Positions 1-64,000 of a DNA stretch of 64,000 bases are shown here, in pieces. Under the pieces are notes generated by a model, which made no database searches, was not told the origin of the DNA, and worked only from the letters and a program-made list of their open reading frames with translations. Source of the DNA: Mesorhizobium plurifarium. GTDB taxonomy: Bacteria > Pseudomonadota > Alphaproteobacteria > Rhizobiales > Rhizobiaceae. Numbering within the stretch: position 1 is the first letter of the stretch; each line of letters opens with the position of its first letter. The position numbers and the translations under genes are program-made. The stretch covers positions 186,165-250,164 of the forward strand of contig CCNB01000007.1 in NCBI GenBank assembly GCA_000824785.1. The letters are read 5' to 3'.

Positions 1-50
1 CTGCCGAGCTCGGCGACGTGGATCAGGGTGCGCAGCTGTGATAGCTCCAT
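1..50 (-). CDS. LysR-family regulator, N-terminal fragment cut by window edge
   Basis: Reading leftward from the ATG at 50, the minus strand encodes MELSQLRTLIHVAELG up to the window edge. This is the usual opening of a LysR-type regulator: the first helix of the N-terminal winged helix-turn-helix. Only 16 codons are visible, so no effector domain can be judged. It is divergent from the ThDP decarboxylase operon starting at 152, the classic LysR arrangement in which the regulator controls the neighbouring operon. The family call rests on a short but characteristic stretch. Confidence 0.6.
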   Translation of the reverse strand, partial: MELSQLRTLIHVAELG

Positions 51-151
51 AAGCTATCGAATATCATTATATCTGATCACAAGAAAGGGACGAAGATTGT
101 ATCGGATGGTTGACGTAGTCTTATGCCAAATCCAATCCTCGGGGGTCCAAG
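51..151. promoter_or_regulatory. Divergent LysR / decarboxylase-operon promoter region
   Basis: This 101-base A+T-rich spacer separates the divergent LysR start at 50 from the GTG start at 152. It holds AT-rich imperfect dyads around 55-90 (GAATATC and ATATCTGAT), a plausible LysR binding zone. A sequence at 96-107 (TTGTATCGGAT) resembles the ATTGGATAC repeats found elsewhere in the window but mismatches at two positions, so it is not counted as one. No exact promoter boxes are assigned. Confidence 0.4.
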
Positions 152-727
152 GTGACGGCGAGCAGCCTACATGCGAAACACCCGGAAGCGGCTGCCTCTG
201 CGGCTCTTCCGGCGACATCTGAAACGCAGTGGTCGGATCAGGTCTATGACGTGCTGAAGGCCGCCGGCATCAGCCAGATGTCCTATGTGCCGGACGCCGG
301 CCATACCACGCTGATCCGCCGCTTCGGCGCCGATCCTGAGGTCGTCACCAATGTGCTGACAACCGAGGAGGAGGGCATAGCCATTGCCGCCGGCTCCTGG
401 CTCGGCGGCAAGCGCAGCGTCGTGCTGATGCAATCCTCCGGCGTCGGCAATTGCATCAACATGCTGTCGCTACCGGTGCAGGCGCGCTTTCCCTTGCTCG
501 TCCTGGTGACGATGCGCGGCGAGTGGGCCGAGTTCAATCCATGGCAGGTGCCGATGGGACAGGCGACCGAAGCTTCACTGAAAGCGATCGGCCTCAGCGT
601 GCTGCGGGCAGAGACCGGCCCCGACCTGGTGGACACCGTGGCGCAGGCGGCCGCGGTGGCCTTCGACGCCGACCAGCAGATCGCCGTGCTCATCGGGCAG
701 CGCCTGCTTGGCAAGAAGAAGTGGTGA
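152..727 (+). CDS. ThDP-dependent decarboxylase, PYR-domain (alpha) subunit, sulfopyruvate/phosphonopyruvate decarboxylase-like
   Basis: At 191 aa this is only the pyrimidine-binding half of a ThDP enzyme; the pyrophosphate half is the next gene. The run TEEEGIAIAAG at about residues 71-81 carries the glutamate that activates the ThDP ring, and QSSGVGN follows at about 94-100. The split into about 190 + 195 aa matches ComD/ComE sulfopyruvate decarboxylase and relatives that decarboxylate 3-substituted pyruvates to aldehydes. The substrate is unknown. The GTG start at 152 follows a GGGGG run. The first ~25 residues are Ala-rich and outside the fold, so the true start could be later. It overlaps or abuts the next gene. 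Confidence 0.75.
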   Translation: MTASSLHAKHPEAAASAALPATSETQWSDQVYDVLKAAGISQMSYVPDAGHTTLIRRFGADPEVVTNVLTTEEEGIAIAAGSWLGGKRSVVLMQSSGVGNCINMLSLPVQARFPLLVLVTMRGEWAEFNPWQVPMGQATEASLKAIGLSVLRAETGPDLVDTVAQAAAVAFDADQQIAVLIGQRLLGKKKW

Positions 728-732
728 ACGAC

Positions 733-1320
733 ATGGCATTGCCGACGATGGATCGCCGCGCGGCGGTGAAGAAGCTGCTCGACACGCGCGACGGTGCCCT
801 GGTGGTGACCGGGCTCGGATCGCCGAGCTATGACGTGCATGCCGCCGGCGACAGGGACGACAATTACTATCTTTGGGGCGCAATGGGCGGCGCGGCATTG
901 GTCGGCCTCGGGCTTGCCCAGGCGCAGCCGCAGAGGCGGGTGATGGTCATCACCGGCGACGGCGAGCAACTCATGGCCTTTGGATCGCTGGCGACGATCT
1001 CTGTGGCGCGGCCGAAAAATCTCGACCTGATCATTCTGGACAACCAGCATTTCGGCGAGACCGGCATGCAGTCCAGCCATACCGGCCGCGGCATCGGCTT
1101 CGACAAGGTCGCCGCCGCCTGCGGTTTCGCGGAGGTCGCCGAACTGCGCTCGTTGGAGGAGGTCGACGCGCTGTGCGAAAAGCTGCGCCTTCCTGCGGAA
1201 GGGCCTCGGTTGTTCGTGCTGAAGATCACGGCAGAGAACCTGCCGCGCTCGCTGCCGCCGCGCGACGCCGTAGCGGTCAAGAACCGCTTTCGCGCCCATC
1301 TGGGCTTTGCCACCTGTTGA
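733..1320 (+). CDS. ThDP-dependent decarboxylase, PP-domain (beta) subunit
   Basis: This 195-aa protein is the pyrophosphate-binding half of the split decarboxylase. The ThDP/Mg motif starts at GDGE (residues 75-78) and closes at the Asn of ILDNQHFGE (about residue 104), the normal 25-30 residue spacing. It should form a heteromer with the product of 152-727. The ATG at 733 is used here. A GTG at 724 overlapping the upstream TGA is a real alternative and would add three residues. The aldehyde dehydrogenase follows after 8 bases, suggesting that the aldehyde made here is oxidised next. Confidence 0.75.
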   Translation: MALPTMDRRAAVKKLLDTRDGALVVTGLGSPSYDVHAAGDRDDNYYLWGAMGGAALVGLGLAQAQPQRRVMVITGDGEQLMAFGSLATISVARPKNLDLIILDNQHFGETGMQSSHTGRGIGFDKVAAACGFAEVAELRSLEEVDALCEKLRLPAEGPRLFVLKITAENLPRSLPPRDAVAVKNRFRAHLGFATC

Positions 1321-1328
1321 GGGCCGAC

Positions 1329-2807
1329 ATGCCGCTGGTCAGCTTCCAGAACACGGTCGGCGGTCGGCTGCAACCGAGCGCCGACACGTTCGAGAGCTAT
1401 GACCCCTTCACCGGCAAGCCGTGGGCGTTGATTCCGCGCGGCGGCAAGGCCGAAGTGGACGCGGCCGTGGCGTCCGCCAAGGCGGCTTTCCGCTCGAAGG
1501 ACTGGGCCGGCATCACGCCCACCGCGCGCGGCAAGCTCCTGGTGCGGCTCGCCGAACTGATTGCCGAGAATGCCGAGCGCATCGCCGCGATCGAGACGCG
1601 CGACAACGGCAAGCTGATCACCGAGATGACGGCCCAGCTGCGCTACATCCCCGAATGGTACCGCTATTTCGGCGGCCTCGCCGACAAGATCGAAGGAGCG
1701 GTGCTGCCGATCGACAAGGCCGGCATGTTCGCCTTCACCCGCCACGAGCCGCTCGGCGTCATCGCCGCGATCGTGCCCTGGAACTCGCCGCTGCTGCTGC
1801 TCACCTGGAAGCTTGCGCCGCTGCTGGCGGCCGGCAACACCGTCGTCATCAAGCCGTCGGAACACGCCTCGGCCTCGACGCTGGAATTCGTGAATCTGTT
1901 CGCGCAAGCGGGCTTTCCGCCGGGCGTCGTCAATACCGTCACCGGCATGCCGCAGGATGTCGGCGTGCCGCTCGTCTCCCATCCCGACGTCGCCAAGATC
2001 GCCTTCACGGGCGGCGAGCCGGGCGGGCTTGCCGTCTACCGCGCGGCCGCCGAGGGGTTGAAGACGGTCACGCTCGAGCTCGGCGGCAAGTCGGCCAACA
2101 TCGTCTTCGACGACGCCAATCTGGAAAGCGCCGTCAACGGCGCGATCTCCGGCATTTTCGCGGCCAGCGGCCAGACATGCATCGCCGGCTCGCGGCTGCT
2201 CGTCCAGCGCAAGATACATGACCGGTTCGTGGCCGAAGTGATCAAGCTTGCCGCCAGCGCCCAAATGGGCAACCCGGCGCTGTCGGAAACTCAGGTCGGA
2301 CCCATCACCACGCAGTCCCAGCGTGAGAAGGTGCTCTCCTATCTCGGAATCGCCAAGCGCGAGGGCGCCTTGTGCGTGCTGGGCGGCGGAAAGCCTGCGT
2401 CGGACAAGCTGGCGGAGGGGTGGTTCGTCGAGCCCACCATCTTTACCGGCGTGAACAACACGATGCGCATCGCGCGTGAAGAAGTGTTCGGGCCAATCCT
2501 GTCGGTCATTCCTTTCGACGACGAGGAAGAAGCCTTCGCCATTGCCAATGACAGCCCCTACGGGTTGGCGGCGGGACTGTGGACGAGCGACATGGGCAGG
2601 GCGCTGCGCGGCGCGGCGGCGATGGAGGCGGGCATGGTCTGGATCAATTCATACCGCGCGGTCTCCTATATGGCGCCCTTCGGCGGCTACAAGAGAAGCG
2701 GTATCGGCCGCGAGAGCGGGCAGGAGGCGATCGGCGCCTATCTGCAGACCAAGACGGTGTGGATAGATATGGCGGGCAAGACCGCCAATCCCTTCGTGAT
2801 CCGCTAA
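1329..2807 (+). CDS. NAD(P)-dependent aldehyde dehydrogenase
   Basis: This full-length 492-aa member of the ALDH superfamily has the general-base Glu in LELGGK (E250) and the catalytic Cys in SGQTCIAG (C284), 34 residues apart as usual. It also has the NAD-site PWNSPLLL stretch and a C-terminal PFGGYKRSGIG motif. It oxidises an aldehyde to an acid. Its position directly behind the split ThDP decarboxylase argues that it takes that enzyme's aldehyde product. Sequence alone does not separate betaine-, phenylacetaldehyde- or sulfo/phosphonoacetaldehyde-type substrates. Confidence 0.9.
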   Translation: MPLVSFQNTVGGRLQPSADTFESYDPFTGKPWALIPRGGKAEVDAAVASAKAAFRSKDWAGITPTARGKLLVRLAELIAENAERIAAIETRDNGKLITEMTAQLRYIPEWYRYFGGLADKIEGAVLPIDKAGMFAFTRHEPLGVIAAIVPWNSPLLLLTWKLAPLLAAGNTVVIKPSEHASASTLEFVNLFAQAGFPPGVVNTVTGMPQDVGVPLVSHPDVAKIAFTGGEPGGLAVYRAAAEGLKTVTLELGGKSANIVFDDANLESAVNGAISGIFAASGQTCIAGSRLLVQRKIHDRFVAEVIKLAASAQMGNPALSETQVGPITTQSQREKVLSYLGIAKREGALCVLGGGKPASDKLAEGWFVEPTIFTGVNNTMRIAREEVFGPILSVIPFDDEEEAFAIANDSPYGLAAGLWTSDMGRALRGAAAMEAGMVWINSYRAVSYMAPFGGYKRSGIGRESGQEAIGAYLQTKTVWIDMAGKTANPFVIR

Positions 2808-2861
2808 GATAGACAAGGGTCCGAAGGCAATGGCCCGCTCAGAATGACGAGGGAACCGCAT

Positions 2862-3641
2862 ATGAGACAAGCAGGCAAGGTAGCGATCGTCACCGGAGCG
2901 GCACGCGGCATCGGGCGCGCATGCGCCGAGCGCTTCCTGGCTGAAGGCGCGAAGGTCGTGCTCGGCGATATCGACGCTCAAGAGCTCGAGAAATGCGCTG
3001 CCGAAATCGGCTCCCCGGCGAGCGTCGCAGCGGTGGTCACGGATGTCAGCAGGAAGGAGCAGGTCGACGCGCTGGTCGCGGCGGCGGTCACCAGGTTCGG
3101 CCGTGTCGACATCATGGTCAACAATGCCGGCATCGCTCCGGTCCAGGACTTTCTCGACATCAGCGAGGCCGACTACGACCGGGTCCTCGCCGTCAATTTG
3201 AAGGGTGCGTTCATGGGCACGCAGGCGGCCGCTCGCCAGATGATCGCGCAAGGGCAGGGCGGCGTGATCATAAACATGTCCTCGATCAATTCCGGGCTCG
3301 CCAATCCCCGGGTCGCGACCTATGCGATCTCGAAGGGCGGGATGAATCAGGTGACCGGCACCGCCGCCGTCGCCTTCGCGCCCTATGGCATCCGCGTGGT
3401 CGGTGTCGGTCCGGGCACGATCGCCACGGAGATGGTGATGGATGGTACCTTCATCGATTCCGAGGAAATGCGCCGCGCGATCCTTTCGCGTACTCCGCTC
3501 GGGCGGCTGGGCACCGCGGCGGAGATCGCCTCGGTCGTGGCGTTTCTCGCCAGCGACGATGCGTCTTACATCACCGGCGAGACCATCTACCCGGATGGCG
3601 GGCGCCGCGTACTCAACTACACCGTCCCGGTCAAGGAGTAG
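2862..3641 (+). CDS. SDR-family oxidoreductase
   Basis: This 259-aa classical short-chain dehydrogenase has the cofactor motif TGAARGIG at about residues 11-18, NNAG near 87, and catalytic Ser in NMSSINS with Tyr154/Lys158 (YAISK). The start at 2862 is preferred over an in-frame ATG at 2844 because a GAGGGA ribosome site sits just upstream. The C-terminus (TIYPDGGRRVLNYTVPVKE) is nearly identical to that of the SDR at 14588-15364, so the two are close paralogs and probably act on related hydroxy or keto intermediates. Confidence 0.88.
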   Translation: MRQAGKVAIVTGAARGIGRACAERFLAEGAKVVLGDIDAQELEKCAAEIGSPASVAAVVTDVSRKEQVDALVAAAVTRFGRVDIMVNNAGIAPVQDFLDISEADYDRVLAVNLKGAFMGTQAAARQMIAQGQGGVIINMSSINSGLANPRVATYAISKGGMNQVTGTAAVAFAPYGIRVVGVGPGTIATEMVMDGTFIDSEEMRRAILSRTPLGRLGTAAEIASVVAFLASDDASYITGETIYPDGGRRVLNYTVPVKE

Positions 3642-3645
3642 GAAA

Positions 3646-4110
3646 TTGGGAAACAAGGTAATAGGTAATTTCGACAAGCTGCATCACATCTGCATCGTCG
3701 TGCATGATATCGACAAGGCGCAGGCCTATTACGATTCCATCGGTATCGGCCCCTGGGAAGCCTACCCGCCTCTGACCGAATATGAGGAGCTGCAGGTCCC
3801 GAGCCCTAAAGGCTTCATGGCGATGCAATATCGGATCTGCAATTTGCCGAACGTTCAGTTGCAGCTCTGCCAACCGAGCCACGATCCTACGCCGCAGCGC
3901 ATCCACCTGGATACGAAAGGCGAGGGTGTCTTCCACATCGGCTTTGAAGTCCGCGACGCGGATGCAGCCGAAGCGGAGGCCAAGCGCGACGGCCTCCCCG
4001 TGCTGATGCGCGGGCGCCGGGAAAATCGCACCGGCTTCACCTATTACGACACGGCCGACAAGGCGGGCGTGATCCTTTTGACCCGGGCGACGAATTTACC
4101 GGGCAAATGA
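3646..4110 (+). CDS. VOC-family (glyoxalase/dioxygenase fold) protein
   Basis: This 154-aa protein has two beta-alpha-beta-beta-beta modules. It opens with LHHICIVVHDIDKAQAYY and repeats with GVFHIGFEVRDADAAEAE. His and Glu residues at the usual metal positions are present, as in methylmalonyl-CoA epimerase-like or glyoxalase-like proteins. The start is the rare codon TTG at 3646, supported by a perfect AAGGAG at 3633-3638 with 7-base spacing, inside the end of the SDR gene. It is the last gene of the 152-4110 operon. Its reaction is unknown. Confidence 0.75.
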   Translation: MGNKVIGNFDKLHHICIVVHDIDKAQAYYDSIGIGPWEAYPPLTEYEELQVPSPKGFMAMQYRICNLPNVQLQLCQPSHDPTPQRIHLDTKGEGVFHIGFEVRDADAAEAEAKRDGLPVLMRGRRENRTGFTYYDTADKAGVILLTRATNLPGK

Positions 4111-4170
4111 TCTCACTGAGGACGTGAAATGGCGCGACACGCTGATGCGGCCGCTCAATCTTTTGCTTCG

Positions 4171-4217
4171 GCGCAATTCCGAACGGAAAACCGCTGCGCA
4201 CTTTTCCTGGGATTGCG
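4171..4217. repeat. Rhizobial-type extragenic palindromic repeat
   Basis: Between the convergent VOC gene and the GntR gene lies a dyad whose arms are GCAATTCC (4173-4180) and GGGATTGC (4209-4216). The central part has the GGAAAACCGC...CACTTTTCC composition typical of small mosaic repeats scattered in Rhizobium and Mesorhizobium intergenic DNA. It may also act as a bidirectional transcription stop. The family assignment is from memory, not a search. Confidence 0.5.
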
Positions 4218-4871
4218 TCAGTCGCCGCGCAATTCCTGAAGCCTGTCGACCAGGAATTTGCCGCTGGTGATGATGTGCATTTCCAGCAGGCTGACGGCGC
4301 GCAGCGTATCCTTCGCCTCGCACAGCTCGATAAGCTGCCAGTGGTCTCGATCGGACTTCACCTGAATTTCGGTGAGCGAGACCATCATGCGGGTGTAGCG
4401 CTCCAATTGCTGGTAGATGCGTCCCACCAGCTCGATCGTCGCCTTGCGGCCGGATGGGGCGTAGAGGGCGGCATGGAAGTTCCAGTTCAGCTGGTTGGAG
4501 TATTCGCCGGTCGCGCCTTGCTCCTGATGCTGCCTGGCTCGTTCCTTGGCAAGTGCGAGGTCATCGTCGGTCATCCTCGGGATGGCAAGGGCAAGCAGCC
4601 AGGTCTCGATCCGGGCGCGCAATTCATAAAGCTCGAGGATTTCGTCGAGCGAGATCGAGGAAACCACGGCGCCCTTGTGGGAGACGAGCGTGACGAAGCC
4701 TTCCGAATGAAGCTGGTGCAGCGCCTCGCGCACGGGTATCCGGCTGACGCCGAACTCGGTCGCCAGATGCTCCTGCCGCAGCTGGGCATTCGCCTCGTAT
4801 TCACCGATCAGGATCTTCTGCCTGATGGCGTCGGCGACCTGGGCCGATATGGTTTTCTTCTGTACGAGCAT
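4218..4871 (-). CDS. GntR-family regulator, FCD subfamily (SRIPVREA class)
   Basis: This 217-aa regulator has an N-terminal winged helix-turn-helix with recognition helix GVSRIPVREALHQL at about residues 41-54. The C-terminal all-helical FCD ligand domain contains NWNFHAALY and later His residues that usually bind a metal and a carboxylate ligand; the usual Asp of D-x3-H is Asn here. It is convergent with the VOC gene and lies just left of the flavin oxidase (same strand, 120 bases away). Together with the regulator at 39441 it belongs to the SRIPVREA class and is the best candidate to bind the ATTGGATAC sites at 6216, 6311, 15400 and 15543. Confidence 0.88.
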   Translation of the reverse strand: MLVQKKTISAQVADAIRQKILIGEYEANAQLRQEHLATEFGVSRIPVREALHQLHSEGFVTLVSHKGAVVSSISLDEILELYELRARIETWLLALAIPRMTDDDLALAKERARQHQEQGATGEYSNQLNWNFHAALYAPSGRKATIELVGRIYQQLERYTRMMVSLTEIQVKSDRDHWQLIELCEAKDTLRAVSLLEMHIITSGKFLVDRLQELRGD

Positions 4872-4887
4872 GGATCAGCCTAGGGCG

Positions 4888-4915
4888 ACGGCGCCTTTAT
4901 TTAGCGTACGGCGCC
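4888..4915. repeat. Short direct repeat upstream of the GntR gene
   Basis: ACGGCGCC occurs at 4888-4895 and again at 4908-4915, exactly 20 bases apart, 17 bases upstream of the GntR start at 4871. Each copy contains the palindrome GGCGCC. The position fits an autoregulatory operator, or a hairpin in the leader of the GntR mRNA. Nothing else supports this, and no ATTGGATAC site is present in this spacer. Confidence 0.3.
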
Positions 4916-4991
4916 ATTTTGATTGAAGAAACGGACGCATAGCACCGCTCACAGGTTGTTGTCACTCCGATGCCAATGCCTTGCTTCCGCT

Positions 4992-6170
4992 TCAGTAGAC
5001 ATGTTCCTCGATCGGCTGGTTGTTGGCGATACGCTCGTAGCGGAAGGCCGAGAGATCGATGGAACGGTATTCGCCATAGGCAATGAGGTCGCTCACGCCG
5101 GAACCGGTCGCCGCGGCGTGCATCATGCCGTGACCGCTGAAGCCGGTGGCCAGCACGAAGTTCGGAATTTCCGGATGGGGCCCGATGATGCCGCTGTGGT
5201 CGAAGGTGTTGTACTCGTAGAGGCCTGCCCAGGCACGCAGCATGCGCAATTGTTCGAAGCCGGGCACGCGGTGCGCCAGGGCAGGCCAGATCAGCTCGTC
5301 GAACAGGTCGTAGTCCACATCGAGGCCAAAATCGTCCGGATCGTTCTCGCGCACCGGTGGAATGCCGCAGAGGAAGAGTTGCCCCTCCGGCCGCAGCCAG
5401 AAGCCGCTTGTATCGAAGACGAAAGGACAATTGTCGATCCGCGCCGGGCTTTCGAAGACGAAGACGCATCGCTTGCTGGGCACGACTGGGAGATGCGTGC
5501 CGGCCATCCGCGCAATGCCCGCGCTCCACGGACCGGCCGCGTTGATCACCATGCCGGCGGAAATACGTTCGCCATTGTCCAGCACCACTTCGCCGACCCT
5601 CTTTCGGTTAGCCATGGTCAGTCCGGTCACGGTCGCGGCACGATAGTCGACCTTCTGGGCGCGCGCCTTGCGGCGAAAAGCCTGCATCAGGCCAGGTCCG
5701 TCGAACCAGCCTTCGCAGCCGCGGCCGAATGAGCCGAGCGCCAGGTCCTGCGTGTTGAGCCAAGGGAAGCGTCGCGCCAGATCGGCCTGCTCGATCAGCT
5801 CGATATCGACACCCATATCGCGCTGAACGCGGTTCTTGGCGCGCTGCGCCTCGGCCCGCTCCGGCGTCGCCAGCACAAGATAGCCAGGTTCGTGCAGCCC
5901 GATGTCCGCGGGCTCGGCCCCGACCGCAAGCCGGGTGCCTACCTCGCGCAGAAAGTCGAGGCTGAATTTCGACATGGCGATGTTCGGCGGGGTGCCGAAC
6001 TGCTGGCGTATGGCGCTGGTCGACAGCGAAGAGGAAGAGGCGGTGTAGTAGGGGTCCCGCTCGATAACGGCGATGCTACCATCGAAATCCGGATTGGCGG
6101 AGAGGAAATAGGCAATCGAGCTGCCGACGACGCCTCCGCCGACGATCACCACATCGTAGTTTGCGCTCAT
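4992..6170 (-). CDS. FAD-dependent oxidoreductase, DAO family
   Basis: This 392-aa flavoenzyme has an N-terminal Rossmann motif VVIVGGGVVGSSIAYFL (residues 7-23) and an acidic residue at the end of strand 2 (AVIERD). Near the C-terminus GYATGFSGHGMMHAAATG-type sequence (ATGFSGHGMMHA) is the usual FAD-contacting stretch of the glycine/sarcosine/D-amino-acid oxidase family. It should oxidise a secondary or primary amine (N-methyl or D-amino acid) to an imine with FAD reduction. It is divergent from the aminotransferase at 6371, and the shared spacer carries two ATTGGATA sites. The substrate is not deducible. Confidence 0.85.
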   Translation of the reverse strand: MSANYDVVIVGGGVVGSSIAYFLSANPDFDGSIAVIERDPYYTASSSSLSTSAIRQQFGTPPNIAMSKFSLDFLREVGTRLAVGAEPADIGLHEPGYLVLATPERAEAQRAKNRVQRDMGVDIELIEQADLARRFPWLNTQDLALGSFGRGCEGWFDGPGLMQAFRRKARAQKVDYRAATVTGLTMANRKRVGEVVLDNGERISAGMVINAAGPWSAGIARMAGTHLPVVPSKRCVFVFESPARIDNCPFVFDTSGFWLRPEGQLFLCGIPPVRENDPDDFGLDVDYDLFDELIWPALAHRVPGFEQLRMLRAWAGLYEYNTFDHSGIIGPHPEIPNFVLATGFSGHGMMHAAATGSGVSDLIAYGEYRSIDLSAFRYERIANNQPIEEHVY

Positions 6171-6215
6171 TCCGGTCGCGTTCCCCTTGTCTCAAATGTC
6201 GTGGTTGCGGCAAAG

Positions 6216-6224
6216 ATTGGATAC
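6216..6224 (+). promoter_or_regulatory. Putative FCD-regulator operator (ATTGGATAC)
   Basis: ATTGGATAC sits 46 bases upstream of the flavin oxidase start. It is one of ten near-identical copies found only in intergenic spacers of this window. It faces the inverted copy at 6311-6319. Confidence 0.55.
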
Positions 6225-6310
6225 TTTTGTCCGCTGCCAAGCCCTTCAAGGACACTCATAACCTGGGCTAATGACGAGAAAAAGGGGTTTGACGCGAAAA
6301 TCAGAATACA

Positions 6311-6319
6311 TTATCCAAT
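6311..6319 (-). promoter_or_regulatory. Putative FCD-regulator operator (ATTGGATAA, inverted)
   Basis: TTATCCAAT on the plus strand (ATTGGATAA on the minus strand) lies 52 bases upstream of the aminotransferase start. The extended form ATACATTATCCAAT resembles the copies at 15400 and 15543. Together with 6216 it would allow one regulator to control both divergent genes. Confidence 0.55.
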
Positions 6320-6370
6320 TTTTACGCATCCGCTGCCGGCCGGGCCGCGCAGCCGTCCCAGGAGTGTTCA

Positions 6371-7573
6371 GTGGGTTTCATCGCGCCCCGTCTCGACGTC
6401 ATCAAGCCAAGTCCGAGCATGGCGGTCACGGCCCGCGCGATCGAGATGCGCGCGGCCGGCATCGACGTCATCAGCCTGAGCGCCGGCGAGCCGGATTTCC
6501 CGACGCCGGCGCATGTCGTCGAGGCGGCCTATGCGGCGATGCGCCGGGGAGAGACTCGCTATACGGCGGTGGACGGCACGGTGGCGCTGAAGAAAGCGGT
6601 GGCCGACAAGTTCAGGCGCGAGAACGGCCTCGACTACAGGCTGCCGGAAATCACTGTCGCCGGCGGTGCAAAGCAGATCATCTACAACGCCCTGCTGGCA
6701 ACGCTGGCGCCGGGCGACGAGGTGATCGTTCCCGCGCCCTATTGGGTTTCCTACATCGACATCGTGCTTCTGGGGGAAGGCAAGCCCGTGGTTGTTCCCT
6801 GCGGCGAGGAGCTTGGCTTCAAGCTCACGCCGTCTGCCTTACGGGCCGCCATCACCGGGCGCACGAAATGGCTGCTCATGAACACCCCGTCCAACCCGAC
6901 GGGCGCAGTCTATGGCCGTGACGAACTTGCCGCCTTGGCGGCAGTGCTGCTCGACCATCCGCATGTCCATGTGCTGACCGATGACATCTATGAGCACATC
7001 CTGTTCGATGGGCGCGCCTTCCACACGATCGCCAGTGTCGAGCCGCGGTTGAAGGAGCGTACGCTGACGGTCAACGGCGTCTCGAAAGCCTATGCCATGA
7101 CAGGCTGGCGGATCGGCTATGCCGGTGGGCCGGAACCGCTGATCCGCGCCATGGCGACGGTGCAGAGCCAGAGCACGTCGAACCCGTCGTCGATCTCGCA
7201 GGCCGCGACCATAGCCGCGCTGGACGGCCCGCAGGATTTCTTGGCGCCGCGCGCGCTCGAATTCCAGGCCCGGCGCGATCGCGCATTGGAGCTGCTGCGG
7301 GCAATCCCCGGCCTTTCCTGCCGGACGCCAGAAGGGGCCTTTTACCTCTATCCCGACTGCTCGGCCCTGATCGGCCGCCGGCGTCCGGACGGTTCCGTTG
7401 TCGGCAGCGACGACGATCTTTCGCTCTACCTGCTCGATCACGCGCGGGTGGCGGTGGTGCAGGGCTCGGCCTACGGCCTGTCGCCGCATTTCCGTATCTC
7501 CATAGCCACGTCGATGGACCTGATCGAGAAGGCGATCGGCCGCATCGCCGAGGCGGTCCAAGCGCTGCGGTAG
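6371..7573 (+). CDS. Class I pyridoxal-phosphate aminotransferase (aspartate aminotransferase-like)
   Basis: This 400-aa fold-type I aminotransferase of the AspC/aspartate family (subgroup I-beta/gamma) has the N-terminal SAGEPDFPTP motif, NTPSNPTGAVY, and the Schiff-base lysine K239 in SKAYAMTGWRIGY, followed by the substrate carboxylate-binding Arg. The GTG start at 6371 is supported by AGGAG at 6360-6364. It begins a rightward operon (aminotransferase, biotin carrier, biotin carboxylase, carrier-like, pxpA). A transaminase at the head of an oxoprolinase-like set suggests that the ring-opened product is a glutamate-like amino acid. Confidence 0.9.
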   Translation: MGFIAPRLDVIKPSPSMAVTARAIEMRAAGIDVISLSAGEPDFPTPAHVVEAAYAAMRRGETRYTAVDGTVALKKAVADKFRRENGLDYRLPEITVAGGAKQIIYNALLATLAPGDEVIVPAPYWVSYIDIVLLGEGKPVVVPCGEELGFKLTPSALRAAITGRTKWLLMNTPSNPTGAVYGRDELAALAAVLLDHPHVHVLTDDIYEHILFDGRAFHTIASVEPRLKERTLTVNGVSKAYAMTGWRIGYAGGPEPLIRAMATVQSQSTSNPSSISQAATIAALDGPQDFLAPRALEFQARRDRALELLRAIPGLSCRTPEGAFYLYPDCSALIGRRRPDGSVVGSDDDLSLYLLDHARVAVVQGSAYGLSPHFRISIATSMDLIEKAIGRIAEAVQALR

Positions 7574-7580
7574 AGCCGCG

Positions 7581-8030
7581 ATGGACCTGAACCTCGTCCG
7601 CGAACTTATCGATCTTGTCTCGCGCTCACCGATTGGCGAACTGCAGATAGAGCGCGACGGGATTCGCATCCGCATTGCCAGGCAGGTGTTGTCGCCCGCA
7701 TTCCAGACCCAATCGCCTACGCAGCCCGTTTCGGCTTCCGACGCGTCCGCCGCTTCGGGTCCAAGCCCCACCGTCGCGACCATTCCGCGGCATTCGATCC
7801 GCGCGCCGCTGACGGGCGTGTTCTATCGCTCCGCCGGCGAGGGCGAGCCACCGCTCGTCTCGGTAGGCGATCTGGTCGAGGAGGGGCAGAAGATCGGCGT
7901 CCTCGAAGCCATGAAGACATTCAACGTCGTGGAGGCCGATCGCGCCGGCAGGATTGTCGAGGTCGCGTTCGAGGACCATGCCGCCGTGCAGTCCGGCGAC
8001 GTGCTGTTCGTCCTGGAGGAGGCGGGTTGA
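7581..8030 (+). CDS. Biotin carboxyl carrier protein (AccB-like)
   Basis: This 149-aa carrier has an N-terminal helix ([24 protein letters not shown]) as in acetyl-CoA carboxylase BCCP, a Pro/Ala/Ser linker at about 50-70, and a C-terminal biotinyl domain with EAMKTFN. The biotin-accepting lysine is K112. It lies 7 bases after the aminotransferase and overlaps the biotin carboxylase. Because it sits with pxpA rather than with carboxyltransferase genes for acetyl-CoA, it is probably a dedicated paralog, not the housekeeping accB. Confidence 0.88.
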
Positions 8031-9403
8031 GCGCCATGTTCGATACCGTCCTTATCGCCAATCGCGGTGAGATCGCGCTGCGCATTCTGCGCGCCTGCCG
8101 CGATCTCGGCCTTCAGACGGTGGCGGCCTATTCGGAAGCCGATGCGAGCCTTCGTCATGTCGGGCTGGCGGACAAGGCGATCTGCATCGGGCCGGCGGCC
8201 TCGGCCGACAGCTATCTCAACGTCGCCGAGATCATCACCGCGGCGCAGCTCACAGGCGCAGGCGCGATCCATCCCGGCTACGGCTTCCTGTCGGAGAACG
8301 CCGCCTTCGCCGAGGCGGTGGAGGATGCCGGCCTTGTCTTCATCGGGCCGTCCGCGGCGGCGATCCGCACCATGGGCGACAAGGTTGCGGCCAAGCGGGC
8401 AATGATGGCTGCCGGCGTGCCCTGCGTTCCGGGTTCGGAAGACGCGCTGCCGCAGGACGAGCAAGCGGTGCGGGCCATCGCCCAAGCCGTCGGTTATCCG
8501 GTCATCGTCAAGGCAGCCGGCGGCGGCGGCGGGCGCGGCATGCGCATCGTGCGCGAGGAAGGCGCGTTGATGGAAGCCGTGGCATTGGCACGAGAGGAGG
8601 CCGGACGAGCCTTCGGCAACCCGCAAGTCTATCTGGAAAAATTCCTCGAGCATCCGCGCCATGTCGAGATCCAGATCCTGGCCGACCGGCATGCCGCGGC
8701 TGTCTGGCTCGGCGAGCGGGACTGCTCCATGCAGCGTCGCCACCAGAAGATCATCGAGGAAGCGCCGGCGCCCGGCATCGCTCGCGCGGCGATCGCCGGG
8801 ATCGGCGATCTTTGCGCCCGCGCCTGTGTCGAGATCGGCTACACGGGGGCGGGTACGTTCGAGTTCCTCTATGAGGACGGGCGTTTTTATTTCATCGAGA
8901 TGAATACCCGCGTGCAGGTGGAGCATCCGGTCACCGAGCTCATCACCGGCATCGACATCGTGCGCGAGCAGATCCGGATCGCTCAGGGCAAGCCTCTGTC
9001 CTTCAAGCAGGAAGACATACGCATCGAGGGCCACGCCGTCGAATGCCGCATCAACGCCGAGGACCCTTACAGCTTTCGGCCGCATCCGGGACGGGTCGAG
9101 CGCTGGACGCCGCCAGGCGGCCCGGGGATCCGCGTCGAGTCGCATCTCTACTCCGGCTACACCGTGCCGCCGCACTACGATTCCCTGGTCGCCAAGCTGC
9201 TCGCGCATGGCGCCACCCGGGCCGATGCGATCCGCAGGATGAAGGGCGCGCTGGCCGAGATGGAGACGGTCGGCATCGCCACCAACGCGCCGCTGCACGG
9301 CATGTTGATGGAGGAGCCAGGTTTCGCGGCCGGAGGTTTCGACATCCACCACCTGGAACGCCTGATCGAAGGCGGCCTGCTCGACGGACGAGCACAGCGA
9401 TGA
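8027..9403 (+). CDS. Biotin carboxylase (AccC-like)
   Basis: This 458-aa ATP-grasp enzyme carboxylates biotin on a carrier using ATP and bicarbonate. It shows the N-terminal [12 protein letters not shown] motif, the glycine-rich ATP loop [12 protein letters not shown] (about 160-172), the [12 protein letters not shown] motif, and [14 protein letters not shown] with catalytic residues. The length is normal for AccC. The TTG start at 8027 overlaps the upstream TGA and follows GGAGGAGG; an ATG at 8036 is the alternative. It is the energising partner of the carrier at 7581. The CO2 acceptor is unknown. Confidence 0.92.
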
Positions 9404-9792
9404 CGGCCGAGGAGATCGAGAGGCTTGCCGCATGGTGCGCGGCCGCGGGTGTCGGTGAGATCGAGCTGGCGGAGGCCGGCTTTTCGCTTTGCCTGCGTAT
9501 CCAGCCGGTCGGTCCTGCGCCGCGCGCGGCGGCGGGCGAAGCGCCGCAGGCCGAGGTTCTGAAGACGGTTCGCGCGCCGGGCGTCGGCGTGTTCCGTCTC
9601 GTTCATCCGACGACCGGCCATCCGGTCGTCGAACGCGGGCAGCGGGTCCGGAAGGGCGAGACTGTCGGCGTCCTGCAGATCGGCTCATGCCTCAAGGGCG
9701 TGGTTGCGCCGGCAGATGGCAAGCTGGGGGTTGCCTTGGCCGAGGATGGCGCGGTCGTCGGCTACGGCACACCGCTCTACGAGTTGCTGTGA
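9400..9792 (+). CDS. Biotinyl/lipoyl-domain protein lacking the biotin lysine
   Basis: This 130-aa protein has the BCCP layout: an N-terminal helix ([25 protein letters not shown]), a linker, then a hammerhead beta domain ending in [14 protein letters not shown]. Where a carrier has EAMK, this one reads [12 protein letters not shown], so the modified lysine is replaced by Ser or Gly; the Lys three residues on is not at the hairpin tip in the alignment made by eye. It overlaps the biotin carboxylase by ATGA and is followed by pxpA. It may be a structural or scaffold subunit rather than a carrier. It is probably a duplicate of the gene at 7581. Confidence 0.72.
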
Positions 9793-9814
9793 CATGAATT
9801 CTGGGGAAGTCGCC

Positions 9815-10585
9815 ATGACGGGCAGCGGGCTTGAAGTCGATATCAATTCGGACATGGGCGAAGGCTTCGGCGCCTACAGGCTGGGCGACGACGCGGCGAT
9901 CCTCGATATCGTGAGCTCGGCCAATGTCGCCTGCGGTTTCCACGCCGGCGACCCGGAGATCATGGCGGCGACCTTTTCCATGGCGCGAGCCAAGGGGGTC
10001 GCCGTCGGCGCGCATCCAAGCTTCGCCGATCTGTGGGGGTTCGGACGCCGCACCATTCCGCATTCGGCGGACGAGATCGAAAGGCTGGTCGCATACCAGA
10101 TCGGCGCAGCGCAGGCGCTTTCCGCCTATGCCGGACACCCGATCCGCTACGTGAAGGCGCATGGCGCGCTGGGCAACCTCACCCAGACCGATCGCGGCGT
10201 CGCCGAAGCCGTCACACGCGCCGTCAAGGCCGTCGACCCCAGCCTGATCTGCCTGGCGATTGCGCTCGGCTTCCAGGACAGGATCGCGCGCGAGGCAGGC
10301 TTGACCGTCAAGTCGGAGATATTCGCCGATCGCGCCTATACGCAAGAGGGGTTCCTGGTCTCGCGCAAGCTGGAGGGCGCTGTCATCCACGACGCCGCAG
10401 CGGCGGCGGAGCGGGTCGTGCGCATGGTCAGGCAGGGCGCGATCGAGACGATTTCCGGACAATTGCTGAAGACGCCCATCGATTCGATTTGCGTCCACAG
10501 CGACACGCCGGCGGCGGTCGCCATCGCCGCCCGCGTGCGCGCCGGGCTGGAACAGAGCGGCGTAAGGGTCAAGGCGTTCGCCTGA
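9815..10585 (+). CDS. pxpA: 5-oxoprolinase subunit A-like (LamB/YcsF family)
   Basis: This 256-aa LamB/YcsF protein has the hallmark opening VDINSDMGEGFG at about residues 8-19, then ANVACGFHAGDP, GAHPSFAD, and VKAHGALGN. Proteins of this family form the PxpABC complex that opens 5-oxoproline (pyroglutamate) to glutamate with ATP. The ATG at 9815 is chosen over 9794 because GGGGAAG at 9803-9809 is ideally placed. Its partners PxpB and PxpC are not adjacent; they lie 3.3 kb away on the opposite strand (12939-14581). A related lactam rather than 5-oxoproline is possible. Confidence 0.87.
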   Translation: MTGSGLEVDINSDMGEGFGAYRLGDDAAILDIVSSANVACGFHAGDPEIMAATFSMARAKGVAVGAHPSFADLWGFGRRTIPHSADEIERLVAYQIGAAQALSAYAGHPIRYVKAHGALGNLTQTDRGVAEAVTRAVKAVDPSLICLAIALGFQDRIAREAGLTVKSEIFADRAYTQEGFLVSRKLEGAVIHDAAAAAERVVRMVRQGAIETISGQLLKTPIDSICVHSDTPAAVAIAARVRAGLEQSGVRVKAFA

Positions 10586-10609
10586 GGGCCGGCCGCTCAC
10601 GGCTCACAG

Positions 10610-10624
10610 CGCCCGCGCCGGGCG
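10610..10624. terminator. Bidirectional hairpin between convergent pxpA and Ldh genes
   Basis: CGCCCG (10610-10615) and CGGGCG (10619-10624) form a compact GC-rich hairpin with a three-base loop, in the 40-base spacer between two convergent stop codons. No T-run follows, so it would act as a weak or Rho-assisted terminator. Confidence 0.4.
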
Positions 10625-10625
10625 T

Positions 10626-11660
10626 TCAGACGGCGTCGAGTCCCTGTTCGAGGAAGCGGTCGAGCTGTTCCATCTCCTGGAGCGTGAGGCCGATGCCGTC
10701 CCGTCTCGACTTCTCACGGGCGAGGAACCGCCTCTGCGAAGGCAGGCGCGCGCCCTGGCCGAGGATCGCCTCGAACAACGCTTCTGCCCGGGAGAAAGGA
10801 CTTCCAGGGCGACCGGCGGCGAAAGCTTCCGGCGACAGGGCGATGACCAGCTCGCCATGCTTCGGATAGAGCGTCGTGGTGCCGAGCAGATCGAGGGCCT
10901 CGCGGCTCGTCAGGTCGCCGAGCATGGCGCCGGCGAGCAGCTCGATCATGGTGCCCATGGCCGAGCCCTTGTGCCCGCCGAAGGAGAGCATGGCGCCGCC
11001 GAGCGCTGCTGCGGGGTCGGTCGTTGGCCTGCCGTCCGAATCGATCGCCCAGCCTTCCGGCAATTGTTTGCCGGCACGACGATGCAGCTCGATTTCGCCG
11101 CGCGCCGCGACTGAAGTGGCAAAGTCGAAGACATAGGGCGGATGCTCCTGGCGCGGCCAGCCGAAGGCGAAGGGATTGGTGCCAAGCAAGGGTCTTGAAC
11201 CACCCGTCGGTGCGACGGTCGCGTAGCTTGGACACATGGCTAGGCCAGCCAGACCGGCGTCCGCCAGCGCCTCGACCTCGACCCAGAGGGCTGAAAAATG
11301 AACCGCGTTGTTGATCGCCAATGCCGCGATGCCGGTCGCGCGCGCCCGCTCGACCAGCACGGGCAGGCCGAGCTCGAAGGCTGGATTGGCGAAGCCGCCT
11401 TTGGCGTCCACCTTCACGATTGCCGGCGCGTCCTGCGGCAGCAATTCGGGCACCGCCTTCGGCTCGGCCTTTCCGGCCTTGACGGTGCGCAGCGCGCCTT
11501 CGATGCGATAGATGCCGTGCGATTTGCAGGCGTCGCGTTCCCCGGCGACGATGGCGCGCGTGATCGCGCCGGCCTGGGCGGGGTTGAGCCCGGCCTTGCT
11601 GAAGATCGCCCCGACGCGCTCATGCAGGGCTTCGATGGTGAGGGCGGTTGTGCTGCTCAT
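10626..11660 (-). CDS. Malate/L-lactate dehydrogenase family (Ldh_2) oxidoreductase
   Basis: This 344-aa member of the non-Rossmann Ldh/YlbC/DpkA family uses NAD(P)H to reduce 2-oxo acids or cyclic imines. Recognisable pieces are CKSHGIYRIEGAL (H48), the NNAVHFSALW region with the catalytic His, GTNPFAFGWP, and GGHKGSAMGTMIELLAG at the nucleotide site. Members include delta-1-piperideine/pyrroline-2-carboxylate reductase, which would suit a cyclic-amino-acid pathway beside pxpABC, but malate, lactate or ureidoglycolate substrates are equally possible. It is the last gene of the leftward group starting at 15364. Confidence 0.85.
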   Translation of the reverse strand: MSSTTALTIEALHERVGAIFSKAGLNPAQAGAITRAIVAGERDACKSHGIYRIEGALRTVKAGKAEPKAVPELLPQDAPAIVKVDAKGGFANPAFELGLPVLVERARATGIAALAINNAVHFSALWVEVEALADAGLAGLAMCPSYATVAPTGGSRPLLGTNPFAFGWPRQEHPPYVFDFATSVAARGEIELHRRAGKQLPEGWAIDSDGRPTTDPAAALGGAMLSFGGHKGSAMGTMIELLAGAMLGDLTSREALDLLGTTTLYPKHGELVIALSPEAFAAGRPGSPFSRAEALFEAILGQGARLPSQRRFLAREKSRRDGIGLTLQEMEQLDRFLEQGLDAV

Positions 11661-11701
11661 TCTGGCCTTCGCGATTTGCCCGCAGAGCATGCGCCTGCGG
11701 G

Positions 11702-12874
11702 TCAGGAAAATTGCAGCTCGCTCGCGAAGGTTCTCAGATCCTGCGCGAGCAGGCCGGGTTGCTCGAAGGCTGCAAAATGCCCGCCGCATGGCATGGTTGT
11801 CCACCGGCGCACGGTGCGAAAAACCCGTTCGACCCAGCTTCTTGGCGGCATCGGCAATTCCTTCGGAAACAGCGCTACCGCGAGCGGAACCTCGATCCGC
11901 GCGCCAGGCGGAAATGTCAACGGCCGCACGCGGGTCTCCCAATAGAGGCGCATGGACGAGGCGACGGTTCGCGTGAACCAGTAGAGCGAGATGTTGGCGA
12001 GGACTTCGTCGCGGGAGAATGCGGCGTTGTCTAGATCGCCGTCGCAGTCGCTCCAGTCTCGGAACTTTTCGATCATCCATGCCGCCAGCCCGACGGGCGA
12101 ATCGGTGAGCCCGTAGGCAAGGGTCTGAGGGCGTGTTCCCTGAATGTGGCTGTAGGCGCCGTGGAGGTCCGCCCACCGGGCTTTCTCTCCCAGGAAGGCC
12201 CGTTCTTCCGTGGTGAGATCGCTGCCGGGGTCTGGATCATGCGATGGCGAATAGGAGCCGGGAATGAAATTCAGATGCACGCCGGCGAGATTGCCGGGAT
12301 AGGCATGCGCCAGGATGGTCGACACGCTGGCGCCGAGGTCTCCGCCCTGCGCCAGGTAGCGCTCATAGCCCAGCCGGTCCATCAGTTCCGCCCATAGGTC
12401 GGCGACGGCAAACAGGTTAAGGCCGGCCTTGGTCGGCCGTCTCGAAAAGCCGTATCCGGGGATCGAAGGGATCACGACGTTGAATGCATCCTCCTGTCTT
12501 CCGCCATTGGCAAGCGGATCGGACAGGAGCGGCAAAAGCCTGATGAATTCGCAAAAGCTGCCCGGCCAGCCATGGGTGAGAATGACCGTTCTGGCGGTTG
12601 GGACCGCGGCGCGGACATGGATGAAATGAATGGTCTGGCCACCGATATCGGTCTGGTAGTGCGGAAGGGCGTTCCAGGCGGCTTCGTGTTCGCGCCAGTC
12701 GAAGCCTGTGCGCCAGCGCTCAACGAATCGCCGCAATTCCTCCCGCTCCGTCCCTTGGGCCCAGCCGATTTCCTGCAATTGGTCCGGCTCTCGCCAGCCT
12801 GAAATGCGCTGCTTGAGGTCGTCGATTTCAGACTGTGCGATCTGGATCGTGAAGGGTCGGATATCCGTTGACAT
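11702..12874 (-). CDS. Epoxide hydrolase, alpha/beta-hydrolase with EHN domain
   Basis: This 390-aa protein has an N-terminal epoxide-hydrolase domain (about 1-100) followed by an alpha/beta hydrolase. The oxyanion motif HGWPG is at 101-105, the nucleophile Asp is D179 in QGGDLGAS, and the catalytic His is H366 in PCGGHFAAFEQP. This is the microsomal epoxide hydrolase layout and normal length. The ATG at 12874 is chosen because it begins the domain; the longer in-frame reading would run into pxpC. It sits between pxpC and the Ldh gene in one leftward transcription unit, which is odd for an oxoprolinase set. It may be a hydrolase for a different ring. Confidence 0.88.
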   Translation of the reverse strand: MSTDIRPFTIQIAQSEIDDLKQRISGWREPDQLQEIGWAQGTEREELRRFVERWRTGFDWREHEAAWNALPHYQTDIGGQTIHFIHVRAAVPTARTVILTHGWPGSFCEFIRLLPLLSDPLANGGRQEDAFNVVIPSIPGYGFSRRPTKAGLNLFAVADLWAELMDRLGYERYLAQGGDLGASVSTILAHAYPGNLAGVHLNFIPGSYSPSHDPDPGSDLTTEERAFLGEKARWADLHGAYSHIQGTRPQTLAYGLTDSPVGLAAWMIEKFRDWSDCDGDLDNAAFSRDEVLANISLYWFTRTVASSMRLYWETRVRPLTFPPGARIEVPLAVALFPKELPMPPRSWVERVFRTVRRWTTMPCGGHFAAFEQPGLLAQDLRTFASELQFS

Positions 12875-12938
12875 GTTCGCTCGCCGATATGGGTTGAGCC
12901 AATCGATATCGTTGCGGTTCTTGTCGTCGTTCCGGCCG

Positions 12939-13919
12939 TCATGCTGGTCGGAGGCGACCGGCGCTGATGTTCCGCGCGGCGACGAACGCGTCAAGCTGCT
13001 GCCTGGCAGTACGCAGTGCTTGGGTCGCCGCTTCGATCGAGACCGGCAAAAAACGCAAGCGCGCGCCGACCGGCGCTTGCGCGAGCCGCCAGAGATCGGC
13101 CTCGATCACGGTTGCGATTTTCGGGTAGCCGCCGCAGGTGTTGGCGTCGGCAAGCTGGATGATCGGTTGGCCGGATGGCGGCACCTGGACGGTACCGGGG
13201 ACGATGCCATGCGAGAGCAGCTCCCTTGGCGAGGCAAGCGAGAGCGTTTCTCCGGACAAACGATAGCCCATGCGATTGGCTTCGCTGGTGATCTTCCATT
13301 CGCTTCCGGTGAAGGCCGCATGCGCCTGCGCCGTGAAGCTGTGGAACTCGGCGGCGGGAAGCACCCTCAGTTCGATCGCAGAGGCGATAGCGTTGCCGGT
13401 GATTTGCCGCTCTTCCAGCGCCACGCCAAGCCCTGCTGGAGGAAGCGGGCACATCGCGGTGTTGAGCCGAAGCCGGTCGCCGCGCGCGAGGCCGCGCCCG
13501 GCCAACCCGCCGAAACCAGCTTTCGCATCCGTCGCGCGCGATCCCATGACGGATGGCAGGTCGAGCCCGCCGGCGAAGGCGACGTAGGAACGCGCGCCTG
13601 CGCGCGGCGCTTCCACAAGAAGCGTCTCGCCCGCGCGGATGGCGGTTGCCCACCAGGGCGGACACCGCCGATCATCGATACGGATCGGGCAGTCGGCTCC
13701 CGTAATGGCCAGCGCGGTGTCGACATGTGCCTTGAGCCGGAAGGGATGGAGCGCGATCTCGAGCCCCGCGGCCGATCGGTCATTGCCCAGCATGAGATTG
13801 GCGATCGCCAGCGCCTGGCTGTCCATCGCGCCGCCATGGCTGATCCCGAGCGACAGATGGCCCGGACGGCCGAGGTCCTGGACAGTGTTCGGAAGACCGG
13901 TGGTCAGGATCTCGATCAT
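12939..13919 (-). CDS. pxpC: 5-oxoprolinase subunit C-like (biotin-dependent carboxyltransferase fold)
   Basis: This 326-aa AHS2/KipA-type protein is related to the C-terminal half of the urea carboxylase carboxyltransferase. It opens with MIEILTTGLPNTVQDLGRPGH and SHGGAMDSQALAIAN, both diagnostic, then SYVAFAGGLDLPSVMGSRATD and GYPKIATVIEADL. It overlaps pxpB by 4 bases, consistent with a heteromer. Given the biotin carboxylase and carrier encoded 4-6 kb away, the biotin-dependent ancestry of this fold is worth noting. Whether carboxybiotin is really used is unknown. Confidence 0.88.
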   Translation of the reverse strand: MIEILTTGLPNTVQDLGRPGHLSLGISHGGAMDSQALAIANLMLGNDRSAAGLEIALHPFRLKAHVDTALAITGADCPIRIDDRRCPPWWATAIRAGETLLVEAPRAGARSYVAFAGGLDLPSVMGSRATDAKAGFGGLAGRGLARGDRLRLNTAMCPLPPAGLGVALEERQITGNAIASAIELRVLPAAEFHSFTAQAHAAFTGSEWKITSEANRMGYRLSGETLSLASPRELLSHGIVPGTVQVPPSGQPIIQLADANTCGGYPKIATVIEADLWRLAQAPVGARLRFLPVSIEAATQALRTARQQLDAFVAARNISAGRLRPA

Positions 13920-14581
13920 TGCTCTACGCCCGCAATCTCGAATTGGATCTTGTCTCCCGGCCTCAGCAGCACAGGCGATTGCGCCTCGATATCGAAGAGC
14001 CTCACGTCGGTGTGGCCAATGATGTGCCATCCCGACGGGGCGGTCATCGGCATGATGCCCGCCTGCGCACCGCCGATGATGACGGCGCCTTCGGCCACTT
14101 TCAGGCGGGGGTTCTTGCGCCGTGGCCAGGTGAGCCGCGGGTCGAGACCGGACAGGTAAGGAAAGCCCGGCATGGCCCCGATAGCGGCGACCGAATAGGT
14201 CGCGGCCGCGTGACGATCGACTGTCTCTTCCAGCGACAGCCCGCAATGCGCGGCCCAGCCAGCGAGGTCTTCGCCGCGCGAGCCGCCGTAATGCACGGGA
14301 ATCCGGTGCAAGGTGCCGGTGGCTGTTTGCGGATCGGTGCCGGCCCAAAGCGATTGCAGTTGCTCGCCGACACGCGATGCGTCCGTAACGAGCGGGTCGA
14401 AGAGCACCAGCAGGTTGTTCATGCCGGGGACCGTCTCACGCACGCCGTCGAGGCCTCGTGCGGCTTCGGCAACAGCCCAGACCAACTCTTGAACGGCGTC
14501 GTCGAAGCTTGCCTGCGCGCCGTCGAGAAGCAGCGCGCCTGATCCCGCAAGGCTGATGCGCGGCGCCGGCCCAATGGTCAT
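13916..14581 (-). CDS. pxpB: 5-oxoprolinase subunit B-like (AHS1/KipI family)
   Basis: This 221-aa protein of the allophanate hydrolase subunit 1 / KipI family has the GMNNLLVLFDP strand near 52-62, IPVHYGG near 93, and the conserved GAMPGFPYLSGLDPRL and PSGWHIIGHTDVRLFD motifs at about 137-195. It normally binds PxpC and, with PxpA, couples ATP hydrolysis to lactam opening. Start and stop codons interlock with pxpC (ATGA) and it lies 6 bases after the SDR gene. The older annotation name allophanate hydrolase would be misleading here because no urea carboxylase gene is present. Confidence 0.88.
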   Translation of the reverse strand: MTIGPAPRISLAGSGALLLDGAQASFDDAVQELVWAVAEAARGLDGVRETVPGMNNLLVLFDPLVTDASRVGEQLQSLWAGTDPQTATGTLHRIPVHYGGSRGEDLAGWAAHCGLSLEETVDRHAAATYSVAAIGAMPGFPYLSGLDPRLTWPRRKNPRLKVAEGAVIIGGAQAGIMPMTAPSGWHIIGHTDVRLFDIEAQSPVLLRPGDKIQFEIAGVEQ

Positions 14582-14587
14582 GAGCGG

Positions 14588-15364
14588 TCAGTCCTTAACT
14601 GGCACCGTGTAGTTCAGGATCAGGCGGCCGCCATCTGGATAAATGGTCTGACCGACGATGTAGGAGGCATCGTCGCTGGCGAGGAAGGAAGCGACGCTGG
14701 CGATCTCCGATGGCTCGCCGCAGCGCCCGCTCGGCGTTCGCGACAGGATGGTGTGCCGCTGCGCCTCGCTGGCCATCACCGAGCTCTTGACCATGTCGGT
14801 CAGGATTGTGCCCGGTCCGATGGCGTTGACGCGGATGTTGTGCGGGATGAGTCCGACCGCCATCACCGCCGTCAATTGCTTGATGCCGCCTTTGGACACC
14901 GCGTAGGCGACGGAATTGGGAATGGCGAGGATCGCATTGATCGACGACATGTTGATGATCGAGCCGCCGCGCCCCTGAGCGATCATGGCTCGCGCCGCGG
15001 CCTGGCCGAGAAGGAACGGCGCCTTCAGATTGATGCGCTGAACCCAATCGAAAGCCTCTTCGGGGAAGTCGACGAAATCATCGAGGTGGATCACGCCGGC
15101 ATTGTTGATCAAGACATCGACGCCGCCGAAGGCATCGGCGGCCGCGGCGATGATGCTGGCGGCCATGTCCGCCGTGCATGCGGAAAGGTCCGCTTCGAGC
15201 CAGACGGCGCGCTCGCCGAGACGTTGCGCATGCTCGCGGCCGCGGTCGGCCTTCACGTCCACGAGCACGACATTGGCGCCGTCGGCATGAAAGCGCTCGG
15301 CGCAGGCGAGGCCCAGGCCCTGCGCTGCCCCGGTGATGATCACGACTTTGCCTGCATGCTTCAC
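14588..15364 (-). CDS. SDR-family oxidoreductase, paralog of 2862-3641
   Basis: This 258-aa classical SDR has the TGAAQGLG cofactor motif at about residues 10-17, NNAG, NMSSINA and the YAVSK catalytic pair. A GTG start at 15364 is chosen because AAGGAA lies 6 bases upstream and the protein then begins exactly at the fold (VKHAGKVVIITG). Its C-terminus, TIYPDGGRLILNYTVPVKD, is almost the same as that of the first SDR in the window, pointing to duplication. It heads the leftward SDR-pxpB-pxpC-epoxide hydrolase-Ldh unit and is divergent from the RraA-like gene. Confidence 0.86.
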   Translation of the reverse strand: MKHAGKVVIITGAAQGLGLACAERFHADGANVVLVDVKADRGREHAQRLGERAVWLEADLSACTADMAASIIAAAADAFGGVDVLINNAGVIHLDDFVDFPEEAFDWVQRINLKAPFLLGQAAARAMIAQGRGGSIINMSSINAILAIPNSVAYAVSKGGIKQLTAVMAVGLIPHNIRVNAIGPGTILTDMVKSSVMASEAQRHTILSRTPSGRCGEPSEIASVASFLASDDASYIVGQTIYPDGGRLILNYTVPVKD

Positions 15365-15399
15365 GGTCGATTCCTTTTCGTGAGTCCAATGAGGATATG

Positions 15400-15408
15400 T
15401 TATCCAAT
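15400..15408 (-). promoter_or_regulatory. Putative FCD-regulator operator (ATTGGATAA, inverted)
   Basis: TTATCCAAT on the plus strand lies 36 bases upstream of the SDR start, where it would overlap a promoter. The extended sequence GATATGTTATCCAAT matches the copy at 6311. Confidence 0.55.
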
Positions 15409-15542
15409 CTATCGCCAAGCGCGAACTTATGGCAAGCCCGGTGTGGCCGGTCGAAAAATGGCTTCCGTGCGTGAAATTGCCGGAGAATTGGCTTTTTCGA
15501 ACGATCCCCAGCAAGTCGGTTGACTTTGGCGTTCAAATGGTG

Positions 15543-15551
15543 ATTGGATAA
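15543..15551 (+). promoter_or_regulatory. Putative FCD-regulator operator (ATTGGATAA)
   Basis: ATTGGATAATATAT begins 42 bases upstream of the RraA-like gene and faces the inverted copy at 15400. The pair brackets the divergent promoter region (15365-15584), as at 6216/6311. Confidence 0.55.
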
Positions 15552-15584
15552 TATATTCAGAAAATTGAACTGCTGGAGGATGAA

Positions 15585-16220
15585 ATGGCAGGCGGGCAAC
15601 GGGAAGGTGAACTGGTCGACGCGTTCCGCGTCTTTGCCACGCCGTTGATCAGCGACAATCTCGCCCGCGTGCCCGGCGCTGTCGGGCTGCGACCGTTCCA
15701 CAAGATCGACGGCATCATGGTCGGACGGGCGCTGACAGTGAGGACGCGCCCGGGCGATAACCAGTTCATCCACCGCGCGCTCGACCTGGTAAAGCCGGGC
15801 GATGTCATTGTCGTCGATGGCGGCGGTTACGAAGGGCGGGCGCTCGTCGGCGAGATCATGACAAGCCTCGCTGCCTCACGCGGCGCGGCCGGCATCGTCA
15901 TCGACGGAGCCATCCGCGATGCTGGCGCCATCGGCCGCAATCCATTTCCCTGCTTCGCGCGATCGGCCATCCATCTCGGTCCCTACAAGGACGGTCCCGG
16001 GGCCATCAATGTTGCGGTCTCGGTGGGCGGAATGGTGGTCGGTCCCGGCGATATCGTCATGGGCGACGAGGATGGCGTCGTTGCGTTTCCGCTCGAAGGG
16101 GCGGTGGCCCTGCTGGCAGCCGTCAAGGCGCAGGAAGCGCGCGAAGCCGACATCATGCAGAGCATCAAGGAGAACCGTTACCAGGGCGCCTATGCCCAGG
16201 CTTCGGCCAGCAGCCATTGA
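15585..16220 (+). CDS. RraA-like protein (HMG/CHA aldolase superfamily)
   Basis: This 211-aa protein of the RraA / 4-hydroxy-4-methyl-2-oxoglutarate aldolase fold has the signature glycine-rich stretch DVIVVDGGGYEGRALVGEI (residues about 66-84) and GIVIDGAIRDAG with the catalytic Arg-Asp pair at about 112-113. Catabolic members cleave or decarboxylate 4-hydroxy-2-oxo acids using a divalent metal; others bind RNase E. In this setting a small catabolic lyase is more likely than an RNase regulator. GGAGG lies just upstream of the ATG. A second family member is at 58166. Confidence 0.82.
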   Translation: MAGGQREGELVDAFRVFATPLISDNLARVPGAVGLRPFHKIDGIMVGRALTVRTRPGDNQFIHRALDLVKPGDVIVVDGGGYEGRALVGEIMTSLAASRGAAGIVIDGAIRDAGAIGRNPFPCFARSAIHLGPYKDGPGAINVAVSVGGMVVGPGDIVMGDEDGVVAFPLEGAVALLAAVKAQEAREADIMQSIKENRYQGAYAQASASSH

Positions 16221-16401
16221 ATCGCGGAGCTTGACGCCGGGGCCTCGATCGCAGGGCCGGCCAGCGATTGCAGACATTGCCGCTCCACCTCTGAAGGAGG
16301 AGCGCAACCTCGCCGATCCGCCCAGGGCGACTCGGCGACAATCAAGAGAATGCATTCCGGCCACGACCCGGATGCGCCAACAGGGGAAAATGGAGAGAAT
16401 G

Positions 16402-17511
16402 ATGGTTGTTTCCTTCAAGAGGCTTGCCTGCGCCACCGCCCTTGCCGGGCTGGCCATGACCACAGCCACCGCCGCTGCCGAGATCAAGATCGGCATCGTC
16501 GCGCCGATGACCGGCCAGTTGGCCAGCGAAGGGCAGGACATGGAAAACGCGGTGAAGATGGCGATCGATGCCGCCAATGCCAAGGGCGGCGTCAATGGCG
16601 ACAAGATCAGCACGACCACTGCCGACGACGCCTGCGATCCGCAGCAGGCGGTCACCGCCGGCAGCAAGCTGGTATCGGAAGGCGTGACGGCAATCGTCGG
16701 CGGCTACTGCTCCGGCGCCGTGTTGCCCACGTTGAAGATCTATGGTGACGCCGGCGTTCCATTCGTCATCATCGGCGCGAATTCGACCAAGCTGGTCGCC
16801 GCCAATCAGGGGAACGCCTTCCTCGCCAACTCGACCGGCGACATGCAGGCGACGACAGCCGTCGATCTCTTCAAGAAGAATGGCTACAAGAAGATCGCCG
16901 TCATAGACGAGGGCGATGCCTATTCGTCCGACCTGGCGAAGCTCACCGCCGAAGCCTTCAAGAACGCGGGCGGCGAGATCGCCGCCAAGGAAACAACCAC
17001 CGCCGGCGAGCAGGACTATTCAGCGGTCGTCACCAAGGTGAAATCAAGCGGCGCGGATGCCGTCTTCTGGACCGCCTATCATGCCGGCGGCGCGCTTCTC
17101 ACCAAGCAGCTTCGGCAGGCAGGCTTCCAGGGTGGCATCGTTCTCGGCGACGGCAACAATTCGCCCGAATATCTGGAGATCGCAGGCTCGGCCGGGGAGG
17201 GCGTGTTCCTGCTGTCCCCGCCAACCGTCGATCTCCTCTCCGGCGCTGCCGATTTCAAGGCCAAGTACAAGGAGGCCTACGGCCGCGACGCCGGCGCCTA
17301 CGCGGCACTTTCCCATGATGTCGGCGACCTGATCGTCGATGCGATCGCACGGGCAAAGTCTGCCGATCAGAAGGCGATCATCGAGGCGCTGAAAGCAAGC
17401 GACTTCAAGGGTCTGGCCGGCGAAATCAAGTTCACCGACAAGAACACGCTGCAGACGTCGAACTTCCGCCCGGTGATCGCCAAGGGCGGCAAGTGGGTCG
17501 CCGACGAGTAA
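16402..17511 (+). CDS. Branched-chain amino acid-type ABC transporter, periplasmic binding protein
   Basis: This 369-aa periplasmic receptor has a Sec signal peptide (MVVSFKRLACATALAGLAM, cleavage near TATAAA-E) followed by EIKIGIVAPMTGQLASEGQD, the usual opening of LivJ/LivK-type type I binding proteins. Three in-frame ATGs (16390, 16399, 16402) are possible. 16402 is taken because GGAGAG ends 5 bases before it. It is the first gene of an SBP-livH-livM-livG-livF set. Family members bind amino acids, amides or other carboxylates, so the ligand is open. Confidence 0.9.
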   Translation: MVVSFKRLACATALAGLAMTTATAAAEIKIGIVAPMTGQLASEGQDMENAVKMAIDAANAKGGVNGDKISTTTADDACDPQQAVTAGSKLVSEGVTAIVGGYCSGAVLPTLKIYGDAGVPFVIIGANSTKLVAANQGNAFLANSTGDMQATTAVDLFKKNGYKKIAVIDEGDAYSSDLAKLTAEAFKNAGGEIAAKETTTAGEQDYSAVVTKVKSSGADAVFWTAYHAGGALLTKQLRQAGFQGGIVLGDGNNSPEYLEIAGSAGEGVFLLSPPTVDLLSGAADFKAKYKEAYGRDAGAYAALSHDVGDLIVDAIARAKSADQKAIIEALKASDFKGLAGEIKFTDKNTLQTSNFRPVIAKGGKWVADE

Positions 17512-17530
17512 CCGACAGAACACACTGATA

Positions 17531-17555
17531 CCGGGGCGGCCTTTGCCGGCCCCGG
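17531..17555 (+). terminator. Hairpin between binding-protein gene and livH
   Basis: CCGGGGC (17531-17537) pairs with GCCCCGG (17549-17555), with an inner GGC/GCC extension, 19 bases after the binding-protein stop. No T-run follows at once. Such hairpins after the receptor gene commonly let the receptor be made in excess of the membrane parts, by partial termination or mRNA protection. Confidence 0.5.
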
Positions 17556-17643
17556 CATCATTCCTGTTTTGCGGCTATGTGACTGGTGGGCTATCGATGC
17601 TGCGCCAAGGCACGACTTTTCCAATACCTGCACCGGAGCATCA

Positions 17644-18555
17644 ATGACGCTCGACCTTGTCATTCAGCAACTGGTGAACGGCCTCATCGTCGGCTCGTTC
17701 TACGCCCTGATCGCGCTCGGCTACAGCATGGTCTTCGGCGTCATCAAGCTCCTGAATTTCGCTCATGGCGATATCTATATGAGCGGCGCCTTCGTCGGTC
17801 TCATCGTGTTTTCCTTCGTCGGCGTGTGGGTTGGCAATGGCTGGCTTGGCGTCGTCTGCGCGTTGCTGGTTTCGATGCTCGCCGTAGGCCTGCTCGGCGT
17901 CGTCATCGAGCGCTTCGCCTACCGGCCGATGCGCAACGCGCCGCGCCTGTCGATCCTGATCACCGCGCTCGGCGCCTCGATGGTGCTGAACGGCAGTGCG
18001 CTTGCGCTGACCGGCGGGCGGCATTTCGCCTTCAACACCGACCTCGGCTTTGCCGGCCTGGACGTTTCGGCTGTGCATATCACCTACACGCAGATCGTGC
18101 TCGTCGCCGCCTCGATCCTGCTGATGGCCGGCATGCAGGCCTTCGTCTCGCGCACCATGTACGGCAAAGCGATGCGCGCCGTGTCGATCGACATGGGGGC
18201 GAGCCGCCTGATGGGCATCGATGTCGACCGGGTGATCGCGCTGACCTTCTTCATGGGATCGGCGCTCGCCGCCGGCGGAGGCGTCATGGCGGGCGCCTAT
18301 TATGGCAGCGTCCATTTCTTCATGGGCTTCATCATGGGGCTCAAGGCCTTCACCGCGGCCGTCATCGGCGGCATCGGCAGCGTCCCTGGCGCCATGCTCG
18401 GCGGCCTGCTGCTCGGCCTTCTCGAGGCTTACGGGTCATCCTTGCCCTTCGTCGGATCGGAATGGCGAGACGTCTTCGTGTTCGGCGCGCTGATCCTGTT
18501 CCTGGTCTTCAAGCCTACCGGCCTGCTCGGACGCTCGGTCGTGGAGCGGGTGTGA
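17644..18555 (+). CDS. livH: Branched-chain amino acid-type ABC transporter, permease LivH
   Basis: This 303-aa inner-membrane protein is almost entirely hydrophobic, with about eight membrane helices. It has the conserved GSFYALIALGYSMVFGVIKLLNFAHGDIYM segment of LivH (residues about 17-46) and the cytoplasmic EAA-like loop GIGSVPGAMLGGLLLG near 240-256 that docks the ATPases. The ATG at 17644 gives the standard N-terminus MTLDLVIQQLVNG. The stop overlaps the livM start (TGATG), so the two permeases are translationally coupled. Confidence 0.93.
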   Translation: MTLDLVIQQLVNGLIVGSFYALIALGYSMVFGVIKLLNFAHGDIYMSGAFVGLIVFSFVGVWVGNGWLGVVCALLVSMLAVGLLGVVIERFAYRPMRNAPRLSILITALGASMVLNGSALALTGGRHFAFNTDLGFAGLDVSAVHITYTQIVLVAASILLMAGMQAFVSRTMYGKAMRAVSIDMGASRLMGIDVDRVIALTFFMGSALAAGGGVMAGAYYGSVHFFMGFIMGLKAFTAAVIGGIGSVPGAMLGGLLLGLLEAYGSSLPFVGSEWRDVFVFGALILFLVFKPTGLLGRSVVERV

Positions 18556-19514
18556 TGAGCGACGGAGCGAGCACCCTGTCCGCCGCCCCGCAACCGCCAT
18601 TGGTGCGGCGCTCGTTCTTGCTGTGGGCTCTCGCCGCGCTCGCCTGCGCGCTGGCGCTGCCCCACTTCGCCAATGCCTATGTGACGGAGGTGGCAACCAC
18701 GGCGCTGCTTTATGTCGTGCTGTGCCTCGGCCTCAACATCGTCGTCGGTTACGCAGGCCTGCTCGACCTCGGCTATGCGGCCTTCTTCGCCGTGGGCGCC
18801 TACACGACCGGAATCCTGACCTCGGAATTCGGCTTCAATTTCTGGCTTACCATTCCCGTCGCCATGGCGGCTGCATGCCTGGCCGGCATCATCATCGGCG
18901 CGCCGACCTTGCGGCTGCGCAGCGACTATCTGGCGATCGTCACGCTGGGCTTCGGCGAGATCGTGCGCATCATTGCCCGCAACCTCGATATCACCGGCGG
19001 CGCCAGCGGCCTTGTCGGCATCGAGCGGCCGGAGATCCTGGGCTTCAAGCTGATGCAGGTGCAGCATTTCTACTACGCGTTCCTGGCGCTCGCGCTGCTT
19101 GCCGTCTTCGTGTGCCTGAGCGTCGAGCGGTCGCGCATGGGGCGTGCGTGGTTCTATGTCCGCTATGACGAGGACGCCGCCGCCGGTATCGGCATCAACC
19201 GCGTGTCGGCCAAGCTGCAGGCCTATATGATGGGGGCGGTGATCGCGTCGGTGGCCGGGTGCCTCTACGCCGCGAAGATGACCGCGATCTCGCCGGAAAG
19301 CTTCACCTTCAACCAGTCGCTTCTGATCCTTCTGGGTGTGGTGCTTGGCGGCATGGGCCGCATTCCCGGTGTCGTCCTGGGTGCCATCCTCGTGGCCCTG
19401 CTGCCGGAAGTGCTGCGCGGAGCGGGCACCTATCGTCCGCTGGTCACGGCCGTGGCGCTGCTGGCGATCATGCTCTTCAGACCGAACGGCCTGTGGCCGG
19501 ACAAGCGGGGTTGA
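18555..19514 (+). CDS. livM: Branched-chain amino acid-type ABC transporter, permease LivM
   Basis: This 319-aa inner-membrane partner of LivH has about nine hydrophobic segments, the family motif LGLNIVVGYAGLLDLGYAAFFAVGAY (about 57-82), and the ATPase-docking loop GGMGRIPGVVLGAIL near 270. The N-terminal ~20 residues (MSDGASTLSAAPQPP...) are a polar leader as in many rhizobial LivM proteins. It is followed after 5 bases by livG. Confidence 0.93.
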   Translation: MSDGASTLSAAPQPPLVRRSFLLWALAALACALALPHFANAYVTEVATTALLYVVLCLGLNIVVGYAGLLDLGYAAFFAVGAYTTGILTSEFGFNFWLTIPVAMAAACLAGIIIGAPTLRLRSDYLAIVTLGFGEIVRIIARNLDITGGASGLVGIERPEILGFKLMQVQHFYYAFLALALLAVFVCLSVERSRMGRAWFYVRYDEDAAAGIGINRVSAKLQAYMMGAVIASVAGCLYAAKMTAISPESFTFNQSLLILLGVVLGGMGRIPGVVLGAILVALLPEVLRGAGTYRPLVTAVALLAIMLFRPNGLWPDKRG

Positions 19515-19519
19515 CCACC

Positions 19520-20284
19520 ATGGCCTTGCTGGAAGTCCGCGATCTGCGCCTCAGCTTCGGAGGGTTGAAGGTCCTGCAGGATATTTCGTTCTCGGTGGAG
19601 AAGGGCGCCATCAACAGCCTCATCGGGCCGAATGGCGCGGGCAAGACGTCGCTCTTCAACTGCCTGACCGGCTTCTACAAGCCGAAGGGCGGCTCGATCC
19701 GGTTGGGCGGGCGGCCGATCACCGGCTTGCCGCCGCACCGCATCACGGCGCTTGGCCTTGCCCGAACCTTCCAGAACATTCGGCTGTTCAAGGAAATGTC
19801 GGTACTGGAAAACGCCATGTCCGGGCAGCATTGCCGCAGCCGCCACGGCATCGTTTCTGCAATCCTGCATCTGCCGTCGCAACGGCGGGAGGAGGACAGG
19901 ATCCGAGCGGCGGGCATGCGCTGGCTCGACTTCGTCGGCATCGCCGAGCATGCGCATCGTCTCGCCGGCGGCCTTTCCTACGGCGACCAGCGACGGCTCG
20001 AACTCGCAAGGGCTCTGGCGTCGACGCCAGAGATCATCCTGCTCGATGAACCTGCCGCCGGGCTGAACGAGCGCGAGAAGCTCGACCTCGTGCATCTGAT
20101 CCGCCGCATTCGCGACGAGACTGGCGTCACCGTGCTTTTGATCGAGCACGATATGGGCCTTGTCATGCAGGTGTCGGAAAAGATCGTCGTCTTCGACTAT
20201 GGCCAGAAGATCGCCGACGGCACGCCGGAGGCCGTGCGCGCCGATCCCAAAGTCATCGAAGCCTATCTCGGCACGGAGGATTGA
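19520..20284 (+). CDS. livG: Branched-chain amino acid-type ABC transporter, ATPase LivG
   Basis: This 254-aa ABC ATPase has Walker A GPNGAGKTS (about 37-45), the ARTFQNIRLF Q-loop region characteristic of LivG, the signature GGLSYGDQRRLELARAL (LSYGD in place of LSGGQ, normal for LivG), Walker B IILLDEPAAGL, and the switch His in IEHDM. It pairs with LivF to power uptake. The stop overlaps the livF start. Confidence 0.93.
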   Translation: MALLEVRDLRLSFGGLKVLQDISFSVEKGAINSLIGPNGAGKTSLFNCLTGFYKPKGGSIRLGGRPITGLPPHRITALGLARTFQNIRLFKEMSVLENAMSGQHCRSRHGIVSAILHLPSQRREEDRIRAAGMRWLDFVGIAEHAHRLAGGLSYGDQRRLELARALASTPEIILLDEPAAGLNEREKLDLVHLIRRIRDETGVTVLLIEHDMGLVMQVSEKIVVFDYGQKIADGTPEAVRADPKVIEAYLGTED

Positions 20285-21012
20285 TGGACACCGATATTGT
20301 CCTTGCGGCCGACCGGATCGTCGCGCGCTACGGCAGCATCGAGGCGCTTCATGGCGTCAGCCTCGCGATAAGGCGCGGCCAGATCGTAGCGCTGCTCGGC
20401 GCGAACGGCGCCGGCAAAAGCACGACATTGCGAACGCTGTCCGGTCTCATCGCTGCGTCCTCGGGAAGTGTCCGGTTCCTGGGTGAGGACATAACCAGGG
20501 TCCCGGCCCACCGCTTGCCCCAGCGCGGTCTTGTTCACGTTCCCGAGGGACGGCGCATCTTCGGCGACATGACGATCCGCGAGAATCTCGACCTGGGTTC
20601 GTTCACGCTGACCGACGATGCGGAGCGGCGACGGCGGCTGGACCATGTGTTCGAACTCTTCCCGATCCTGGCGAAGAGGCACAATGGCGATGCAAGGAAC
20701 CTGTCCGGCGGAGAGCAGCAGATGCTGGCGATCGGCAGAGCGCTCATGGCGGCGCCGAAGGTGCTGTTGCTCGACGAGCCTTCGATGGGGCTGGCGCCGC
20801 AACTGATCAAGGAAGTCATGAACATCGTGCAGCGCCTCAATCGCGAGGGCGTGACGATCCTTCTGGTCGAGCAGAACAGCAAAGTCGCGTTGAAGTTCGC
20901 GGACTACGGCTACGTTCTAAAGGGCGGACGCATAGTGCTCGAGGGTCGGGGGACCGATCTCGCCAACGACGATGCCGTCGTCAGCGCCTATCTGGGCGGT
21001 GTCGCTGCCTGA
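20284..21012 (+). CDS. livF: Branched-chain amino acid-type ABC transporter, ATPase LivF
   Basis: This 242-aa ABC ATPase has Walker A GANGAGKST (about 39-47), the LivF-type VPEGRRIFGDMTIRENL stretch, signature NLSGGEQQMLAIGRALM, Walker B VLLLDEPSMGL and the switch residue in LVEQN (His replaced by Gln, as is common in LivF). The ATG at 20284 overlaps the livG stop; a TTG one codon earlier is less likely. It ends the ABC part of the operon, 14 bases before a SoxG-like gene. Confidence 0.93.
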   Translation: MDTDIVLAADRIVARYGSIEALHGVSLAIRRGQIVALLGANGAGKSTTLRTLSGLIAASSGSVRFLGEDITRVPAHRLPQRGLVHVPEGRRIFGDMTIRENLDLGSFTLTDDAERRRRLDHVFELFPILAKRHNGDARNLSGGEQQMLAIGRALMAAPKVLLLDEPSMGLAPQLIKEVMNIVQRLNREGVTILLVEQNSKVALKFADYGYVLKGGRIVLEGRGTDLANDDAVVSAYLGGVAA

Positions 21013-21026
21013 CAGGCTGACCGTCA

Positions 21027-21359
21027 ATGTGCGGTTGTTCGGATGTGGAAACGAGGCTCGAACGCTTGAGGATCGATCCGGCCTTTGGCTGCTCGCTGTC
21101 GCTCGGCGAAGGCAGGATGCGGCTGAGGCTTAGCGGTCCGCGCAGCTTCGACATCCTGAAAGCCTGCGTCGCGATCGACTGGGATTCACCGCAAGCGAAG
21201 CCAGGAAGCGTGTTGCAGACCGGCTTCCATCACGTACTGGTGCTTCTCTTGCGCACGGCAGCCGATGCTTGCGATATTCTTGCGCCGCATAGCTTTGCGC
21301 AAAGTCTGGTCAGTTGGGTGACGGACATAGCCGCTCCCGAGATATTTGAAGTGAAATGA
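21027..21359 (+). CDS. Short SoxG-like protein (C-terminal half of sarcosine oxidase gamma / GcvT-like fold)
   Basis: This 110-aa product resembles the C-terminal half of SoxG: LRLSGPRSFDILKACVAIDW, then PGSVLQTGFHHVLVLLLRT, and finally HSFAQSLVSWVTDIAAP correspond to the family pieces around the Asp-Leu-His segment, the second strand, and the SFA-x-SL-x-x-W helix. A full SoxG is about 180-200 aa, so the N-terminal ~80 residues are missing. No soxA, soxB or soxD lies nearby. It starts 14 bases after livF with a weak ribosome site. It could be a decayed remnant or a small stand-alone folate-binding-fold protein. Recognition is by eye only. Confidence 0.55.
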   Translation: MCGCSDVETRLERLRIDPAFGCSLSLGEGRMRLRLSGPRSFDILKACVAIDWDSPQAKPGSVLQTGFHHVLVLLLRTAADACDILAPHSFAQSLVSWVTDIAAPEIFEVK

Positions 21360-21397
21360 CCAGCCGCCACTGAGGCTCGATTTCCCGGCAACCGACC

Positions 21398-23107
21398 TTA
21401 TGAGTCTGTGAACCGATCAAGCACGTTGCGGGTGATCTGCTCGGTGAAGCGGTCGCCGCGCTTGAGGCCCATGACCCACTCGCATGTCGCCGCGGTCACC
21501 ACTTCGCCCTTGCCGCGGGTCATGTGCACCATCATGCCGGCGCCGTATTTGTAGCGGGCGAGGCCTTCCGGCGTCACCTCGCCGGTCACGCATTTGACCA
21601 GGCCCTCATGGTCGCTGCCGCGGACATAGTAGCGGAAGCCTTCGCCGTCCGGCTCGTCCTCGGCGAGCACCGCCGGCGCCATGGCGAGAATCTCGATCGT
21701 TTCCGGCTGACCGTCGACCGGGACAGGGTAGGGCAGGCCATGCCTGAATGTGTAATCGAGACCATCGACCTCGTAGGCGAAGATGCGCTCCTTGTCGCCG
21801 AAGATGTCGGCATAGTGCAGCCCCGTGCGGGCAAACACCCAGTGCTCGGGCCGGTAGACGGTGAAGCCTTTCTGGCCGTGCGGCGCGAAGCCGCCCCAGG
21901 ACGCGTAGAGCCCATGCAATCCGTTGACGCCGACCGTCGAGGCGCCCGGCCAGGCGACGTCCTTGTCCTCCCAGGCGGTCGACAGCAGATGCGCCTTGTC
22001 GGTGCCGGCCACCGGATCGTTATTGATGGCGTTGAACTTGTGGCAGATCTGGCGCTTGCCGTCGTCCTCCAGGCGGATCTGCCAGAGGAAGTTGGCGCCG
22101 AAGCGCGCAAGTCTGCCGCCGCGTTCGACATAGGCTTCGATCGCCAGCCGCATCTCGCGGGTCCAGTATTCGTCATGGCCGACAATGGTCACGCACGGAT
22201 AGGCGTCGAGCAGCTCCGGCCTGTAGTGCAGGTCGGTTTGCGTGATCATGTCGAGCTCGTAGCCTTCCTTCTCCGCCCACAGCACGAAATGGCGGTCGAA
22301 CTGCGCCCAGCCGGCGGCGGCGTAATACTGGCCGAAGCCGTTGGCATAGGCCCATTCCTTCATCGGATAGCGCGGCGCGTCGCCGAACTCCGGCAGCGGG
22401 TCGGCGCAGATGCGCGGTGCTCCGGGCGGCAGCCAGACGACGCCGCGGGTCCACGGGCGCTCGAGCGAAAGCACGGGCGAGGGCTGGTCCTTGCCCGGAC
22501 CGACAACGCCGAAATAGTGGTTGGCGCCGCCGAAATCATTGTAGGCGGTCCATGTGCCGGTCGGCAGGATCATCAGGATCTTGGCGCGGCGCGTTGCCGC
22601 CGTCGGACGAACGACGAAGAAATGATGCTGGACGAACTTGCCGCCATTGGCGCGCGCGCAGGTCGAGACGACGCGGTAGAAGCCCGAGCGCAGATCCGCC
22701 GGCAGGCGCCAGCGGTGGCTGACGGGCCAGCCGCAGCCGGAGCTATATGCATCCGCCGGGGTCGGCGCGAAGACGCCGGCGATGTCCTCGACCTTGTGGA
22801 CTGTCTCCGGCCGATAGCCGTCGCGGTAGATCTCCAGCGTCCACTGCGGCGCGGTGGTAGAGGAGTGGAAGACCACCTCGTCGCCCGGGTCATAGGACAT
22901 CGTGTCCGTGTAGGTGTAGACCTCGGGCAAAGCAGGGTCGCCGCGCGGCGCCTCATACCAGGGGTTGGAGTGCCAGTGCTCGTCGGCGGACATGGCCCAG
23001 GCTTTGCGCGGGCGGATGTTGACCGGGCCAAGTTCTGGAGGGACGAAATCGTCTTCACGGGACATGGGCTTACTCGTTTCAAGGATGATCTGAGAGGCGT
23101 CGGTCAA
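21398..23107 (-). CDS. N,N-dimethylformamidase large (beta) subunit-like hydrolase
   Basis: This 569-aa protein matches the large-subunit family of dimethylformamidase in overall plan. It has an N-terminal beta-rich region (PGDEVVFHSST, residues about 73-83; GWPVSHRWRLP) and a glutaminase-like C-terminal part with ILMILPTGTWTAYNDFGG, IVGHDEYWTREMRLAIEAYVERGGRL and the late AGMMVHMTRGKGEVV region. The enzyme would hydrolyse an N-alkyl formamide or another amide. The classic enzyme is longer (about 760 aa) and has a small alpha subunit, which is not encoded here. The start at 23107 overlaps the upstream stop. It is the last gene of the dipeptide-type transporter operon. Confidence 0.75.
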   Translation of the reverse strand: MTDASQIILETSKPMSREDDFVPPELGPVNIRPRKAWAMSADEHWHSNPWYEAPRGDPALPEVYTYTDTMSYDPGDEVVFHSSTTAPQWTLEIYRDGYRPETVHKVEDIAGVFAPTPADAYSSGCGWPVSHRWRLPADLRSGFYRVVSTCARANGGKFVQHHFFVVRPTAATRRAKILMILPTGTWTAYNDFGGANHYFGVVGPGKDQPSPVLSLERPWTRGVVWLPPGAPRICADPLPEFGDAPRYPMKEWAYANGFGQYYAAAGWAQFDRHFVLWAEKEGYELDMITQTDLHYRPELLDAYPCVTIVGHDEYWTREMRLAIEAYVERGGRLARFGANFLWQIRLEDDGKRQICHKFNAINNDPVAGTDKAHLLSTAWEDKDVAWPGASTVGVNGLHGLYASWGGFAPHGQKGFTVYRPEHWVFARTGLHYADIFGDKERIFAYEVDGLDYTFRHGLPYPVPVDGQPETIEILAMAPAVLAEDEPDGEGFRYYVRGSDHEGLVKCVTGEVTPEGLARYKYGAGMMVHMTRGKGEVVTAATCEWVMGLKRGDRFTEQITRNVLDRFTDS

Positions 23108-23949
23108 AGGGCGTAGGAGATGAGCTGGCCGGGCAGGCCGAGCGTCACCCAGAGCCGGCCGTCATGGACGCAGCAATTGGTCGGGTCGCTGCCCTCGCCG
23201 CAATCGATCATCTCGACCAGCCGGCCGGTGTTGTCGAGGATGGCGACCCGGTCGCCGGTGCTGCCGGTGACGTAGAGCAGGCCGTCATGGAAGACCATGC
23301 CGTCGGGGTTGAAGCGGTCGTCGAAACGAACCCATTCGGTCATCGCGCCGACGCTGCCGTCATTCCAGTCGAAGCGCAGCAGGCGATGCTCCATGGTGAT
23401 GCCGACGATCAGCGAGCCGTCGGGATGGAACACAAGCCCGTTCGGGAAGCCGGTCATCTTGGCCAGCGCGCGGACCTTCCGGTCCTGTCCCACCGCAAGC
23501 AACTGTCCGCCATGGTAGGCACTGGCATCCGCGCCCAGCACCTCCCAGTTCTGCGGATCGGTGAAGACGATCCCGCCTTCCTGCGTGAAGATCAAATCGT
23601 TTGGCCGCGAAGGCTTTGCCCCCGGTAATTGATCGGCAAAATTCTCCCAGCGGCCGTCGAGCTCCAGGCGCTGGATGCAGCCCGGAATCATCGGCGCCGC
23701 GAAATGCAGCGTCTCCAACGATTCCGGCGCAAGGCCGCCATTGTTGCAGATATAGAGCGCGCCGTCGGGACCGAGCCGCATGCCGTTCGGCGCGCCGGAA
23801 AGGGCAGCCAGCTCGCGCACGGCGCCGTCCTTGAAGGCGCGGACCTTGGCGTGCAGCAGGTCGACGAATGCGATCGAACCGTCCGGGAGCGCCACCGGTC
23901 CCTCCGGAAAGCCCAGGCCCGTCACATGGATTTCCTTCGACCGTTTCAT
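23104..23949 (-). CDS. SMP-30/gluconolactonase/LRE-family protein
   Basis: This 281-aa six-bladed beta-propeller of the SMP-30/gluconolactonase family has the metal-ligand Glu in GLGFPEGPVALPDG (E16), Asn in RPNDLIFTQEGGIVFTDP, and the late Asp in NPDGMVFHDG. Such proteins hydrolyse lactones or phosphoesters. GGAGGAG directly before the ATG at 23949 fixes the start. It sits between the transporter ATPase and the formamidase-like gene, suggesting that the imported compound has a lactone or related ring as well as an amide. Confidence 0.82.
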   Translation of the reverse strand: MKRSKEIHVTGLGFPEGPVALPDGSIAFVDLLHAKVRAFKDGAVRELAALSGAPNGMRLGPDGALYICNNGGLAPESLETLHFAAPMIPGCIQRLELDGRWENFADQLPGAKPSRPNDLIFTQEGGIVFTDPQNWEVLGADASAYHGGQLLAVGQDRKVRALAKMTGFPNGLVFHPDGSLIVGITMEHRLLRFDWNDGSVGAMTEWVRFDDRFNPDGMVFHDGLLYVTGSTGDRVAILDNTGRLVEMIDCGEGSDPTNCCVHDGRLWVTLGLPGQLISYAL

Positions 23950-23971
23950 TGCTCCTCCCTTCGCTGAGCTT

Positions 23972-24991
23972 CTAGCTGGCGACGGCCAGCCCACGCCGGG
24001 CGCGTCCTACCTCGGCGCCGGCTTGCGCTGTCTCGTCGGGCGCGAGGTGGCAGGCCACCATCTGGCTGGTGCCGGGCGTGGCGCGCAGCGGCGGCACTTT
24101 CTCCCGGCAGATGTCGCGCGCCAGATGGCAGCGCGGATGGAACCGGCACCCGGATGGCACGTCGGCCGGATTGGGCGGATCGCCGGTGAGCATGATGCGC
24201 TTCCACCCGACCTGGCGGCGCGCGGCAAGCGTCGGCGCGGCCGACAATAGCGCCTGCGTGTAAGGGTGCAGCGGCCGCTGCATGATTGCGTCGGCCGTTC
24301 CCTGTTCGATGATGATGCCGAGATACATCACCGCGATGCGGTCGGCGACATGGCCGATGACGTCGAGGTCATGCGAGATGATCAGGTAGGAGATGCCGCG
24401 CTTGCGCTGGATCTGCAGCATCAGGTTGACAATCTGCGCCTGGATCGACGGATCGAGCGCCGAGGTCGGCTCGTCGGCGACGATGATTTCTGGTTCGAGC
24501 GCCAGCGCCCTTGCGATGGCGATGCGCTGCAGCTGGCCGCCGGAAAACTGGCCAGGCAGTTTCCGGATATCGATGTTCTCCAAGCCGACGAAGGAGAGAA
24601 GCTCGCGAATGCGCGTCTCAAGCTCGGCGCCAAGCTTGACGCCATGCGTGTCGAACGGCTCGCGCATCACTTCGGCGATCGTCATGCGCGCGTTGAGCGA
24701 GGCGAGCGGATCCTGGAACACGGCCTGCAGGCGACGGCGGATCGGCAGCATGCGTCGGCTGGCGAACCCGGTCACGTCGACGCCGTCGAAGCGCACGCGC
24801 CCGTCCGTCACGTCGACCAGCTTGAGGGCCAGCCGGGCGAGAGTGGACTTGCCGCATCCACTCTCGCCCACCAGCCCCAACGTCTCCCCCTTGCCCACGG
24901 TAAGCGAAACGCCGGCCACCGCCTGCACGGCACGGCCGCCGCGGCGCTGCGAGAAGGTCTTCGAGACGGCATCGAGTTCGAGAAGCGCCAT
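23972..24991 (-). CDS. Dipeptide/oligopeptide-type ABC transporter, ATPase (DppF/OppF-like)
   Basis: This 339-aa ATPase has Walker A GESGCGKST (42-50), signature QFSGGQLQRIAIARAL, Walker B IIVADEPTSALD and switch His ISHDLDV. It ends with the oligo/dipeptide C-terminal extension, including the cysteine-containing [18 protein letters not shown] region that binds an iron-sulfur cluster in some family members. It follows its partner ATPase after 2 bases. Confidence 0.9.
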   Translation of the reverse strand: MALLELDAVSKTFSQRRGGRAVQAVAGVSLTVGKGETLGLVGESGCGKSTLARLALKLVDVTDGRVRFDGVDVTGFASRRMLPIRRRLQAVFQDPLASLNARMTIAEVMREPFDTHGVKLGAELETRIRELLSFVGLENIDIRKLPGQFSGGQLQRIAIARALALEPEIIVADEPTSALDPSIQAQIVNLMLQIQRKRGISYLIISHDLDVIGHVADRIAVMYLGIIIEQGTADAIMQRPLHPYTQALLSAAPTLAARRQVGWKRIMLTGDPPNPADVPSGCRFHPRCHLARDICREKVPPLRATPGTSQMVACHLAPDETAQAGAEVGRARRGLAVAS

Positions 24992-24993
24992 GG

Positions 24994-25980
24994 TCAGCTC
25001 CTCGCGGTTTCAAGAGGCATGGCGGCCTCGATGGGATGATGGCAGGCAAGCTCGACGCTGCCGAATTTCCGCCGCGGCGGTTCGATCACCTTGCAGTCGT
25101 CCTGCGCGCGCGGGCAGCGCGGATGGAAGCGGCAGCCGGCCGGGAAGGCGCCCAGTCCGGGCGCACCGCCGACGATGGCGTTAAGGTCCTGCTTGGCAGG
25201 CGTCTGCGAGATCATGGCGCTGGTCATCAGCGCGGCGGTGTAAGGATGCGAGGGCTGCAGCATGATGGCGTCGGCCGGCCCGACCTCGGCGATGCGGCCG
25301 GCATAGAGCACGAGGATCCGGTCGGCCACTTCGGCGACGACGCCCATGTCGTGGGTGATCAGGATGATCGTCAGCGAAAGCTCGCGCTTCAGTTCGGCAA
25401 GCAGCTCGAGCATCTGCGCTTTGATGGTGACATCGAGCGCCGTCGTCGGCTCGTCGGCAATCAGCAGGCTCGGGCCGGCGGCCAGCGCCATCGCGATCAT
25501 GGCGCGCTGGCGCATGCCGCCGCTGATCTCGTGCGGATAGGCAGAGGCGACGCGGCGCGGATCGGGAATGCGCACGCGCTCCAGCATCTCCACGGCGCGC
25601 TTTCTTGCCTCGGCGCGGCTGGCAAGGCCGTGCGCGGTCAGTGTCTCCGCGATCTGGTCACCGACCGGCCAGACCGGGTTCAGCGAGCTCAGCGGGTCCT
25701 GATAGATCAAGCCGATCTCCGGGCCGCGCAGCTTGCGCAATTCGGCGTCGGGCCGCTTCAGCATTTCGCGATCCTTGAAGCGGATCGAGCCGGAGACGAA
25801 GGCGGTGGGCGGCTGCAGGCCGGCGATCGACATGCCGGTCAGCGACTTGCCCGAGCCGGACTCGCCGATGATGACGAAGGTCTCGCCCTCGGCGACGTCG
25901 AAGGAAATGCCGTCTACAGCGACGAGGTTCTGGCCCTCGCGCTGGAAGCCGATTGCGAAGTCGCGGACCGAGAGGATCAT
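24994..25980 (-). CDS. Dipeptide/oligopeptide-type ABC transporter, ATPase (DppD/OppD-like)
   Basis: This 328-aa ATPase begins at the ATG at 25980, overlapping the permease stop by four bases. Walker A is GESGSGKSL (39-47), the Q-loop region [11 protein letters not shown], signature [16 protein letters not shown], Walker [13 protein letters not shown] and switch THDMGVV. The C-terminal oligopeptide extension has [17 protein letters not shown] longer in-frame reading upstream (to 26823) is just the antisense-free shadow of the permease gene and is not used. Confidence 0.9.
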
Positions 25981-26813
25981 GCGGCCCGCCTCGACGCGAG
26001 CGCATCGCCGATCAGCGAGAAGGCGGTGGCGGTCAGCATGATCATGGTGCCGGGAAAAACCAGATACCACCAGGCCGAGCCGAAATAGGGGCGCGAGTCG
26101 CGGATCAGCAGACCCCATTCCGGCGTCGGCGAATTGGCGCCGAGGCCGAGGAAGGAAAGGGCGGTGACGGCGACCAGCGCGTAGCCGATGTCGGTGGTGA
26201 CGCGCACATTCACCTCCTGGACGACGAAGGGGATGATGTGGCGGCGCAGGATGGTCATCTCCGACACGCCGAGCGCGCGGGCGGCCTCGACATGCGGCCG
26301 CTCGCGCAGGCGCAGCACCTCGCCGCGCACCAGCCGCGCATAGCCCGGCCACCAGATGATGGCGAGCGACAGCGCCACGCTGTCGAGCCCACGCCCGATC
26401 GAGGCGGCGACGGCGAGCGCCAGCACCAGCGCCGGGAAACCGAAGAACAGGTCGACAATGCGCATCATCAGATTGTCGATGCCCTGGCGCGCCATGCCGG
26501 AGACCGCGCCATATATCACGCCGAACAGGGCGGAAGCGAAGACGATGGCGATCGCCACGCCAAGCGAATAGCGGGTGCCGTAGACGATGCGCGAGAAGAC
26601 ATCGCGGCCGCCTTCGTCCGTGCCGAAGATATGGGTGAGGCTCGGCGGCTTCAGCCGGTCGGCCATGGCAAGCGCGATCGGGTCGTGCGGCGCGATCAGG
26701 CCGGGCAGAAGCGTGAAGGCGGCCAGGATCACCAGCACCAGCAGCGCGAGGGGCAAGAGCACGCCCTTCGGCCTCGCGATGGTCCGGCGCGTGGGCTGGG
26801 TGGAAATGCTCAT
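25977..26813 (-). CDS. Dipeptide-type ABC transporter, permease (DppC-like)
   Basis: This 278-aa inner-membrane permease has an N-terminal cytoplasmic tail and first helix (GVLLPLALLVLVILAAFTLL), a periplasmic domain with HIFGTDEGGRDVFSRIVYGTRYSLGV, the hallmark of DppC/OppC, then five helices and the ATPase-docking loop EAARALGVSEMTILRRHIIP at about 165-185. It is coupled by overlaps to both neighbours. Confidence 0.92.
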   Translation of the reverse strand: MSISTQPTRRTIARPKGVLLPLALLVLVILAAFTLLPGLIAPHDPIALAMADRLKPPSLTHIFGTDEGGRDVFSRIVYGTRYSLGVAIAIVFASALFGVIYGAVSGMARQGIDNLMMRIVDLFFGFPALVLALAVAASIGRGLDSVALSLAIIWWPGYARLVRGEVLRLRERPHVEAARALGVSEMTILRRHIIPFVVQEVNVRVTTDIGYALVAVTALSFLGLGANSPTPEWGLLIRDSRPYFGSAWWYLVFPGTMIMLTATAFSLIGDALASRRAA

Positions 26814-27826
26814 GAGCCGACACTCTGCACGCGCGGATCGATCACCGGATAGAGAAGATCCATCACCAGGTTGATGATGACGAAGCCGGCCGTCGAGACG
26901 ATCGCCAGCGCGATCACCGGCGAATAGTCGAAGACCTGGAACGACTGGTAGGCGTAGAGGCCGATGCCGGGCCAGTCGAAGATGACCTCGACCAGGATCA
27001 CCCAGCTGATCATGTAGCCGAACTGCATGGTGGTCGCCGTCAGGATCGGCGACAGCGCATTGCGCAAGATGTGCTTGAACAGGATGCGGTTGGGCGACAG
27101 GCCCTTGCCGCGCGCCGTGCGCACATAAAGCCGGCTTTGCTCCTGGATGAGGGCGGCGCGTGACAGCCGCGTGCCGACCGCGAGCAGGTTGACGACAATG
27201 GTCGCGGCGGGAAGCGTCAGATGCTTCAGGCTGGCGAGAAAGGCCGAGAGGCTGCCGGCCAGCAGGGAGTCGACCAGCAGGAAGCCACTGACCACGGGTG
27301 GCGCCGTCTCGCGGATCGGGAAGCGCGCGCCGAGCGGCAGCCAGTGTAATTTGTAGAAAAAGAAGAACTGCAGCGTCATGCCGAGCCAGAATACCGGGAT
27401 GCCGGTGCCGACCATGGTGACGAGGCGGATTGCGCCGTCCACCGCGCCGCCGGGGCGGCGGGCGGCGAGCACCGCCAGCGAGAAGCTGACCGCCAGATAA
27501 AGGACGAAGCTGACGATCAGGAGTTCCAGCGTCGCCGGCAGATACTGCTTGAGGTCGGTGCTGACGCTGCGGCGCGTGCGGATGGACTCGCCGAGGTCCC
27601 CCTTGGCGAGGCCGATCATGTAGGAAGCGAATTGCTCCGGCAGCGGCCGGTCGAGACCGTGCTCGACGCGGATGCGCTGCACGGTCTCCTCGGAGGCGTT
27701 CTGGCCGGCCAGGAAGGCGGCAGGGTCGGCCGGAACGACACGGCTGAGGAAGAAGGTTATGACCGCGACGGCGATGAGGACGACAAGACCCCAGACCAGA
27801 CGCTTCAACAGGAAGGCGATCACCAC
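26810..27826 (-). CDS. Dipeptide-type ABC transporter, permease (DppB-like)
   Basis: This 338-aa inner-membrane permease has six predicted helices. The N-terminal FLLKRLVWGLVVLIAVAVITFFLSRVVPADPA is typical of DppB/OppB, and the docking loop YVRTARGKGLSPNRILFKHILRNALSP is at about 230-257. Two adjacent GTG codons (27826 and 27823) could serve as the start; no strong ribosome site discriminates between them. It lies 27 bases after the binding-protein gene. Confidence 0.9.
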   Translation of the reverse strand: MVIAFLLKRLVWGLVVLIAVAVITFFLSRVVPADPAAFLAGQNASEETVQRIRVEHGLDRPLPEQFASYMIGLAKGDLGESIRTRRSVSTDLKQYLPATLELLIVSFVLYLAVSFSLAVLAARRPGGAVDGAIRLVTMVGTGIPVFWLGMTLQFFFFYKLHWLPLGARFPIRETAPPVVSGFLLVDSLLAGSLSAFLASLKHLTLPAATIVVNLLAVGTRLSRAALIQEQSRLYVRTARGKGLSPNRILFKHILRNALSPILTATTMQFGYMISWVILVEVIFDWPGIGLYAYQSFQVFDYSPVIALAIVSTAGFVIINLVMDLLYPVIDPRVQSVGS

Positions 27827-27853
27827 CGTGCCGTCCGCATGCTCACCCCGCTG

Positions 27854-29386
27854 TTACTTGCTGTACATTTCCCAGAACCGGGCGTTGATGTACTCGGCCG
27901 GATCGATGCGGTAGCCGCCGATACGGTCAGGCTCGGGCACCACGGTCTTCGGCCGCGCGGTCCAGATGATGTAGTGCGAGTTCACCACGATATCGGCCGC
28001 CTGCTTGAGCAGCTTGCCGCGCTCGGCGGCGTCCGAAATCGTCGGCAGCTTCGCCACGAGGTCCTGCAGCGTCTGGTCGAAGAATTTGCCCGAATTGTAG
28101 AACCCGCCCTTGAGGTAATGCGCGGAGAAGAACTTGGTCGCATCCGAAGGGCTGAGGTTCGCGTTGCCGAGCACGAAGCAGTTGCTCCTGTCGGATTTGA
28201 TGGCGGTGATCGCCTCGACGAAGGGCTGCTCCTCGATCTCGACAGTGACGCCGAGCTGCTGGGCCGAGGATTGAAGCACGGTCGCGGCGAAACGGAATTC
28301 CGGGAAGCCGGCGGGCACCGAGCACTTCATCTTGGCGTTGGCGAGACCGGATTTGGCAAGCGCCGCCTTGGCGCCGTCGAGATCGGTCTTGATTTCGACC
28401 TCTTCCTTTTCCGGACTGCCGGGGAACCAGGAGGGGACCGGGCCGCGGCCGACTTCGGCCTTGCCCTGGAAGGATTGCACCATGGCGTTATAGTCGAACG
28501 CCTTGACCAGCGCCTCGCGGAAATCCTTGTTGTTGGTCGGCGCCAGATCCATGTTGAGATAGATCGCCGGCCAGGCCCACAGATTGTTGCCTTCGACCAG
28601 ATGGAAGCCGCTGCTGGTGCCGATGCGCAGCGCCTCGTCGAGCGGCACGAAATTGGCGAGGTCGAACTCGCCGCCCTCAAGGCCGCGGGCGCGGTTGGCG
28701 CCGTCGGTGACGAAACGGTCGAGCACGCGGTCGAACGGCTTTTCCGGGAACTTGCCCCACCATTTGTCGTTGCGCTTCAACTCGATCTGGGTGCCGCGTG
28801 TCCAAGACACGAATTCGTAAGGACCGGTGCCGTTGGCGTTCTCGTTGAACCATGCCTGGCCGAGGTCGTCCTTGTGCTTGGCGATGTCCTCGTCGGACAG
28901 CATCTCGATGCGGCTGAGGTTGGAGGCGAGGAAGACTGTCGGCGCCTTGGTCTCGATCTTGACGGTCTTGGGATCGACCACCGTGACGCTGGCGATGTCG
29001 TCGACCAGATAGGACTGCCCCTGGCCGATCTTCAGCAGCCGGTCGAGCGTCGCCTTGACGTCGTTGGCGTCAAAGGCGGTGCCGTCGTGGAAGGTGACGC
29101 CGTCGCGCAGCTTGAAGGTCCAGACCTTGCCATCCTGTTTCCATTCCGTCGCCAGCGCCGGCAGCAATTTGGATGGGTCATCAAGGTCGAAATCGACCAG
29201 TCGATCGTAGATGTTGCGGGTGACCGTGAACTCCCAGTTCACATTGGCCTTGGCCGGGTCGATTGTGCTCGGCTCGCCGGCATCGGCATAGACGAAGGTG
29301 GACGCGTCGTCGGCGAAGGCAGAGTAGGAGACGCCGCCCATCAAGAGGCCGAGCGCCAGTCCCAAAATCCCATTGCGAAGCTTCAT
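27854..29386 (-). CDS. Dipeptide-type ABC transporter, periplasmic binding protein (SBP family 5)
   Basis: This 510-aa secreted receptor has a signal peptide (MKLRNGILGLALGLLMGG, cleavage near SAFA-D). The family 5 core follows, with DPAKANVNWEFTVTRNIYDRLVDFD and WKFKLRDGVTFHDGTAFDANDVKATLDRL. It is the first gene of a seven-gene leftward operon ending with the formamidase-like gene. AGGGGAG precedes the ATG. A perfect 12-base palindrome lies 39 bases upstream (29425-29436). Ligands of this family include peptides, nickel, opines and other large polar molecules. Confidence 0.92.
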   Translation of the reverse strand: MKLRNGILGLALGLLMGGVSYSAFADDASTFVYADAGEPSTIDPAKANVNWEFTVTRNIYDRLVDFDLDDPSKLLPALATEWKQDGKVWTFKLRDGVTFHDGTAFDANDVKATLDRLLKIGQGQSYLVDDIASVTVVDPKTVKIETKAPTVFLASNLSRIEMLSDEDIAKHKDDLGQAWFNENANGTGPYEFVSWTRGTQIELKRNDKWWGKFPEKPFDRVLDRFVTDGANRARGLEGGEFDLANFVPLDEALRIGTSSGFHLVEGNNLWAWPAIYLNMDLAPTNNKDFREALVKAFDYNAMVQSFQGKAEVGRGPVPSWFPGSPEKEEVEIKTDLDGAKAALAKSGLANAKMKCSVPAGFPEFRFAATVLQSSAQQLGVTVEIEEQPFVEAITAIKSDRSNCFVLGNANLSPSDATKFFSAHYLKGGFYNSGKFFDQTLQDLVAKLPTISDAAERGKLLKQAADIVVNSHYIIWTARPKTVVPEPDRIGGYRIDPAEYINARFWEMYSK

Positions 29387-29424
29387 TGTTCTCCCCTTAT
29401 TTTTGACCTCTGGAAATAGAATAT

Positions 29425-29436
29425 ATCATATATGAT
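29425..29436. promoter_or_regulatory. Palindromic operator upstream of the dipeptide-type ABC operon
   Basis: ATCATATATGAT is a perfect 12-base palindrome, 39 bases before the binding-protein start and inside a longer AT-rich tract (AATATATCATATATG). It matches the reversed site at 32405-32418 (GATATATCATGTAT) at 12 of 14 positions. The likely binder is the FCD regulator at 29605, whose gene lies between these two sites. Confidence 0.6.
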
Positions 29437-29604
29437 GAAGGTCGCAAGCGCGCATCACGACGTTTCCGCGCTGCGCGGCCGACTGCGAAATCGAGGACAG
29501 ACGCAACGTGGAGGCGCGGCGAAAGGGCTGAGCCCCAGAGCCAATCCGGGAGATTGTCCCGGATGGAGCGGGTTCTGGATTTTGAGGTACGGGAGGGGGC
29601 TGGA

Positions 29605-30315
29605 CTAGCGCCGCGACCGCCGCGGCGGCTCGTCTTCGGCGTCTTCCTTGCTCTCGATCGCCGCGAGGTGCTCGACGAATTTGCGGCCGCCTTCGATCAG
29701 GTCCTGCTCGAAGGCGCGCCGCAGCGCCGCTTCGTCCTTGGCGCGCAGGGCTGCGATCACATTGACGTGCTGGTGCCGGCCTTCATAGGTCGGGTGGCCG
29801 TGAGGGTAGAGCAGGCTGAGCAACGGACCGGCCTGGATCCACAATCTCTCGATCATCTCGATCAAATGCGGCATTTCCGATTTGCGATGGACGGCGAAGT
29901 GGAAGTCGTAATTGTGCTGAAGCGCGGCCGCGTAGTCCTTGGTGCGCTCGGCCTCGATCAGCTTCTTATGGATGTCTTCGAGGGTTTTCAGGAACGGCTC
30001 GTCGATATGCGGCATCGCCTTTGAAGCGGCATAGGGCTCGAGCACCAGCCGGATGTCGCGCAGCTCCAGATATTCCTTGAGGCTGATCCGCCGCACACGG
30101 ATGTAGTAGCCCGGCTTCATCTCCAGCGCGCCGTCCTTGACGAGCTGGAAGATGGCTTCGCGCACCGGCGTCTCGCTGGTGCCGAGCTGCTGGGCGAGGT
30201 CGCGGATCTTCAGCCGGTCGCCCGGATGCAGCCTCGCCGACATAAGCTCCTGGCGCAGGCGCAGGTAGATCTGCGAGGACAGGCTTGTGGCCTGAATCTC
30301 AGGCAGGTTCTGCAT
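29605..30315 (-). CDS. GntR-family regulator, FCD subfamily (LGTS-TPVREA class)
   Basis: This 236-aa regulator has recognition helix LGTSETPVREAI at about 44-55 and an FCD domain with YDFHFAVH at about 130-137 supplying metal-ligand Asp and His. A charged Arg/Glu tail ends the protein. It is flanked on the left by the dipeptide-type operon and on the right by otnC/otnK, all on the minus strand. The two similar palindromes at 29425 and 32405 bracket this region, so it probably controls both operons. Confidence 0.88.
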   Translation of the reverse strand: MQNLPEIQATSLSSQIYLRLRQELMSARLHPGDRLKIRDLAQQLGTSETPVREAIFQLVKDGALEMKPGYYIRVRRISLKEYLELRDIRLVLEPYAASKAMPHIDEPFLKTLEDIHKKLIEAERTKDYAAALQHNYDFHFAVHRKSEMPHLIEMIERLWIQAGPLLSLLYPHGHPTYEGRHQHVNVIAALRAKDEAALRRAFEQDLIEGGRKFVEHLAAIESKEDAEDEPPRRSRR

Positions 30316-30442
30316 TTCAGCGGACTCGCTTTTGCATCTGGCCGACTGTCTTCATGACCACACAGCACCAGGCATGTCCATATCGCGGCCCAGGGCGCGT
30401 TCGAAAATCCGGTTCATATCCAGTTCCTTGCGCCCACACCCG

Positions 30443-31093
30443 TCAGCCGGGCAGCAAACCCGTTCCGTAGTTGCCGTAGCGCTTGCCGACACGCGCCATT
30501 TCCTCTTCAGGGAGCAGCACCGGCGCGCCAGCTTGCAATGCCATCAGATACTGGCGCGCCAGGGTTTCGAGTTTCACCGTGGTCTGGAACGCGGCTTCCA
30601 GCGTCTTGCCGATGGCGATCATGCCGTGGTTGGCGAGCAAACAGGCGGTGCGATCCTTGAGCGCCTCGACCGCCGACGTTCCGAGGTCGGCCGTGCCGAA
30701 GGTGGCGTAGCGAGCGCAGCGCACATCGGTGCCGCCGAAGGCCGCGACCATGTAGTGAAACGACGGCAGCGGCTTGCACAGACATGCCAGCGCAACGCAA
30801 GCATCGGCATGGGTATGGATCACCGCGTTGGCGGCCGGGTAGGCATTGAGGATCGCGGCATGCATGTGCCATTCGCTGGACGGGATGCCTTCACCCATGA
30901 CGACACCAGCGGCATCGACATGGACGAGCCGGTCCGGCGTGAGATTGGCGCTGTTTGCTCCGGTCGGGGTGATCAGCATGCCGCCGGATACGCGGCGGCT
31001 CACATTGCCGCTGTTGCCGTGGTTGAAGCCTTTCTCCTGCAGGCGGTGGACTGTCTCGATAATGGCGTTGGGCAGATTGTCTTCGTTGATCAT
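30443..31093 (-). CDS. otnC: Class II aldolase family, 3-oxo-tetronate 4-phosphate decarboxylase-like
   Basis: This 216-aa zinc enzyme of the class II aldolase/adducin fold has GNSGNVSRR at about 26-34 (phosphate site), the metal triad His-x-His in VIHTHADAC at about 91-99 and the third His in LLANHGMIAIG near 152. OtnC decarboxylates 3-oxo-tetronate 4-phosphate to dihydroxyacetone phosphate after OtnK phosphorylation. Its immediate partner upstream is an OtnK-like kinase with start/stop overlap, the strongest argument for this assignment over fuculose- or ribulose-phosphate aldolase. Confidence 0.78.
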   Translation of the reverse strand: MINEDNLPNAIIETVHRLQEKGFNHGNSGNVSRRVSGGMLITPTGANSANLTPDRLVHVDAAGVVMGEGIPSSEWHMHAAILNAYPAANAVIHTHADACVALACLCKPLPSFHYMVAAFGGTDVRCARYATFGTADLGTSAVEALKDRTACLLANHGMIAIGKTLEAAFQTTVKLETLARQYLMALQAGAPVLLPEEEMARVGKRYGNYGTGLLPG

Positions 31094-32370
31094 CAGGGCT
31101 CCGGATGCCGCATGGATTCCAGCGTCGGCAAGAACATGTCCACAGGCCCCAGCTTTCCGGATTTGAGGCTGAGGGCGACGATCTCGCCATCTTCCGTCGT
31201 CGCGCGGGCGATGCCTGGCCCCTGGTAGGCGCCGATCCTCAAGCGATCTATTCCGAGTTGCTCGACGACCGTCCCGGACGTCTCGCCGCCCGCGACGAGG
31301 AAGCGCCGGACGCCGCGCTTGCGCAATTCCACGGAGAGCCGGCCGAGAATAGCCTCGGCGAAGCTTGCCGCGCCTTCGCGCCCATGTCTTGCCTGCGCAG
31401 TATTGACCTGCTCCGGACCGGCTGAGGTGGCGATCGCGATCGGACCGCCTTCAAGATGTGTGCCCGCCCAGGCGAGCGCCGTCTCAACCGCCGCATCGAC
31501 GCTTCCGGCCGAAGCGATGTCGATGCGGTGCACCGGCCTTGCCTGTTCGAATGCCGCGAGCTGCTCCAGCGTCCGTTCCGCACAACTGCCGGCCAGCACG
31601 ACACCGGGGCTTTCGACCGCCGGCAGGGGGCGCTTCGGCGGCGCGTCGTCCAGCCAGCCGCGCTTGCGCCAAAGCGCGGGGTAGTGGCGGATGACCGGCG
31701 CGTTGCCGGTCATCAGCGGCCAATCGACGGTGAGCGCCGCGACCGCGGCAAGATCGTCGGCATAGATCGCGTCCATGATGACGTGCCGGATACCTTGCGC
31801 GACCAGCTGGTCGACATAGGCTTGCCGGATGGAAGGCTCGGCCCGCACGACATTGTGCGGCAACAGGCCAACAGGGAGCTTCGACTGCCGCTGCAGCACG
31901 CGCACCAGGTTGGGATCGATCATCGGGGTCAGTGGATCGAACCGTTTCGGTGATTCCGACACGAGTTGGGCGCCGACGAAGAGATGGCCCTGGAAGACGC
32001 TGCGCGCGAGATCTCCGGAGCTCGGGCAGAAGCCGGTTTGGGAAGCACGCGTCAGGGCAAGCAGCCTATCGGCCACCGGGCCGATATTGCCGTCGTCGGT
32101 GGAATCGAAGGTTGCGCAATATTTGAAGAACAGCCGCCTCACGCCGATGTCGAGCAGCCGCTGTGCCGCATCTTCCGATTTCCGAACGGCCTCGGCGGCG
32201 GGAACGACGCGGGTCTTTTGCGCGACGACCACGGCGGGCGAGTTGGCGAAATGCCGGACCAGGGCAGGCCTGGTCACGAAACCGCAGTCGACGCCGAGCG
32301 CCACCAGCATCGCGGCGGTTTCCATGCCGCCCGTGAGATCGTCGGCGACGATGCCGATGATAGGCTGCAT
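31093..32370 (-). CDS. otnK: Four-carbon acid sugar kinase family (OtnK-like, DUF1537)
   Basis: This 425-aa sugar-acid kinase has the N-terminal domain starting IIGIVADDLTGGMETAAML (the DDLTGG motif at about 9-14 is the acid-sugar site), FKYCATFDSTDDGNIGPV, and a C-terminal nucleotide domain with FLVAGGETSGTVVEQLG. The ATG at 32370 has GGAG five bases upstream; a GTG at 32379 is the alternative. It phosphorylates a four-carbon acid sugar for OtnC. The usual dehydrogenase (LtnD/DtnD) and isomerase OtnI are not present in the window, so the pathway is incomplete here or the substrate differs. Confidence 0.82.
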   Translation of the reverse strand: MQPIIGIVADDLTGGMETAAMLVALGVDCGFVTRPALVRHFANSPAVVVAQKTRVVPAAEAVRKSEDAAQRLLDIGVRRLFFKYCATFDSTDDGNIGPVADRLLALTRASQTGFCPSSGDLARSVFQGHLFVGAQLVSESPKRFDPLTPMIDPNLVRVLQRQSKLPVGLLPHNVVRAEPSIRQAYVDQLVAQGIRHVIMDAIYADDLAAVAALTVDWPLMTGNAPVIRHYPALWRKRGWLDDAPPKRPLPAVESPGVVLAGSCAERTLEQLAAFEQARPVHRIDIASAGSVDAAVETALAWAGTHLEGGPIAIATSAGPEQVNTAQARHGREGAASFAEAILGRLSVELRKRGVRRFLVAGGETSGTVVEQLGIDRLRIGAYQGPGIARATTEDGEIVALSLKSGKLGPVDMFLPTLESMRHPEP

Positions 32371-32404
32371 TTTCTCCACGTCCCCGAACTATTGTGCGCG
32401 GATG

Positions 32405-32418
32405 ATACATGATATATC
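32405..32418. promoter_or_regulatory. Operator-like site between otnK and the GSA-aminomutase-like gene
   Basis: ATACATGATATATC lies in the 108-base divergent spacer. Its reverse complement, GATATATCATGTAT, matches the palindrome at 29421-29434. The site is positioned to regulate both otnKC and the gene at 32479. Confidence 0.55.
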
Positions 32419-32478
32419 GAATGCTGCAAACAAGTCTTGGCGAGTCGGGCGGAACGACGCCAGACGGGGCATCTTTCC

Positions 32479-33705
32479 ATGGACCAGCATTCAAAGAGCA
32501 TCGACGGCGCCTTGCGTGCCCGGGCACAGCGCGTCATCCCCGGCGGCATGTGGGGGCATCAGAATGCACCGCGTCTGCCGGCCGGCTATCCGCAATATTT
32601 CTCCCGGGCGCAAGGGTGCCGGACCTGGGACGCGGACGGCCGCGAATATATCGATTTCCTCTGCGGCTGGGGGCCGATGATCCTGGGCTATGGCGATGCC
32701 GACGTCGAGGCGGCGGCTGACAGGCAGCGCGCGCTTGGCGATGCGATGAACGGGCCGAGCGAACGGCTCGTCGAATTGGCGGAACTGATGGTCGAGACCG
32801 TTCCGCATGCCGATTGGGCGATGTTCTCCAAGAACGGCACCGACGCCACGACCGCCTGCCTGACGATCGCTCGCGCGGGCACCGGGCGCCGCAAGATCCT
32901 GGTCGCGCGCGGCGCCTATCACGGCGCCATTCCGTGGTGCTCGCCATCGGTTGCGGGCGTTACCGAGGAAGACCGCGCGCATCTGGTCTATTACAACTAC
33001 AACGATGTCGAGAGCCTCGAGGCCGCGGCCGAGCTGTGCAAAGGCGATCTCGCCGCGATACTGGTCTCGGCTTTCAAGCACGACCTTGGCAAGCCGCATG
33101 AATTGCCGACCGTGGCGTTCGCGCGAAAGGCCCGCGCGCTCGCCGACGGCGCCGATGCCGCGCTGATCGTCGACGACGTGCGCGCAGGCTTCCGCCTCGA
33201 CATGGGCGGCAGCTGGGAAACGGTCGGCGTGCGGCCCGACATGGCCGCGTGGAGCAAGGCGATCGCCAACGGCCATGCGCTGGCCGCCGTCACCGGCAAC
33301 GACCGCTTTCGCGAAGGCGCGACACGCATCTTCACCACCGGCTCCTTCTGGACCGCCGGCGTATCGATGGCGGCCGCGATCGCAACGATCCGGAAGCTCA
33401 GCGCGGTCGATGCCGTGGCGCATATGCGGGCCATGGGCCAGCGCCTCCGCGACGGTCTCGACGCGCAGGCGCGGAAGCACGGCGTGCCCCTGCGGCAAAG
33501 CGGGCCTGTGCAGATGCCGGTGCTTTTGTTCGAGAACGATGTCGATCGCAAGCTCGGCGACACGTTCTGCCTGGAAGCGCTCGCCCGCGGCGTCTACCTA
33601 CATCCGGCGCACACGCTGTTCCTGTCGGCTGCCCACCAGGAGGCCGATATCGACAAGGCGCTGGCGGTGACGGACGAGGCTCTGGCAGCGGTCGCGCGGC
33701 TATAG
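32479..33705 (+). CDS. Class III aminotransferase, glutamate-1-semialdehyde 2,1-aminomutase-like
   Basis: This 408-aa fold-type I PLP enzyme is related to HemL. The N-terminus has RVIPGGMWGHQNAPR, then DGREYIDFLCGWGPMILGYGD; the PLP lysine is K260 in AAWSKAIANGHALAAV, and the DDVR motif near 233 replaces the usual DEV. The housekeeping HemL keeps GTTLGGNPL-type loop residues that are not seen here, so this is a catabolic paralog acting on an amino or oxo acid. It is divergent from otnK and convergent with the next GntR gene. Confidence 0.82.
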   Translation: MDQHSKSIDGALRARAQRVIPGGMWGHQNAPRLPAGYPQYFSRAQGCRTWDADGREYIDFLCGWGPMILGYGDADVEAAADRQRALGDAMNGPSERLVELAELMVETVPHADWAMFSKNGTDATTACLTIARAGTGRRKILVARGAYHGAIPWCSPSVAGVTEEDRAHLVYYNYNDVESLEAAAELCKGDLAAILVSAFKHDLGKPHELPTVAFARKARALADGADAALIVDDVRAGFRLDMGGSWETVGVRPDMAAWSKAIANGHALAAVTGNDRFREGATRIFTTGSFWTAGVSMAAAIATIRKLSAVDAVAHMRAMGQRLRDGLDAQARKHGVPLRQSGPVQMPVLLFENDVDRKLGDTFCLEALARGVYLHPAHTLFLSAAHQEADIDKALAVTDEALAAVARL

Positions 33706-33717
33706 ACCTGAGAAAGG

Positions 33718-34395
33718 TTAGGGCGCGACGAAGCCTTCGTGTCCCTGCAGGAAGCGCAGGAAATCCTCGCCGCCCAGGATGAGGTCCCGCTCCATGGCGG
33801 CGCGCGCCTTTTCCGAATTCTTCTCGCGCAAGCCCTCGATCACCGTCAGATGCTCGGCGGCGCCGACATATTTGTGCTCGCCTTCCTTGAAGAAGACAGT
33901 CAGCATCGGCCCCATCGAAACCCACAGGCTCTCGATATGGGCGACCAGCATCTCCATGCCGGAGAGCCGGTAGACGGTGAAATGGAAGTCGCGGTTGTAG
34001 CGGAATGAGAGCTCCGGATCGCCGGCCCGGTCCGCCTTCTCGAAGACTTTCTGGATGGCGGTCAGCTTATCGATGTCATCCTTGGTCGCGTTCTGCGCGG
34101 CGAGCCCGGCGGCAAGGCCTTCCAGCGACAGCCTTATGGTGCGCACCTCCATGTAGCGCGCCAGCGTCAGCGCCGGCACGGTGACGAAACGGCCCGAGCG
34201 CAGCTCCAGGCCGCGCTCGCTGACCAGCCGCAGGCAGGCTTCGCGGGCAGGGGTGACGCTGGTGCCGAGCTGGTCGGCGAGATCCTGCATCACCAGGCGC
34301 TGCCCCGGTCGGAACTGCCCCGCGATCAACCCTTCGCGAAGGGCGACATAAGCGCGCGCGGAAAGGTTGCCTTGCTCGAGCGGCTGAATGTTCAC
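33718..34395 (-). CDS. GntR-family regulator, FCD subfamily (LGTS-TPAREA class)
   Basis: This 225-aa regulator has recognition helix LGTSVTPAREACL at about 43-55 and FCD sequence YNRDFHFTVY with metal-ligand Asp and His. The start is GTG at 34395. It lies downstream of, and on the same strand as, the split transketolase genes but is separated by a palindromic repeat and its own candidate operator at 34449. It most likely controls the transketolase/aminotransferase divergon at 36477/36582, which carries the same operator motif. Confidence 0.88.
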   Translation of the reverse strand: MNIQPLEQGNLSARAYVALREGLIAGQFRPGQRLVMQDLADQLGTSVTPAREACLRLVSERGLELRSGRFVTVPALTLARYMEVRTIRLSLEGLAAGLAAQNATKDDIDKLTAIQKVFEKADRAGDPELSFRYNRDFHFTVYRLSGMEMLVAHIESLWVSMGPMLTVFFKEGEHKYVGAAEHLTVIEGLREKNSEKARAAMERDLILGGEDFLRFLQGHEGFVAP

Positions 34396-34448
34396 GGCAA
34401 AGGTCTCCTCGGCATTGTTGTGTGGCGTCTTCTGCCGGCGGTGATTCT

Positions 34449-34461
34449 ACAAGATATAACC
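34449..34461. promoter_or_regulatory. TATATCTTATA-type operator upstream of the GntR gene at 33718
   Basis: ACAAGATATAACC (reverse complement GGTTATATCTTGT) lies 54 bases upstream of the regulator start. It resembles the sites at 36518, 46815 and 48361, which suggests autoregulation or cross-regulation within this group. Confidence 0.5.
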
Positions 34462-34500
34462 AATAGACGCTTTTTTCTTCACTGTATTGTAGAGCCTGCT

Positions 34501-34617
34501 AGAGCAGGATGACGTTTCGTTGAATCGTCATCCTGCCCAGCTCTTTGTTGGAGCATGATCTTTCCCGAACCGGTTCCCACTTTTGCTACGCTGACCTGCG
34601 GTTCGGGATCGTGCTCT
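34501..34617. repeat. Rhizobial intergenic mosaic repeat (two palindromes)
   Basis: Two consecutive dyads are present: GCAGGATGACG (34504-34514) with CGTCATCCTGC (34526-34536), then GAGCATGATC...CCCGAACCG (34551-34572) with CGGTTCGGGATCGTGCTC (34599-34616). This two-part architecture is that of the RIME-type elements found in many copies between genes in rhizobia. It lies between the transketolase operon end and the GntR promoter and can fold as a strong stem-loop, so it may also terminate transcription. The family call is from recognition, not a search. Confidence 0.72.
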
Positions 34618-35593
34618 AAGCGAGCAGGGATTGCGCGACGCTTTCGACGCCCGCCGCATCGAGCTTGTAGTGACGGTAGAGATGGGTCGGCGGCGCGATG
34701 AGGCTGTACTCGTCCTTGATGCCGTGCCGGACGAGCCGTGCGCCGCCGCCTTCCTCGGCCAGCACTTCGGCGACCGCGCCACCCAGACCACCAAGGATAT
34801 TGTGCTCCTCGACGGTGAGGATGATGCGCGACTTGCGCGCCGCCGCCATCACCGCCGCGCGGTCGAGCGGCTTGATCGTGTGCATGTCTATGAGGCCGAC
34901 GGAGTGGCCCTTGCCGTTCAAGGCCTCCATCGCCTGCTTGGCCGAGTGTACCGCCATGCCGCAGGCAATGATGGTGATGTCGTTGCCGATGCCGTGAACC
35001 ACCGCCTTGCCGAATTCGAACGGGGCGTCCTTGCCATAGACGGCCGGATCGTGGCCGCGCGAGATGCGGAAATAGATCGGCTGTGGATGATTGACGGAAG
35101 CGCGCAGCGCCGCGGCGAATTGCGGGCCGTCCGCGGTCGAGACGACAGTGAGGTCGGCGATCGAGCGCATGATGGCGATGTCTTCCGTCGCGTGATGCGA
35201 GGTGCCGTAGAAGCCGAGCGAGATGCCGGTGTGATGGCCGATCAGGCGGACCGGCTGCGCGCAATAGGCGACGTCCATGCGAATCTGCTCGCAGCAGAGC
35301 AGCGCCAGGAAGGAAGCGAAGGTCGCGACATAGGGCATGACCCCGGTCGTCGCCATGCCGGCCGCGGCCGAGACCATGTTCTGCTCGGAGATGCCGAACT
35401 GCGTGAAGCGTTCGGGAAAGCGCCGGGCAAAGCCGACAAGGCCGTTGGAGTGCTGCAGGTCGGCGGTGCCGGCAACGACCGGATGACCGGCTTCGGCAAG
35501 CTCGATCAGCGTGTCGGCCAAAGTCGCGAGCGAGGGCGCGCGCTTGTTGAGTTCGCGGTACTGCCAGCTGTCGGGATGCAGGGCCGCGCTCAT
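34616..35593 (-). CDS. Transketolase-like, C-terminal (PYR + TKC) subunit
   Basis: This 325-aa protein is the second half of a split transketolase or DXS-like enzyme. The ThDP-activating Glu lies in RFTQFGISEQNMVSAAAGMA (about 58-77), VRLIGHHTGISLG follows, and the C-terminal domain has VEEHNILGGLGGAV. Its stop lies at the right end of the palindromic repeat. The start overlaps the stop of the N-terminal subunit gene, so a 1:1 complex is expected. The two-carbon donor and acceptor are unknown; in rhizobia such split forms often sit in sugar-acid or polyol operons. Confidence 0.88.
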   Translation of the reverse strand: MSAALHPDSWQYRELNKRAPSLATLADTLIELAEAGHPVVAGTADLQHSNGLVGFARRFPERFTQFGISEQNMVSAAAGMATTGVMPYVATFASFLALLCCEQIRMDVAYCAQPVRLIGHHTGISLGFYGTSHHATEDIAIMRSIADLTVVSTADGPQFAAALRASVNHPQPIYFRISRGHDPAVYGKDAPFEFGKAVVHGIGNDITIIACGMAVHSAKQAMEALNGKGHSVGLIDMHTIKPLDRAAVMAAARKSRIILTVEEHNILGGLGGAVAEVLAEEGGGARLVRHGIKDEYSLIAPPTHLYRHYKLDAAGVESVAQSLLA

Positions 35594-36477
35594 TGCGCAC
35601 CTTCAAGGATCATGTCGCGGGCGCGTGCTTCGTCTTCCGGCGCGAGATAGCCGAGGTGCCAGCCGGGTTCGGTTTCCATATAGTCGATGCCCTTGCCCTT
35701 GACCGTTCTGGCGATGATGCAGCAGGGTTTTTCGCGGCCGGTATCGGCCTTGACCTTGCGCAGCAGGTTGGCGAGCGCGACGACGTCGTGGCCGTCGACC
35801 TCATGCACTTCCCAGCCGAAGGCGCGCCACTTCTCATCCAGCGGCTCGACCGCGGCGACGTCGTCGACCTTGCCGTCGAGCTGATAGCCGTTGCGATCGA
35901 CGATCGCGACGAGCTTGCCCAGCCGATGGGTGGCGGCGCTGATGGCGGCCTCCCATACCTGTCCTTCCTGCATCTCGCCATCGCCGAGCAGGACGAAGAC
36001 GTTGAAGTCCTTTCCGTGGAAGCGGCCGCCGAGCGCCATGCCGACGCCGTTGGAGAGGGCATGGCCGATCGAGCCGGAGCTGAAATCGACGCCGGGCACC
36101 TTGCGCATATCGGGGTGATCGCCAAGCGGGCTGCCGAGGCGGGTGTAGTCGTCGAGCCAGGAGCGGTCGAAGAAGTCGAGGTCGGCGAGGATCGGGAACT
36201 GGCCGACCGCCGCATGGCCCTTGCCCATCAGGAAGCGGTCGCGATCAGGCCAGCCCGGCTCGCCACGGCGCAGCCGCATCGTGTCGTAGTAGAGCGTCGA
36301 GAAGATCTCGGCGCAGGAGAAGACCGACGAGTAGTGGCCGACCTTGGCGATCGAAATCAGCCTGATCGTTTCCAGCCGCACGAAGCGCGCGCGCTCGCGC
36401 AGGCGGGCAGCCTGTTCGTCCGATATCCCGTCATTGCCGCTGTTGCTCGGCCACCGGCTCGCGCCTGAGGACGCCAT
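35590..36477 (-). CDS. Transketolase-like, N-terminal (PP) subunit
   Basis: This 295-aa protein carries the pyrophosphate-binding half. GKGHAAVGQFPILADLDFF, SGSIGHALSNGVGMALG, and the ThDP motif GDGEMQEGQVWEAAISAATH...IVDRNGYQ (GDG to Asn about 28 residues) are all present, as is the late VKGKGIDYMET. It begins the leftward split-transketolase operon. It is divergent from the class III aminotransferase at 36582 across a spacer with an inverted operator repeat. Confidence 0.88.
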   Translation of the reverse strand: MASSGASRWPSNSGNDGISDEQAARLRERARFVRLETIRLISIAKVGHYSSVFSCAEIFSTLYYDTMRLRRGEPGWPDRDRFLMGKGHAAVGQFPILADLDFFDRSWLDDYTRLGSPLGDHPDMRKVPGVDFSSGSIGHALSNGVGMALGGRFHGKDFNVFVLLGDGEMQEGQVWEAAISAATHRLGKLVAIVDRNGYQLDGKVDDVAAVEPLDEKWRAFGWEVHEVDGHDVVALANLLRKVKADTGREKPCCIIARTVKGKGIDYMETEPGWHLGYLAPEDEARARDMILEGAQ

Positions 36478-36517
36478 GGTCGATCTCCTCCATTTCCGTT
36501 TATCTGAACCCTCGACA

Positions 36518-36537
36518 ACTTATAAGTTATAAGATAT
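36518..36537. promoter_or_regulatory. Tandem TTATAAG/TATCTTATAA operator in the divergent spacer
   Basis: ACTTATAAGTTATAAGATAT contains two overlapping TTATAAG units and the TATATCTTATA-type motif in reverse. It is centred about 50 bases from both divergent starts (36477 and 36582), so a single regulator could control both. Confidence 0.55.
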
Positions 36538-36581
36538 TTGGTTGAGCCGCAAGAACAATCATTCGCCCTAGGGAACAGGAA

Positions 36582-37949
36582 ATGCTGCACAATTCGGCTC
36601 GGGCCATCGACATGAGCCTCCATCTGCATTCGCAGACGGACCCGCGACGGCACGAGCAGGACGGGCCGTTGATCGTCTCCGGCGGCGACGGCGTCTATGT
36701 GCGCGACGATGCCGGAAACCGCTATATCGAAGGCATGGCCGGGCTATGGACGGCATCGCTCGGGTTCAACGATCAGAGGCTGGCCGCAGCCGCGGCCGCC
36801 CAATTCGCCAAGCTCGCCAACTACCACACCTTCAATCATCGTTCGAACGAGCCTTGCATCGATCTGATCGAACAGCTCGCGGCGGTCTCTCCCATTTCAT
36901 CGTGCAAGATATTCCTCGCCAATTCCGGGTCGGAAGCCAACGATTCCATGATCAAGCTCGCCTGGTACTATCAGGCGGCGCGCGGCAAGCCAGAGAAGCG
37001 CCGCATCATCAGCCGCAACGGCGCCTTCCATGGCAGCACGGTGATGGGCGCGGTGCTGAGCGGCCTGCCGCATATGCACCGCTCGTTCGGCATGAACACC
37101 GACGACATCCTTTATGCCGGCAAGCCGCATTTCTACCGCGAAGGGCAGGAGGGCGAGAGCGAGCAGGCGTTCGCCGACCGGCTGATCGCCGAGCTGGAGG
37201 CGATGATCCTTGCCGCCGGCCCCGACACGATCGCCGCGATGATCGCCGAGCCGGTTATGGGGGCGGGCGGTGTCATCGTGCCGCCGACGGGTTATTTTCC
37301 TAAACTGCGCCAACTGCTCGACAAGCACGACATCCTGCTTCTGGCCGACGAGGTGGTCTGCGGCTTCGGCCGCACCGGCAACTGGTTCGGCAGCCAGACT
37401 TTCGGCTTCAAGCCCGATATGTTCTCGGTCGCCAAGGGCCTGTCCTCCGGCTATCTGCCGATCGCGGCGGTGGTCGTGTCTGACGCGCTCTATCAGGCGA
37501 TCGCCGACGAGGGGCACCGCAACGGCGTCTTCGGGCACGGCTTCACCTATTCGGGCCATCCCGTCGCCTCGGCCGTCGCGGCGGAAGCGTTGCGCATCTA
37601 TCACGAGATCGACGTCGTCGGCCATGCCCGAACTCTCGGCGCCCGGATGCTGGAAAAGCTGCGCGATGCGCTTGCCGATCATCCGATGGTCGGTGAGATC
37701 CGCGGCGTTGGCCTGCTTGCCGGCGTCGAGCTGGTCGCCGACCGACGCAAGAAACAGGGCTTTCCGGCCGAGGCCAGGGTTGGCGCGCAGGTCGAACGCG
37801 CCTGCCGGGCCCGCGGCATCATCCTGCGCAACATGGGAGACGTGCTGGCGCTCTGCCCGCCTTACATCATCGAGCCGGGCCAGATCGACGAACTCGTCCG
37901 CGCGCTTTTCCTCGCCATCGAAGACACAAGGGAGAGCCTCTCGCTCTGA
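36582..37949 (+). CDS. Class III (omega/aspartate-family) aminotransferase
   Basis: This 455-aa fold-type I transaminase has the N-terminal RYIEGMAGLWTASLGF segment, the PLP-phosphate loop LANSGSEANDSMIKL, the ring-contacting DEVVCGFGRTG, and Schiff-base lysine K285 in SVAKGLSSGYLP. Family members use omega-amino acids, putrescine, taurine or beta-alanine with pyruvate. AGGAA lies just before the ATG at 36582. It is followed after 12-42 bases by a succinate-semialdehyde-dehydrogenase-like enzyme, the usual amine-to-aldehyde-to-acid pairing. It is similar to the enzyme at 46933. Confidence 0.9.
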   Translation: MLHNSARAIDMSLHLHSQTDPRRHEQDGPLIVSGGDGVYVRDDAGNRYIEGMAGLWTASLGFNDQRLAAAAAAQFAKLANYHTFNHRSNEPCIDLIEQLAAVSPISSCKIFLANSGSEANDSMIKLAWYYQAARGKPEKRRIISRNGAFHGSTVMGAVLSGLPHMHRSFGMNTDDILYAGKPHFYREGQEGESEQAFADRLIAELEAMILAAGPDTIAAMIAEPVMGAGGVIVPPTGYFPKLRQLLDKHDILLLADEVVCGFGRTGNWFGSQTFGFKPDMFSVAKGLSSGYLPIAAVVVSDALYQAIADEGHRNGVFGHGFTYSGHPVASAVAAEALRIYHEIDVVGHARTLGARMLEKLRDALADHPMVGEIRGVGLLAGVELVADRRKKQGFPAEARVGAQVERACRARGIILRNMGDVLALCPPYIIEPGQIDELVRALFLAIEDTRESLSL

Positions 37950-37991
37950 GGCTTGGCTGCCATGACAATCACCATCAGACAGGACAAAAGC

Positions 37992-39425
37992 ATGTATCCG
38001 GAGATCGGGCTTTTCATCGACGGCAATTGGGGTCCGGCCGCCGGCGGCAAGACGCTCGAGGTGCGCAACCCGGCCACCAACGAAGTCATCGGCTCGGTTG
38101 CGATGGCAGGCACTGCCGATCTCGACCGAGCGCTCGCAGCGGCCGAACGCGGCTTCAAGGTGTGGCGCAAGGTCTCGGCCTTCGAGCGCGGCAAGGTGAT
38201 CCGCGAAGCCGCGCGGCTGATGCGCGAGCGTGCGGGCAGGATCGCCAGCCTGCTCAGCCTCGAACAGGGCAAGCCGCTGGGCGAGGCGACGATCGAGGTC
38301 TTGGCCTCGGCCGATATCCTCGACTGGTTCGCGGAGGAAGGGCGCCGCACCTACGGCCGTATCGTGCCGGCGAGAGCCAGCAACGTCCATCAGCTGGTCG
38401 TGCGCGAGCCGGTCGGGCCGGTCGCGGCGTTCACGCCGTGGAACTTCCCGGTCTCGCAGACGATCCGCAAGATCGGCGCGGCGCTCGCCACCGGATGCTC
38501 GATCATCGTCAAGCCGCCGGAAGAGACTCCCGCTTCGCCCGCCTGCCTCGCCGACGCCTTCAAGGATGCCGGGCTTCCCGACGGCGTGCTCAACCTCGTC
38601 TACGGCAACCCGCCGGAGATTTCGAGCTACCTGATCCCGCATCCGGTGATCCGGAAAGTGTCCTTCACCGGCTCCGTTCCCGTCGGCAAGCAACTTGCGG
38701 CGCTCGCGGGACAGCATATGAAGCGCGTGACCATGGAGCTCGGCGGACATGCGCCGGCGATCGTCTTCGACGACGCCGATCTCGACAGCGCGGCGAGCCT
38801 GCTGGCGGCGGCCAAGTTCCGCAATGGCGGCCAGGTCTGCGTCTCGCCGACGCGTTTCCTTGTCCAGGAGAAATCCTATGCGCCGTTCCTCGACAAGCTC
38901 GTCGGCCATGCGCGCGCGATGAAGGTCGGCGACGGGCTGACTGAGGGCACCCGCATGGGGCCATTGGTCAATGAACGGCGGCTGCAAGCCGTCGAGGCGA
39001 TGATTTCCGAAGCGGTGGCTGAGGGCGCAAAGATCGAGACCGGAGGCAAGCGCATCGGCAACAAGGGCGCCTTCTTCGAGCCGACCGTGCTCAGCGATCT
39101 CAGCCCCGGCATGCGCATCATGAACGAGGAGCCGTTCGGCCCGGTGGCGCTGGTGATGCCGTTCGCGACGTTCGACGAGGCGGTGGCCGAGGCAAACCGG
39201 CTGCCTTACGGGCTCGCGGCTTACGCCTTCACCCGTTCGCTGAAGACGGCGACCGAGCTTGGCGCCGAGATCGAGACCGGCATGCTGACGACGAACCATC
39301 TCGGCCTGGCGCTGCCGGAGGTGCCGTTCGGCGGCGTGAAGGATAGCGGCTACGGTTCCGAAGGCGGCTCGGAAGCGCTGGAGGCCTATCTCGTCACCAA
39401 GTTCATCAGCCAGGCCGGATTCTAG
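37992..39425 (+). CDS. Aldehyde dehydrogenase, succinate-semialdehyde dehydrogenase-like
   Basis: This 477-aa ALDH opens with [13 protein letters not shown]. The substrate-pocket [20 protein letters not shown], general base E249 (MELGGH) and nucleophile C283 (GGQVCVSP), 34 residues apart, are intact, as is [11 protein letters not shown] near the end. The ATG at 37992 is supported by AGGACA 7 bases upstream and by family length; an ATG at 37962 would add ten residues. It probably oxidises the semialdehyde made by the aminotransferase at 36582. Confidence 0.9.
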
Positions 39426-39440
39426 TGTCTTCCGCTTGGG

Positions 39441-40139
39441 TTAGGCGAAAATCTCGGTGTGTTGCTCGAGCTGCAGCCGGGTGCGGCGGATATGGCCGTA
39501 GAGGATGAGGCCGGCCTGTTCGCCGTCGCGCCGCTTCAGCGCCTCGAGGATCAGCCGATGCTCGTGATGCACCGCCGCCATGCCGGCCTTGCCGACCGAT
39601 GCGGCGAAAGCGCGCCGGTATTGCTGGGTGGTGTTCCAGAATTTGTGGATCATCTGGGCGAGCTGCGGCATGCGCGCGCCTTCATAGCTCAGGAGATGAA
39701 ACTCGCGGTCGAGCTGCAGGAACTCGTCGATGCTGCCGGCGGCCTCGATGCGCGAGACGAGGTCTTCCAGGCGCGCAAGCGTTTCGGGCGAAAGGTTGGC
39801 GCTGCTTTCGGAAAGCGCCAGCGGCTCCAGCCGCTCGCGGATCTTGTAGATCTCGATGCACTCGGCGCGGTCGAGCTTGGAAATCCAGGCGCCGCTGTTG
39901 GGCACGAGGATGACCAGCCCTTCGCTTTCCAGTTGCCGGAGCGCCTCGCGCACGGGGATGCGGCTGATGCCGTATTCTTCGGCGAGCTCTTCCTGGCGGA
40001 CGCGGCTGCCCGGCCGCAGCCGCCCCGACAGGATGGCGTCGCGCAGCGCATCGGTGACGCGGCCGCTGGCCAGGGCGGCGCCGTTGCCTTCGGTTCCGCC
40101 GCTTGCGCGTCTGCCGGCCATGATCTCAATTCCCCGCAT
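39441..40139 (-). CDS. GntR-family regulator, FCD subfamily (SRIPVREA class)
   Basis: This 232-aa regulator has recognition helix YGISRIPVREALRQL at about 56-70, the same class as the regulator at 4218, and an FCD domain with LDREFHLLSY (Asp and His ligands) and late HHEHR. It lies 63 bases downstream of the VOC gene on the same strand, so both are probably co-transcribed from the spacer at 40758-40889, which holds a pair of GTATCCAA sites. It is the best candidate to bind the ATTGGATAC pairs at 40790, 44808 and 48394. Confidence 0.88.
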   Translation of the reverse strand: MRGIEIMAGRRASGGTEGNGAALASGRVTDALRDAILSGRLRPGSRVRQEELAEEYGISRIPVREALRQLESEGLVILVPNSGAWISKLDRAECIEIYKIRERLEPLALSESSANLSPETLARLEDLVSRIEAAGSIDEFLQLDREFHLLSYEGARMPQLAQMIHKFWNTTQQYRRAFAASVGKAGMAAVHHEHRLILEALKRRDGEQAGLILYGHIRRTRLQLEQHTEIFA

Positions 40140-40202
40140 GGTGTTGATCCCCAGGATGTTAGTGCATCGGCGAGCAGGTGGGAATCGGCACGAACCGGCC
40201 GC

Positions 40203-40757
40203 TCACAGGTGAGGGCTGGCCGGATGCCAGAGCCGGCGATCCGTCCCGCGCTCATAGGCCTTGCCCTCGGGGAAGGAGACCAGCTCCAGCTGCATGCCCC
40301 AGGGACTCAGGAAATAAACCCAGCTCTGACCGGCGCTCGGCCCCTCGGTGCGCACCGTCGGCTCGCCGAGCACGCGCACGCCATGCGATCGGAGATAGGC
40401 GACTGCATCATCGATATCGTCGACGTAGAAGGCGAGATGATGCCCGCCGACATCGCTGTTCCTGGGCTGGACGCCGTCCTGGTCCGGCGCGGAATATTCG
40501 AAGATCTCGAAATTGGAGCCGTGTCGGCAGCGCAGGAATTTGAGCCGCTTCATCACTGTACGGGGATGGACGTTGAGATGGGTTTCCATCCAGTCTCCGT
40601 CGGACCGGAAAGGTCCGAGCTCATAGAAGGGCTCGCAGCCGATGACCCCGACGAAGAAACGGACGGCTTCGTCGAGATCGGGAACGGTGAAGCCGATATG
40701 ATCGGTGCCGCGCAGGCCCGGAAGGCCGTTGCCGGCATGGGTGGTTTCATGAAGCAT
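40203..40757 (-). CDS. VOC-family (glyoxalase/dioxygenase fold) protein
   Basis: This 184-aa two-module VOC protein has first module GLRGTDHIGFTVPDLDEAVRFFVGVIG with a metal-position His and second module VGGHHLAFYVDDIDDAVAYL with His and later Glu in WGMQLELVSFPEGK. The pattern with His-His-Glu is consistent with a glyoxalase- or dioxygenase-like metal site. The start is the ATG at 40757. It is divergent from the class IV aminotransferase and immediately upstream of the GntR gene. The substrate is unknown. Confidence 0.82.
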   Translation of the reverse strand: MLHETTHAGNGLPGLRGTDHIGFTVPDLDEAVRFFVGVIGCEPFYELGPFRSDGDWMETHLNVHPRTVMKRLKFLRCRHGSNFEIFEYSAPDQDGVQPRNSDVGGHHLAFYVDDIDDAVAYLRSHGVRVLGEPTVRTEGPSAGQSWVYFLSPWGMQLELVSFPEGKAYERGTDRRLWHPASPHL

Positions 40758-40789
40758 TGCTGGTCCGGCATCTATGATCCGATATGACC

Positions 40790-40861
40790 GTATCCAACAT
40801 GCGGCAATTGGCAAGAAAATTAGCGGATCTGGCCGAATAAATCCGCCAGATTGTATCCAAT
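40790..40861 (-). promoter_or_regulatory. Pair of ATTGGATAC operators, 63 bp apart
   Basis: GTATCCAAC (40790-40798) and GTATCCAAT (40853-40861, extended TTGTATCCAAT) lie in the same orientation exactly 63 bases apart, in the spacer between the divergent VOC (start 40757) and class IV aminotransferase (start 40890). The same spacing (62-63) recurs at 44808/44870 and 48394/48457. Confidence 0.62.
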
Positions 40862-40889
40862 GATAGGCTCGACATCTGTGGAGGATTTC

Positions 40890-41810
40890 ATGACAGACAG
40901 GACCGCTTACGATCCGGCGTTGGGCATAGCCTATGTCAACGGCAGCTATATGCCGCTCGCGGAGGCTGCCGTTCCGATCACCGACCGCGGCTTCGTGCGG
41001 TCCGATGCGACCTATGACGTCACCCATGTCTGGAAAGGCCGTTTCTTCAGGCTCGACGACCATATCGAGCGCTTCCTGGCCTCGATGCGCGGCCTGCGCA
41101 TGAGCCTGCCGCTGTCCAAGGCCGAGATAGCAGACATCCTGGTCGAATGCGTTCGCCGGACCGGGCTTCGCGATGCCTATGTGCAGATGACCTGCACGCG
41201 TGGCGTACCGCCAGCCGGCACCCGCGACCCCAGGCTCTGCCAGAACCGGTTCTATGCTTTCGCGCAACCCTTCGTCTGGATCGCCAATGACGAGCAGCGC
41301 CGCGACGGGCTGAAGATGGTGGTGAGTTCGGTGCAGCGCATCCCGCCCGAATCGCTCGATCCGCGCCTGAAGAACTTCCACTGGCTCGACCTGACGATGG
41401 GCATCTTCGAGGCCTATGACCAGGATGCCATCGTCGCCGTGCTCAACGACGGCAAGGGCAACGTCACCGAAGGCGCCGGCTTCAACATCTTCGCGGTGAA
41501 GGGCAACGTCATCACGACACCGGACCGCGGCGTCTTCGAGGGCATGACTCGCCGCACCGTGATCGAGCTGGCCGGCGAAGCGGGCGTTACCTGCGAGGTG
41601 CGGCCGCTGCCGATCGAGGAATTGCGCGAGGTCGACGAGATCTTCATCTCGAGCTCCGCCGGCGGCATCATGCCGGTGACGATGCTCGATGGCCGCATCT
41701 ACGGCAACGGCAAGCCCGGCCCGATCACCAACCGCATCCACGATCTCTACTGGGCCGCGCACAGGGAAGGGCCGCTTTGCACCCTCGTCGACTACGGAGC
41801 GGCGGCATGA
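40890..41810 (+). CDS. Class IV aminotransferase (branched-chain / D-amino acid transaminase-like)
   Basis: This 306-aa fold-type IV PLP enzyme has the opening AYVNGSYMPLAEAAVPITDRGF, lysine K161 in LDPRLKNFHWLDL, the GNVTEGAGFNIF phosphate-site segment and FISSSAGGIMPVTMLDG. This is the IlvE/Dat family; the exact amino acid and stereochemistry are not clear. GGAGG sits just before the ATG at 40890; an upstream TTG at 40851 lies within the operator and is rejected. It is followed by an overlapping SDR gene. Confidence 0.88.
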   Translation: MTDRTAYDPALGIAYVNGSYMPLAEAAVPITDRGFVRSDATYDVTHVWKGRFFRLDDHIERFLASMRGLRMSLPLSKAEIADILVECVRRTGLRDAYVQMTCTRGVPPAGTRDPRLCQNRFYAFAQPFVWIANDEQRRDGLKMVVSSVQRIPPESLDPRLKNFHWLDLTMGIFEAYDQDAIVAVLNDGKGNVTEGAGFNIFAVKGNVITTPDRGVFEGMTRRTVIELAGEAGVTCEVRPLPIEELREVDEIFISSSAGGIMPVTMLDGRIYGNGKPGPITNRIHDLYWAAHREGPLCTLVDYGAAA

Positions 41811-42577
41811 GCGCCAAAGAGGCCGAGCGCGTCTTCCTGGTGACCGGCGGCACGCGCGGCATCGGCGCGGCCTGCGTCGAACGGCTGGCGGCGGATGGCG
41901 CGCGCGTCGTCTTTACCGGGCGCGACCGGGCCGCCGCCGATGATGTGATCGCCGCGGTTCCAGGCGCCGTCTTCGCCGCCGGCGACGCGACCAGCGAGGC
42001 CGACTGCAAGCGCGCGGTCGAGGTCGCGCTGGAGCTTGGCAAGGGGCGTATCGCCGGCCTGGTCAACAATGCCGGCGCCGGCGGGCGCGCCGCCTTCGAC
42101 CAGACGACGCTCGACGACTGGAACAGGACGATGACGGCCAACGCCACCTCGGCCTATCTGTTCACGCGTCATGCCTTGGCAGGTCTGCGGGCCGCGCGCG
42201 GCGCCGTGGTGACGATCTCGTCGGTGGCCGGTCTGGTCGGCGAGGAGGGGCTTGCGATCTACACCGCCTCAAAGGCGGCGCTGATCGGCCTCACACAAGC
42301 GCTGGCACTCGAATACGGCTCGGAGGTGCGCTTCAACGCCGTCTGCCCGGGTCAGATCGCCACGCAGATGATGGCAAAGACGCTGGCCATTCCTGGCCGG
42401 CGCGAGAAGCTGGAAAAGCGCATTCCCGCGGCGCGCCTCGGCACACCGGAAGATGTCGCCGAGGCGGTCGGCTGGCTGCTCTCTCCCGCCGCGGGCTTCG
42501 TCAACGGCGCGGTGCTCAGCGTCGACGGCGGCGAGACCGCCGGCTTCATGACGCCGCGCGACGATCCGCAGGCCTGA
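41807..42577 (+). CDS. SDR-family oxidoreductase
   Basis: This 256-aa classical SDR has TGGTRGIG at about 12-19, NNAG near 87, a Ser in TISSVAG, and catalytic YTASK. It is overlapped by the aminotransferase stop (ATGA) and thus co-expressed with it. It ends 3 bases before the convergent fused E1 gene. It may oxidise or reduce the hydroxy/keto acid linked to the transaminase. Confidence 0.88.
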   Translation: MSAKEAERVFLVTGGTRGIGAACVERLAADGARVVFTGRDRAAADDVIAAVPGAVFAAGDATSEADCKRAVEVALELGKGRIAGLVNNAGAGGRAAFDQTTLDDWNRTMTANATSAYLFTRHALAGLRAARGAVVTISSVAGLVGEEGLAIYTASKAALIGLTQALALEYGSEVRFNAVCPGQIATQMMAKTLAIPGRREKLEKRIPAARLGTPEDVAEAVGWLLSPAAGFVNGAVLSVDGGETAGFMTPRDDPQA

Positions 42578-42580
42578 CTT

Positions 42581-44767
42581 TCAGCCCAGCGGTCGCCCCT
42601 GATCGGCCATGACCTGGCGCACGCCGCGCTCGATATCGGCGGGGCGTGCGCAAGCGGCGGCCTCGAGCACCTTGGAAATGCTGGGCGAAGCCTCGCCGCC
42701 ATGGACGCGCTGGACAGGCTGGTCGAGCCAGTCGAAGCAGCGGTCCTGGATCTCGGCGGCGAGCAGGCCGCCATAAGACGTGCCGCGGGCGCCTTGCTCG
42801 ACCACCAGCACATTGCCGGTCTTGCGGATAGAGGCTTCGATGGTCTGCCAATCGAGCCCGGCGCGATCGAGCGAGCGCAGGTCGATGACCTCGGCGTCGA
42901 CGCCAAGACCTTCGACCGCCTCGAGCACCGGGCGCACCATGGCGAGGTAGGTGAGGATCGTCATCGTCGTGCCCTGGCGCACGACCTTCGCCTTGCCGAG
43001 CGGGATGAAATAGTCGAGGTCGTCGACCGGAGCCGGACCGGTGGAATTGTAAAGCTCCACATGCTCGATGACGAGCACGGGATCCTTGCAGCGCAGCGCG
43101 CTGTTCATCAGGCCGACATAGTCGAAGGGTGTCGAAGGGGCAACGATGCGCCAGCCGGGCGAGGTGGCGAAGATGCCGGCCGGGTCCATGGAGTGCTGCG
43201 AGCCGTAGCCGGTGCCCATCGCGACCTTGGTGCGCAGCACCAGCGGCACGTCGATATCGCCGCCGAACATGTGGCGCGCCTTGCCGATCTGATTGAAGAC
43301 CTGATCGGCCGCCACCCACATGAAGTCGGGGTACATGAACTCGACGACTGGAAGGTAACGGCCGTCCATGGCGATGCCGCCGCCGAGGCCGGTGAAGGCG
43401 GCCTCACTGATCGGCGTGCCGAGCACCCGGTCCGGGAAGGCGGCGGCAAGGCCACGCGTCGCGCCGTTGGTGCCGCCCTTCAGCCGGTGCACATCCTCGC
43501 CCATGACGACGATGCGGTCGTCCGTCGCCATGCGCCGCTGCATGACGTTGGCCACGGTGTCGATGAATTTGGCGTTGCCGTCGATCGCGCCGCCGAAGGT
43601 TTCGAGCTCCTCCGTGCGCTGGCCGGAAAGTTCGGAGAGATCGCCGCGGATGCCGTGGTCGCGAAACCCTTCGTCCGGCCATAGCGCCGGCTTGATGCGG
43701 TTCTTGCCGTCCGCCTGCTCGACGAGCTCGGCGGCGACATCGGCCATCAGCGCGAGCGCGCGTTCGCGCAGAGCGGCAACGCCCGAGCTGCCGATGATCT
43801 GACGTTGTTCCATTTCGCTCGCAAGCCGGTCGAGCGGGTCGCGCGTCCGCCACGCCGCTTCCTCGGCCTTGTCACGGTAGCCGAAGACGCTGCCGGGCAG
43901 CGGGCCGTTCTGATGGAAGTAGCGATAGACATCGGCCTCGATGATGGCCGGCCCGCCGCCATTGCGCATCAGCTCCATGGCTTCTTTCGTCGCAAGATAG
44001 ACGGCGAGGGGGTCCATGCCGTCGACCTTCCAGGCGGGAATGGCGAAGGCCGATCCGCGCGCCGACAGGCGCGGCTCGGCGGTCGCTTCCTCGACATGGG
44101 TCGAGACGGCATAGCGGTTGTTCTCGATGAAGAAGCAAAGCGGCAGCTTCCAGGCGGCGGCAATGTTCATCGTCTCCAGCACCGAGCCGATGTTGACGGC
44201 GCCATCGCCGAAATAGGCAAAGGCGACATCGCCCTTGCCGGCCCGCTTGTGCGCCCAGGCGGCGCCGGCAGCCAAGGGCACGCCGCCGCCGACGATCGCG
44301 TTGGTGCCGAGATTGCCGGCTTCGGCCCAGCGCAAATGCATCGAGCCGCCACGGCCGCGACAGAAGCCCTGTGCGAGGCCAAGGATCTCGGCGAGCGACC
44401 TCTGGGCGAGATCGCGGATGGCCGGTGAAAACTCCGCCGCTGGCAAGAGCCCGTCTGGCGCGACATAGCGGATCGACTTGGCGAGGAACTGGTGATGCGC
44501 GCGATGGGATCCATTGATCTGATCGCCGGCGCGCATCAACGCGGCCGAGCCGACGGCGCCCCCTTCCTGACCGACGGCGGAATGGGCGGGTCCATGCACC
44601 AGGCCCTGGCCGGCGAGGTCCAGCACTTTCTCCTCGAAGGCGCGGATCAGATGAGCCGAAACCAGCATCGATTCCAGCGCAGCCGGATCGGCGTCGTCCC
44701 AGTCTGCGCGCGTCGTGCGCAGTTCGCGCCAGGGAGCCGATGGGGCCAATGTCGCATAGTCGGGCAT
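42581..44767 (-). CDS. Fused alpha-beta E1 component of a 2-oxo acid dehydrogenase-type enzyme
   Basis: This 728-aa protein joins an E1-alpha-like half (1-~330), with the GHRAHHQFLAK-type active region and ThDP motif GDGAVNIGSVLE...IENNRY (187-217), to an E1-beta-like half starting around FIDTVANVMQRRMATDDRIVVMGEDV, with FTGLGGGIAMDGRYLPVVEFMYPDFM and GTGYGSQHS. It should decarboxylate a branched or aryl 2-oxo acid. No E2 or E3 gene lies in the window, so it may borrow them or work without a complex. The ATG at 44767 has AGGAAG upstream; an ATG at 44809 would lie within an operator. Confidence 0.86.
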   Translation of the reverse strand: MPDYATLAPSAPWRELRTTRADWDDADPAALESMLVSAHLIRAFEEKVLDLAGQGLVHGPAHSAVGQEGGAVGSAALMRAGDQINGSHRAHHQFLAKSIRYVAPDGLLPAAEFSPAIRDLAQRSLAEILGLAQGFCRGRGGSMHLRWAEAGNLGTNAIVGGGVPLAAGAAWAHKRAGKGDVAFAYFGDGAVNIGSVLETMNIAAAWKLPLCFFIENNRYAVSTHVEEATAEPRLSARGSAFAIPAWKVDGMDPLAVYLATKEAMELMRNGGGPAIIEADVYRYFHQNGPLPGSVFGYRDKAEEAAWRTRDPLDRLASEMEQRQIIGSSGVAALRERALALMADVAAELVEQADGKNRIKPALWPDEGFRDHGIRGDLSELSGQRTEELETFGGAIDGNAKFIDTVANVMQRRMATDDRIVVMGEDVHRLKGGTNGATRGLAAAFPDRVLGTPISEAAFTGLGGGIAMDGRYLPVVEFMYPDFMWVAADQVFNQIGKARHMFGGDIDVPLVLRTKVAMGTGYGSQHSMDPAGIFATSPGWRIVAPSTPFDYVGLMNSALRCKDPVLVIEHVELYNSTGPAPVDDLDYFIPLGKAKVVRQGTTMTILTYLAMVRPVLEAVEGLGVDAEVIDLRSLDRAGLDWQTIEASIRKTGNVLVVEQGARGTSYGGLLAAEIQDRCFDWLDQPVQRVHGGEASPSISKVLEAAACARPADIERGVRQVMADQGRPLG

Positions 44768-44807
44768 CAGGACTTCCTGCCGGGCTGGTGGCTGGTTTGA
44801 GAAGCTC

Positions 44808-44878
44808 ATTGGATACGATAACGACGTGTCTTGCCTTTTGGAAGGCAAAATTTGCCGCCCATCATTATCATTGGATAC
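44808..44878 (+). promoter_or_regulatory. Pair of ATTGGATAC operators, 62 bp apart, upstream of the fused E1 gene
   Basis: ATTGGATAC occurs at 44808-44816 and 44870-44878 in the same orientation, 62 bases apart, in the 186-base spacer upstream of the leftward E1 gene (start 44767). The second copy is extended to ATTGGATACAT. Between them, GCCTTTTGGAAGGC forms a small dyad. Confidence 0.62.
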
Positions 44879-44953
44879 ATTGAGTGGATATGCCGGCCTC
44901 CCGCCGAGGTGGCGCGCGACGCGATCGGCACTCGATACCGCGCGCCGGCGCCG

Positions 44954-46075
44954 TCAGTCCGTCTCAGGCGCCAGGATGCGCGCCACTTGCTCGGCAATCG
45001 CCAGGCTGGAGGTCAGGCCGGGGCTTTCGATGCCGAACAGGTTGACCAGGCCATCGATGCCGTGCGTTGCGGCATCCTGGATCACAAAGTCGCTGTTGGC
45101 TTCGCCCGGACCGGAGAGCTTCGGCCGGATGCCACTGTAGGCCGGCTGCAGGCTGCCGTCGGCCAGGTCCGGCCAGTATTGGCGGATCGCATCGTAGAAG
45201 CGTTTGCCGCGCGCGGGATCGACGCGGTAGTCGAGCGTATCCGTCCATTCGACGTCGGGCCCGAACCGAGCCGTGCCGCCGAGATCAAGTGTCAGGTGGA
45301 CGCCGAGGCCGCCCGGTTCGGGCACGGGGTAGATCAGCCGCGAGAAGGGCGCCCGGCCCACCACGGAGAAATAATTGCCCTTGGCATAGCGAAGCGTCGG
45401 CAAGAATTGCTGGTCGAAGCCTTCGAGCGAGCCTGCCAGCGCGACGGCGCCAAGGCCGGCCGCGTTGATGAGGCGCGGTGTGGCGATCTCGAAACCTTCG
45501 CCGCTTGCCGCGTCCCTCGTCTGGAGCACGATACGACCGGTATCGATGCGGCCCGAAACGATGCGTGTGTTGAGCGACAGCATCGCGCCGCTTTCCTCGG
45601 CATCGCCGAGCAAGGCGAGCATGAGCGCATGGCTGTTGATGATGCCGGTGGAAGGCGAGAGCAGCGCTTTGGTGCAACGAAGCGCCGGTTCCAGGTTCTG
45701 CGCCTCGGCGGCGGAAACGAAGCGCAGATCGTCCACGCCGCAGGCCGCTGCGCCAGTCCGGATCGTGGCGAGTACGGGCTCCTGGGCCTCGTCGGTCGCG
45801 ACGATCAGCTTGCCCGAGCGGCGATGCGGGATCGCGCGTTCCGCGCAGTAGCGGTAGAGCATGTCGCGGCCGGCGACGCAGAGGCGGGCCTTCAGCGATC
45901 CGTGCGGATAGTAGATGCCGGCATGGATCACTTCCGAATTGCGCGAGCTGGTTTCGGTGCCGATGGCGTCCGCCGCTTCGAGGATCAGCGTTTCAAGGCC
46001 CCTCGCGGCGAGCCTGCGAGCAACCGCGAGGCCGATGACGCCGGCCCCGGCGACGATGCAGTCGACCTGTTCCAT
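44954..46075 (-). CDS. FAD-dependent oxidoreductase, L-2-hydroxyglutarate oxidase (LhgO)-like
   Basis: This 373-aa flavoprotein starts with [19 protein letters not shown], then [25 protein letters not shown], the diagnostic stretch of LhgO-type L-2-hydroxy acid oxidases, and ends with the family [19 protein letters not shown]. It should oxidise a hydroxy acid or amine, passing electrons to quinone or O2. It begins 2 bases after the GntR stop, so regulator and oxidase form one unit. Exact substrate assignment to 2-hydroxyglutarate is uncertain. Confidence 0.86.
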
Positions 46076-46077
46076 AC

Positions 46078-46767
46078 TCAGTTCGCCTGGCTGACGCCGG
46101 CGGCATGCCTGCTGAAGAGCCGCTCGAGAATCACATTTCCGCCTTCGGTGATGTCGGCGATGATCGCACGTTCGGCGGCATCGGCATCCTTCTTTTCGAC
46201 CGCGGCGAGAACCGCATGATGGTTGTCGATCATGGCGCGGCCGCCTTCGTGGTAGGATTCCGCGATCAGCGGCCCCATCTGCAGCCAGAGCCGGTTCAGG
46301 ATGCCGCGCAGCACCACCATGTCACCTATGTCGGCAAGCGCGAAGTGGAACGTCTGGTTGAGTTCCAGCCCTTCGGTCCAGTTCCTGTCGGCGATCGCGC
46401 GCTCGTTGCGGGCGATCAGATCGCGCAGCCGCTCGATATCCCTGGCCGTCGCCTTGAGCGCGGCCTCGCGCGCGGCAAGCCCTTCGAGCTTCAGCCTGAT
46501 CTGGCGGATCTCGCGATAGCGTTCCAGCGTGATGATGGGAACGCGCACCTCGCGCGCCGATTTTTGCACCAGAGCCTCGTCCTGGATGAGGCGCAGGATG
46601 GCGTCGCGGACCGGCGTGACGCTGGTTCCCAGGGACTGGGCGAGATCGCGGATGGTCAGCCTGGCATCCGGCGCGAAACGTCCCTTGATCAGCGCCTCGG
46701 CGACGCGCGCATAGACGGTTTCGCCGAGGTTTTCGCGCTCGAGCGTTTCGAAGCTGAAGCTCGCCAT
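46078..46767 (-). CDS. GntR-family regulator, FCD subfamily (LGTS-TPVRDA class)
   Basis: This 229-aa regulator has recognition helix [13 protein letters not shown] at about 46-58, close to the regulators at 29605 and 33718. The FCD domain has [13 protein letters not shown], with Asn where Asp is usual, and late DNHHAV. It is divergent from the class III aminotransferase at 46933. The spacer contains a TATATCTTATAAG site at 46817, the same motif as upstream of the TorT-like transporter at 48361. Confidence 0.88.
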
Positions 46768-46814
46768 GCCGTTCCCGTCCCGTTTTTTGGCTACCGGCCC
46801 AAAAGGGCTTGACA

Positions 46815-46828
46815 GTATATCTTATAAG
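46815..46828. promoter_or_regulatory. TATATCTTATAA operator between divergent GntR and aminotransferase
   Basis: GTATATCTTATAAG lies 48 bases upstream of the regulator start (46767) and about 105 bases before the aminotransferase. It is the best match to the consensus of this operator group (34449, 36518, 48361). Confidence 0.58.
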
Positions 46829-46932
46829 AAACATGATGCATCAAACAGCATAATGCAAGAGGGAACTGCGACCCCTTGGACGAGGGGCAGGCAGGGCAAT
46901 TCCCGCTTGGACGCCTGCAGACAGGAGCCGTC

Positions 46933-48309
46933 ATGGACGCCAGACCGAATTCCCCCGAAGCCCGCGACATTCGCTACCACCTGCATGGCTACACCAACGC
47001 CCGCAAGCATCAGGAGACGGGGCCGCTGGTGATCGAAAAGGGCGATGGCGTCTATGTCGAGGACATCGCCGGCAACCGCTACATCGAGGCGATGGCGGGC
47101 TTGTGGAGCGTCGCCGTCGGCTTCTCGGAAAAGCGGCTGGTGGACGCCGCGACGCGGCAGATGTCGAAGCTGCCCTTCTATCACGACTTCGGCTCCAAGG
47201 CGCATTCACCGCTGATCGACCTGGCCGAGAAGCTGGTGCAGATGGCGCCGGTGCCGATGAGCAAGGCCTATTTCACCAATTCCGGTTCCGAGGCCAACGA
47301 TACGGCGATCAAGATGATCTGGTATCGCTCGAACGCGCTCGGCCAGCCGGCGCGCAAGAAGATCATCAGCCGCAAGCGCGGCTATCACGGCGTCACCATC
47401 GCCTCGGCGAGCCTGACCGGCCTGCCCAACAACCATCTCTCCTTCGACCTGCCGATCGCCAATATCCTGCATACGTCGACGCCGCATCACTGGCGCGACG
47501 CGGAGCCCGGCGAGAGCGAGGAACAGTTCTCCGCACGGCTTGCCGACGAGCTGGAAAAGCTCATCCTTGCCGAGGGGCCTGAAACGATCGCCGCCTTCAT
47601 CGGCGAGCCGATCATGGGCGCCGGCGGCGTCGTCGTTCCGCCCGCCGGCTATTGGGAAAAGATCCAGGCGGTGCTGTCGAAATACGGCATCCTGCTGGTG
47701 GCCGACGAAGTGATTTGCGGCTTCGGCAGGACTGGCGAGATGTTCGGCTCGCAGACCTTCGGCATCAACCCCGACATCATGGTGCTGTCCAAGCAGATCT
47801 CGTCCTCCTACCTGCCGATCTCGGCACTGCTGATCAACGACAAGGTGTTCGAGCCGATCGCCGACGAGAGCGACCGCATCGGCACTTTCGGCCACGGCTT
47901 CACCGGCGGCGGTCATCCGGTCGCCGCGGCCGTCGCGCTGGAGAACATCAAGCTGATCGAGGAGCGTGACCTTGTCGGCAATGCGCGCAAGGTCGGCGCG
48001 CACCTGCAGGCAAGGCTGCGCAAGCTCGCCTCGCATCCGCTGGTGGGCGAGGTGCGCGGCGTCGGTCTCATCGCCGCGGTCGAGCTTGTCGCCGACAAGG
48101 CGACCAAAGCGCCGTGGGGCAAGCCGGCGGCGCTCGGCGCGCTGGTCAATGGCTTCCTGCAGCAGAACGGCGTCATCTCGCGCAACATGGGCGACGCGAT
48201 CGCCTTCTGTCCGCCGATGATCATCACCGAGGCGCAAATCGACGCCCTGGTCGATGCCTTCCAGCGGTCGCTCGACGCTGCGTTGCCGCAGGTCTACCCG
48301 CAGGGCTGA
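46933..48309 (+). CDS. Class III (omega/aspartate-family) aminotransferase
   Basis: This 458-aa transaminase is similar in every block to the one at 36582: RYIEAMAGLWSVAVGF, TNSGSEANDTAIKM, DEVICGFGRTGEMFGSQTFG and PLP lysine K287 in MVLSKQISSSYLPISA. AGGAG at 46923-46927 sets the start at 46933; a longer in-frame reading begins within the spacer and is not used. No dehydrogenase follows; the next gene is a transporter receptor. A role as pyruvate- or glyoxylate-dependent transaminase of an imported amine is plausible. Confidence 0.9.
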   Translation: MDARPNSPEARDIRYHLHGYTNARKHQETGPLVIEKGDGVYVEDIAGNRYIEAMAGLWSVAVGFSEKRLVDAATRQMSKLPFYHDFGSKAHSPLIDLAEKLVQMAPVPMSKAYFTNSGSEANDTAIKMIWYRSNALGQPARKKIISRKRGYHGVTIASASLTGLPNNHLSFDLPIANILHTSTPHHWRDAEPGESEEQFSARLADELEKLILAEGPETIAAFIGEPIMGAGGVVVPPAGYWEKIQAVLSKYGILLVADEVICGFGRTGEMFGSQTFGINPDIMVLSKQISSSYLPISALLINDKVFEPIADESDRIGTFGHGFTGGGHPVAAAVALENIKLIEERDLVGNARKVGAHLQARLRKLASHPLVGEVRGVGLIAAVELVADKATKAPWGKPAALGALVNGFLQQNGVISRNMGDAIAFCPPMIITEAQIDALVDAFQRSLDAALPQVYPQG

Positions 48310-48360
48310 AGGGCTTCGTCAGGTATTCGGCGCGGTGGCGGTTGCTCTTTCTCGCGTTGA

Positions 48361-48380
48361 CATATAAGATATAAGATGTA
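48361..48380. promoter_or_regulatory. Tandem TATAAGATATAAG operator upstream of the TorT-like transporter
   Basis: CATATAAGATATAAGATGTA holds two overlapping TATAAGAT units, 153 bases before the binding-protein start. The motif matches the sites at 34449, 36518 and 46815. Confidence 0.55.
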
Positions 48381-48393
48381 CGTTGCGATGCTT

Positions 48394-48465
48394 ATTGGAT
48401 ACATTCGTATTGCAATACGCCGTTAAACATTATGAAATGCCAACGCAGAAGTGGCAATTGGATAC
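48394..48465 (+). promoter_or_regulatory. Pair of ATTGGATAC operators, 63 bp apart, upstream of the TorT-like transporter
   Basis: ATTGGATAC occurs at 48394-48402 and 48457-48465 in the same orientation, 63 bases apart. Extended forms are ATTGGATACAT and ATTGGATACAA. The TATAAGATATAAG element lies just upstream, so this spacer carries both operator types of the window. Confidence 0.62.
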
Positions 48466-48532
48466 AAAGGCAAACGAAGCCGAAATCGAGAAAACATCAG
48501 CCCAGCAGGGCGCTGAAAAATGGGAGACTGAT

Positions 48533-49591
48533 ATGAGAGGATTGAAGAAATCACTGGCCTTGGCGCTGTCGGCGACGGTGCTGTCGGCCGGAATGGCGCA
48601 GGCCGCCGACTGGTGGCCGTTCAAGATCGCTTCGGCCAAGGACGGCGATCTGAAGAATGTCGGAGAGATCGAGTACAAGCCGCTCGACAAGGCGGAGAAG
48701 CCCTGGAAGCTCTGCGTGCTCTTCCCGCACCTGCAGGACAGCTACTGGGTCTCGGTGGACTATGGCATCGTCGAGGAAGCGAAACGCCTCGGCGTCAAGG
48801 TGACGGTGCTGCAGGCCGGCGGCTACACCGCCCTGCCGAAGCAGATCTCGCAATATGACGACTGCGTCGCCTCGGGCGCCGACGCTATCCTGATCTCGGC
48901 CATCTCGGAAGCTGGCGTGGCGGCCAAGATCAACGAGGGCATGGGCAAGGGCATCGTCAACATCGCCGTCGCCAATCCGATCCTGGAGACGCCGATCACC
49001 GCCCGCATCACGCCCGACTTCTACCAGAAGGGTTTTCAGACCGGCGAGTATGTGAAGAAGTATCTCGGCGACAAGCAGGGCACCGCAGTGGCCTTCCCCG
49101 GGCCGCAGGGCAGCGGCTGGGCCGAGACCTACATGAACGGCTTCCGCGACAGCACCAAGAGCGGCAACATCAAGCTGGTCGGCGAGATGTTCGGCGAGGC
49201 CAGCGTGCCGGCGCAGCTCAAATTGGTCGAAGACGCGCTGCAGACCCATCCGGACGTCAACGTCATCTGGGGCGGCGCGCCGACGGCGGAGGCCGCGATC
49301 GGTGCTGTGGCCGATGCCGGCTTGAGCAACGTGACGATCATGTCGTCCTATGAGAACCAGACCATGCTGAAGGCCGTCAAGGACGGCTCGGTGCTCGGCT
49401 TCGCCACCGAGTATCCGGTCATCATGGGACGCATCGGCGTCGACCTCGCGGTGCGCGCGCTGGAGAAGAAGGATCACGAAAAGGTCCTGCTGGTTGCCCC
49501 CGGCATCGTTACCAAGGACAATGTCGACAAGATCGACACGACCCAGATCTTCGCGCCGGACAACTGGCGCCCCGTGTTCTCGGTCGAATAG
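48533..49591 (+). CDS. ABC transporter periplasmic binding protein, TorT / sugar-type
   Basis: This 352-aa receptor has a signal peptide (MRGLKKSLALALSATVLSAG, cleavage near AQA-A). The core reads KLCVLFPHLQDSYWVSVDYGIVEEAKRLGVKVTVLQAGGY and ASGADAILISAISEAGV, the layout of TorT-like members of the ribose-binding (type I, family 4) group. GGGAG at 48522-48526 sets the ATG at 48533. It is followed by a double ATPase and two permeases, so it is an uptake receptor rather than a signalling TorT. The ligand may be an amine or cyclic amide, given the HyuAB genes downstream. Confidence 0.88.
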   Translation: MRGLKKSLALALSATVLSAGMAQAADWWPFKIASAKDGDLKNVGEIEYKPLDKAEKPWKLCVLFPHLQDSYWVSVDYGIVEEAKRLGVKVTVLQAGGYTALPKQISQYDDCVASGADAILISAISEAGVAAKINEGMGKGIVNIAVANPILETPITARITPDFYQKGFQTGEYVKKYLGDKQGTAVAFPGPQGSGWAETYMNGFRDSTKSGNIKLVGEMFGEASVPAQLKLVEDALQTHPDVNVIWGGAPTAEAAIGAVADAGLSNVTIMSSYENQTMLKAVKDGSVLGFATEYPVIMGRIGVDLAVRALEKKDHEKVLLVAPGIVTKDNVDKIDTTQIFAPDNWRPVFSVE

Positions 49592-49596
49592 TAACG

Positions 49597-49674
49597 AGGC
49601 CGCCGGCGCGGCCTTCAGCTTCGCGATTATATCGCGATCCTCCCGGCCTGACCGCCTTGCAGAAGGCGGTCAGG
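49597..49674 (+). terminator. Three consecutive hairpins after the binding-protein gene
   Basis: Three dyads fill the 160-base spacer between the receptor and the ATPase: AGGCCGC/GCGGCCT (49597-49614), TCGCGAT/ATCGCGA (49621-49637), and CCTGACCGCC/GGCGGTCAGG (49647-49674, perfect 10-bp stem). No long T-run follows. This suits partial termination or 3'-end protection, giving more receptor than membrane components. Confidence 0.55.
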
Positions 49675-49751
49675 CGACTTGACGCAATTCCGGGCGAACC
49701 GCCGCGCAGTTTGCTTGAATTGCTCTTGCCGGCTTTGGGCCTTTGGACGAG

Positions 49752-51239
49752 ATGCTGGAAGTTACAGGGTTCACCAAGAGATTCCGCGGCATCGCCGCGC
49801 TCGACAATGTCGACTTCTCCCTCAATGAGGGCGAGGTCCACGCGTTGCTTGGCGAAAATGGCGCCGGCAAGTCGACGCTCATCAATCTCATTGCCGGCAC
49901 GTTTCCCTGGGCCGAAGGCGTCTACCGCATAAACGGCCGCACAATCACCAGCCTGACGCCGCAGGTGGCGCAGGAGATCGGCATTGCCGCGGTCTTCCAG
50001 GAATTCAGCCTGGTGCCCGACCTCACCGTGGTCGAAAACATCTTCCTCGGCCGCGAACAGTCGTCCGGACTGTTCCTGAAACGCAAGCAGATGCGCCAGG
50101 CCGCGGCCGAGCTGCTCGACAGTCTCGGTTTCCATTTGCCGCTCGACGAGAAGGTCGCCTTCCTGTCGCGCGCGCAAAAGCAGATGGTGGAGATCGCCAA
50201 GGCGCTGCGCATGCGGCCGAAGGTGCTCATCCTTGACGAGCCGACCGCGTCGCTCACCGACGGCGAGGCGGAGAAACTGTTCAATGCCGTGGCGCTGCTC
50301 AAGGCGCGCGGCGTCGGCATCATCTATGTCTCGCATCGCATGAGCGAGATCCGCAACCTCTCCGACCGCGTCACCGTGCTGCGCGGCGGCAAGAAGATCG
50401 GCACGGTGGTCACGGCCGAGATTTCGGACGAGGGGCTGATCGAAATGATGGTCGGCCGTCCCGTCGAGCAGCTCTTTCCGAAGATCGAGCACAAGCCCGG
50501 CGCGGTCAGGCTCGAGGTGCGGGATCTCACGACGGAGAAGCACTCCGTCATCGGCGCTTCCTTCACCGCCCGCGCGGGTGAGGTGGTCGGTCTTGCCGGC
50601 CTCGTCGGTTGCGGGCGCAGCGAGCTCTGCCGCGCCGTGTTCGGCCTGGAGACCATCGAGGCAGGCACCATCAGCCTGGGCGACAAGCCGGTCGAGCGGC
50701 CGACGCCGACGTCGATGCTTGCCGCCAATGTCTGCTATTTTCCGGCCGATCGCGGATCGGAAGGCCTGGCACTGGCGCGATCGGCGCGCGAGAATGCGAC
50801 GATGAGCTCGCTCGACCTGCCGGCGCTGTCGTCCGGACCGGTGCTGAAGTTCTGGCGCGAGACCGAGGCGATCAAGGAGCCGCTCGGCAATCTCGCATTG
50901 CGACCGATGGCGCCCGAGCGCAGGGCCTCCGCCTTCTCCGGCGGCAATCAGCAGAAATTGATGCTGGCGCGTGGCCTTATGAAATCTTTCGATGTCTATC
51001 TGTTCGACGAACCCACCGTCGGCATCGATGTCGGCGCCAAGGCCGATGTCTACAATCTCATCAAATCGCTGGTCGAGGCAGGCGCCTCGGTCGTCGTCTC
51101 GACGTCCGAATTGCCGGAGCTGATCAATCTCGCCTCGCGTGTCTATGTCATGCATGAAGGCAAAATCGTCGCCGAGCTTGCCCAGCATGAGCTCAGCGAA
51201 GCCCAGGTGCTGTCGCATTATTTCGGAGGGCACGCATGA
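49752..51239 (+). CDS. Sugar-type ABC transporter ATPase (RbsA/MglA-like, two nucleotide-binding domains)
   Basis: This 495-aa tandem ATPase has an intact first domain: Walker A GENGAGKST (34-42), signature VAFLSRAQKQMVEIAKAL (LSRAQ, typical of this family) and Walker B VLILDEPTAS. The second domain has a degenerate Walker A (GLAGLVGCGRSEL) and a clear signature AFSGGNQQKLMLARGL with FDEPTVGIDVG, as in RbsA. The ATG at 49752 is used; a TTG at 49743 is possible. The stop overlaps the first permease. Confidence 0.9.
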   Translation: MLEVTGFTKRFRGIAALDNVDFSLNEGEVHALLGENGAGKSTLINLIAGTFPWAEGVYRINGRTITSLTPQVAQEIGIAAVFQEFSLVPDLTVVENIFLGREQSSGLFLKRKQMRQAAAELLDSLGFHLPLDEKVAFLSRAQKQMVEIAKALRMRPKVLILDEPTASLTDGEAEKLFNAVALLKARGVGIIYVSHRMSEIRNLSDRVTVLRGGKKIGTVVTAEISDEGLIEMMVGRPVEQLFPKIEHKPGAVRLEVRDLTTEKHSVIGASFTARAGEVVGLAGLVGCGRSELCRAVFGLETIEAGTISLGDKPVERPTPTSMLAANVCYFPADRGSEGLALARSARENATMSSLDLPALSSGPVLKFWRETEAIKEPLGNLALRPMAPERRASAFSGGNQQKLMLARGLMKSFDVYLFDEPTVGIDVGAKADVYNLIKSLVEAGASVVVSTSELPELINLASRVYVMHEGKIVAELAQHELSEAQVLSHYFGGHA

Positions 51240-52261
51240 GCTCTGAAACGGCGACCATGACCGTTGCCAACGCGCCATCGCACCGCGCGAGCCGACTCGA
51301 CCGCTTTCTCATGCAAGGCGGCATCGTCATCACCTTCCTGGTCGTGGCGGTGGTCGCGACCGCACTGATCGAGCCGCGCTTCCTCAACCGGCTCAACCTG
51401 CTCAACGTCATGCGCAATTTCGCGCTGCTGCTCATCCCGTCGCTGGCGCAGATGCTGGTGATGACGGCCGGTGGTTTCGATCTCTCCGTCGGCGCGGTGG
51501 TGGCGGCGACCTCGGTGGTGACGGCCGCGGTGATGCTGGTCGGCAGCATCTATTTCCCCGGCATGGAATTGGCCCTCATCATCGCCTCGCTGGTGATCGC
51601 CCTGGGCGTTGGGGCGCTTGTCGGGCTCGTCAACGCCGGTCTGGTTTCGATCTTCTCGCTCTCGCCCTTCATGGTGACGCTGGCGATGATGTCGGTGCTG
51701 ATGGGCATCGCGCTCTATTTCACGCAAGGCATCCCGATCTACGGCGTGGTGGATTCCTTCGTCGCCAATGTCGGGCGCGGCCAGTTCCTCAGCCTGCCGA
51801 TCGTGCTTTGGGTGGCGCTCGGCGTCCTTGCCGCATGTATAATCATGCAGCGCTTCACGGCGCTCGGCCGCCATATCTATGCGGTGGGCAGCGACCAGCG
51901 CTCGGCGCGCCTGTCGGGCGTTGCCACAAGCCGCACGCTGATCGCGGCCTACATGCTCGCCGGCCTGCTCGCCGCGCTCACCGGCTTCCTGATGACGTCG
52001 CGGCTCGGCTCGGGCCAATCCACCATCGGCGGGACGCTGGCGCTCGAGACCATCGCCGCCGCGGTCATCGGCGGCGTGTCGCTGCGCGGCGGCGTCGGCC
52101 GCGCTGAACTGGTGGCATTGGCGGCGCTGTTCCTGTCGGTGATCGCCAACGCCATGAACCTGGTGCAGGTCGACAGCAAATATCAAACGCTGGTGCTCGG
52201 CGCTGTGCTGATCGTGGCTTTGGCCATCGAACGGCTTCTGTTGAGAAAGCGGCAGGCATGA
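51236..52261 (+). CDS. Sugar-type ABC transporter permease (RbsC-like)
   Basis: This 341-aa inner-membrane protein has about ten hydrophobic segments. The MLVMTAGGFDLSVGAVVAATSVV block (~residues 79-101) is the hallmark of RbsC-type permeases, and ARLSGVATSRTLIAAYMLAGLLAALTGFL near 220-250 is the ATPase coupling region. It overlaps both the ATPase stop and the second permease start (ATGA), so the four transporter genes are tightly coupled. Confidence 0.9.
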   Translation: MSSETATMTVANAPSHRASRLDRFLMQGGIVITFLVVAVVATALIEPRFLNRLNLLNVMRNFALLLIPSLAQMLVMTAGGFDLSVGAVVAATSVVTAAVMLVGSIYFPGMELALIIASLVIALGVGALVGLVNAGLVSIFSLSPFMVTLAMMSVLMGIALYFTQGIPIYGVVDSFVANVGRGQFLSLPIVLWVALGVLAACIIMQRFTALGRHIYAVGSDQRSARLSGVATSRTLIAAYMLAGLLAALTGFLMTSRLGSGQSTIGGTLALETIAAAVIGGVSLRGGVGRAELVALAALFLSVIANAMNLVQVDSKYQTLVLGAVLIVALAIERLLLRKRQA

Positions 52262-53247
52262 GCACCGAGGCCAAGACACAACCGATAGCTCAGCCTTCCG
52301 GCCTCTCGCCGAAAGAGATCCTGCGCGCCGCGCGGCTGCCGATCGCCATCGTCGTCGTGCTGATCCTGTTTGGCCTGGTCGAGCCGCGCGTGCTTTCCTT
52401 CGGCAATTTTCGCAACATCGCGCTGCAGGCGAGCTATCTCGCCATCTTCGCCATGGCGCAAACCATGGTGCTTTTGACGCGTGGCTTCGATCTCTCGCTC
52501 GGCTACACCGTCTCGCTGGTCAGCGTCGCCGCCTCGATGGCGATGGTGGCGATGGGCGGCGGCGACGTTTCGATCCTCTATGGCGTCGGCGCGGCGGTTC
52601 TGATCGCCGGCGCGATCGGCCTCGCCAACGGCTTGCTTATCGCCGGCATCGGCATCAATCCGTTGGTGACGACGCTCGGCATGGCCAATATGGTGCTGGC
52701 CCTCGCCTCGACGATCAGCGGCGGCTTCCCCGTCACCGGCCTGCCGAAGAGCCTCACCGCCGAATTCGCGGAGGGCTCGCTGCTCGCCATCCCGACGCCG
52801 ATCTGGATCGCCGCGCTGGTCTTCGTGCTTCTGTTCCTGACGCTCAAGGCGACGCGCTTCGGCCGCAGCCTCTATATCATCGGCGCCAATCCAAGGGCGG
52901 CGGTCGCGGCGGGCATCCGCACCGTGCCGGTGCTGGTGCTGGCCTATGTTCTGTGTGCGCTGCTCGCCGCGCTCGGCGCGCTTCTGCTCACCGCGCGCAC
53001 CGGTTCGGGCGAACCCAATCTTGGCGGCAATCTCACGCTGGAAGCAATCGCGGCCGCCGTGGTCGGCGGTGTGCGCCTTTCCGGCGGCGAGGGCGGCGTG
53101 GGCGCTGCCGTGCTCGGCGCGCTGTTCGTCACCGTGCTCTCCAACGGCATGAACCTCGTCCAGATCGACGGCTATCTGCAGCAGATCTGCCTGGGCGTCA
53201 TCATCATCGTCAGCCTGATCGTCAATCGCGACGAAGCCAGGCGCTGA
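52258..53247 (+). CDS. Sugar-type ABC transporter permease, second subunit (RbsC-like)
   Basis: This 329-aa paralog of the preceding permease shares TMVLLTRGFDLSLGYTVSLVSV and AAVAAGIRTVPVLVLAYVLCALLAALGALLLTARTGSGEP, the same two blocks. Two different permeases in one operon suggest a heterodimeric channel, as in autoinducer-2- or TorT-associated relatives. It ends 26 bases before hyuA, so transport and the ATP-dependent amidase-like enzyme are transcriptionally linked. Confidence 0.9.
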   Translation: MSTEAKTQPIAQPSGLSPKEILRAARLPIAIVVVLILFGLVEPRVLSFGNFRNIALQASYLAIFAMAQTMVLLTRGFDLSLGYTVSLVSVAASMAMVAMGGGDVSILYGVGAAVLIAGAIGLANGLLIAGIGINPLVTTLGMANMVLALASTISGGFPVTGLPKSLTAEFAEGSLLAIPTPIWIAALVFVLLFLTLKATRFGRSLYIIGANPRAAVAAGIRTVPVLVLAYVLCALLAALGALLLTARTGSGEPNLGGNLTLEAIAAAVVGGVRLSGGEGGVGAAVLGALFVTVLSNGMNLVQIDGYLQQICLGVIIIVSLIVNRDEARR

Positions 53248-53273
53248 TACTCCAACCTCTTCGGGAAGCTCGT

Positions 53274-55334
53274 ATGGCCTATCAAGTTTGCATCGACATC
53301 GGCGGCACGTTCACCGACTGCCTCGTCTCGAACAGCAAGGGCGAGATCGCGATCTTCAAGTCGCCGACGACGCCCGGCGAATTCGAGAAGGGCTTCATCA
53401 ACGTGCTGCATGTCGCGGCCGAGGGCTATGGCCTGAGCGGCGCCGACTTCATGAAAGAGATCGACCTCGTCGTGCACGGCTCGACCGTGTCGACCAACGC
53501 GCTGGTCGAACGCAAGACGGTCAAGGTCGGCCTTATCCTGACCGCCGGCCACCAGGACATCCTCGTGCTGCGCGAAGGCCCGCGCAAAGGCGCCTTCCAG
53601 TGGCGGCTGAACTATCCCGATCCCTATGTGCCGCGCCATCTGACCAAGACGGTCGCGGGCCGCATCGACGCGCGCGGCCGCGAGCTCGCGCCGCTGTCGC
53701 TGGACGACGTGCGCAAGGCGGCGGCCGAATTCCGAGGCCTCGGCGTCGAGGCGATCGCAGTCGGTCTGCTGTGGTCGGTGGTGAACCCGGCGCATGAGCT
53801 TGCCGTGCGCGAGATCCTGGAGAAAGAGCTGCCAGGCATCCCGGTGACGCTCAGCCATGAGATCAACCCGATGCCGCGCGAATACAAGCGCATCATCGCG
53901 GCCGCGATCGACGCCTCGATCAATCCGATCGTGCGCACCTATATCGAGAAGCTGAAGACCGCGCTCGACGAGGAAGGTTTCGAGGGCGAGCTGCTGCTTG
54001 CCAATTGCGTCGGCGGGATGATGCCTTTGGCCGACATGATCCGGAAGCCGATCTACAGCGTCATGTCCGGTCCGACGCTGGCGCCGATGGCGGCGTTGGC
54101 GCTGTCCGATGAGCCCGACATTATCGTCGGCGACATGGGCGGCACCACCTTCGACGTGTCGGCGCTGCGCGACCATCAGATCATCGTCACGCCGGACAGC
54201 ATGATCCACGACGATTCGCTCGGCATCCCCAAGGTCGACGTGCGCTCTGTCGGCGCCGGCGGCGGCTCGATCGCCTTCGTCGACGAAGGCGGCCTGCTGC
54301 AGGTCGGCCCGCGCAGCGCCGGCGCCCGGCCGGGCCCGGCATGCTACGGGCAGGGCGGCACCGAGCCGACGGTGACCGATGCCAATGTGGTGCTCGGCAT
54401 CGTCGACCCCGATTACTTCCTCGGCGGCAAGATGCAGCTGAAGCGGGAGCTGGCGGAAGCCGCGGTCGACAAGATCGCCGCGCGGCTCGGTGTGACGCGC
54501 GAGGAAGCCGCCTACGCGATCTACACCACTTCCAACCACAACATGGTGGCGGCGATCGAGGAGATCACCGTGCGCGAGGGCATCAACCCGCGCGATTCTT
54601 TCTTTGTCTGCGGCGGCGGCGCCACCGCCATCCACATCGCCGAGATGGCCGACATCCTCGGCTTGAAGCGCTACATGGTGCCGCGCTTCATGGCCGGGCT
54701 CAGCGCCTTCGGCGGCCTGATCTCCGACATCCGCTCGGAAGAGAGCGCGGTGCTGCTCACCTCCGACGCGGACTTCAACGTCGCCGGCGTCAACGACGCG
54801 CTGAAGCGGCTGAAGCAGGCCGGCAACACCTTCCTCGCCGAGGCCGGCGTCGCGGCGGAGAACCGTCAGTTCGAGTTCTCCTTCCTCGGCCGTTACGAAT
54901 ACCAGTCCTTCGAGATCGAGGTGCCGTTCGAGGCCAGGGACGGAATGGTATCGGAGGGCGATCTGCCGGGTCTGGTCGAAGCCTTCCACAAGATGCATGA
55001 GCGCATCTATTCGATCCGCGCCGACAATGACGTCGTCGAGTTCACGGCCTGGAAGCTGCGCGCCATCGGCAAGCGCTCGGGCCAGGACATCTGGCAGAAG
55101 AACACGCTGCCCGATCAGAATGGCCCCATCGACCTGAAGGCCAGGCGCGGCATCTACCAGCAGGAGAGCGGTCGTGTCGAAACGGTCCCGGTCTACGAAC
55201 TTGCGCAGCTGCGCGCCGGCGCGCAGCTTGCCGGCCCCTGCCTGGTCGAGGCGGAGACCTTCACGGCCTATCTCAAGGATCAGCATCAAGGGCAGATCGA
55301 CCGCTACGGCAATCTCGTCGTCAACATCGCCTAG
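53274..55334 (+). CDS. Hydantoinase/oxoprolinase family, HyuA-type subunit
   Basis: This 686-aa ATP-dependent subunit has the N-terminal actin-like fold VCIDIGGTFTDCLVSNSKGE (5-24), VVHGSTVSTNALVERKTVKVGL, EINPMPREYKRIIAAAIDASINP, and the second phosphate motif IIVGDMGGTTFDVSAL. HyuA with HyuB opens hydantoins, 5-oxoproline or N-methylhydantoin, or carboxylates ketones, with ATP. The ATG at 53274 is supported by family alignment; reading frames extending upstream overlap the permease. The transporter genes just before it probably bring in the substrate. Confidence 0.9.
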   Translation: MAYQVCIDIGGTFTDCLVSNSKGEIAIFKSPTTPGEFEKGFINVLHVAAEGYGLSGADFMKEIDLVVHGSTVSTNALVERKTVKVGLILTAGHQDILVLREGPRKGAFQWRLNYPDPYVPRHLTKTVAGRIDARGRELAPLSLDDVRKAAAEFRGLGVEAIAVGLLWSVVNPAHELAVREILEKELPGIPVTLSHEINPMPREYKRIIAAAIDASINPIVRTYIEKLKTALDEEGFEGELLLANCVGGMMPLADMIRKPIYSVMSGPTLAPMAALALSDEPDIIVGDMGGTTFDVSALRDHQIIVTPDSMIHDDSLGIPKVDVRSVGAGGGSIAFVDEGGLLQVGPRSAGARPGPACYGQGGTEPTVTDANVVLGIVDPDYFLGGKMQLKRELAEAAVDKIAARLGVTREEAAYAIYTTSNHNMVAAIEEITVREGINPRDSFFVCGGGATAIHIAEMADILGLKRYMVPRFMAGLSAFGGLISDIRSEESAVLLTSDADFNVAGVNDALKRLKQAGNTFLAEAGVAAENRQFEFSFLGRYEYQSFEIEVPFEARDGMVSEGDLPGLVEAFHKMHERIYSIRADNDVVEFTAWKLRAIGKRSGQDIWQKNTLPDQNGPIDLKARRGIYQQESGRVETVPVYELAQLRAGAQLAGPCLVEAETFTAYLKDQHQGQIDRYGNLVVNIA

Positions 55335-55361
55335 TTCAACAATCACGTGAGAGAACGACCC

Positions 55362-57155
55362 ATGGACTCCATCAACAGGCTCGAGCTCGACATCGCTGAA
55401 CGCCGTGTCGACCCCTTCCTGATGTCGGTGCTGAAAAGCCGCTTCGAGGCGATCGTGCGCGAGATGACGCTGGTCGTCATGCGCGCCAGCCGCTCGGCGG
55501 TGATCAAGAACGCGCGCGACTTCTCCTGCGCCATCCTGACCTATGATCATCGGCTGGTCTCGGTCGAGGACGCGCTGCCGATCCACGTCATGTCGATGGA
55601 CATGGCGACGCGGCCGCTGACCGATCTGTTCGACGACATCACGCAGGGCGACATCTTCCTCAACAACTGCCCCTATACCGGCGGCACCCATCACGCCGAC
55701 CTGATCATGGCGATGCCGGTGTTCTTCGAGGGCGAGCCGCTGTTCTGGGTCGTGGCGCTGTCGCACCACGCCGATACCGGCGCGCCGGTGCCGTCGACCT
55801 ATCTGCCTTTCGCCAAGAACATCTTCGAGGAGGGGATGCACTTCCCCTGCGTGCGCGTCGCGCAGAATTACGAAGAGAAGAAGGACATCCTGCGCATCGG
55901 CACGATGCGCAACCGTGTGCCGGACATGTGGCTGGGCGACGTGCGCGCGCAGATCGGCGCCTGCCGCACCGGCGAAAGGCGTATCGGCGAGCTGTTCGCG
56001 CGCTACGGCCGCAACACCATCCTCGGCTTCGTCGAGGACTGGTTCGATTACGGCGCGCGTTGCGCCAAGGCGGCGATCGCCAAGCTGCCGGCCGGCAGCT
56101 ACAGCTACGAAACGCGCCATGATCCGGTGCCGGGCGTCGCCGACGAAGGCATACCGGTGAAGGTGACGATCAATGTCGATCCGGAAAGGGGCGAGATCGT
56201 CGTCGACGTGCGCGACAACATCGACAATGTGCCGGGCGGCCTCAATCTGTCCGAGAACACCGCCACCGGCTCCTGCCGGATCGGCGTCTTCAACAATCTC
56301 GACGAGAGCATCCCGCACAATGAGGGCGCGAAGTCGCAGATCAAGGTGCTGCTGCGCGAGGGCAGCGCCATCGGCAAGCCGAAATATCCGGTGGGCACTT
56401 CGGTCGCCACCACCAATGTCAACGACCGGCTGATGATTGCCGGCAATTGCGTCTTCTCGCGCATGGGCGCGCCTTACGGCCAGGCGGAGAGCGGCTCGCA
56501 CCTGCCGGCCGGCGTCGGCGTCATCTCGGGCGAGGATCCGTTCAAGCACGGCAAGTCCTATGTCAACCAGGTCTTCGTCGGCTACGCCGGCGGCGGCGCC
56601 CGTCATGGCTATGACGGCTGGCTGACCTATTGCGGCCCGGCCAATGCCGGCCTGATCCAGCTCGACTCGGTCGAGGTCGACGAGTCGATGTATCCGATCG
56701 TCATCGAGCGGCGCGGCGTGCTGCCTGGATCGCAAGGTTTCGGAGAGTTCGAGGGCGCACCGGCGACCGGCGGCGTCTTCTATCCGCTCGACCACGACAT
56801 GACGATCGTCTACGCGGCCGACGGCACCAGCTTCCCGCCGCGCGGCGTGCTGGGCGGCGGCGACGGCAAGGAGAGCGAGACGATCAAGCTCAGGGCCGGC
56901 GAGAAGATCGTGCTGCCCGCCTTCAGCGAAGAGACGATCGAGGATGGCGCCCGCATCGAGTTCACCGCCTGCGGTGGCGGCGGTTACGGCGATCCGCTGA
57001 AGCGCGATCCGAAGCGTGTCGCGGCGACCGTCAATCGCGGCTGGCTGAGCCGCGAAGACGCCGAAACGGTCTACAAGGTGGTTCTGACCGATGCCGACGA
57101 GCCTGGCCTGCTCAAAGTCGACGAAGCCCGTACAGCCACCCTCAGGGCGGTTTGA
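55362..57155 (+). CDS. Hydantoinase/oxoprolinase family, HyuB-type subunit
   Basis: This 597-aa partner of HyuA has DPFLMSVLKSRFEAIVREMTLVVMRASRSAVIKNARDFSCAIL near 17-60, the usual start of HyuB, then ITQGDIFLNNCPYTGGTHHADLIMAMPVFFEGEPLFWVVALSHHAD in the middle with the His-rich metal site, and late GGGYGDPLKRDP. The ATG at 55362 has GAGAG upstream; a GTG at 55347 is possible. It ends the transporter-hydantoinase operon, 81 bases before the broken transporter gene. Confidence 0.9.
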   Translation: MDSINRLELDIAERRVDPFLMSVLKSRFEAIVREMTLVVMRASRSAVIKNARDFSCAILTYDHRLVSVEDALPIHVMSMDMATRPLTDLFDDITQGDIFLNNCPYTGGTHHADLIMAMPVFFEGEPLFWVVALSHHADTGAPVPSTYLPFAKNIFEEGMHFPCVRVAQNYEEKKDILRIGTMRNRVPDMWLGDVRAQIGACRTGERRIGELFARYGRNTILGFVEDWFDYGARCAKAAIAKLPAGSYSYETRHDPVPGVADEGIPVKVTINVDPERGEIVVDVRDNIDNVPGGLNLSENTATGSCRIGVFNNLDESIPHNEGAKSQIKVLLREGSAIGKPKYPVGTSVATTNVNDRLMIAGNCVFSRMGAPYGQAESGSHLPAGVGVISGEDPFKHGKSYVNQVFVGYAGGGARHGYDGWLTYCGPANAGLIQLDSVEVDESMYPIVIERRGVLPGSQGFGEFEGAPATGGVFYPLDHDMTIVYAADGTSFPPRGVLGGGDGKESETIKLRAGEKIVLPAFSEETIEDGARIEFTACGGGGYGDPLKRDPKRVAATVNRGWLSREDAETVYKVVLTDADEPGLLKVDEARTATLRAV

Positions 57156-57236
57156 TTCCAACAGGCGCGAAATCGGCAGAAACCGGGAATTCCAGACCAT
57201 TGATTGGCGGAGGGAGCGCCTTGCCGGCGGTTTGCC

Positions 57237-58133
57237 ATGCATGATGATCGACCGGTATCGAGCCGCCGCCTGCCATCGACGGACGCTGCCCTTCTGCTCC
57301 TGGCGGCAGCGATCTATGGCGGTATCTTTCCGGTCAACCGGCTGGCCGCCGAAACGCAATGGCCGCCTGCCCAGTCGCTTGCGGCAGGCGCGATATTGGC
57401 CCTGGCGGCGGTAGTTGCCGGCGGGCGGTTCGCCGTCACCGCCGGGCAGGTGCGCACATACCTGATCATAGGCGGCCTGGTGGTCGGCCTGCCGATCGGT
57501 ATCCTGGTCTCTGCCGCTCCGCATGTCGACGCCTCGGTGCTGACCCTGGTGCTTTGCCTTTCTCCGCTATTCACCCTCGCCATTGGTGCGCTGGCGGGCA
57601 TCGATCGCTTCGATAGGCGTACTTTCGCCGGTATGCTTCTCGGCGTGGCCGGCGTGGCTGTCCTCGTGCTGCCCGATGCGGGCGCTGTCGGCTCGGACGG
57701 CTTCGTCTAGTTTTTGGTGGCGCTCATTGCCCCGGTGATGTTTGCAGCCGCCAACAATTGCGCCAAATGGCTGCGCCCCGAAGGTGCGCCCTCCTTGATG
57801 ATGGCGGCCGGAACGCTGCTGGGAGGGGCCGTGGTTGCCGGCGTCGTCATGCTTGCGCTCGGCGGTGCGGCGATGCCTTCCGAGTGGACGGGCAGGACCC
57901 TGATGCCGCTCGCTCTCGCCACGACGATCAATGCCGTCTTCTTCGTCCTCTTCTTCGAGCTGGTCGCTCGGATGGGACCGGCGCGCTTTTCGATCTTCAA
58001 CTATCTGGCCGTGGCCGCCGGCATTCTCTGGAGCCTGGCCGTCTTCGACGAACGGCCGGCCGCCTCGTTCTGGTTGGCCCTGATCCTGATGCTTGCAGCC
58101 ATGTATCTCGTGCTGTCGCGCAAGCCCGACTGA
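57237..58133 (+). pseudogene. EamA/DMT-family transporter interrupted by an in-frame amber codon
   Basis: A single frame encodes a typical ten-helix drug/metabolite transporter (about 298 codons), but codon 158 is TAG at 57708-57710. The first part ends ...GVAVLVLPDAGAVGSDGFV and the frame continues directly after the stop with FLVALIAPVMFAAANNCAKWL and a second EamA domain up to SRKPD. The two EamA repeats are each intact, so this is one gene with one point change rather than two genes. Candidate starts are the ATG at 57237 or a TTG at 57204 near GGAGGGAG. Possibilities are recent inactivation, a sequencing error, or readthrough. Confidence 0.82.
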
Positions 58134-58165
58134 CCATCCGGTTACCGCTGACTGGCCACGCCCTG

Positions 58166-58867
58166 TCACATGATGCCGAAGGTCTTGTAGGCTTCGACCG
58201 CGCTCATCCCGTCGCGGATCGCCTTGGCGACGAGCTTTTCGCCGCGTACTTTTTCGAGGGCCAGGCGCACCACCTCTTCCTCCGCTTCCCGCGGGATAAC
58301 GAGGACGCCTTCCTTGTCGCCGAAGAGGAGTGTTCCGGGTTCGATGCGGACGCCACCGATCTCGAGCGCGCAGCGATAGTCGATGACCTTGCCGCGCACG
58401 CCCTGGTCTTGCGCGTAATAGCCGGTGCAGAAGCAGGGAAATCCCAGCGCTTTGATGCCGTCCGTATCGCGGGCGAAGCCGTCGACCAGCGCGCCATGCG
58501 CGCCGAGGATCTTCGCACGCGTCGACATCAGCTCGCCCCACAGCGCGTAGCGGGGCGAGGCGCCGCTGGCGACGTAGATCTCGCCGGGCTTCAAATCGTC
58601 GAGCGCCTCGAACATCAGCCCGAACGGCTTGCTCATCAGCGGATTGTGGGTTGGTTTGTTGAACGGAAAGATATCGGTCTCAAGTACGGGCATGGCCCGG
58701 CCGAGCAGGCGCGTCTTCTCATCGACAGGCTTGAACACCGGCGGCAGGAACTGATGCTGCAGCCCAAGTGTGTCCATCACGTCGCCGACGACAGCGACGA
58801 ACAGTTCCTCCTCGAACAGGCGGTACATTTCGGCATCGTCGGCGTAGAGGCGTGTCGATCTGGTCAT
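58166..58867 (-). CDS. RraA-like protein (HMG/CHA aldolase superfamily)
   Basis: This 233-aa member of the same fold as 15585-16220 has VVGDVMDTLGLQHQFLPP near 26-43, then LKPGEIYVASGASPRYALWGELMSTRAK, GAHGALVDGFARDTDGI with the Arg-Asp pair, and DKEGVLVIPREAEEEVV near the end. Catabolic relatives are metal-dependent aldolases or decarboxylases of hydroxy-oxo acids. The start overlaps the stop of the mannonate dehydratase-like gene, putting it at the end of the leftward GntR-SDR-UxuA-like-RraA group. Confidence 0.82.
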   Translation of the reverse strand: MTRSTRLYADDAEMYRLFEEELFVAVVGDVMDTLGLQHQFLPPVFKPVDEKTRLLGRAMPVLETDIFPFNKPTHNPLMSKPFGLMFEALDDLKPGEIYVASGASPRYALWGELMSTRAKILGAHGALVDGFARDTDGIKALGFPCFCTGYYAQDQGVRGKVIDYRCALEIGGVRIEPGTLLFGDKEGVLVIPREAEEEVVRLALEKVRGEKLVAKAIRDGMSAVEAYKTFGIM

Positions 58868-59982
58868 CAGGCTTGCATCCGGATACTGGTGGATTGAATC
58901 GACTGCGAAGGTCCCAGCGCCGCGGCGTTCTGCACCAGCGCGCGCATATAGCCGAGCGCGAAGGCCTTGCCCGCATGCCAGGGCGCGTCGCAGGACATTT
59001 CCGGCGTGTGGTCGGGGATGATGACGCCGTCATAGTTTTCGTCGCGCAGGATGCGGACGATTTCAGCCATGTCGATGTCGCCGTCGTCGACGAAGGTTTC
59101 GTGGTAGTTCGGCACCTTGCCGCGCACGTTGCGGAAATGGATGTAGCCGATGCGCCTGCGCCGGGCGAAGCGCCGGACATGCCCGTAGATCTCGTCGGTG
59201 CCCGGCATCTCCTGCAGCGAGCCTAGGCAGAGCTCCAGCCCGTTGGACGGTGAATCGACGATGTCCATAAGGCGGTCGTATTTCTCCGGACGGTTGACGA
59301 GCCGTGCCGCGCCGCGCAGCGCTTTGGCCGGCGGATCGTCGGGGTGCGCAGCAAGTATCACGCCGGCTTCCTCAGCCACCGGAACGATGTCGCGGAGGAA
59401 GGCTCCGAGCCGCTGCCAAAGCTCATCGCTGCTCACCGTCACCGGCGCGGCGCCCGGTCGGCCCGCGCGGTAGCGCATGTTCCAGACCACGCCGTCGGGG
59501 AGGGGCAGATCGGGATCGATGGCCGCAAGGTCGAGCCCCACCGACATTGCGTCACCGCGCGCGAACGGTCCGCGCGACCAGCCCCAGACGCCGGCGATGG
59601 AGAAGTTGTAGCCGATGCACGGGATGCCGGCGAGCCCGGCATCGCGGACAAGCCGCTTCAATCCATCGATCTGCTTCGCCCGATCGGGACCATCGAGCAG
59701 AATATCGGACCAGAAGCGGGGCGAGAAATTCTCGATCGCGGCGATTTCCAGCCCGTTGTCGCGCACGGTCTTCACCAGGCCGGCGAAGTCCTCATAGTTC
59801 CATAGCTCGTCGGTGGAGCAGTCGCCCCAGCCTTCCGTCTCGCTGCCGGCCGACAGCGAAGGATCGCGGCCGCGAAAGTAGTTGGTGAGGTGGGCGACGA
59901 TATGCGTTGCGCCCGCCTGACGGGCGAAGCGGAAATTCTCGGGCGTCAGCGACTCCCGGTAGAGGCCAAGACCGATCTTCAT
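58867..59982 (-). CDS. Mannonate dehydratase-family protein (UxuA-like, divergent)
   Basis: This 371-aa TIM barrel is related to UxuA: GATHIVAHLTN, IAAIENFSPRFWSD, IPCIGYNFSIAGVWGWSRG, ILAAHPDDPPAKALRG and GLELCLGSLQE with the conserved metal-binding His and Cys, then IHFRNVRGKVPNYHETFVDDGDIDMAEIV. It is shorter and more divergent than the protein at 61710, and the UxuA motif MRPDHGH reads IPDHTPEM here. It may dehydrate a different sugar acid, or serve as the second enzyme of the same uptake pathway. It lies 4 bases after the SDR stop. Confidence 0.8.
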   Translation of the reverse strand: MKIGLGLYRESLTPENFRFARQAGATHIVAHLTNYFRGRDPSLSAGSETEGWGDCSTDELWNYEDFAGLVKTVRDNGLEIAAIENFSPRFWSDILLDGPDRAKQIDGLKRLVRDAGLAGIPCIGYNFSIAGVWGWSRGPFARGDAMSVGLDLAAIDPDLPLPDGVVWNMRYRAGRPGAAPVTVSSDELWQRLGAFLRDIVPVAEEAGVILAAHPDDPPAKALRGAARLVNRPEKYDRLMDIVDSPSNGLELCLGSLQEMPGTDEIYGHVRRFARRRRIGYIHFRNVRGKVPNYHETFVDDGDIDMAEIVRILRDENYDGVIIPDHTPEMSCDAPWHAGKAFALGYMRALVQNAAALGPSQSIQSTSIRMQA

Positions 59983-59986
59983 GGCT

Positions 59987-60772
59987 TCACTTCACGCCGA
60001 TGCCGGCGGTCAGGCCGCCATCAATCTTATAGTCCGCGCCGGTGCAGAAGCCGGCCCTCGAGGAGCATAGAAAGGCGATGAGCTCGGCCACTTCCTCCGG
60101 CTCGCCGATGCGGCCGAGCGGATGGGCCGCGCCGAAGCGCCGATAGGCTTCCTCGACATCGGCATCGCTGCCGTTGTCGCCGCGCGCGGCCTTCTCCAGG
60201 ATCGGCGTGCGGATCGAGCCGGGGCTAACCGAATTGACCCGGATGCCGGCCGCCGCGTAGTCGAGCGCCAGCGAACGCGTCAGCGTGTGGATCGCGCCCT
60301 TGGTGGTGGCATAGGCGGCGACGTTCTGCTGGCAGGCGAAGCCCTGCACCGAGGCGACGTTGACGATCGCGCCGCCGCCGCGCTTGATCATTTCCGGAAT
60401 GCCGAAATGGGCGGTCAGATAGATCGAACCGACATTGACCGTCATCGCCTTGTTCCAGATTTCCCAGTCGGTCGTCGTCGCGGTTCCATACGGATGGACC
60501 GCGGCCGAATTGACGATCACGTCGAGGCCGCCGAAGCGCGCCACGCCAGCCGCGACGGCGTCGCGAACCTGGTCCGGCACGGAGACGTCTGTGTCCACGA
60601 CCAGAGCGCCGGCCCCTAAGCTTCCCAGCTCCGCTCCCATCGCTTCATTGGCCGAGCGGTCGATGCCGCAGGCGACGATCGCGGCGCCGCCGGCGGCGAG
60701 GCGCTTGGCGGTTGCCAGACCGATCCCGGTCGTCCCGGTCACCAGCGCGACCTTGCCTTCAAAATCCTTCAT
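59987..60772 (-). CDS. SDR-family oxidoreductase
   Basis: This 261-aa classical SDR has TGTTGIGLATAKRLAAGGA near the N-terminus, NSAAVHPYGTA, Ser in NVASVQG and YATTK. AAGGAG 8 bases upstream fixes the ATG at 60772. In a mannonate context it could be a fructuronate or related sugar-acid dehydrogenase. It starts just left of the GntR gene and leads into the UxuA-like and RraA-like genes. Confidence 0.87.
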   Translation of the reverse strand: MKDFEGKVALVTGTTGIGLATAKRLAAGGAAIVACGIDRSANEAMGAELGSLGAGALVVDTDVSVPDQVRDAVAAGVARFGGLDVIVNSAAVHPYGTATTTDWEIWNKAMTVNVGSIYLTAHFGIPEMIKRGGGAIVNVASVQGFACQQNVAAYATTKGAIHTLTRSLALDYAAAGIRVNSVSPGSIRTPILEKAARGDNGSDADVEEAYRRFGAAHPLGRIGEPEEVAELIAFLCSSRAGFCTGADYKIDGGLTAGIGVK

Positions 60773-60785
60773 TGCGGGAACTCCT

Positions 60786-61523
60786 TCAGTCACTGTCGGA
60801 CACCGGCTCTTCCGGCAGGAAGCGCAGGGCGAAATCGAGATGGCGGCTCACGAGATAGGCATAGGCCAGTCGGTCACGTGCACGCAGCGCGGCGATGATC
60901 TCGCCATGCGCGGCGCGGGTGTCGGCAAGCACCGGCCGCATTTCCTTGCCGATGGTCATGATCCGCAGGATCACGGGCGACAGGAAGGAATACATGTCGA
61001 TGAGCGTGCGGTTGCCCGCCAGGCCGATCAGCGCCCTGTGGAAATTGAAATCGTTCTGAGCGGCTTCCTCGATCGAGCGGCTGTCGACGATCCTGGCGTT
61101 GACCTCGTCGAGTGCCGCGATCTGTTCGTTCGTGGCGTTGAGCATGATGTGGTCGCCGATGCCGACCTCGATGATGCGCCTGAAACCCTGGATGTCGGCG
61201 AAAGAGGAGCGCGAGACATCCATGTGCGCGGCGAAGAAATTCTGGATCGCGATGCTCTGCCCGTCGGCGAGCACGGCGCCGACGCGCGGCTTGGGCTCGA
61301 TCAGCCCGTAGGTGCGGATGGTACGCAGCGCCTCGCGCACCGTGTTGCGGCTGGCGCCGGTGATCTCGCTGAGCTCGCGCTCCGTCGGCAGCACGTCGCC
61401 GACATTCAGCTGCCGCGCGCGGATGAGGTCGAGGATGCGCCCGGCCGCGGCGTCGACCGCGGAGGAGCCGCCGGCGCGGCGGGCGGCGACATTGTCGCGT
61501 GCAGCCTGGGGATTTTCCGGCAT
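60786..61523 (-). CDS. GntR-family regulator, FCD subfamily (FadR/UxuR-like)
   Basis: This 245-aa regulator has a winged helix with VLPTERELSEITGASRNTVREALRTIRTYGLIEPKP at about 44-79, the FadR/UxuR-type pattern, different from the other five FCD regulators. The FCD domain has NDFNFHRALIG. AGGAGG is immediately upstream of the ATG at 61523. It is divergent from uxuA; the spacer holds two TTGTTGGACCAACA-type sites. The leftward genes after it (SDR, UxuA-like, RraA-like) are probably co-regulated. Confidence 0.88.
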   Translation of the reverse strand: MPENPQAARDNVAARRAGGSSAVDAAAGRILDLIRARQLNVGDVLPTERELSEITGASRNTVREALRTIRTYGLIEPKPRVGAVLADGQSIAIQNFFAAHMDVSRSSFADIQGFRRIIEVGIGDHIMLNATNEQIAALDEVNARIVDSRSIEEAAQNDFNFHRALIGLAGNRTLIDMYSFLSPVILRIMTIGKEMRPVLADTRAAHGEIIAALRARDRLAYAYLVSRHLDFALRFLPEEPVSDSD

Positions 61524-61534
61524 CGATCCTCCTA

Positions 61535-61552
61535 ATTGTTGGACCAACATAT
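61535..61552. promoter_or_regulatory. Palindromic operator near the GntR gene (TTGTTGGACCAACA)
   Basis: TGTTGG-A-CCAACA (61537-61549) is a perfect inverted repeat, 12 bases upstream of the regulator start, where it would block its promoter or ribosome access. The sequence type is that of FadR/UxuR-like regulators. Confidence 0.6.
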
Positions 61553-61638
61553 CGTATGATTTGAGGAAAACAACCGGTTTTGGGCTTGATCTCGGGGAAT
61601 TTTCCGGGCCTGGCCCAAGCGAGTAGCCACTCACGAGC

Positions 61639-61656
61639 GTCAAATTTTAATTTGAC
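61639..61656. promoter_or_regulatory. AT-rich inverted repeat upstream of uxuA
   Basis: GTCAAATT-TT-AATTTGAC is a perfect 8+8 dyad with a two-base centre, 53-71 bases before the uxuA ATG. It does not match the FCD-type operators and could be a second regulator site or part of the promoter. Confidence 0.45.
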
Positions 61657-61660
61657 TCCC

Positions 61661-61676
61661 ATTGTGGTCCAACAAT
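61661..61676. promoter_or_regulatory. Second TTGTGGTCCAACAA operator near uxuA
   Basis: ATTGTGGTCCAACAAT is a near-perfect copy of the site at 61535 with one base missing in the left arm, 34 bases upstream of uxuA. The pair, 126 bases apart, would let the divergent regulator control itself and uxuA. Confidence 0.58.
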
Positions 61677-61709
61677 AAGTTGCCGACCTCTCACGGAGGA
61701 AAGCGGCAA

Positions 61710-62894
61710 ATGGAACAAACCTGGCGCTGGTACGGTCCGGACGATCCGGTCACCCTCGATCATGTCAAGCAGGCGGGCGCGACCGGCGTGGTCTCGGCCC
61801 TGCACGACATCTATGACGGGCGCGTCTGGCCGCTGGAGAACATCCTGGAGCGCAAGCGCATCATCGAGGCGGCGGGGCTGACCTGGTCGGTCGTCGAGAG
61901 CATTCCGGTCCACAACTCGATCAAGATCGGTTCGCCGGAGCGGCTCCGCTATGTCGGCTTCTACAAGGACACGATCCGCGCGCTGGCCAAGGCCGGCATC
62001 GCGACGATCTGCTACAATTTCATGCCGGTGGTCGATTGGACCCGCACGGACCTGGCTTACCGCCTGCCGACGACGGGCTATGCGCTTCGCTTCGACGCCA
62101 TCGATTTCGCAGCTTACGATCTGTTCGTGCTGAAGCGCCGGAATGCCGAGGACAGCTACACGCCCGCCCGCATCGCAGAAGCGGAAGCGCGGCTGAAGGA
62201 GCTCGACGACGAGAAGATCGACAGGATCGAGCGCAATCTCATCGCCGGCCTGCCCGCCACCGAGCGCGCCTACAACCGCGACAGCTTTCGCGAGGCCCTT
62301 GCCGACTATGACGCAATCGGTCCGAAGGAGTTGCGCGACAACCTCGCCTGGTTCCTGCGCGAGATCATTCCGGTGGCCGAGCAGGAAGGGGTGCGCATGT
62401 GCATCCATCCCGACGATCCGCCATTCTCGCTCTACGGCCTGCCGCGCATCGTCTCGACCGCCGAGGATGCGCGCTTCATCCTCGATGCCGTCGACAGCCC
62501 AGCCAATGGGCTGACGTTCTGCACCGGCTCCTACGGCACGCGCGCCGACAACGACATCGTCGCCATGGTCAAGGAGTTCGCCAGCCGCATCCATTTCGTG
62601 CACCTGCGCAACGTCACCATCGAGGATGACGGCTCCTTCCACGAAGCCGAGCATCTCGAGGGCGGTACCGACATGGCGCATGTCATCCTCGCGCTGATGC
62701 AGGAAGAGGCGCGTCGCCGCAAGGAAGGCCGCGCCGACTGGCGCATTCCGATGCGGCCCGACCACGGGCATCTGCTCGCCGACGACATCAGCAAGACCAG
62801 GATCAATCCCGGCTACTCGCTGATCGGCCGGCTCAAGGGCCTCGCCGAACTGCGCGGCATCATGCGGGCCGTCGAGCGGTTCGGGCTGGCCTGA
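61710..62894 (+). CDS. uxuA: Mannonate dehydratase
   Basis: This 394-aa enzyme matches the length and all blocks of the enterobacterial Uxu[17 protein letters not shown] opens it, then [68 protein letters not shown], and [12 protein letters not shown], containing the metal-ligand Cys, His and Asp residues. It dehydrates D-mannonate to 2-keto-3-deoxygluconate in hexuronate breakdown. GGAGGAAAG precedes the ATG at 61710. The signal-less solute-binding gene lies 100 bases downstream. Confidence 0.92.
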
Positions 62895-62908
62895 GGCGGT
62901 TTGCGTAT

Positions 62909-62942
62909 GTAAAAACTATTTGCTCAGGTAAAAATACTTGCT
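62909..62942. repeat. Direct repeat GTAAAAAnTAnTTGCT upstream of the last gene
   Basis: GTAAAAACTATTTGCT (62909-62924) and GTAAAAATACTTGCT (62928-62942) are imperfect direct repeats 19 bases apart, in the uxuA-to-binding-protein spacer. A spacing of about two helical turns suits a dimeric regulator, unlike the palindromes upstream of uxuA. Confidence 0.4.
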
Positions 62943-62954
62943 AGTGGTTTGCGG

Positions 62955-62973
62955 ACCGGGCACGTGGCCCGGT
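62955..62973 (+). terminator. Hairpin between uxuA and the binding-protein gene
   Basis: ACCGGGC (62955-62961) and GCCCGGT (62967-62973) form a 7-bp stem with a five-base loop, 22-40 bases before the ATG at 62995. It may end uxuA transcription or sit in the leader of the next mRNA. Confidence 0.4.
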
Positions 62974-62994
62974 TCCAGGGAGGAATTGCCGGAT

Positions 62995-64000
62995 ATGACA
63001 AGACTGCGCGGTCTTGCGTGGGATCATCGACGTTGCTGGGGTCCGCTGGACGCCAGCGTCGCGCCTTATTGCGCCGCCAATCCCGGCCTGGAAATCGAAT
63101 GGGATCGTCGCAGCCTCTATGAATTCGGCGAGGGCGCGCTCGGCCCGGTGCTCGGCGAATACGACCTGGTGGTGTTCGACCATCCCTTCATCGGCGACAT
63201 CGCGCAGGATGGACTGATGGTGCCGTTCGACGCCTATCTGTCGGCGGAGCAGGTCCGTTTCTTCGAGCAGGATTCGGTGGGTCCGTCCTGGCGGTCCTAC
63301 GCGAAGAACGGACGCCAATGGGCGTTGCCGATCGACGCCGCCTGCCACGTCGCCTCGTATCGCCCGGACCTTCTGGAGCGCTACGGGCCGGTGCCGCGTA
63401 CGCATGAAGAAGTCGTCGAGCTCGGCCGGCGCGCGCGCAAGGACGGCAAGTGGCTCGGTCTGCCTTTTGTGCCGACGGACGCGATGTGCCTGCTTCTGAC
63501 GCTTGGACATCCGCAGGAAGATGGCGACCAGTTCATCGCGACGGACATGGTCGAGAAGGCCGTCGGGCAATTGCGCGAATTGGCAGCGCTGTCGCACCCG
63601 AACTCATCCGGATGGAATCCGATCCGCTGCTACGATCATATGATCGCGCATGACGACGTGGTCTATGTGCCGTTCGCCTTCGGCTATGTGAATTACGCCG
63701 CGAAGACCGACAGGCCGTATCTGCGCTTCGCCGACGTGCCGACCGCGCGATCGGCCGGCGCGCTGCTCGGCGGCGCCGGCATCGGGGTCAGCGCCCAGTC
63801 GAAGCACAAGCAGGCGGCAATCGACTACGCGCTGTTCCTGTGCTCTCCCGACTATCAGCGTGGCGACTATGTGAAGTCGGGCGGGCAGCCGGGATCGCTG
63901 GCAGCGTGGAAGGATGCCGAGGTCAATCATCTCTCCGGCGATTTCTTCTCCTCGACGTTGCGCACGATCGGCTCTTCCTATCTGCGTCCGACCCATCCGG
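62995..64000 (+). CDS. Extracellular-type solute-binding protein without signal peptide, cut by window edge
   Basis: The frame from the ATG at 62995 stays open to the window end (335 codons visible), preceded by AGGGAGGAA. It reads MTRLRGLAWDHRRCWGPLDA, then LVVFDHPFIGDIAQDGLMVPFD, WALPIDAACHVASYRPDLLERYGPVPRTHEEVVELG and LLGGAGIGVSAQSKHKQAAIDYALFL, the chain of an SBP family 1 (maltose-type) receptor. No hydrophobic signal peptide precedes the mature-like start, and no upstream in-frame extension is evident. It may be a cytoplasmic sensor-like binding protein, or exported without a Sec signal. The C-terminus lies outside the window. Confidence 0.75.
   Translation, partial: MTRLRGLAWDHRRCWGPLDASVAPYCAANPGLEIEWDRRSLYEFGEGALGPVLGEYDLVVFDHPFIGDIAQDGLMVPFDAYLSAEQVRFFEQDSVGPSWRSYAKNGRQWALPIDAACHVASYRPDLLERYGPVPRTHEEVVELGRRARKDGKWLGLPFVPTDAMCLLLTLGHPQEDGDQFIATDMVEKAVGQLRELAALSHPNSSGWNPIRCYDHMIAHDDVVYVPFAFGYVNYAAKTDRPYLRFADVPTARSAGALLGGAGIGVSAQSKHKQAAIDYALFLCSPDYQRGDYVKSGGQPGSLAAWKDAEVNHLSGDFFSSTLRTIGSSYLRPTHP

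Follow-up and report, generated by a model that had tools for sequence, protein, structure and literature searches.

Bacterial 5-oxoprolinase, PxpABC, is called ATP-dependent, yet the three subunits encoded in the window (the whole stretch of 64,000 nucleotides of Mesorhizobium plurifarium DNA analysed here) have no Pfam matches beyond LamB/YcsF and carboxyltransferase domains, and this puts the entry point of ATP in question. PxpABC systems include YbgJKL of E. coli, YcsF-KipI-KipA of B. subtilis and PxpTABC of C. glutamicum, and E. coli YbgJK is not known to have a dedicated AccBC. The operon in the window brings its own ATP-using biotin carboxylase, so that the question becomes directly testable. 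The genes of the locus are as follows.

4992..6170, - strand: FAD-dependent DAO-family oxidoreductase, divergent to the operon (PF01266, E=3.1e-57); a neighbor kept in the Mesorhizobium type
6371..7573, + strand: PLP aminotransferase, aspartate-transaminase-like, operon gene 1 (PF00155, E=7.7e-76; NF004769, 597 bits, slightly below the cut-off of 617)
7581..8030, + strand: AccB1, biotin carboxyl carrier with EAMK at K112 (PF00364, E=4.1e-16)
8027..9403, + strand: AccC, canonical biotin carboxylase (TIGR00514, 694.6 bits, cut-off 626.5; PDB 4MV1, E=3.8e-197, residues 3-446)
9400..9792, + strand: AccB2 (gene four), 130-aa BCCP paralogue without the biotin-accepting lysine (AccB1 K112 aligns to S96)
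9794..10585, + strand: PxpA, LamB/YcsF family, start at 9794 or 9815 (PF03746, 309.5 bits; NF003814, 352.7 bits, cut-off 226)
10626..11672, - strand: Ldh_2-family dehydrogenase, a neighbor with approximate start (PF02615, E=5.2e-91)
11702..12880, - strand: epoxide-hydrolase-family protein between the Ldh_2 gene and pxpC, approximate start (PF06441, E=4.4e-34)
12939..13919, - strand: PxpC, carboxyltransferase-fold subunit, CT_A_B (PF02626, E=7.8e-90; PDB 5DUD YbgK, E=4.5e-78; urea carboxylase 3VA7, E=3.9e-31)
13916..14581, - strand: PxpB, carboxyltransferase-fold subunit, CT_C_D (PF02682, E=1.5e-65; TIGR00370, 170.6 bits, cut-off 145.6; PDB 5DUD YbgJ, E=1.7e-45)
15585..16220, + strand: RraA-like aldolase, a neighbor (PF03737, E=2.3e-44)

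The original prediction made pxpA the fifth gene of an operon that also encodes an aminotransferase, a biotin carrier and a full AccC-like carboxylase, with pxpB and pxpC nearby on the opposite strand. ORF positions and Pfam matches bear out this layout: the aminotransferase, AccB, AccC, gene four and pxpA form a single tight operon, with 4 bp overlaps at accB/accC and accC/gene four and gaps of 7 bp and 1 bp elsewhere (the latter 22 bp with the pxpA start at 9815), and the minus-strand ORFs for pxpC and pxpB, which overlap by 4 bp at the start of pxpC, reach their outer end at 14581. The predicted EAMK at K112 lies in the AccB ORF and is present in 13/13 aligned AccB1 rows, the window counted in, and AccC is canonical by both its TIGR00514 score and its match to PDB 4MV1. 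PxpC was also correctly credited with the carboxyltransferase fold of urea carboxylase, and PxpB likewise carries CT_C_D. The PxpA, PxpB and PxpC domains are encoded together in the window, all far over the Pfam cut-offs. Among the NCBIfam equivalogs, PxpB passes TIGR00370, PxpC scores 311 against the NF045499 cut-off of 500, and PxpA passes the subfamilies NF003814 and NF003816 and none of three equivalogs. An aminotransferase homologue was found in 35 of the 39 stretches scanned for it (the copy in locus L055 is partial).

The association of AccC with pxpA recurs in other genomes. AccC lies inside the fetched stretch, within about 9 kb of pxpA, at 18 of 76 pxpA loci, always on the same strand as pxpA and 281-2560 bp away, and is absent from the stretch at the other 58. 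About 1.4 of 76 would be expected by chance, on a hand estimate from the 7 biotin-carboxylase genes of this one 7.14 Mb genome, and the linkage is more than chance. Of all loci gathered, L057, which repeats L042, and L004, L005 and L006, short copies of other loci, were dropped. The linkage occurs in three layouts, with varying gene orders and fusions; an apparent PxpA-PxpB-PxpC fusion in L079 was ruled out as a reading-frame artefact. The gene order AccC-gene four-pxpA is found in 12/12 loci from the contig search and in a further genome of the same taxonomic order, and pxpB and pxpC share the stretch in 11 of these 13 loci. No carboxyltransferase besides PxpC is annotated in the 14 annotated stretches; seven further plasmid stretches bear no annotation and were scanned solely for pxp, acc and aminotransferase genes.

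The source genome carries a second pxp set with AccC elsewhere, so that both of its PxpC genes lie near an AccC. This second genome set and gene four go beyond what the original prediction described. A separate AccB/AccC pair on contig C6 means that the operon pair is not the only one in the genome, which also encodes PF01039 carboxyltransferases, three of them long, and a shorter pair of AccA/AccD-like matches; by our assignment, these fit its other biotin carboxylases by count.

AccB2 has LQIGSCLKG where AccB1 has its EAMK region. The E[AV]MK motif is missing from AccB2 in 57/57 loci examined, and the residue at the biotin-lysine position is something other than lysine in 34/34 aligned rows (L165 and L187 share the same AccB2 tail, and both were counted). 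These loci contain pxpA in 57/57 cases and a lysine-bearing AccB and AccC in 52/57 each; in four f79-family loci AccB2 has no AccB or AccC next to it, and the A. vitis locus has both carriers with no accC between them. The AccB2 frame is unbroken in all 57, and four comparisons gave dN/dS ratios of 0.15-0.31 (0.17-0.25 for AccB1), values by which AccB2 is under purifying selection, with identity to the window copy of 22-40% beyond Mesorhizobium-type loci. An AF2 model of the window protein (mean pLDDT 80.5) has PDB 1BDO as its first fold match, along with 4HR7 and 9A87, and AccB2 is accordingly predicted to keep the BCCP fold, including an AccB-like N-terminal helix-strand region as well as the carrier fold. 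In the AccB tree, 17 of 18 AccB2 rows are split from the AccB1 rows by a branch with 100/98 support; the L131 protein has no firm place there, so the tree does not establish a single origin for all AccB2 (support 43/57). A search with AccB2 alone matched 46 of 150 genomes, with long, strong matches only in the source genome itself, G105 and G087, and the weak matches are probably ordinary AccB, as are those at accB genes of E. coli and lactobacilli in a separate search. Public databases name AccB2 variously as hypothetical protein, acetyl-CoA carboxylase, biotin attachment protein or biotin/lipoyl-containing protein.

Lysine-less carrier subunits have until now been described in the fatty-acid synthesis of plants. 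The BADC proteins of plastid acetyl-CoA carboxylase are BCCP homologues without the biotinylation motif that accompany BC and BCCP, and the abstract of the BADC paper terms them unique to the plant enzyme (PMC11926652). The window likewise encodes a predicted BCCP fold without the biotin lysine together with BC and a biotinylated-type BCCP, making plant BADC, by description, the nearest described analogue of AccB2. AccB2 differs in being bacterial, in residing in pxp operons and in having no adjacent acetyl-CoA carboxyltransferase. It is a conserved bacterial look-alike of that subunit type, and may show what dead carriers do. Among the matches listed from the open-licence PMC literature, no paper describes a lysine-less bacterial BCCP.

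Several known enzymes resemble the locus in part. Urea carboxylase (KlUC, 3VA7) with allophanate hydrolase combines a biotin carboxylase, a carrier and the same carboxyltransferase domains with a hydrolase, and the BC, CT and BCCP domain families are all present in the window. Urea carboxylase is a single chain of about 1200 aa that acts on urea with a different hydrolase, whereas the window has separate subunits, PxpA as proposed hydrolase and an additional lysine-less carrier; as separate proteins, AccC (470 bits) and PxpC (164 bits) stay below the 1304-bit cut-off of the single-chain family TIGR02712. LamA of Aspergillus nidulans is urea-carboxylase-like. The A. nidulans genes lamA and lamB serve lactam catabolism (PMC8016842); B. 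subtilis ycsF is reported to be related to lamB, and kipA to a yeast urea amidolyase (PMC3412718). Caprolactamase CapAB opens a lactam with ATP and bicarbonate, and its authors considered carboxyphosphate mechanisms; it belongs to the hydantoinase/oxoprolinase family, is stated to be dissimilar to PxpABC, and appears in the relevant passages with no mention of a biotin carrier (PMC8453981). The two-component 5-oxoprolinase of P. putida (64 and 51 kDa plus 82 kDa; PMC8453981) was considered as a possible AccC/PxpBC-type enzyme and set aside, the sizes matching only loosely.

Prokaryotic PxpABC shares the PxpA, PxpB and PxpC families with the window, where the operon additionally has AccB1, AccC, AccB2 and the aminotransferase. 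Growth of C. glutamicum on 5-oxoproline requires pxpTABC, and the passages concerned name no linked AccBC (PMC13274462). A six-gene operon of S. aureus includes pxpB, pxpC, pxpA, accB and accC, the same combination of pxp genes, biotin carboxylase and carrier as in the window, although the passages describing it speak of a single accB, mention no additional carrier and report no test of a joint function (PMC11315280). Together with the AccC-pxpA linkage, this six-gene version makes a putative carboxylation-driven lactam opening plausible. Among the matches listed from the open-licence PMC literature, no paper describes an AccBC-dependent 5-oxoprolinase.

The analysis itself shows the gene content, its conservation, the missing lysine, the purifying selection, the predicted BCCP fold and the correlated evolution of PxpBC with AccC, AccB1 and AccB2 described below; the carboxyl transfer, substrate, complex and AccB2 role that follow are inferred. 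AccC would charge the biotin of AccB1 with a carboxyl group, using ATP and bicarbonate; PxpB-PxpC would pass the carboxyl on to a 5-oxoproline-type lactam, at its ring nitrogen or oxygen; and PxpA would hydrolyse the ring so activated, giving a glutamate-type amino acid for the aminotransferase to convert to the 2-oxo acid. AccB2 would assemble AccC, AccB1 and PxpBC, or dock them together, in the manner of plant BADC. We put at about even the chances that the operon encodes such a split biotin-dependent lactam carboxylase/hydrolase, in the style of urea carboxylase and its hydrolase, and that AccB2 is a subunit without biotin that serves assembly or docking. In favour of this reading, the operons of one family carry an extra NRAMP-type transporter, and C. 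glutamicum depends on the related PxpT to use 5-oxoproline (PMC13274462).

Evolutionary distances bear on this arrangement. Across 48 complete loci of 52 (L048, L052, L151 and L161 lack a protein in the stretch and were left out, L055 was not entered, and the best-scoring of two pxpB/pxpC pairs was used for L154), the distances of PxpB, PxpC, AccC, AccB1 and AccB2 are mutually correlated with r of 0.76-0.94; PxpA correlates with the others at only 0.37-0.54. In partial correlations, AccB1 is tied most strongly to PxpC (0.53), and the value between AccB1 and AccB2 is negative (-0.26), which does not favour a tight pairing of the two carriers. The correlations may reflect mere co-inheritance of the operon.

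The coupling of AccB/AccC to PxpABC that the original prediction envisaged is partly supported, by association, through the three layouts, the carboxyltransferase domains, the canonical AccC, the second AccB/AccC in the genome and the correlated distances. Against it stands the possibility, which we consider somewhat unlikely, that PxpABC is an ordinary ATP-dependent 5-oxoprolinase acting by lactam phosphorylation, with AccB/AccC feeding another reaction of the same pathway and co-localised through shared regulation. Phosphorylation of 5-oxoproline by PxpB and PxpC is an assumption in print (PMC13274462), and co-purified PxpB and PxpC are credited with ATP hydrolysis in work cited by PMC8453981. 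The closest PDB relative of the window PxpBC is E. coli YbgJK, the 58 AccC-free stretches point the same way, and the window PxpC clade falls within a supported set of 16 rows (99/98) that includes AccC-free members. Such an enzyme accords poorly with PxpC as the sole annotated carboxyltransferase of the 14 annotated stretches, with AccC-PxpBC linkage recurring across different orders and fusions, and with the co-variation of AccB1 being strongest with PxpC. That the operon pair merely supplements the acetyl-CoA carboxylase of the cell, with no lactam role, is very unlikely: AccC does exceed the TIGR00514 equivalog cut-off for that enzyme, and the S. aureus paper files accBC under fatty-acid synthesis in the section concerned (PMC11315280), but the genome has its separate pair on contig C6 and the operon pair stays with pxp genes at loci opened from several genera. 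AccB1 (99.1 bits) and AccB2 (34.6 bits) both fall below the AccB equivalog cut-off of 115.2.

Two further alternatives concern AccB2 only. It might act in inhibition or regulation, in competition with AccB1 for AccC, as its AccB-like N-terminal region and carrier fold without the lysine would allow, and an inhibitory role was proposed for plant BADC from in vivo studies; the BADC paper itself, in the part consulted, favours assembly (PMC11926652), and AccB2 is also encoded at loci with no AccB1 and AccC beside it, leaving inhibition a doubtful reading. A decaying, functionless duplicate is highly improbable: the lost lysine and the low identity beyond Mesorhizobium-type loci would suit decay, but the AccB1-like dN/dS, the intact frames and the well-supported branch behind which 17 of 18 rows fall do not. 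Counted against the carboxylase reading itself were the AccC-free stretches, the assumed phosphorylation and the ATP hydrolysis credited to PxpB and PxpC, growth of C. glutamicum with pxpTABC, the A. vitis locus (L151), the four f79 loci and the negative AccB1-AccB2 partial correlation.

A broader form of the carboxylase/hydrolase proposal, to which we give little credence, is that PxpBC is a carboxyltransferase in all PxpABC systems and prokaryotic 5-oxoprolinase a disguised split biotin carboxylase/hydrolase. Systems without dedicated AccB/AccC would borrow carboxybiotin from the acetyl-CoA carboxylase of the cell, and AccB2 would serve as the adaptor between PxpBC and the BC and BCCP it recruits, the f79 loci being a case in point. 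In 14 control genomes, PF03746 occurs in five and PF02785 in 13, the five among them, which fits such borrowing and says little. When the L128 locus was compared with E. coli genomes in a distant search, 5,367 records matched, but none covered more than 80% of the query, and the five matches listed are to nac, at 6% of the query. It is a matter of speculation, suggested by the neighboring RraA aldolase and aminotransferase, that the substrate is legume-specific, a 4-substituted 5-oxoproline; the two compound names of this idea occur in no paper among the matches listed.

The window occupies positions 186165-250164 of contig C7 in a 7.14-Mb genome assembly, and the pxp and acc genes of interest fall into two blocks on opposite strands:

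6371-10585, plus strand: aminotransferase, biotin carrier AccB1, biotin carboxylase AccC, a short fourth gene and PxpA, in that order
12939-14581, minus strand: PxpC and PxpB, with a mutual 4-bp overlap

In the plus-strand block, accB1/accC and accC/gene four overlap by 4 bp, and the gaps ahead of accB1 and pxpA are 7 bp and 1 bp (or 22 bp). The EAMK carrier of the original prediction is borne out, with its lysine at residue 112 of AccB1. AccC is a standard biotin carboxylase; residues 3-446 align with the Haemophilus enzyme, and the alignment takes in a glycine-rich loop and two segments of 12 and 16 residues, which hold catalytic residues. Named loci returned for this arrangement, the Mesorhizobium type, came from Mesorhizobium in 11 of 12 cases.

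Gene four (9400-9792) encodes a 130-residue homolog of the biotin carrier BCCP, here AccB2. It scores 21.9 bits against a Pfam cut-off of 22.1, and 34.6 against 115.2 for NCBIfam BCCP. The EAMK segment of E. coli BCCP aligns to QIGS, which places serine 96 of AccB2 at the position of the biotin-accepting lysine. We examined a sample of 57 AccB2 loci, a few of them near copies of each other: 14 of Mesorhizobium type (the window, L042-L053 and L055), three reached via pxpA (L127, L128 and L131), 21 plasmid loci, and 19 found by searching two families. (One AccB2 query matched 177 plasmid records, and the 21 records opened came from three such queries.) The motif E[AV]MK is missing from AccB2 in all 57, and the biotin-lysine position is not lysine in 34 of 34 aligned rows; L131, L172 and L184 have a lysine at the next residue.

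AccB2 is maintained: in comparisons of the window with four Mesorhizobium loci its dN/dS is 0.15-0.31, where AccB1 gives 0.17-0.25, AccC 0.07-0.13 and PxpA 0.05-0.08. An AlphaFold2 model built from 17 sequences (mean pLDDT 80.5; 89-94 in the carrier domain) predicts an N-terminal helix plus two strands, and a hairpin tip at residues 95-96, the would-be biotinyl-lysine site. When this model was searched with Foldseek, the top match was 1BDO, the biotinyl domain of E. coli; BCCP1 of Arabidopsis (9A87) and the BCCP chain of 4HR7, a BC-BCCP complex from E. coli, were also matched. In a tree of 39 carriers, a 100/98 branch parts 17 of 18 AccB2 rows from the AccB1 rows; the L131 protein has no firm placement, and the branch speaks for those 17 rather than for one origin of all.

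PxpA shares the stretch with AccB2 in 57 of 57 loci, 53 of which were located through AccB2 and not PxpA. An E[AV]MK carrier is present in 52 of the loci, and so is AccC in 52. No such carrier was found in L048 (cut by a contig end), L128, L169, L170 or L171; at the edge of the L171 stretch lies a carrier domain with ESMK. No adjacent AccC was found in the L128 and L169-L171 stretches; in L169 an AccC-like gene begins 7.6 kb away, and elsewhere in the L128 genome there are three biotin-carboxylase genes, of which one lies in a 459-residue frame and two lie in frames of more than 1200 residues. The gene is also absent from L151 (Agrobacterium vitis T60/94 pAt, 7463-8387), where a gap of about 44 bp separates the carrier genes at the place that accC occupies in the related L167 (Allorhizobium ampelinum S4).

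On annotated Rhizobiaceae plasmids (Shinella, Rhizobium, Agrobacterium larrymoorei, Sinorhizobium and Allorhizobium) the order is accB1-accC-accB2-pxpB-pxpC-pxpA-aminotransferase, then either nac or a LysR gene, next an SDR gene, and after it genes for amino-acid ABC transporters. One record labelled Roseateles matches this order, as do the first seven genes of the unannotated L149, L152, L153, L158 and L164. AccB2 comes after pxpC in Bradyrhizobium, Microvirga, Variovorax and Burkholderia; in L154 (Bradyrhizobium sp. 62B plasmid p1, 4540-10900) one accB2 and one pxpA are flanked by two opposite-strand pxpB/pxpC pairs. In the family of L131 and L172-L187, and likewise in Moraxella osloensis, AccB2 is last in its set. 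An NRAMP-type transporter was found in 16 of that family's 17 stretches and was not detected in the L178 stretch; the related PxpT of C. glutamicum is needed for growth on 5-oxoproline (PMC13274462). Four loci of f79, probably an enterobacterial family (L128 and L169-L171), carry AccB2 with PxpABC and an aminotransferase, without adjacent accB or accC, and here the partner of AccB2 would be either the housekeeping AccB/AccC or PxpBC itself. AccB2 occurs in only 4 of 198 f79 genomes, and in 17 of 149 in the other family searched.

Distance correlations, taken over the 48 of 52 loci that have all six proteins, are descriptive, the pairs not being independent. Pairwise distances of PxpB, PxpC, AccC, AccB1 and AccB2 correlate at 0.76-0.94 with each other and at 0.37-0.54 with PxpA. 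In partial correlations, AccB1 and AccB2 both score highest with PxpC (0.53 and 0.34, respectively); AccB2 comes next with AccC (0.25) and is negative with AccB1 (-0.26). Trees agree with this pattern: L127 and L128 group with the window protein in the PxpC tree, but not in the PxpA tree. From these sequence comparisons, PxpA appears to be a replaceable hydrolase, and PxpBC, AccC and the carriers a more stable core.

The linkage of AccC with pxpA is not due to chance. PxpA was searched in 199 genomes of the phylum and is present in 71, at 80 places, and stretches were fetched around 76 of these; the remaining four, three in the window's own genome and one same-genus locus, all have AccC near pxpA. 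AccC was found in 18 of the 76 stretches, always on the pxpA strand and at 281-2560 bp, vs about 1.4 stretches expected by chance (a hand estimate from the seven biotin-carboxylase genes of the window genome). These 18 loci sort into three layouts. In layout I (11 loci), PxpB and PxpC share one frame in 10, followed by a long AccC; six loci have EAMK in the AccC frame too. Layout II (five loci) reads pxpA-accB-accC-pxpB-pxpC with a short EVMK carrier, one locus ending early, after accC; carriers of about 80 residues with EVMK and not EAMK were seen in L054, L132, L133, L134, L136 and L137. Layout III (L127 and L131) has two carrier genes, like the window. The window genome has two PxpC genes, the second in a complete layout II set with two pxpA genes at about C7:48-54 kb:

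L054 (C7:43000-62000), about 5042-11330: pxpA, divergent LysR gene, second pxpA, short accB (EVMK), accC, pxpB, pxpC

ABC-transporter-like genes, read by eye, come after this set. The original prediction had allowed that the operon carrier and carboxylase might instead serve acetyl-CoA carboxylase. Some sharing is possible, but the second pxp/acc set and another AccB/AccC pair on contig C6 argue against that role, as do AccA/AccD-like matches at other places.

The carboxyltransferase domains found in PxpC and PxpB are those of urea carboxylase, and genes for a biotin carboxylase and a carrier accompany theirs. This set most directly resembles urea carboxylase acting ahead of allophanate hydrolase, where an amide nitrogen is carboxylated at the cost of ATP and hydrolysis follows. 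By this analogy, a 5-oxoproline-type lactam would be carboxylated to an N-carboxy lactam with ATP spent, and PxpA would open it to an N-carboxy amino acid that then loses CO2. Such carboxylation followed by hydrolysis, the core of the original prediction, is the likeliest reading, at about even odds of being right. Against it count the absence of AccC from 58 of the 76 fetched pxpA stretches, the AccB2-only loci, and the closest PDB match of the window PxpBC, E. coli YbgJK. Published statements also count against it: PxpB and PxpC are assumed to phosphorylate 5-oxoproline in one (PMC13274462), and another cites a study crediting them with ATP hydrolysis (PMC8453981). Among the open-licence PMC papers listed by the literature searches, none dealt with a biotin-dependent 5-oxoprolinase. 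A six-gene S. aureus operon, whose promoter is bound by CcpE, is already in print as a case of pxp genes joined to accB and accC (PMC11315280), and split carboxyltransferase genes were remarked in 2011 as unstudied (PMC3199775). Nor did any of the papers listed deal with a lysine-less bacterial BCCP, and BADC, the plant carrier-like subunits without a biotinylation motif, are called unique to the plant enzyme in PMC11926652. AccB2 is thus the apparently undescribed subunit.

Mesorhizobium-type loci have as neighbors an aminotransferase, two TPP-enzyme halves, an aldehyde dehydrogenase, an RraA aldolase, Ldh_2, a DAO oxidase and, in some, a proline-racemase-family gene, and these genes suggest a proline- or glutamate-derived candidate substrate. 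With L168 counted there are 15 such loci, and seven of them have the racemase-family gene in the vicinity of pxpA (L168, at 10260-11285, and L046, L047, L048, L050, L051 and L052); L055 has a 45-residue piece of one, and a scan of the window found none. Decarboxylation of a 2-oxo acid, as a step in this pathway, may fall to these window genes:

152-2807: two half-size TPP-enzyme genes, then an aldehyde dehydrogenase gene

The second TPP-enzyme half is upstream in 13 of the 15 loci, the exceptions being L048 (cut) and L052. In L055 the aminotransferase matches over only 61 residues (7437-7619) and looks truncated or replaced.
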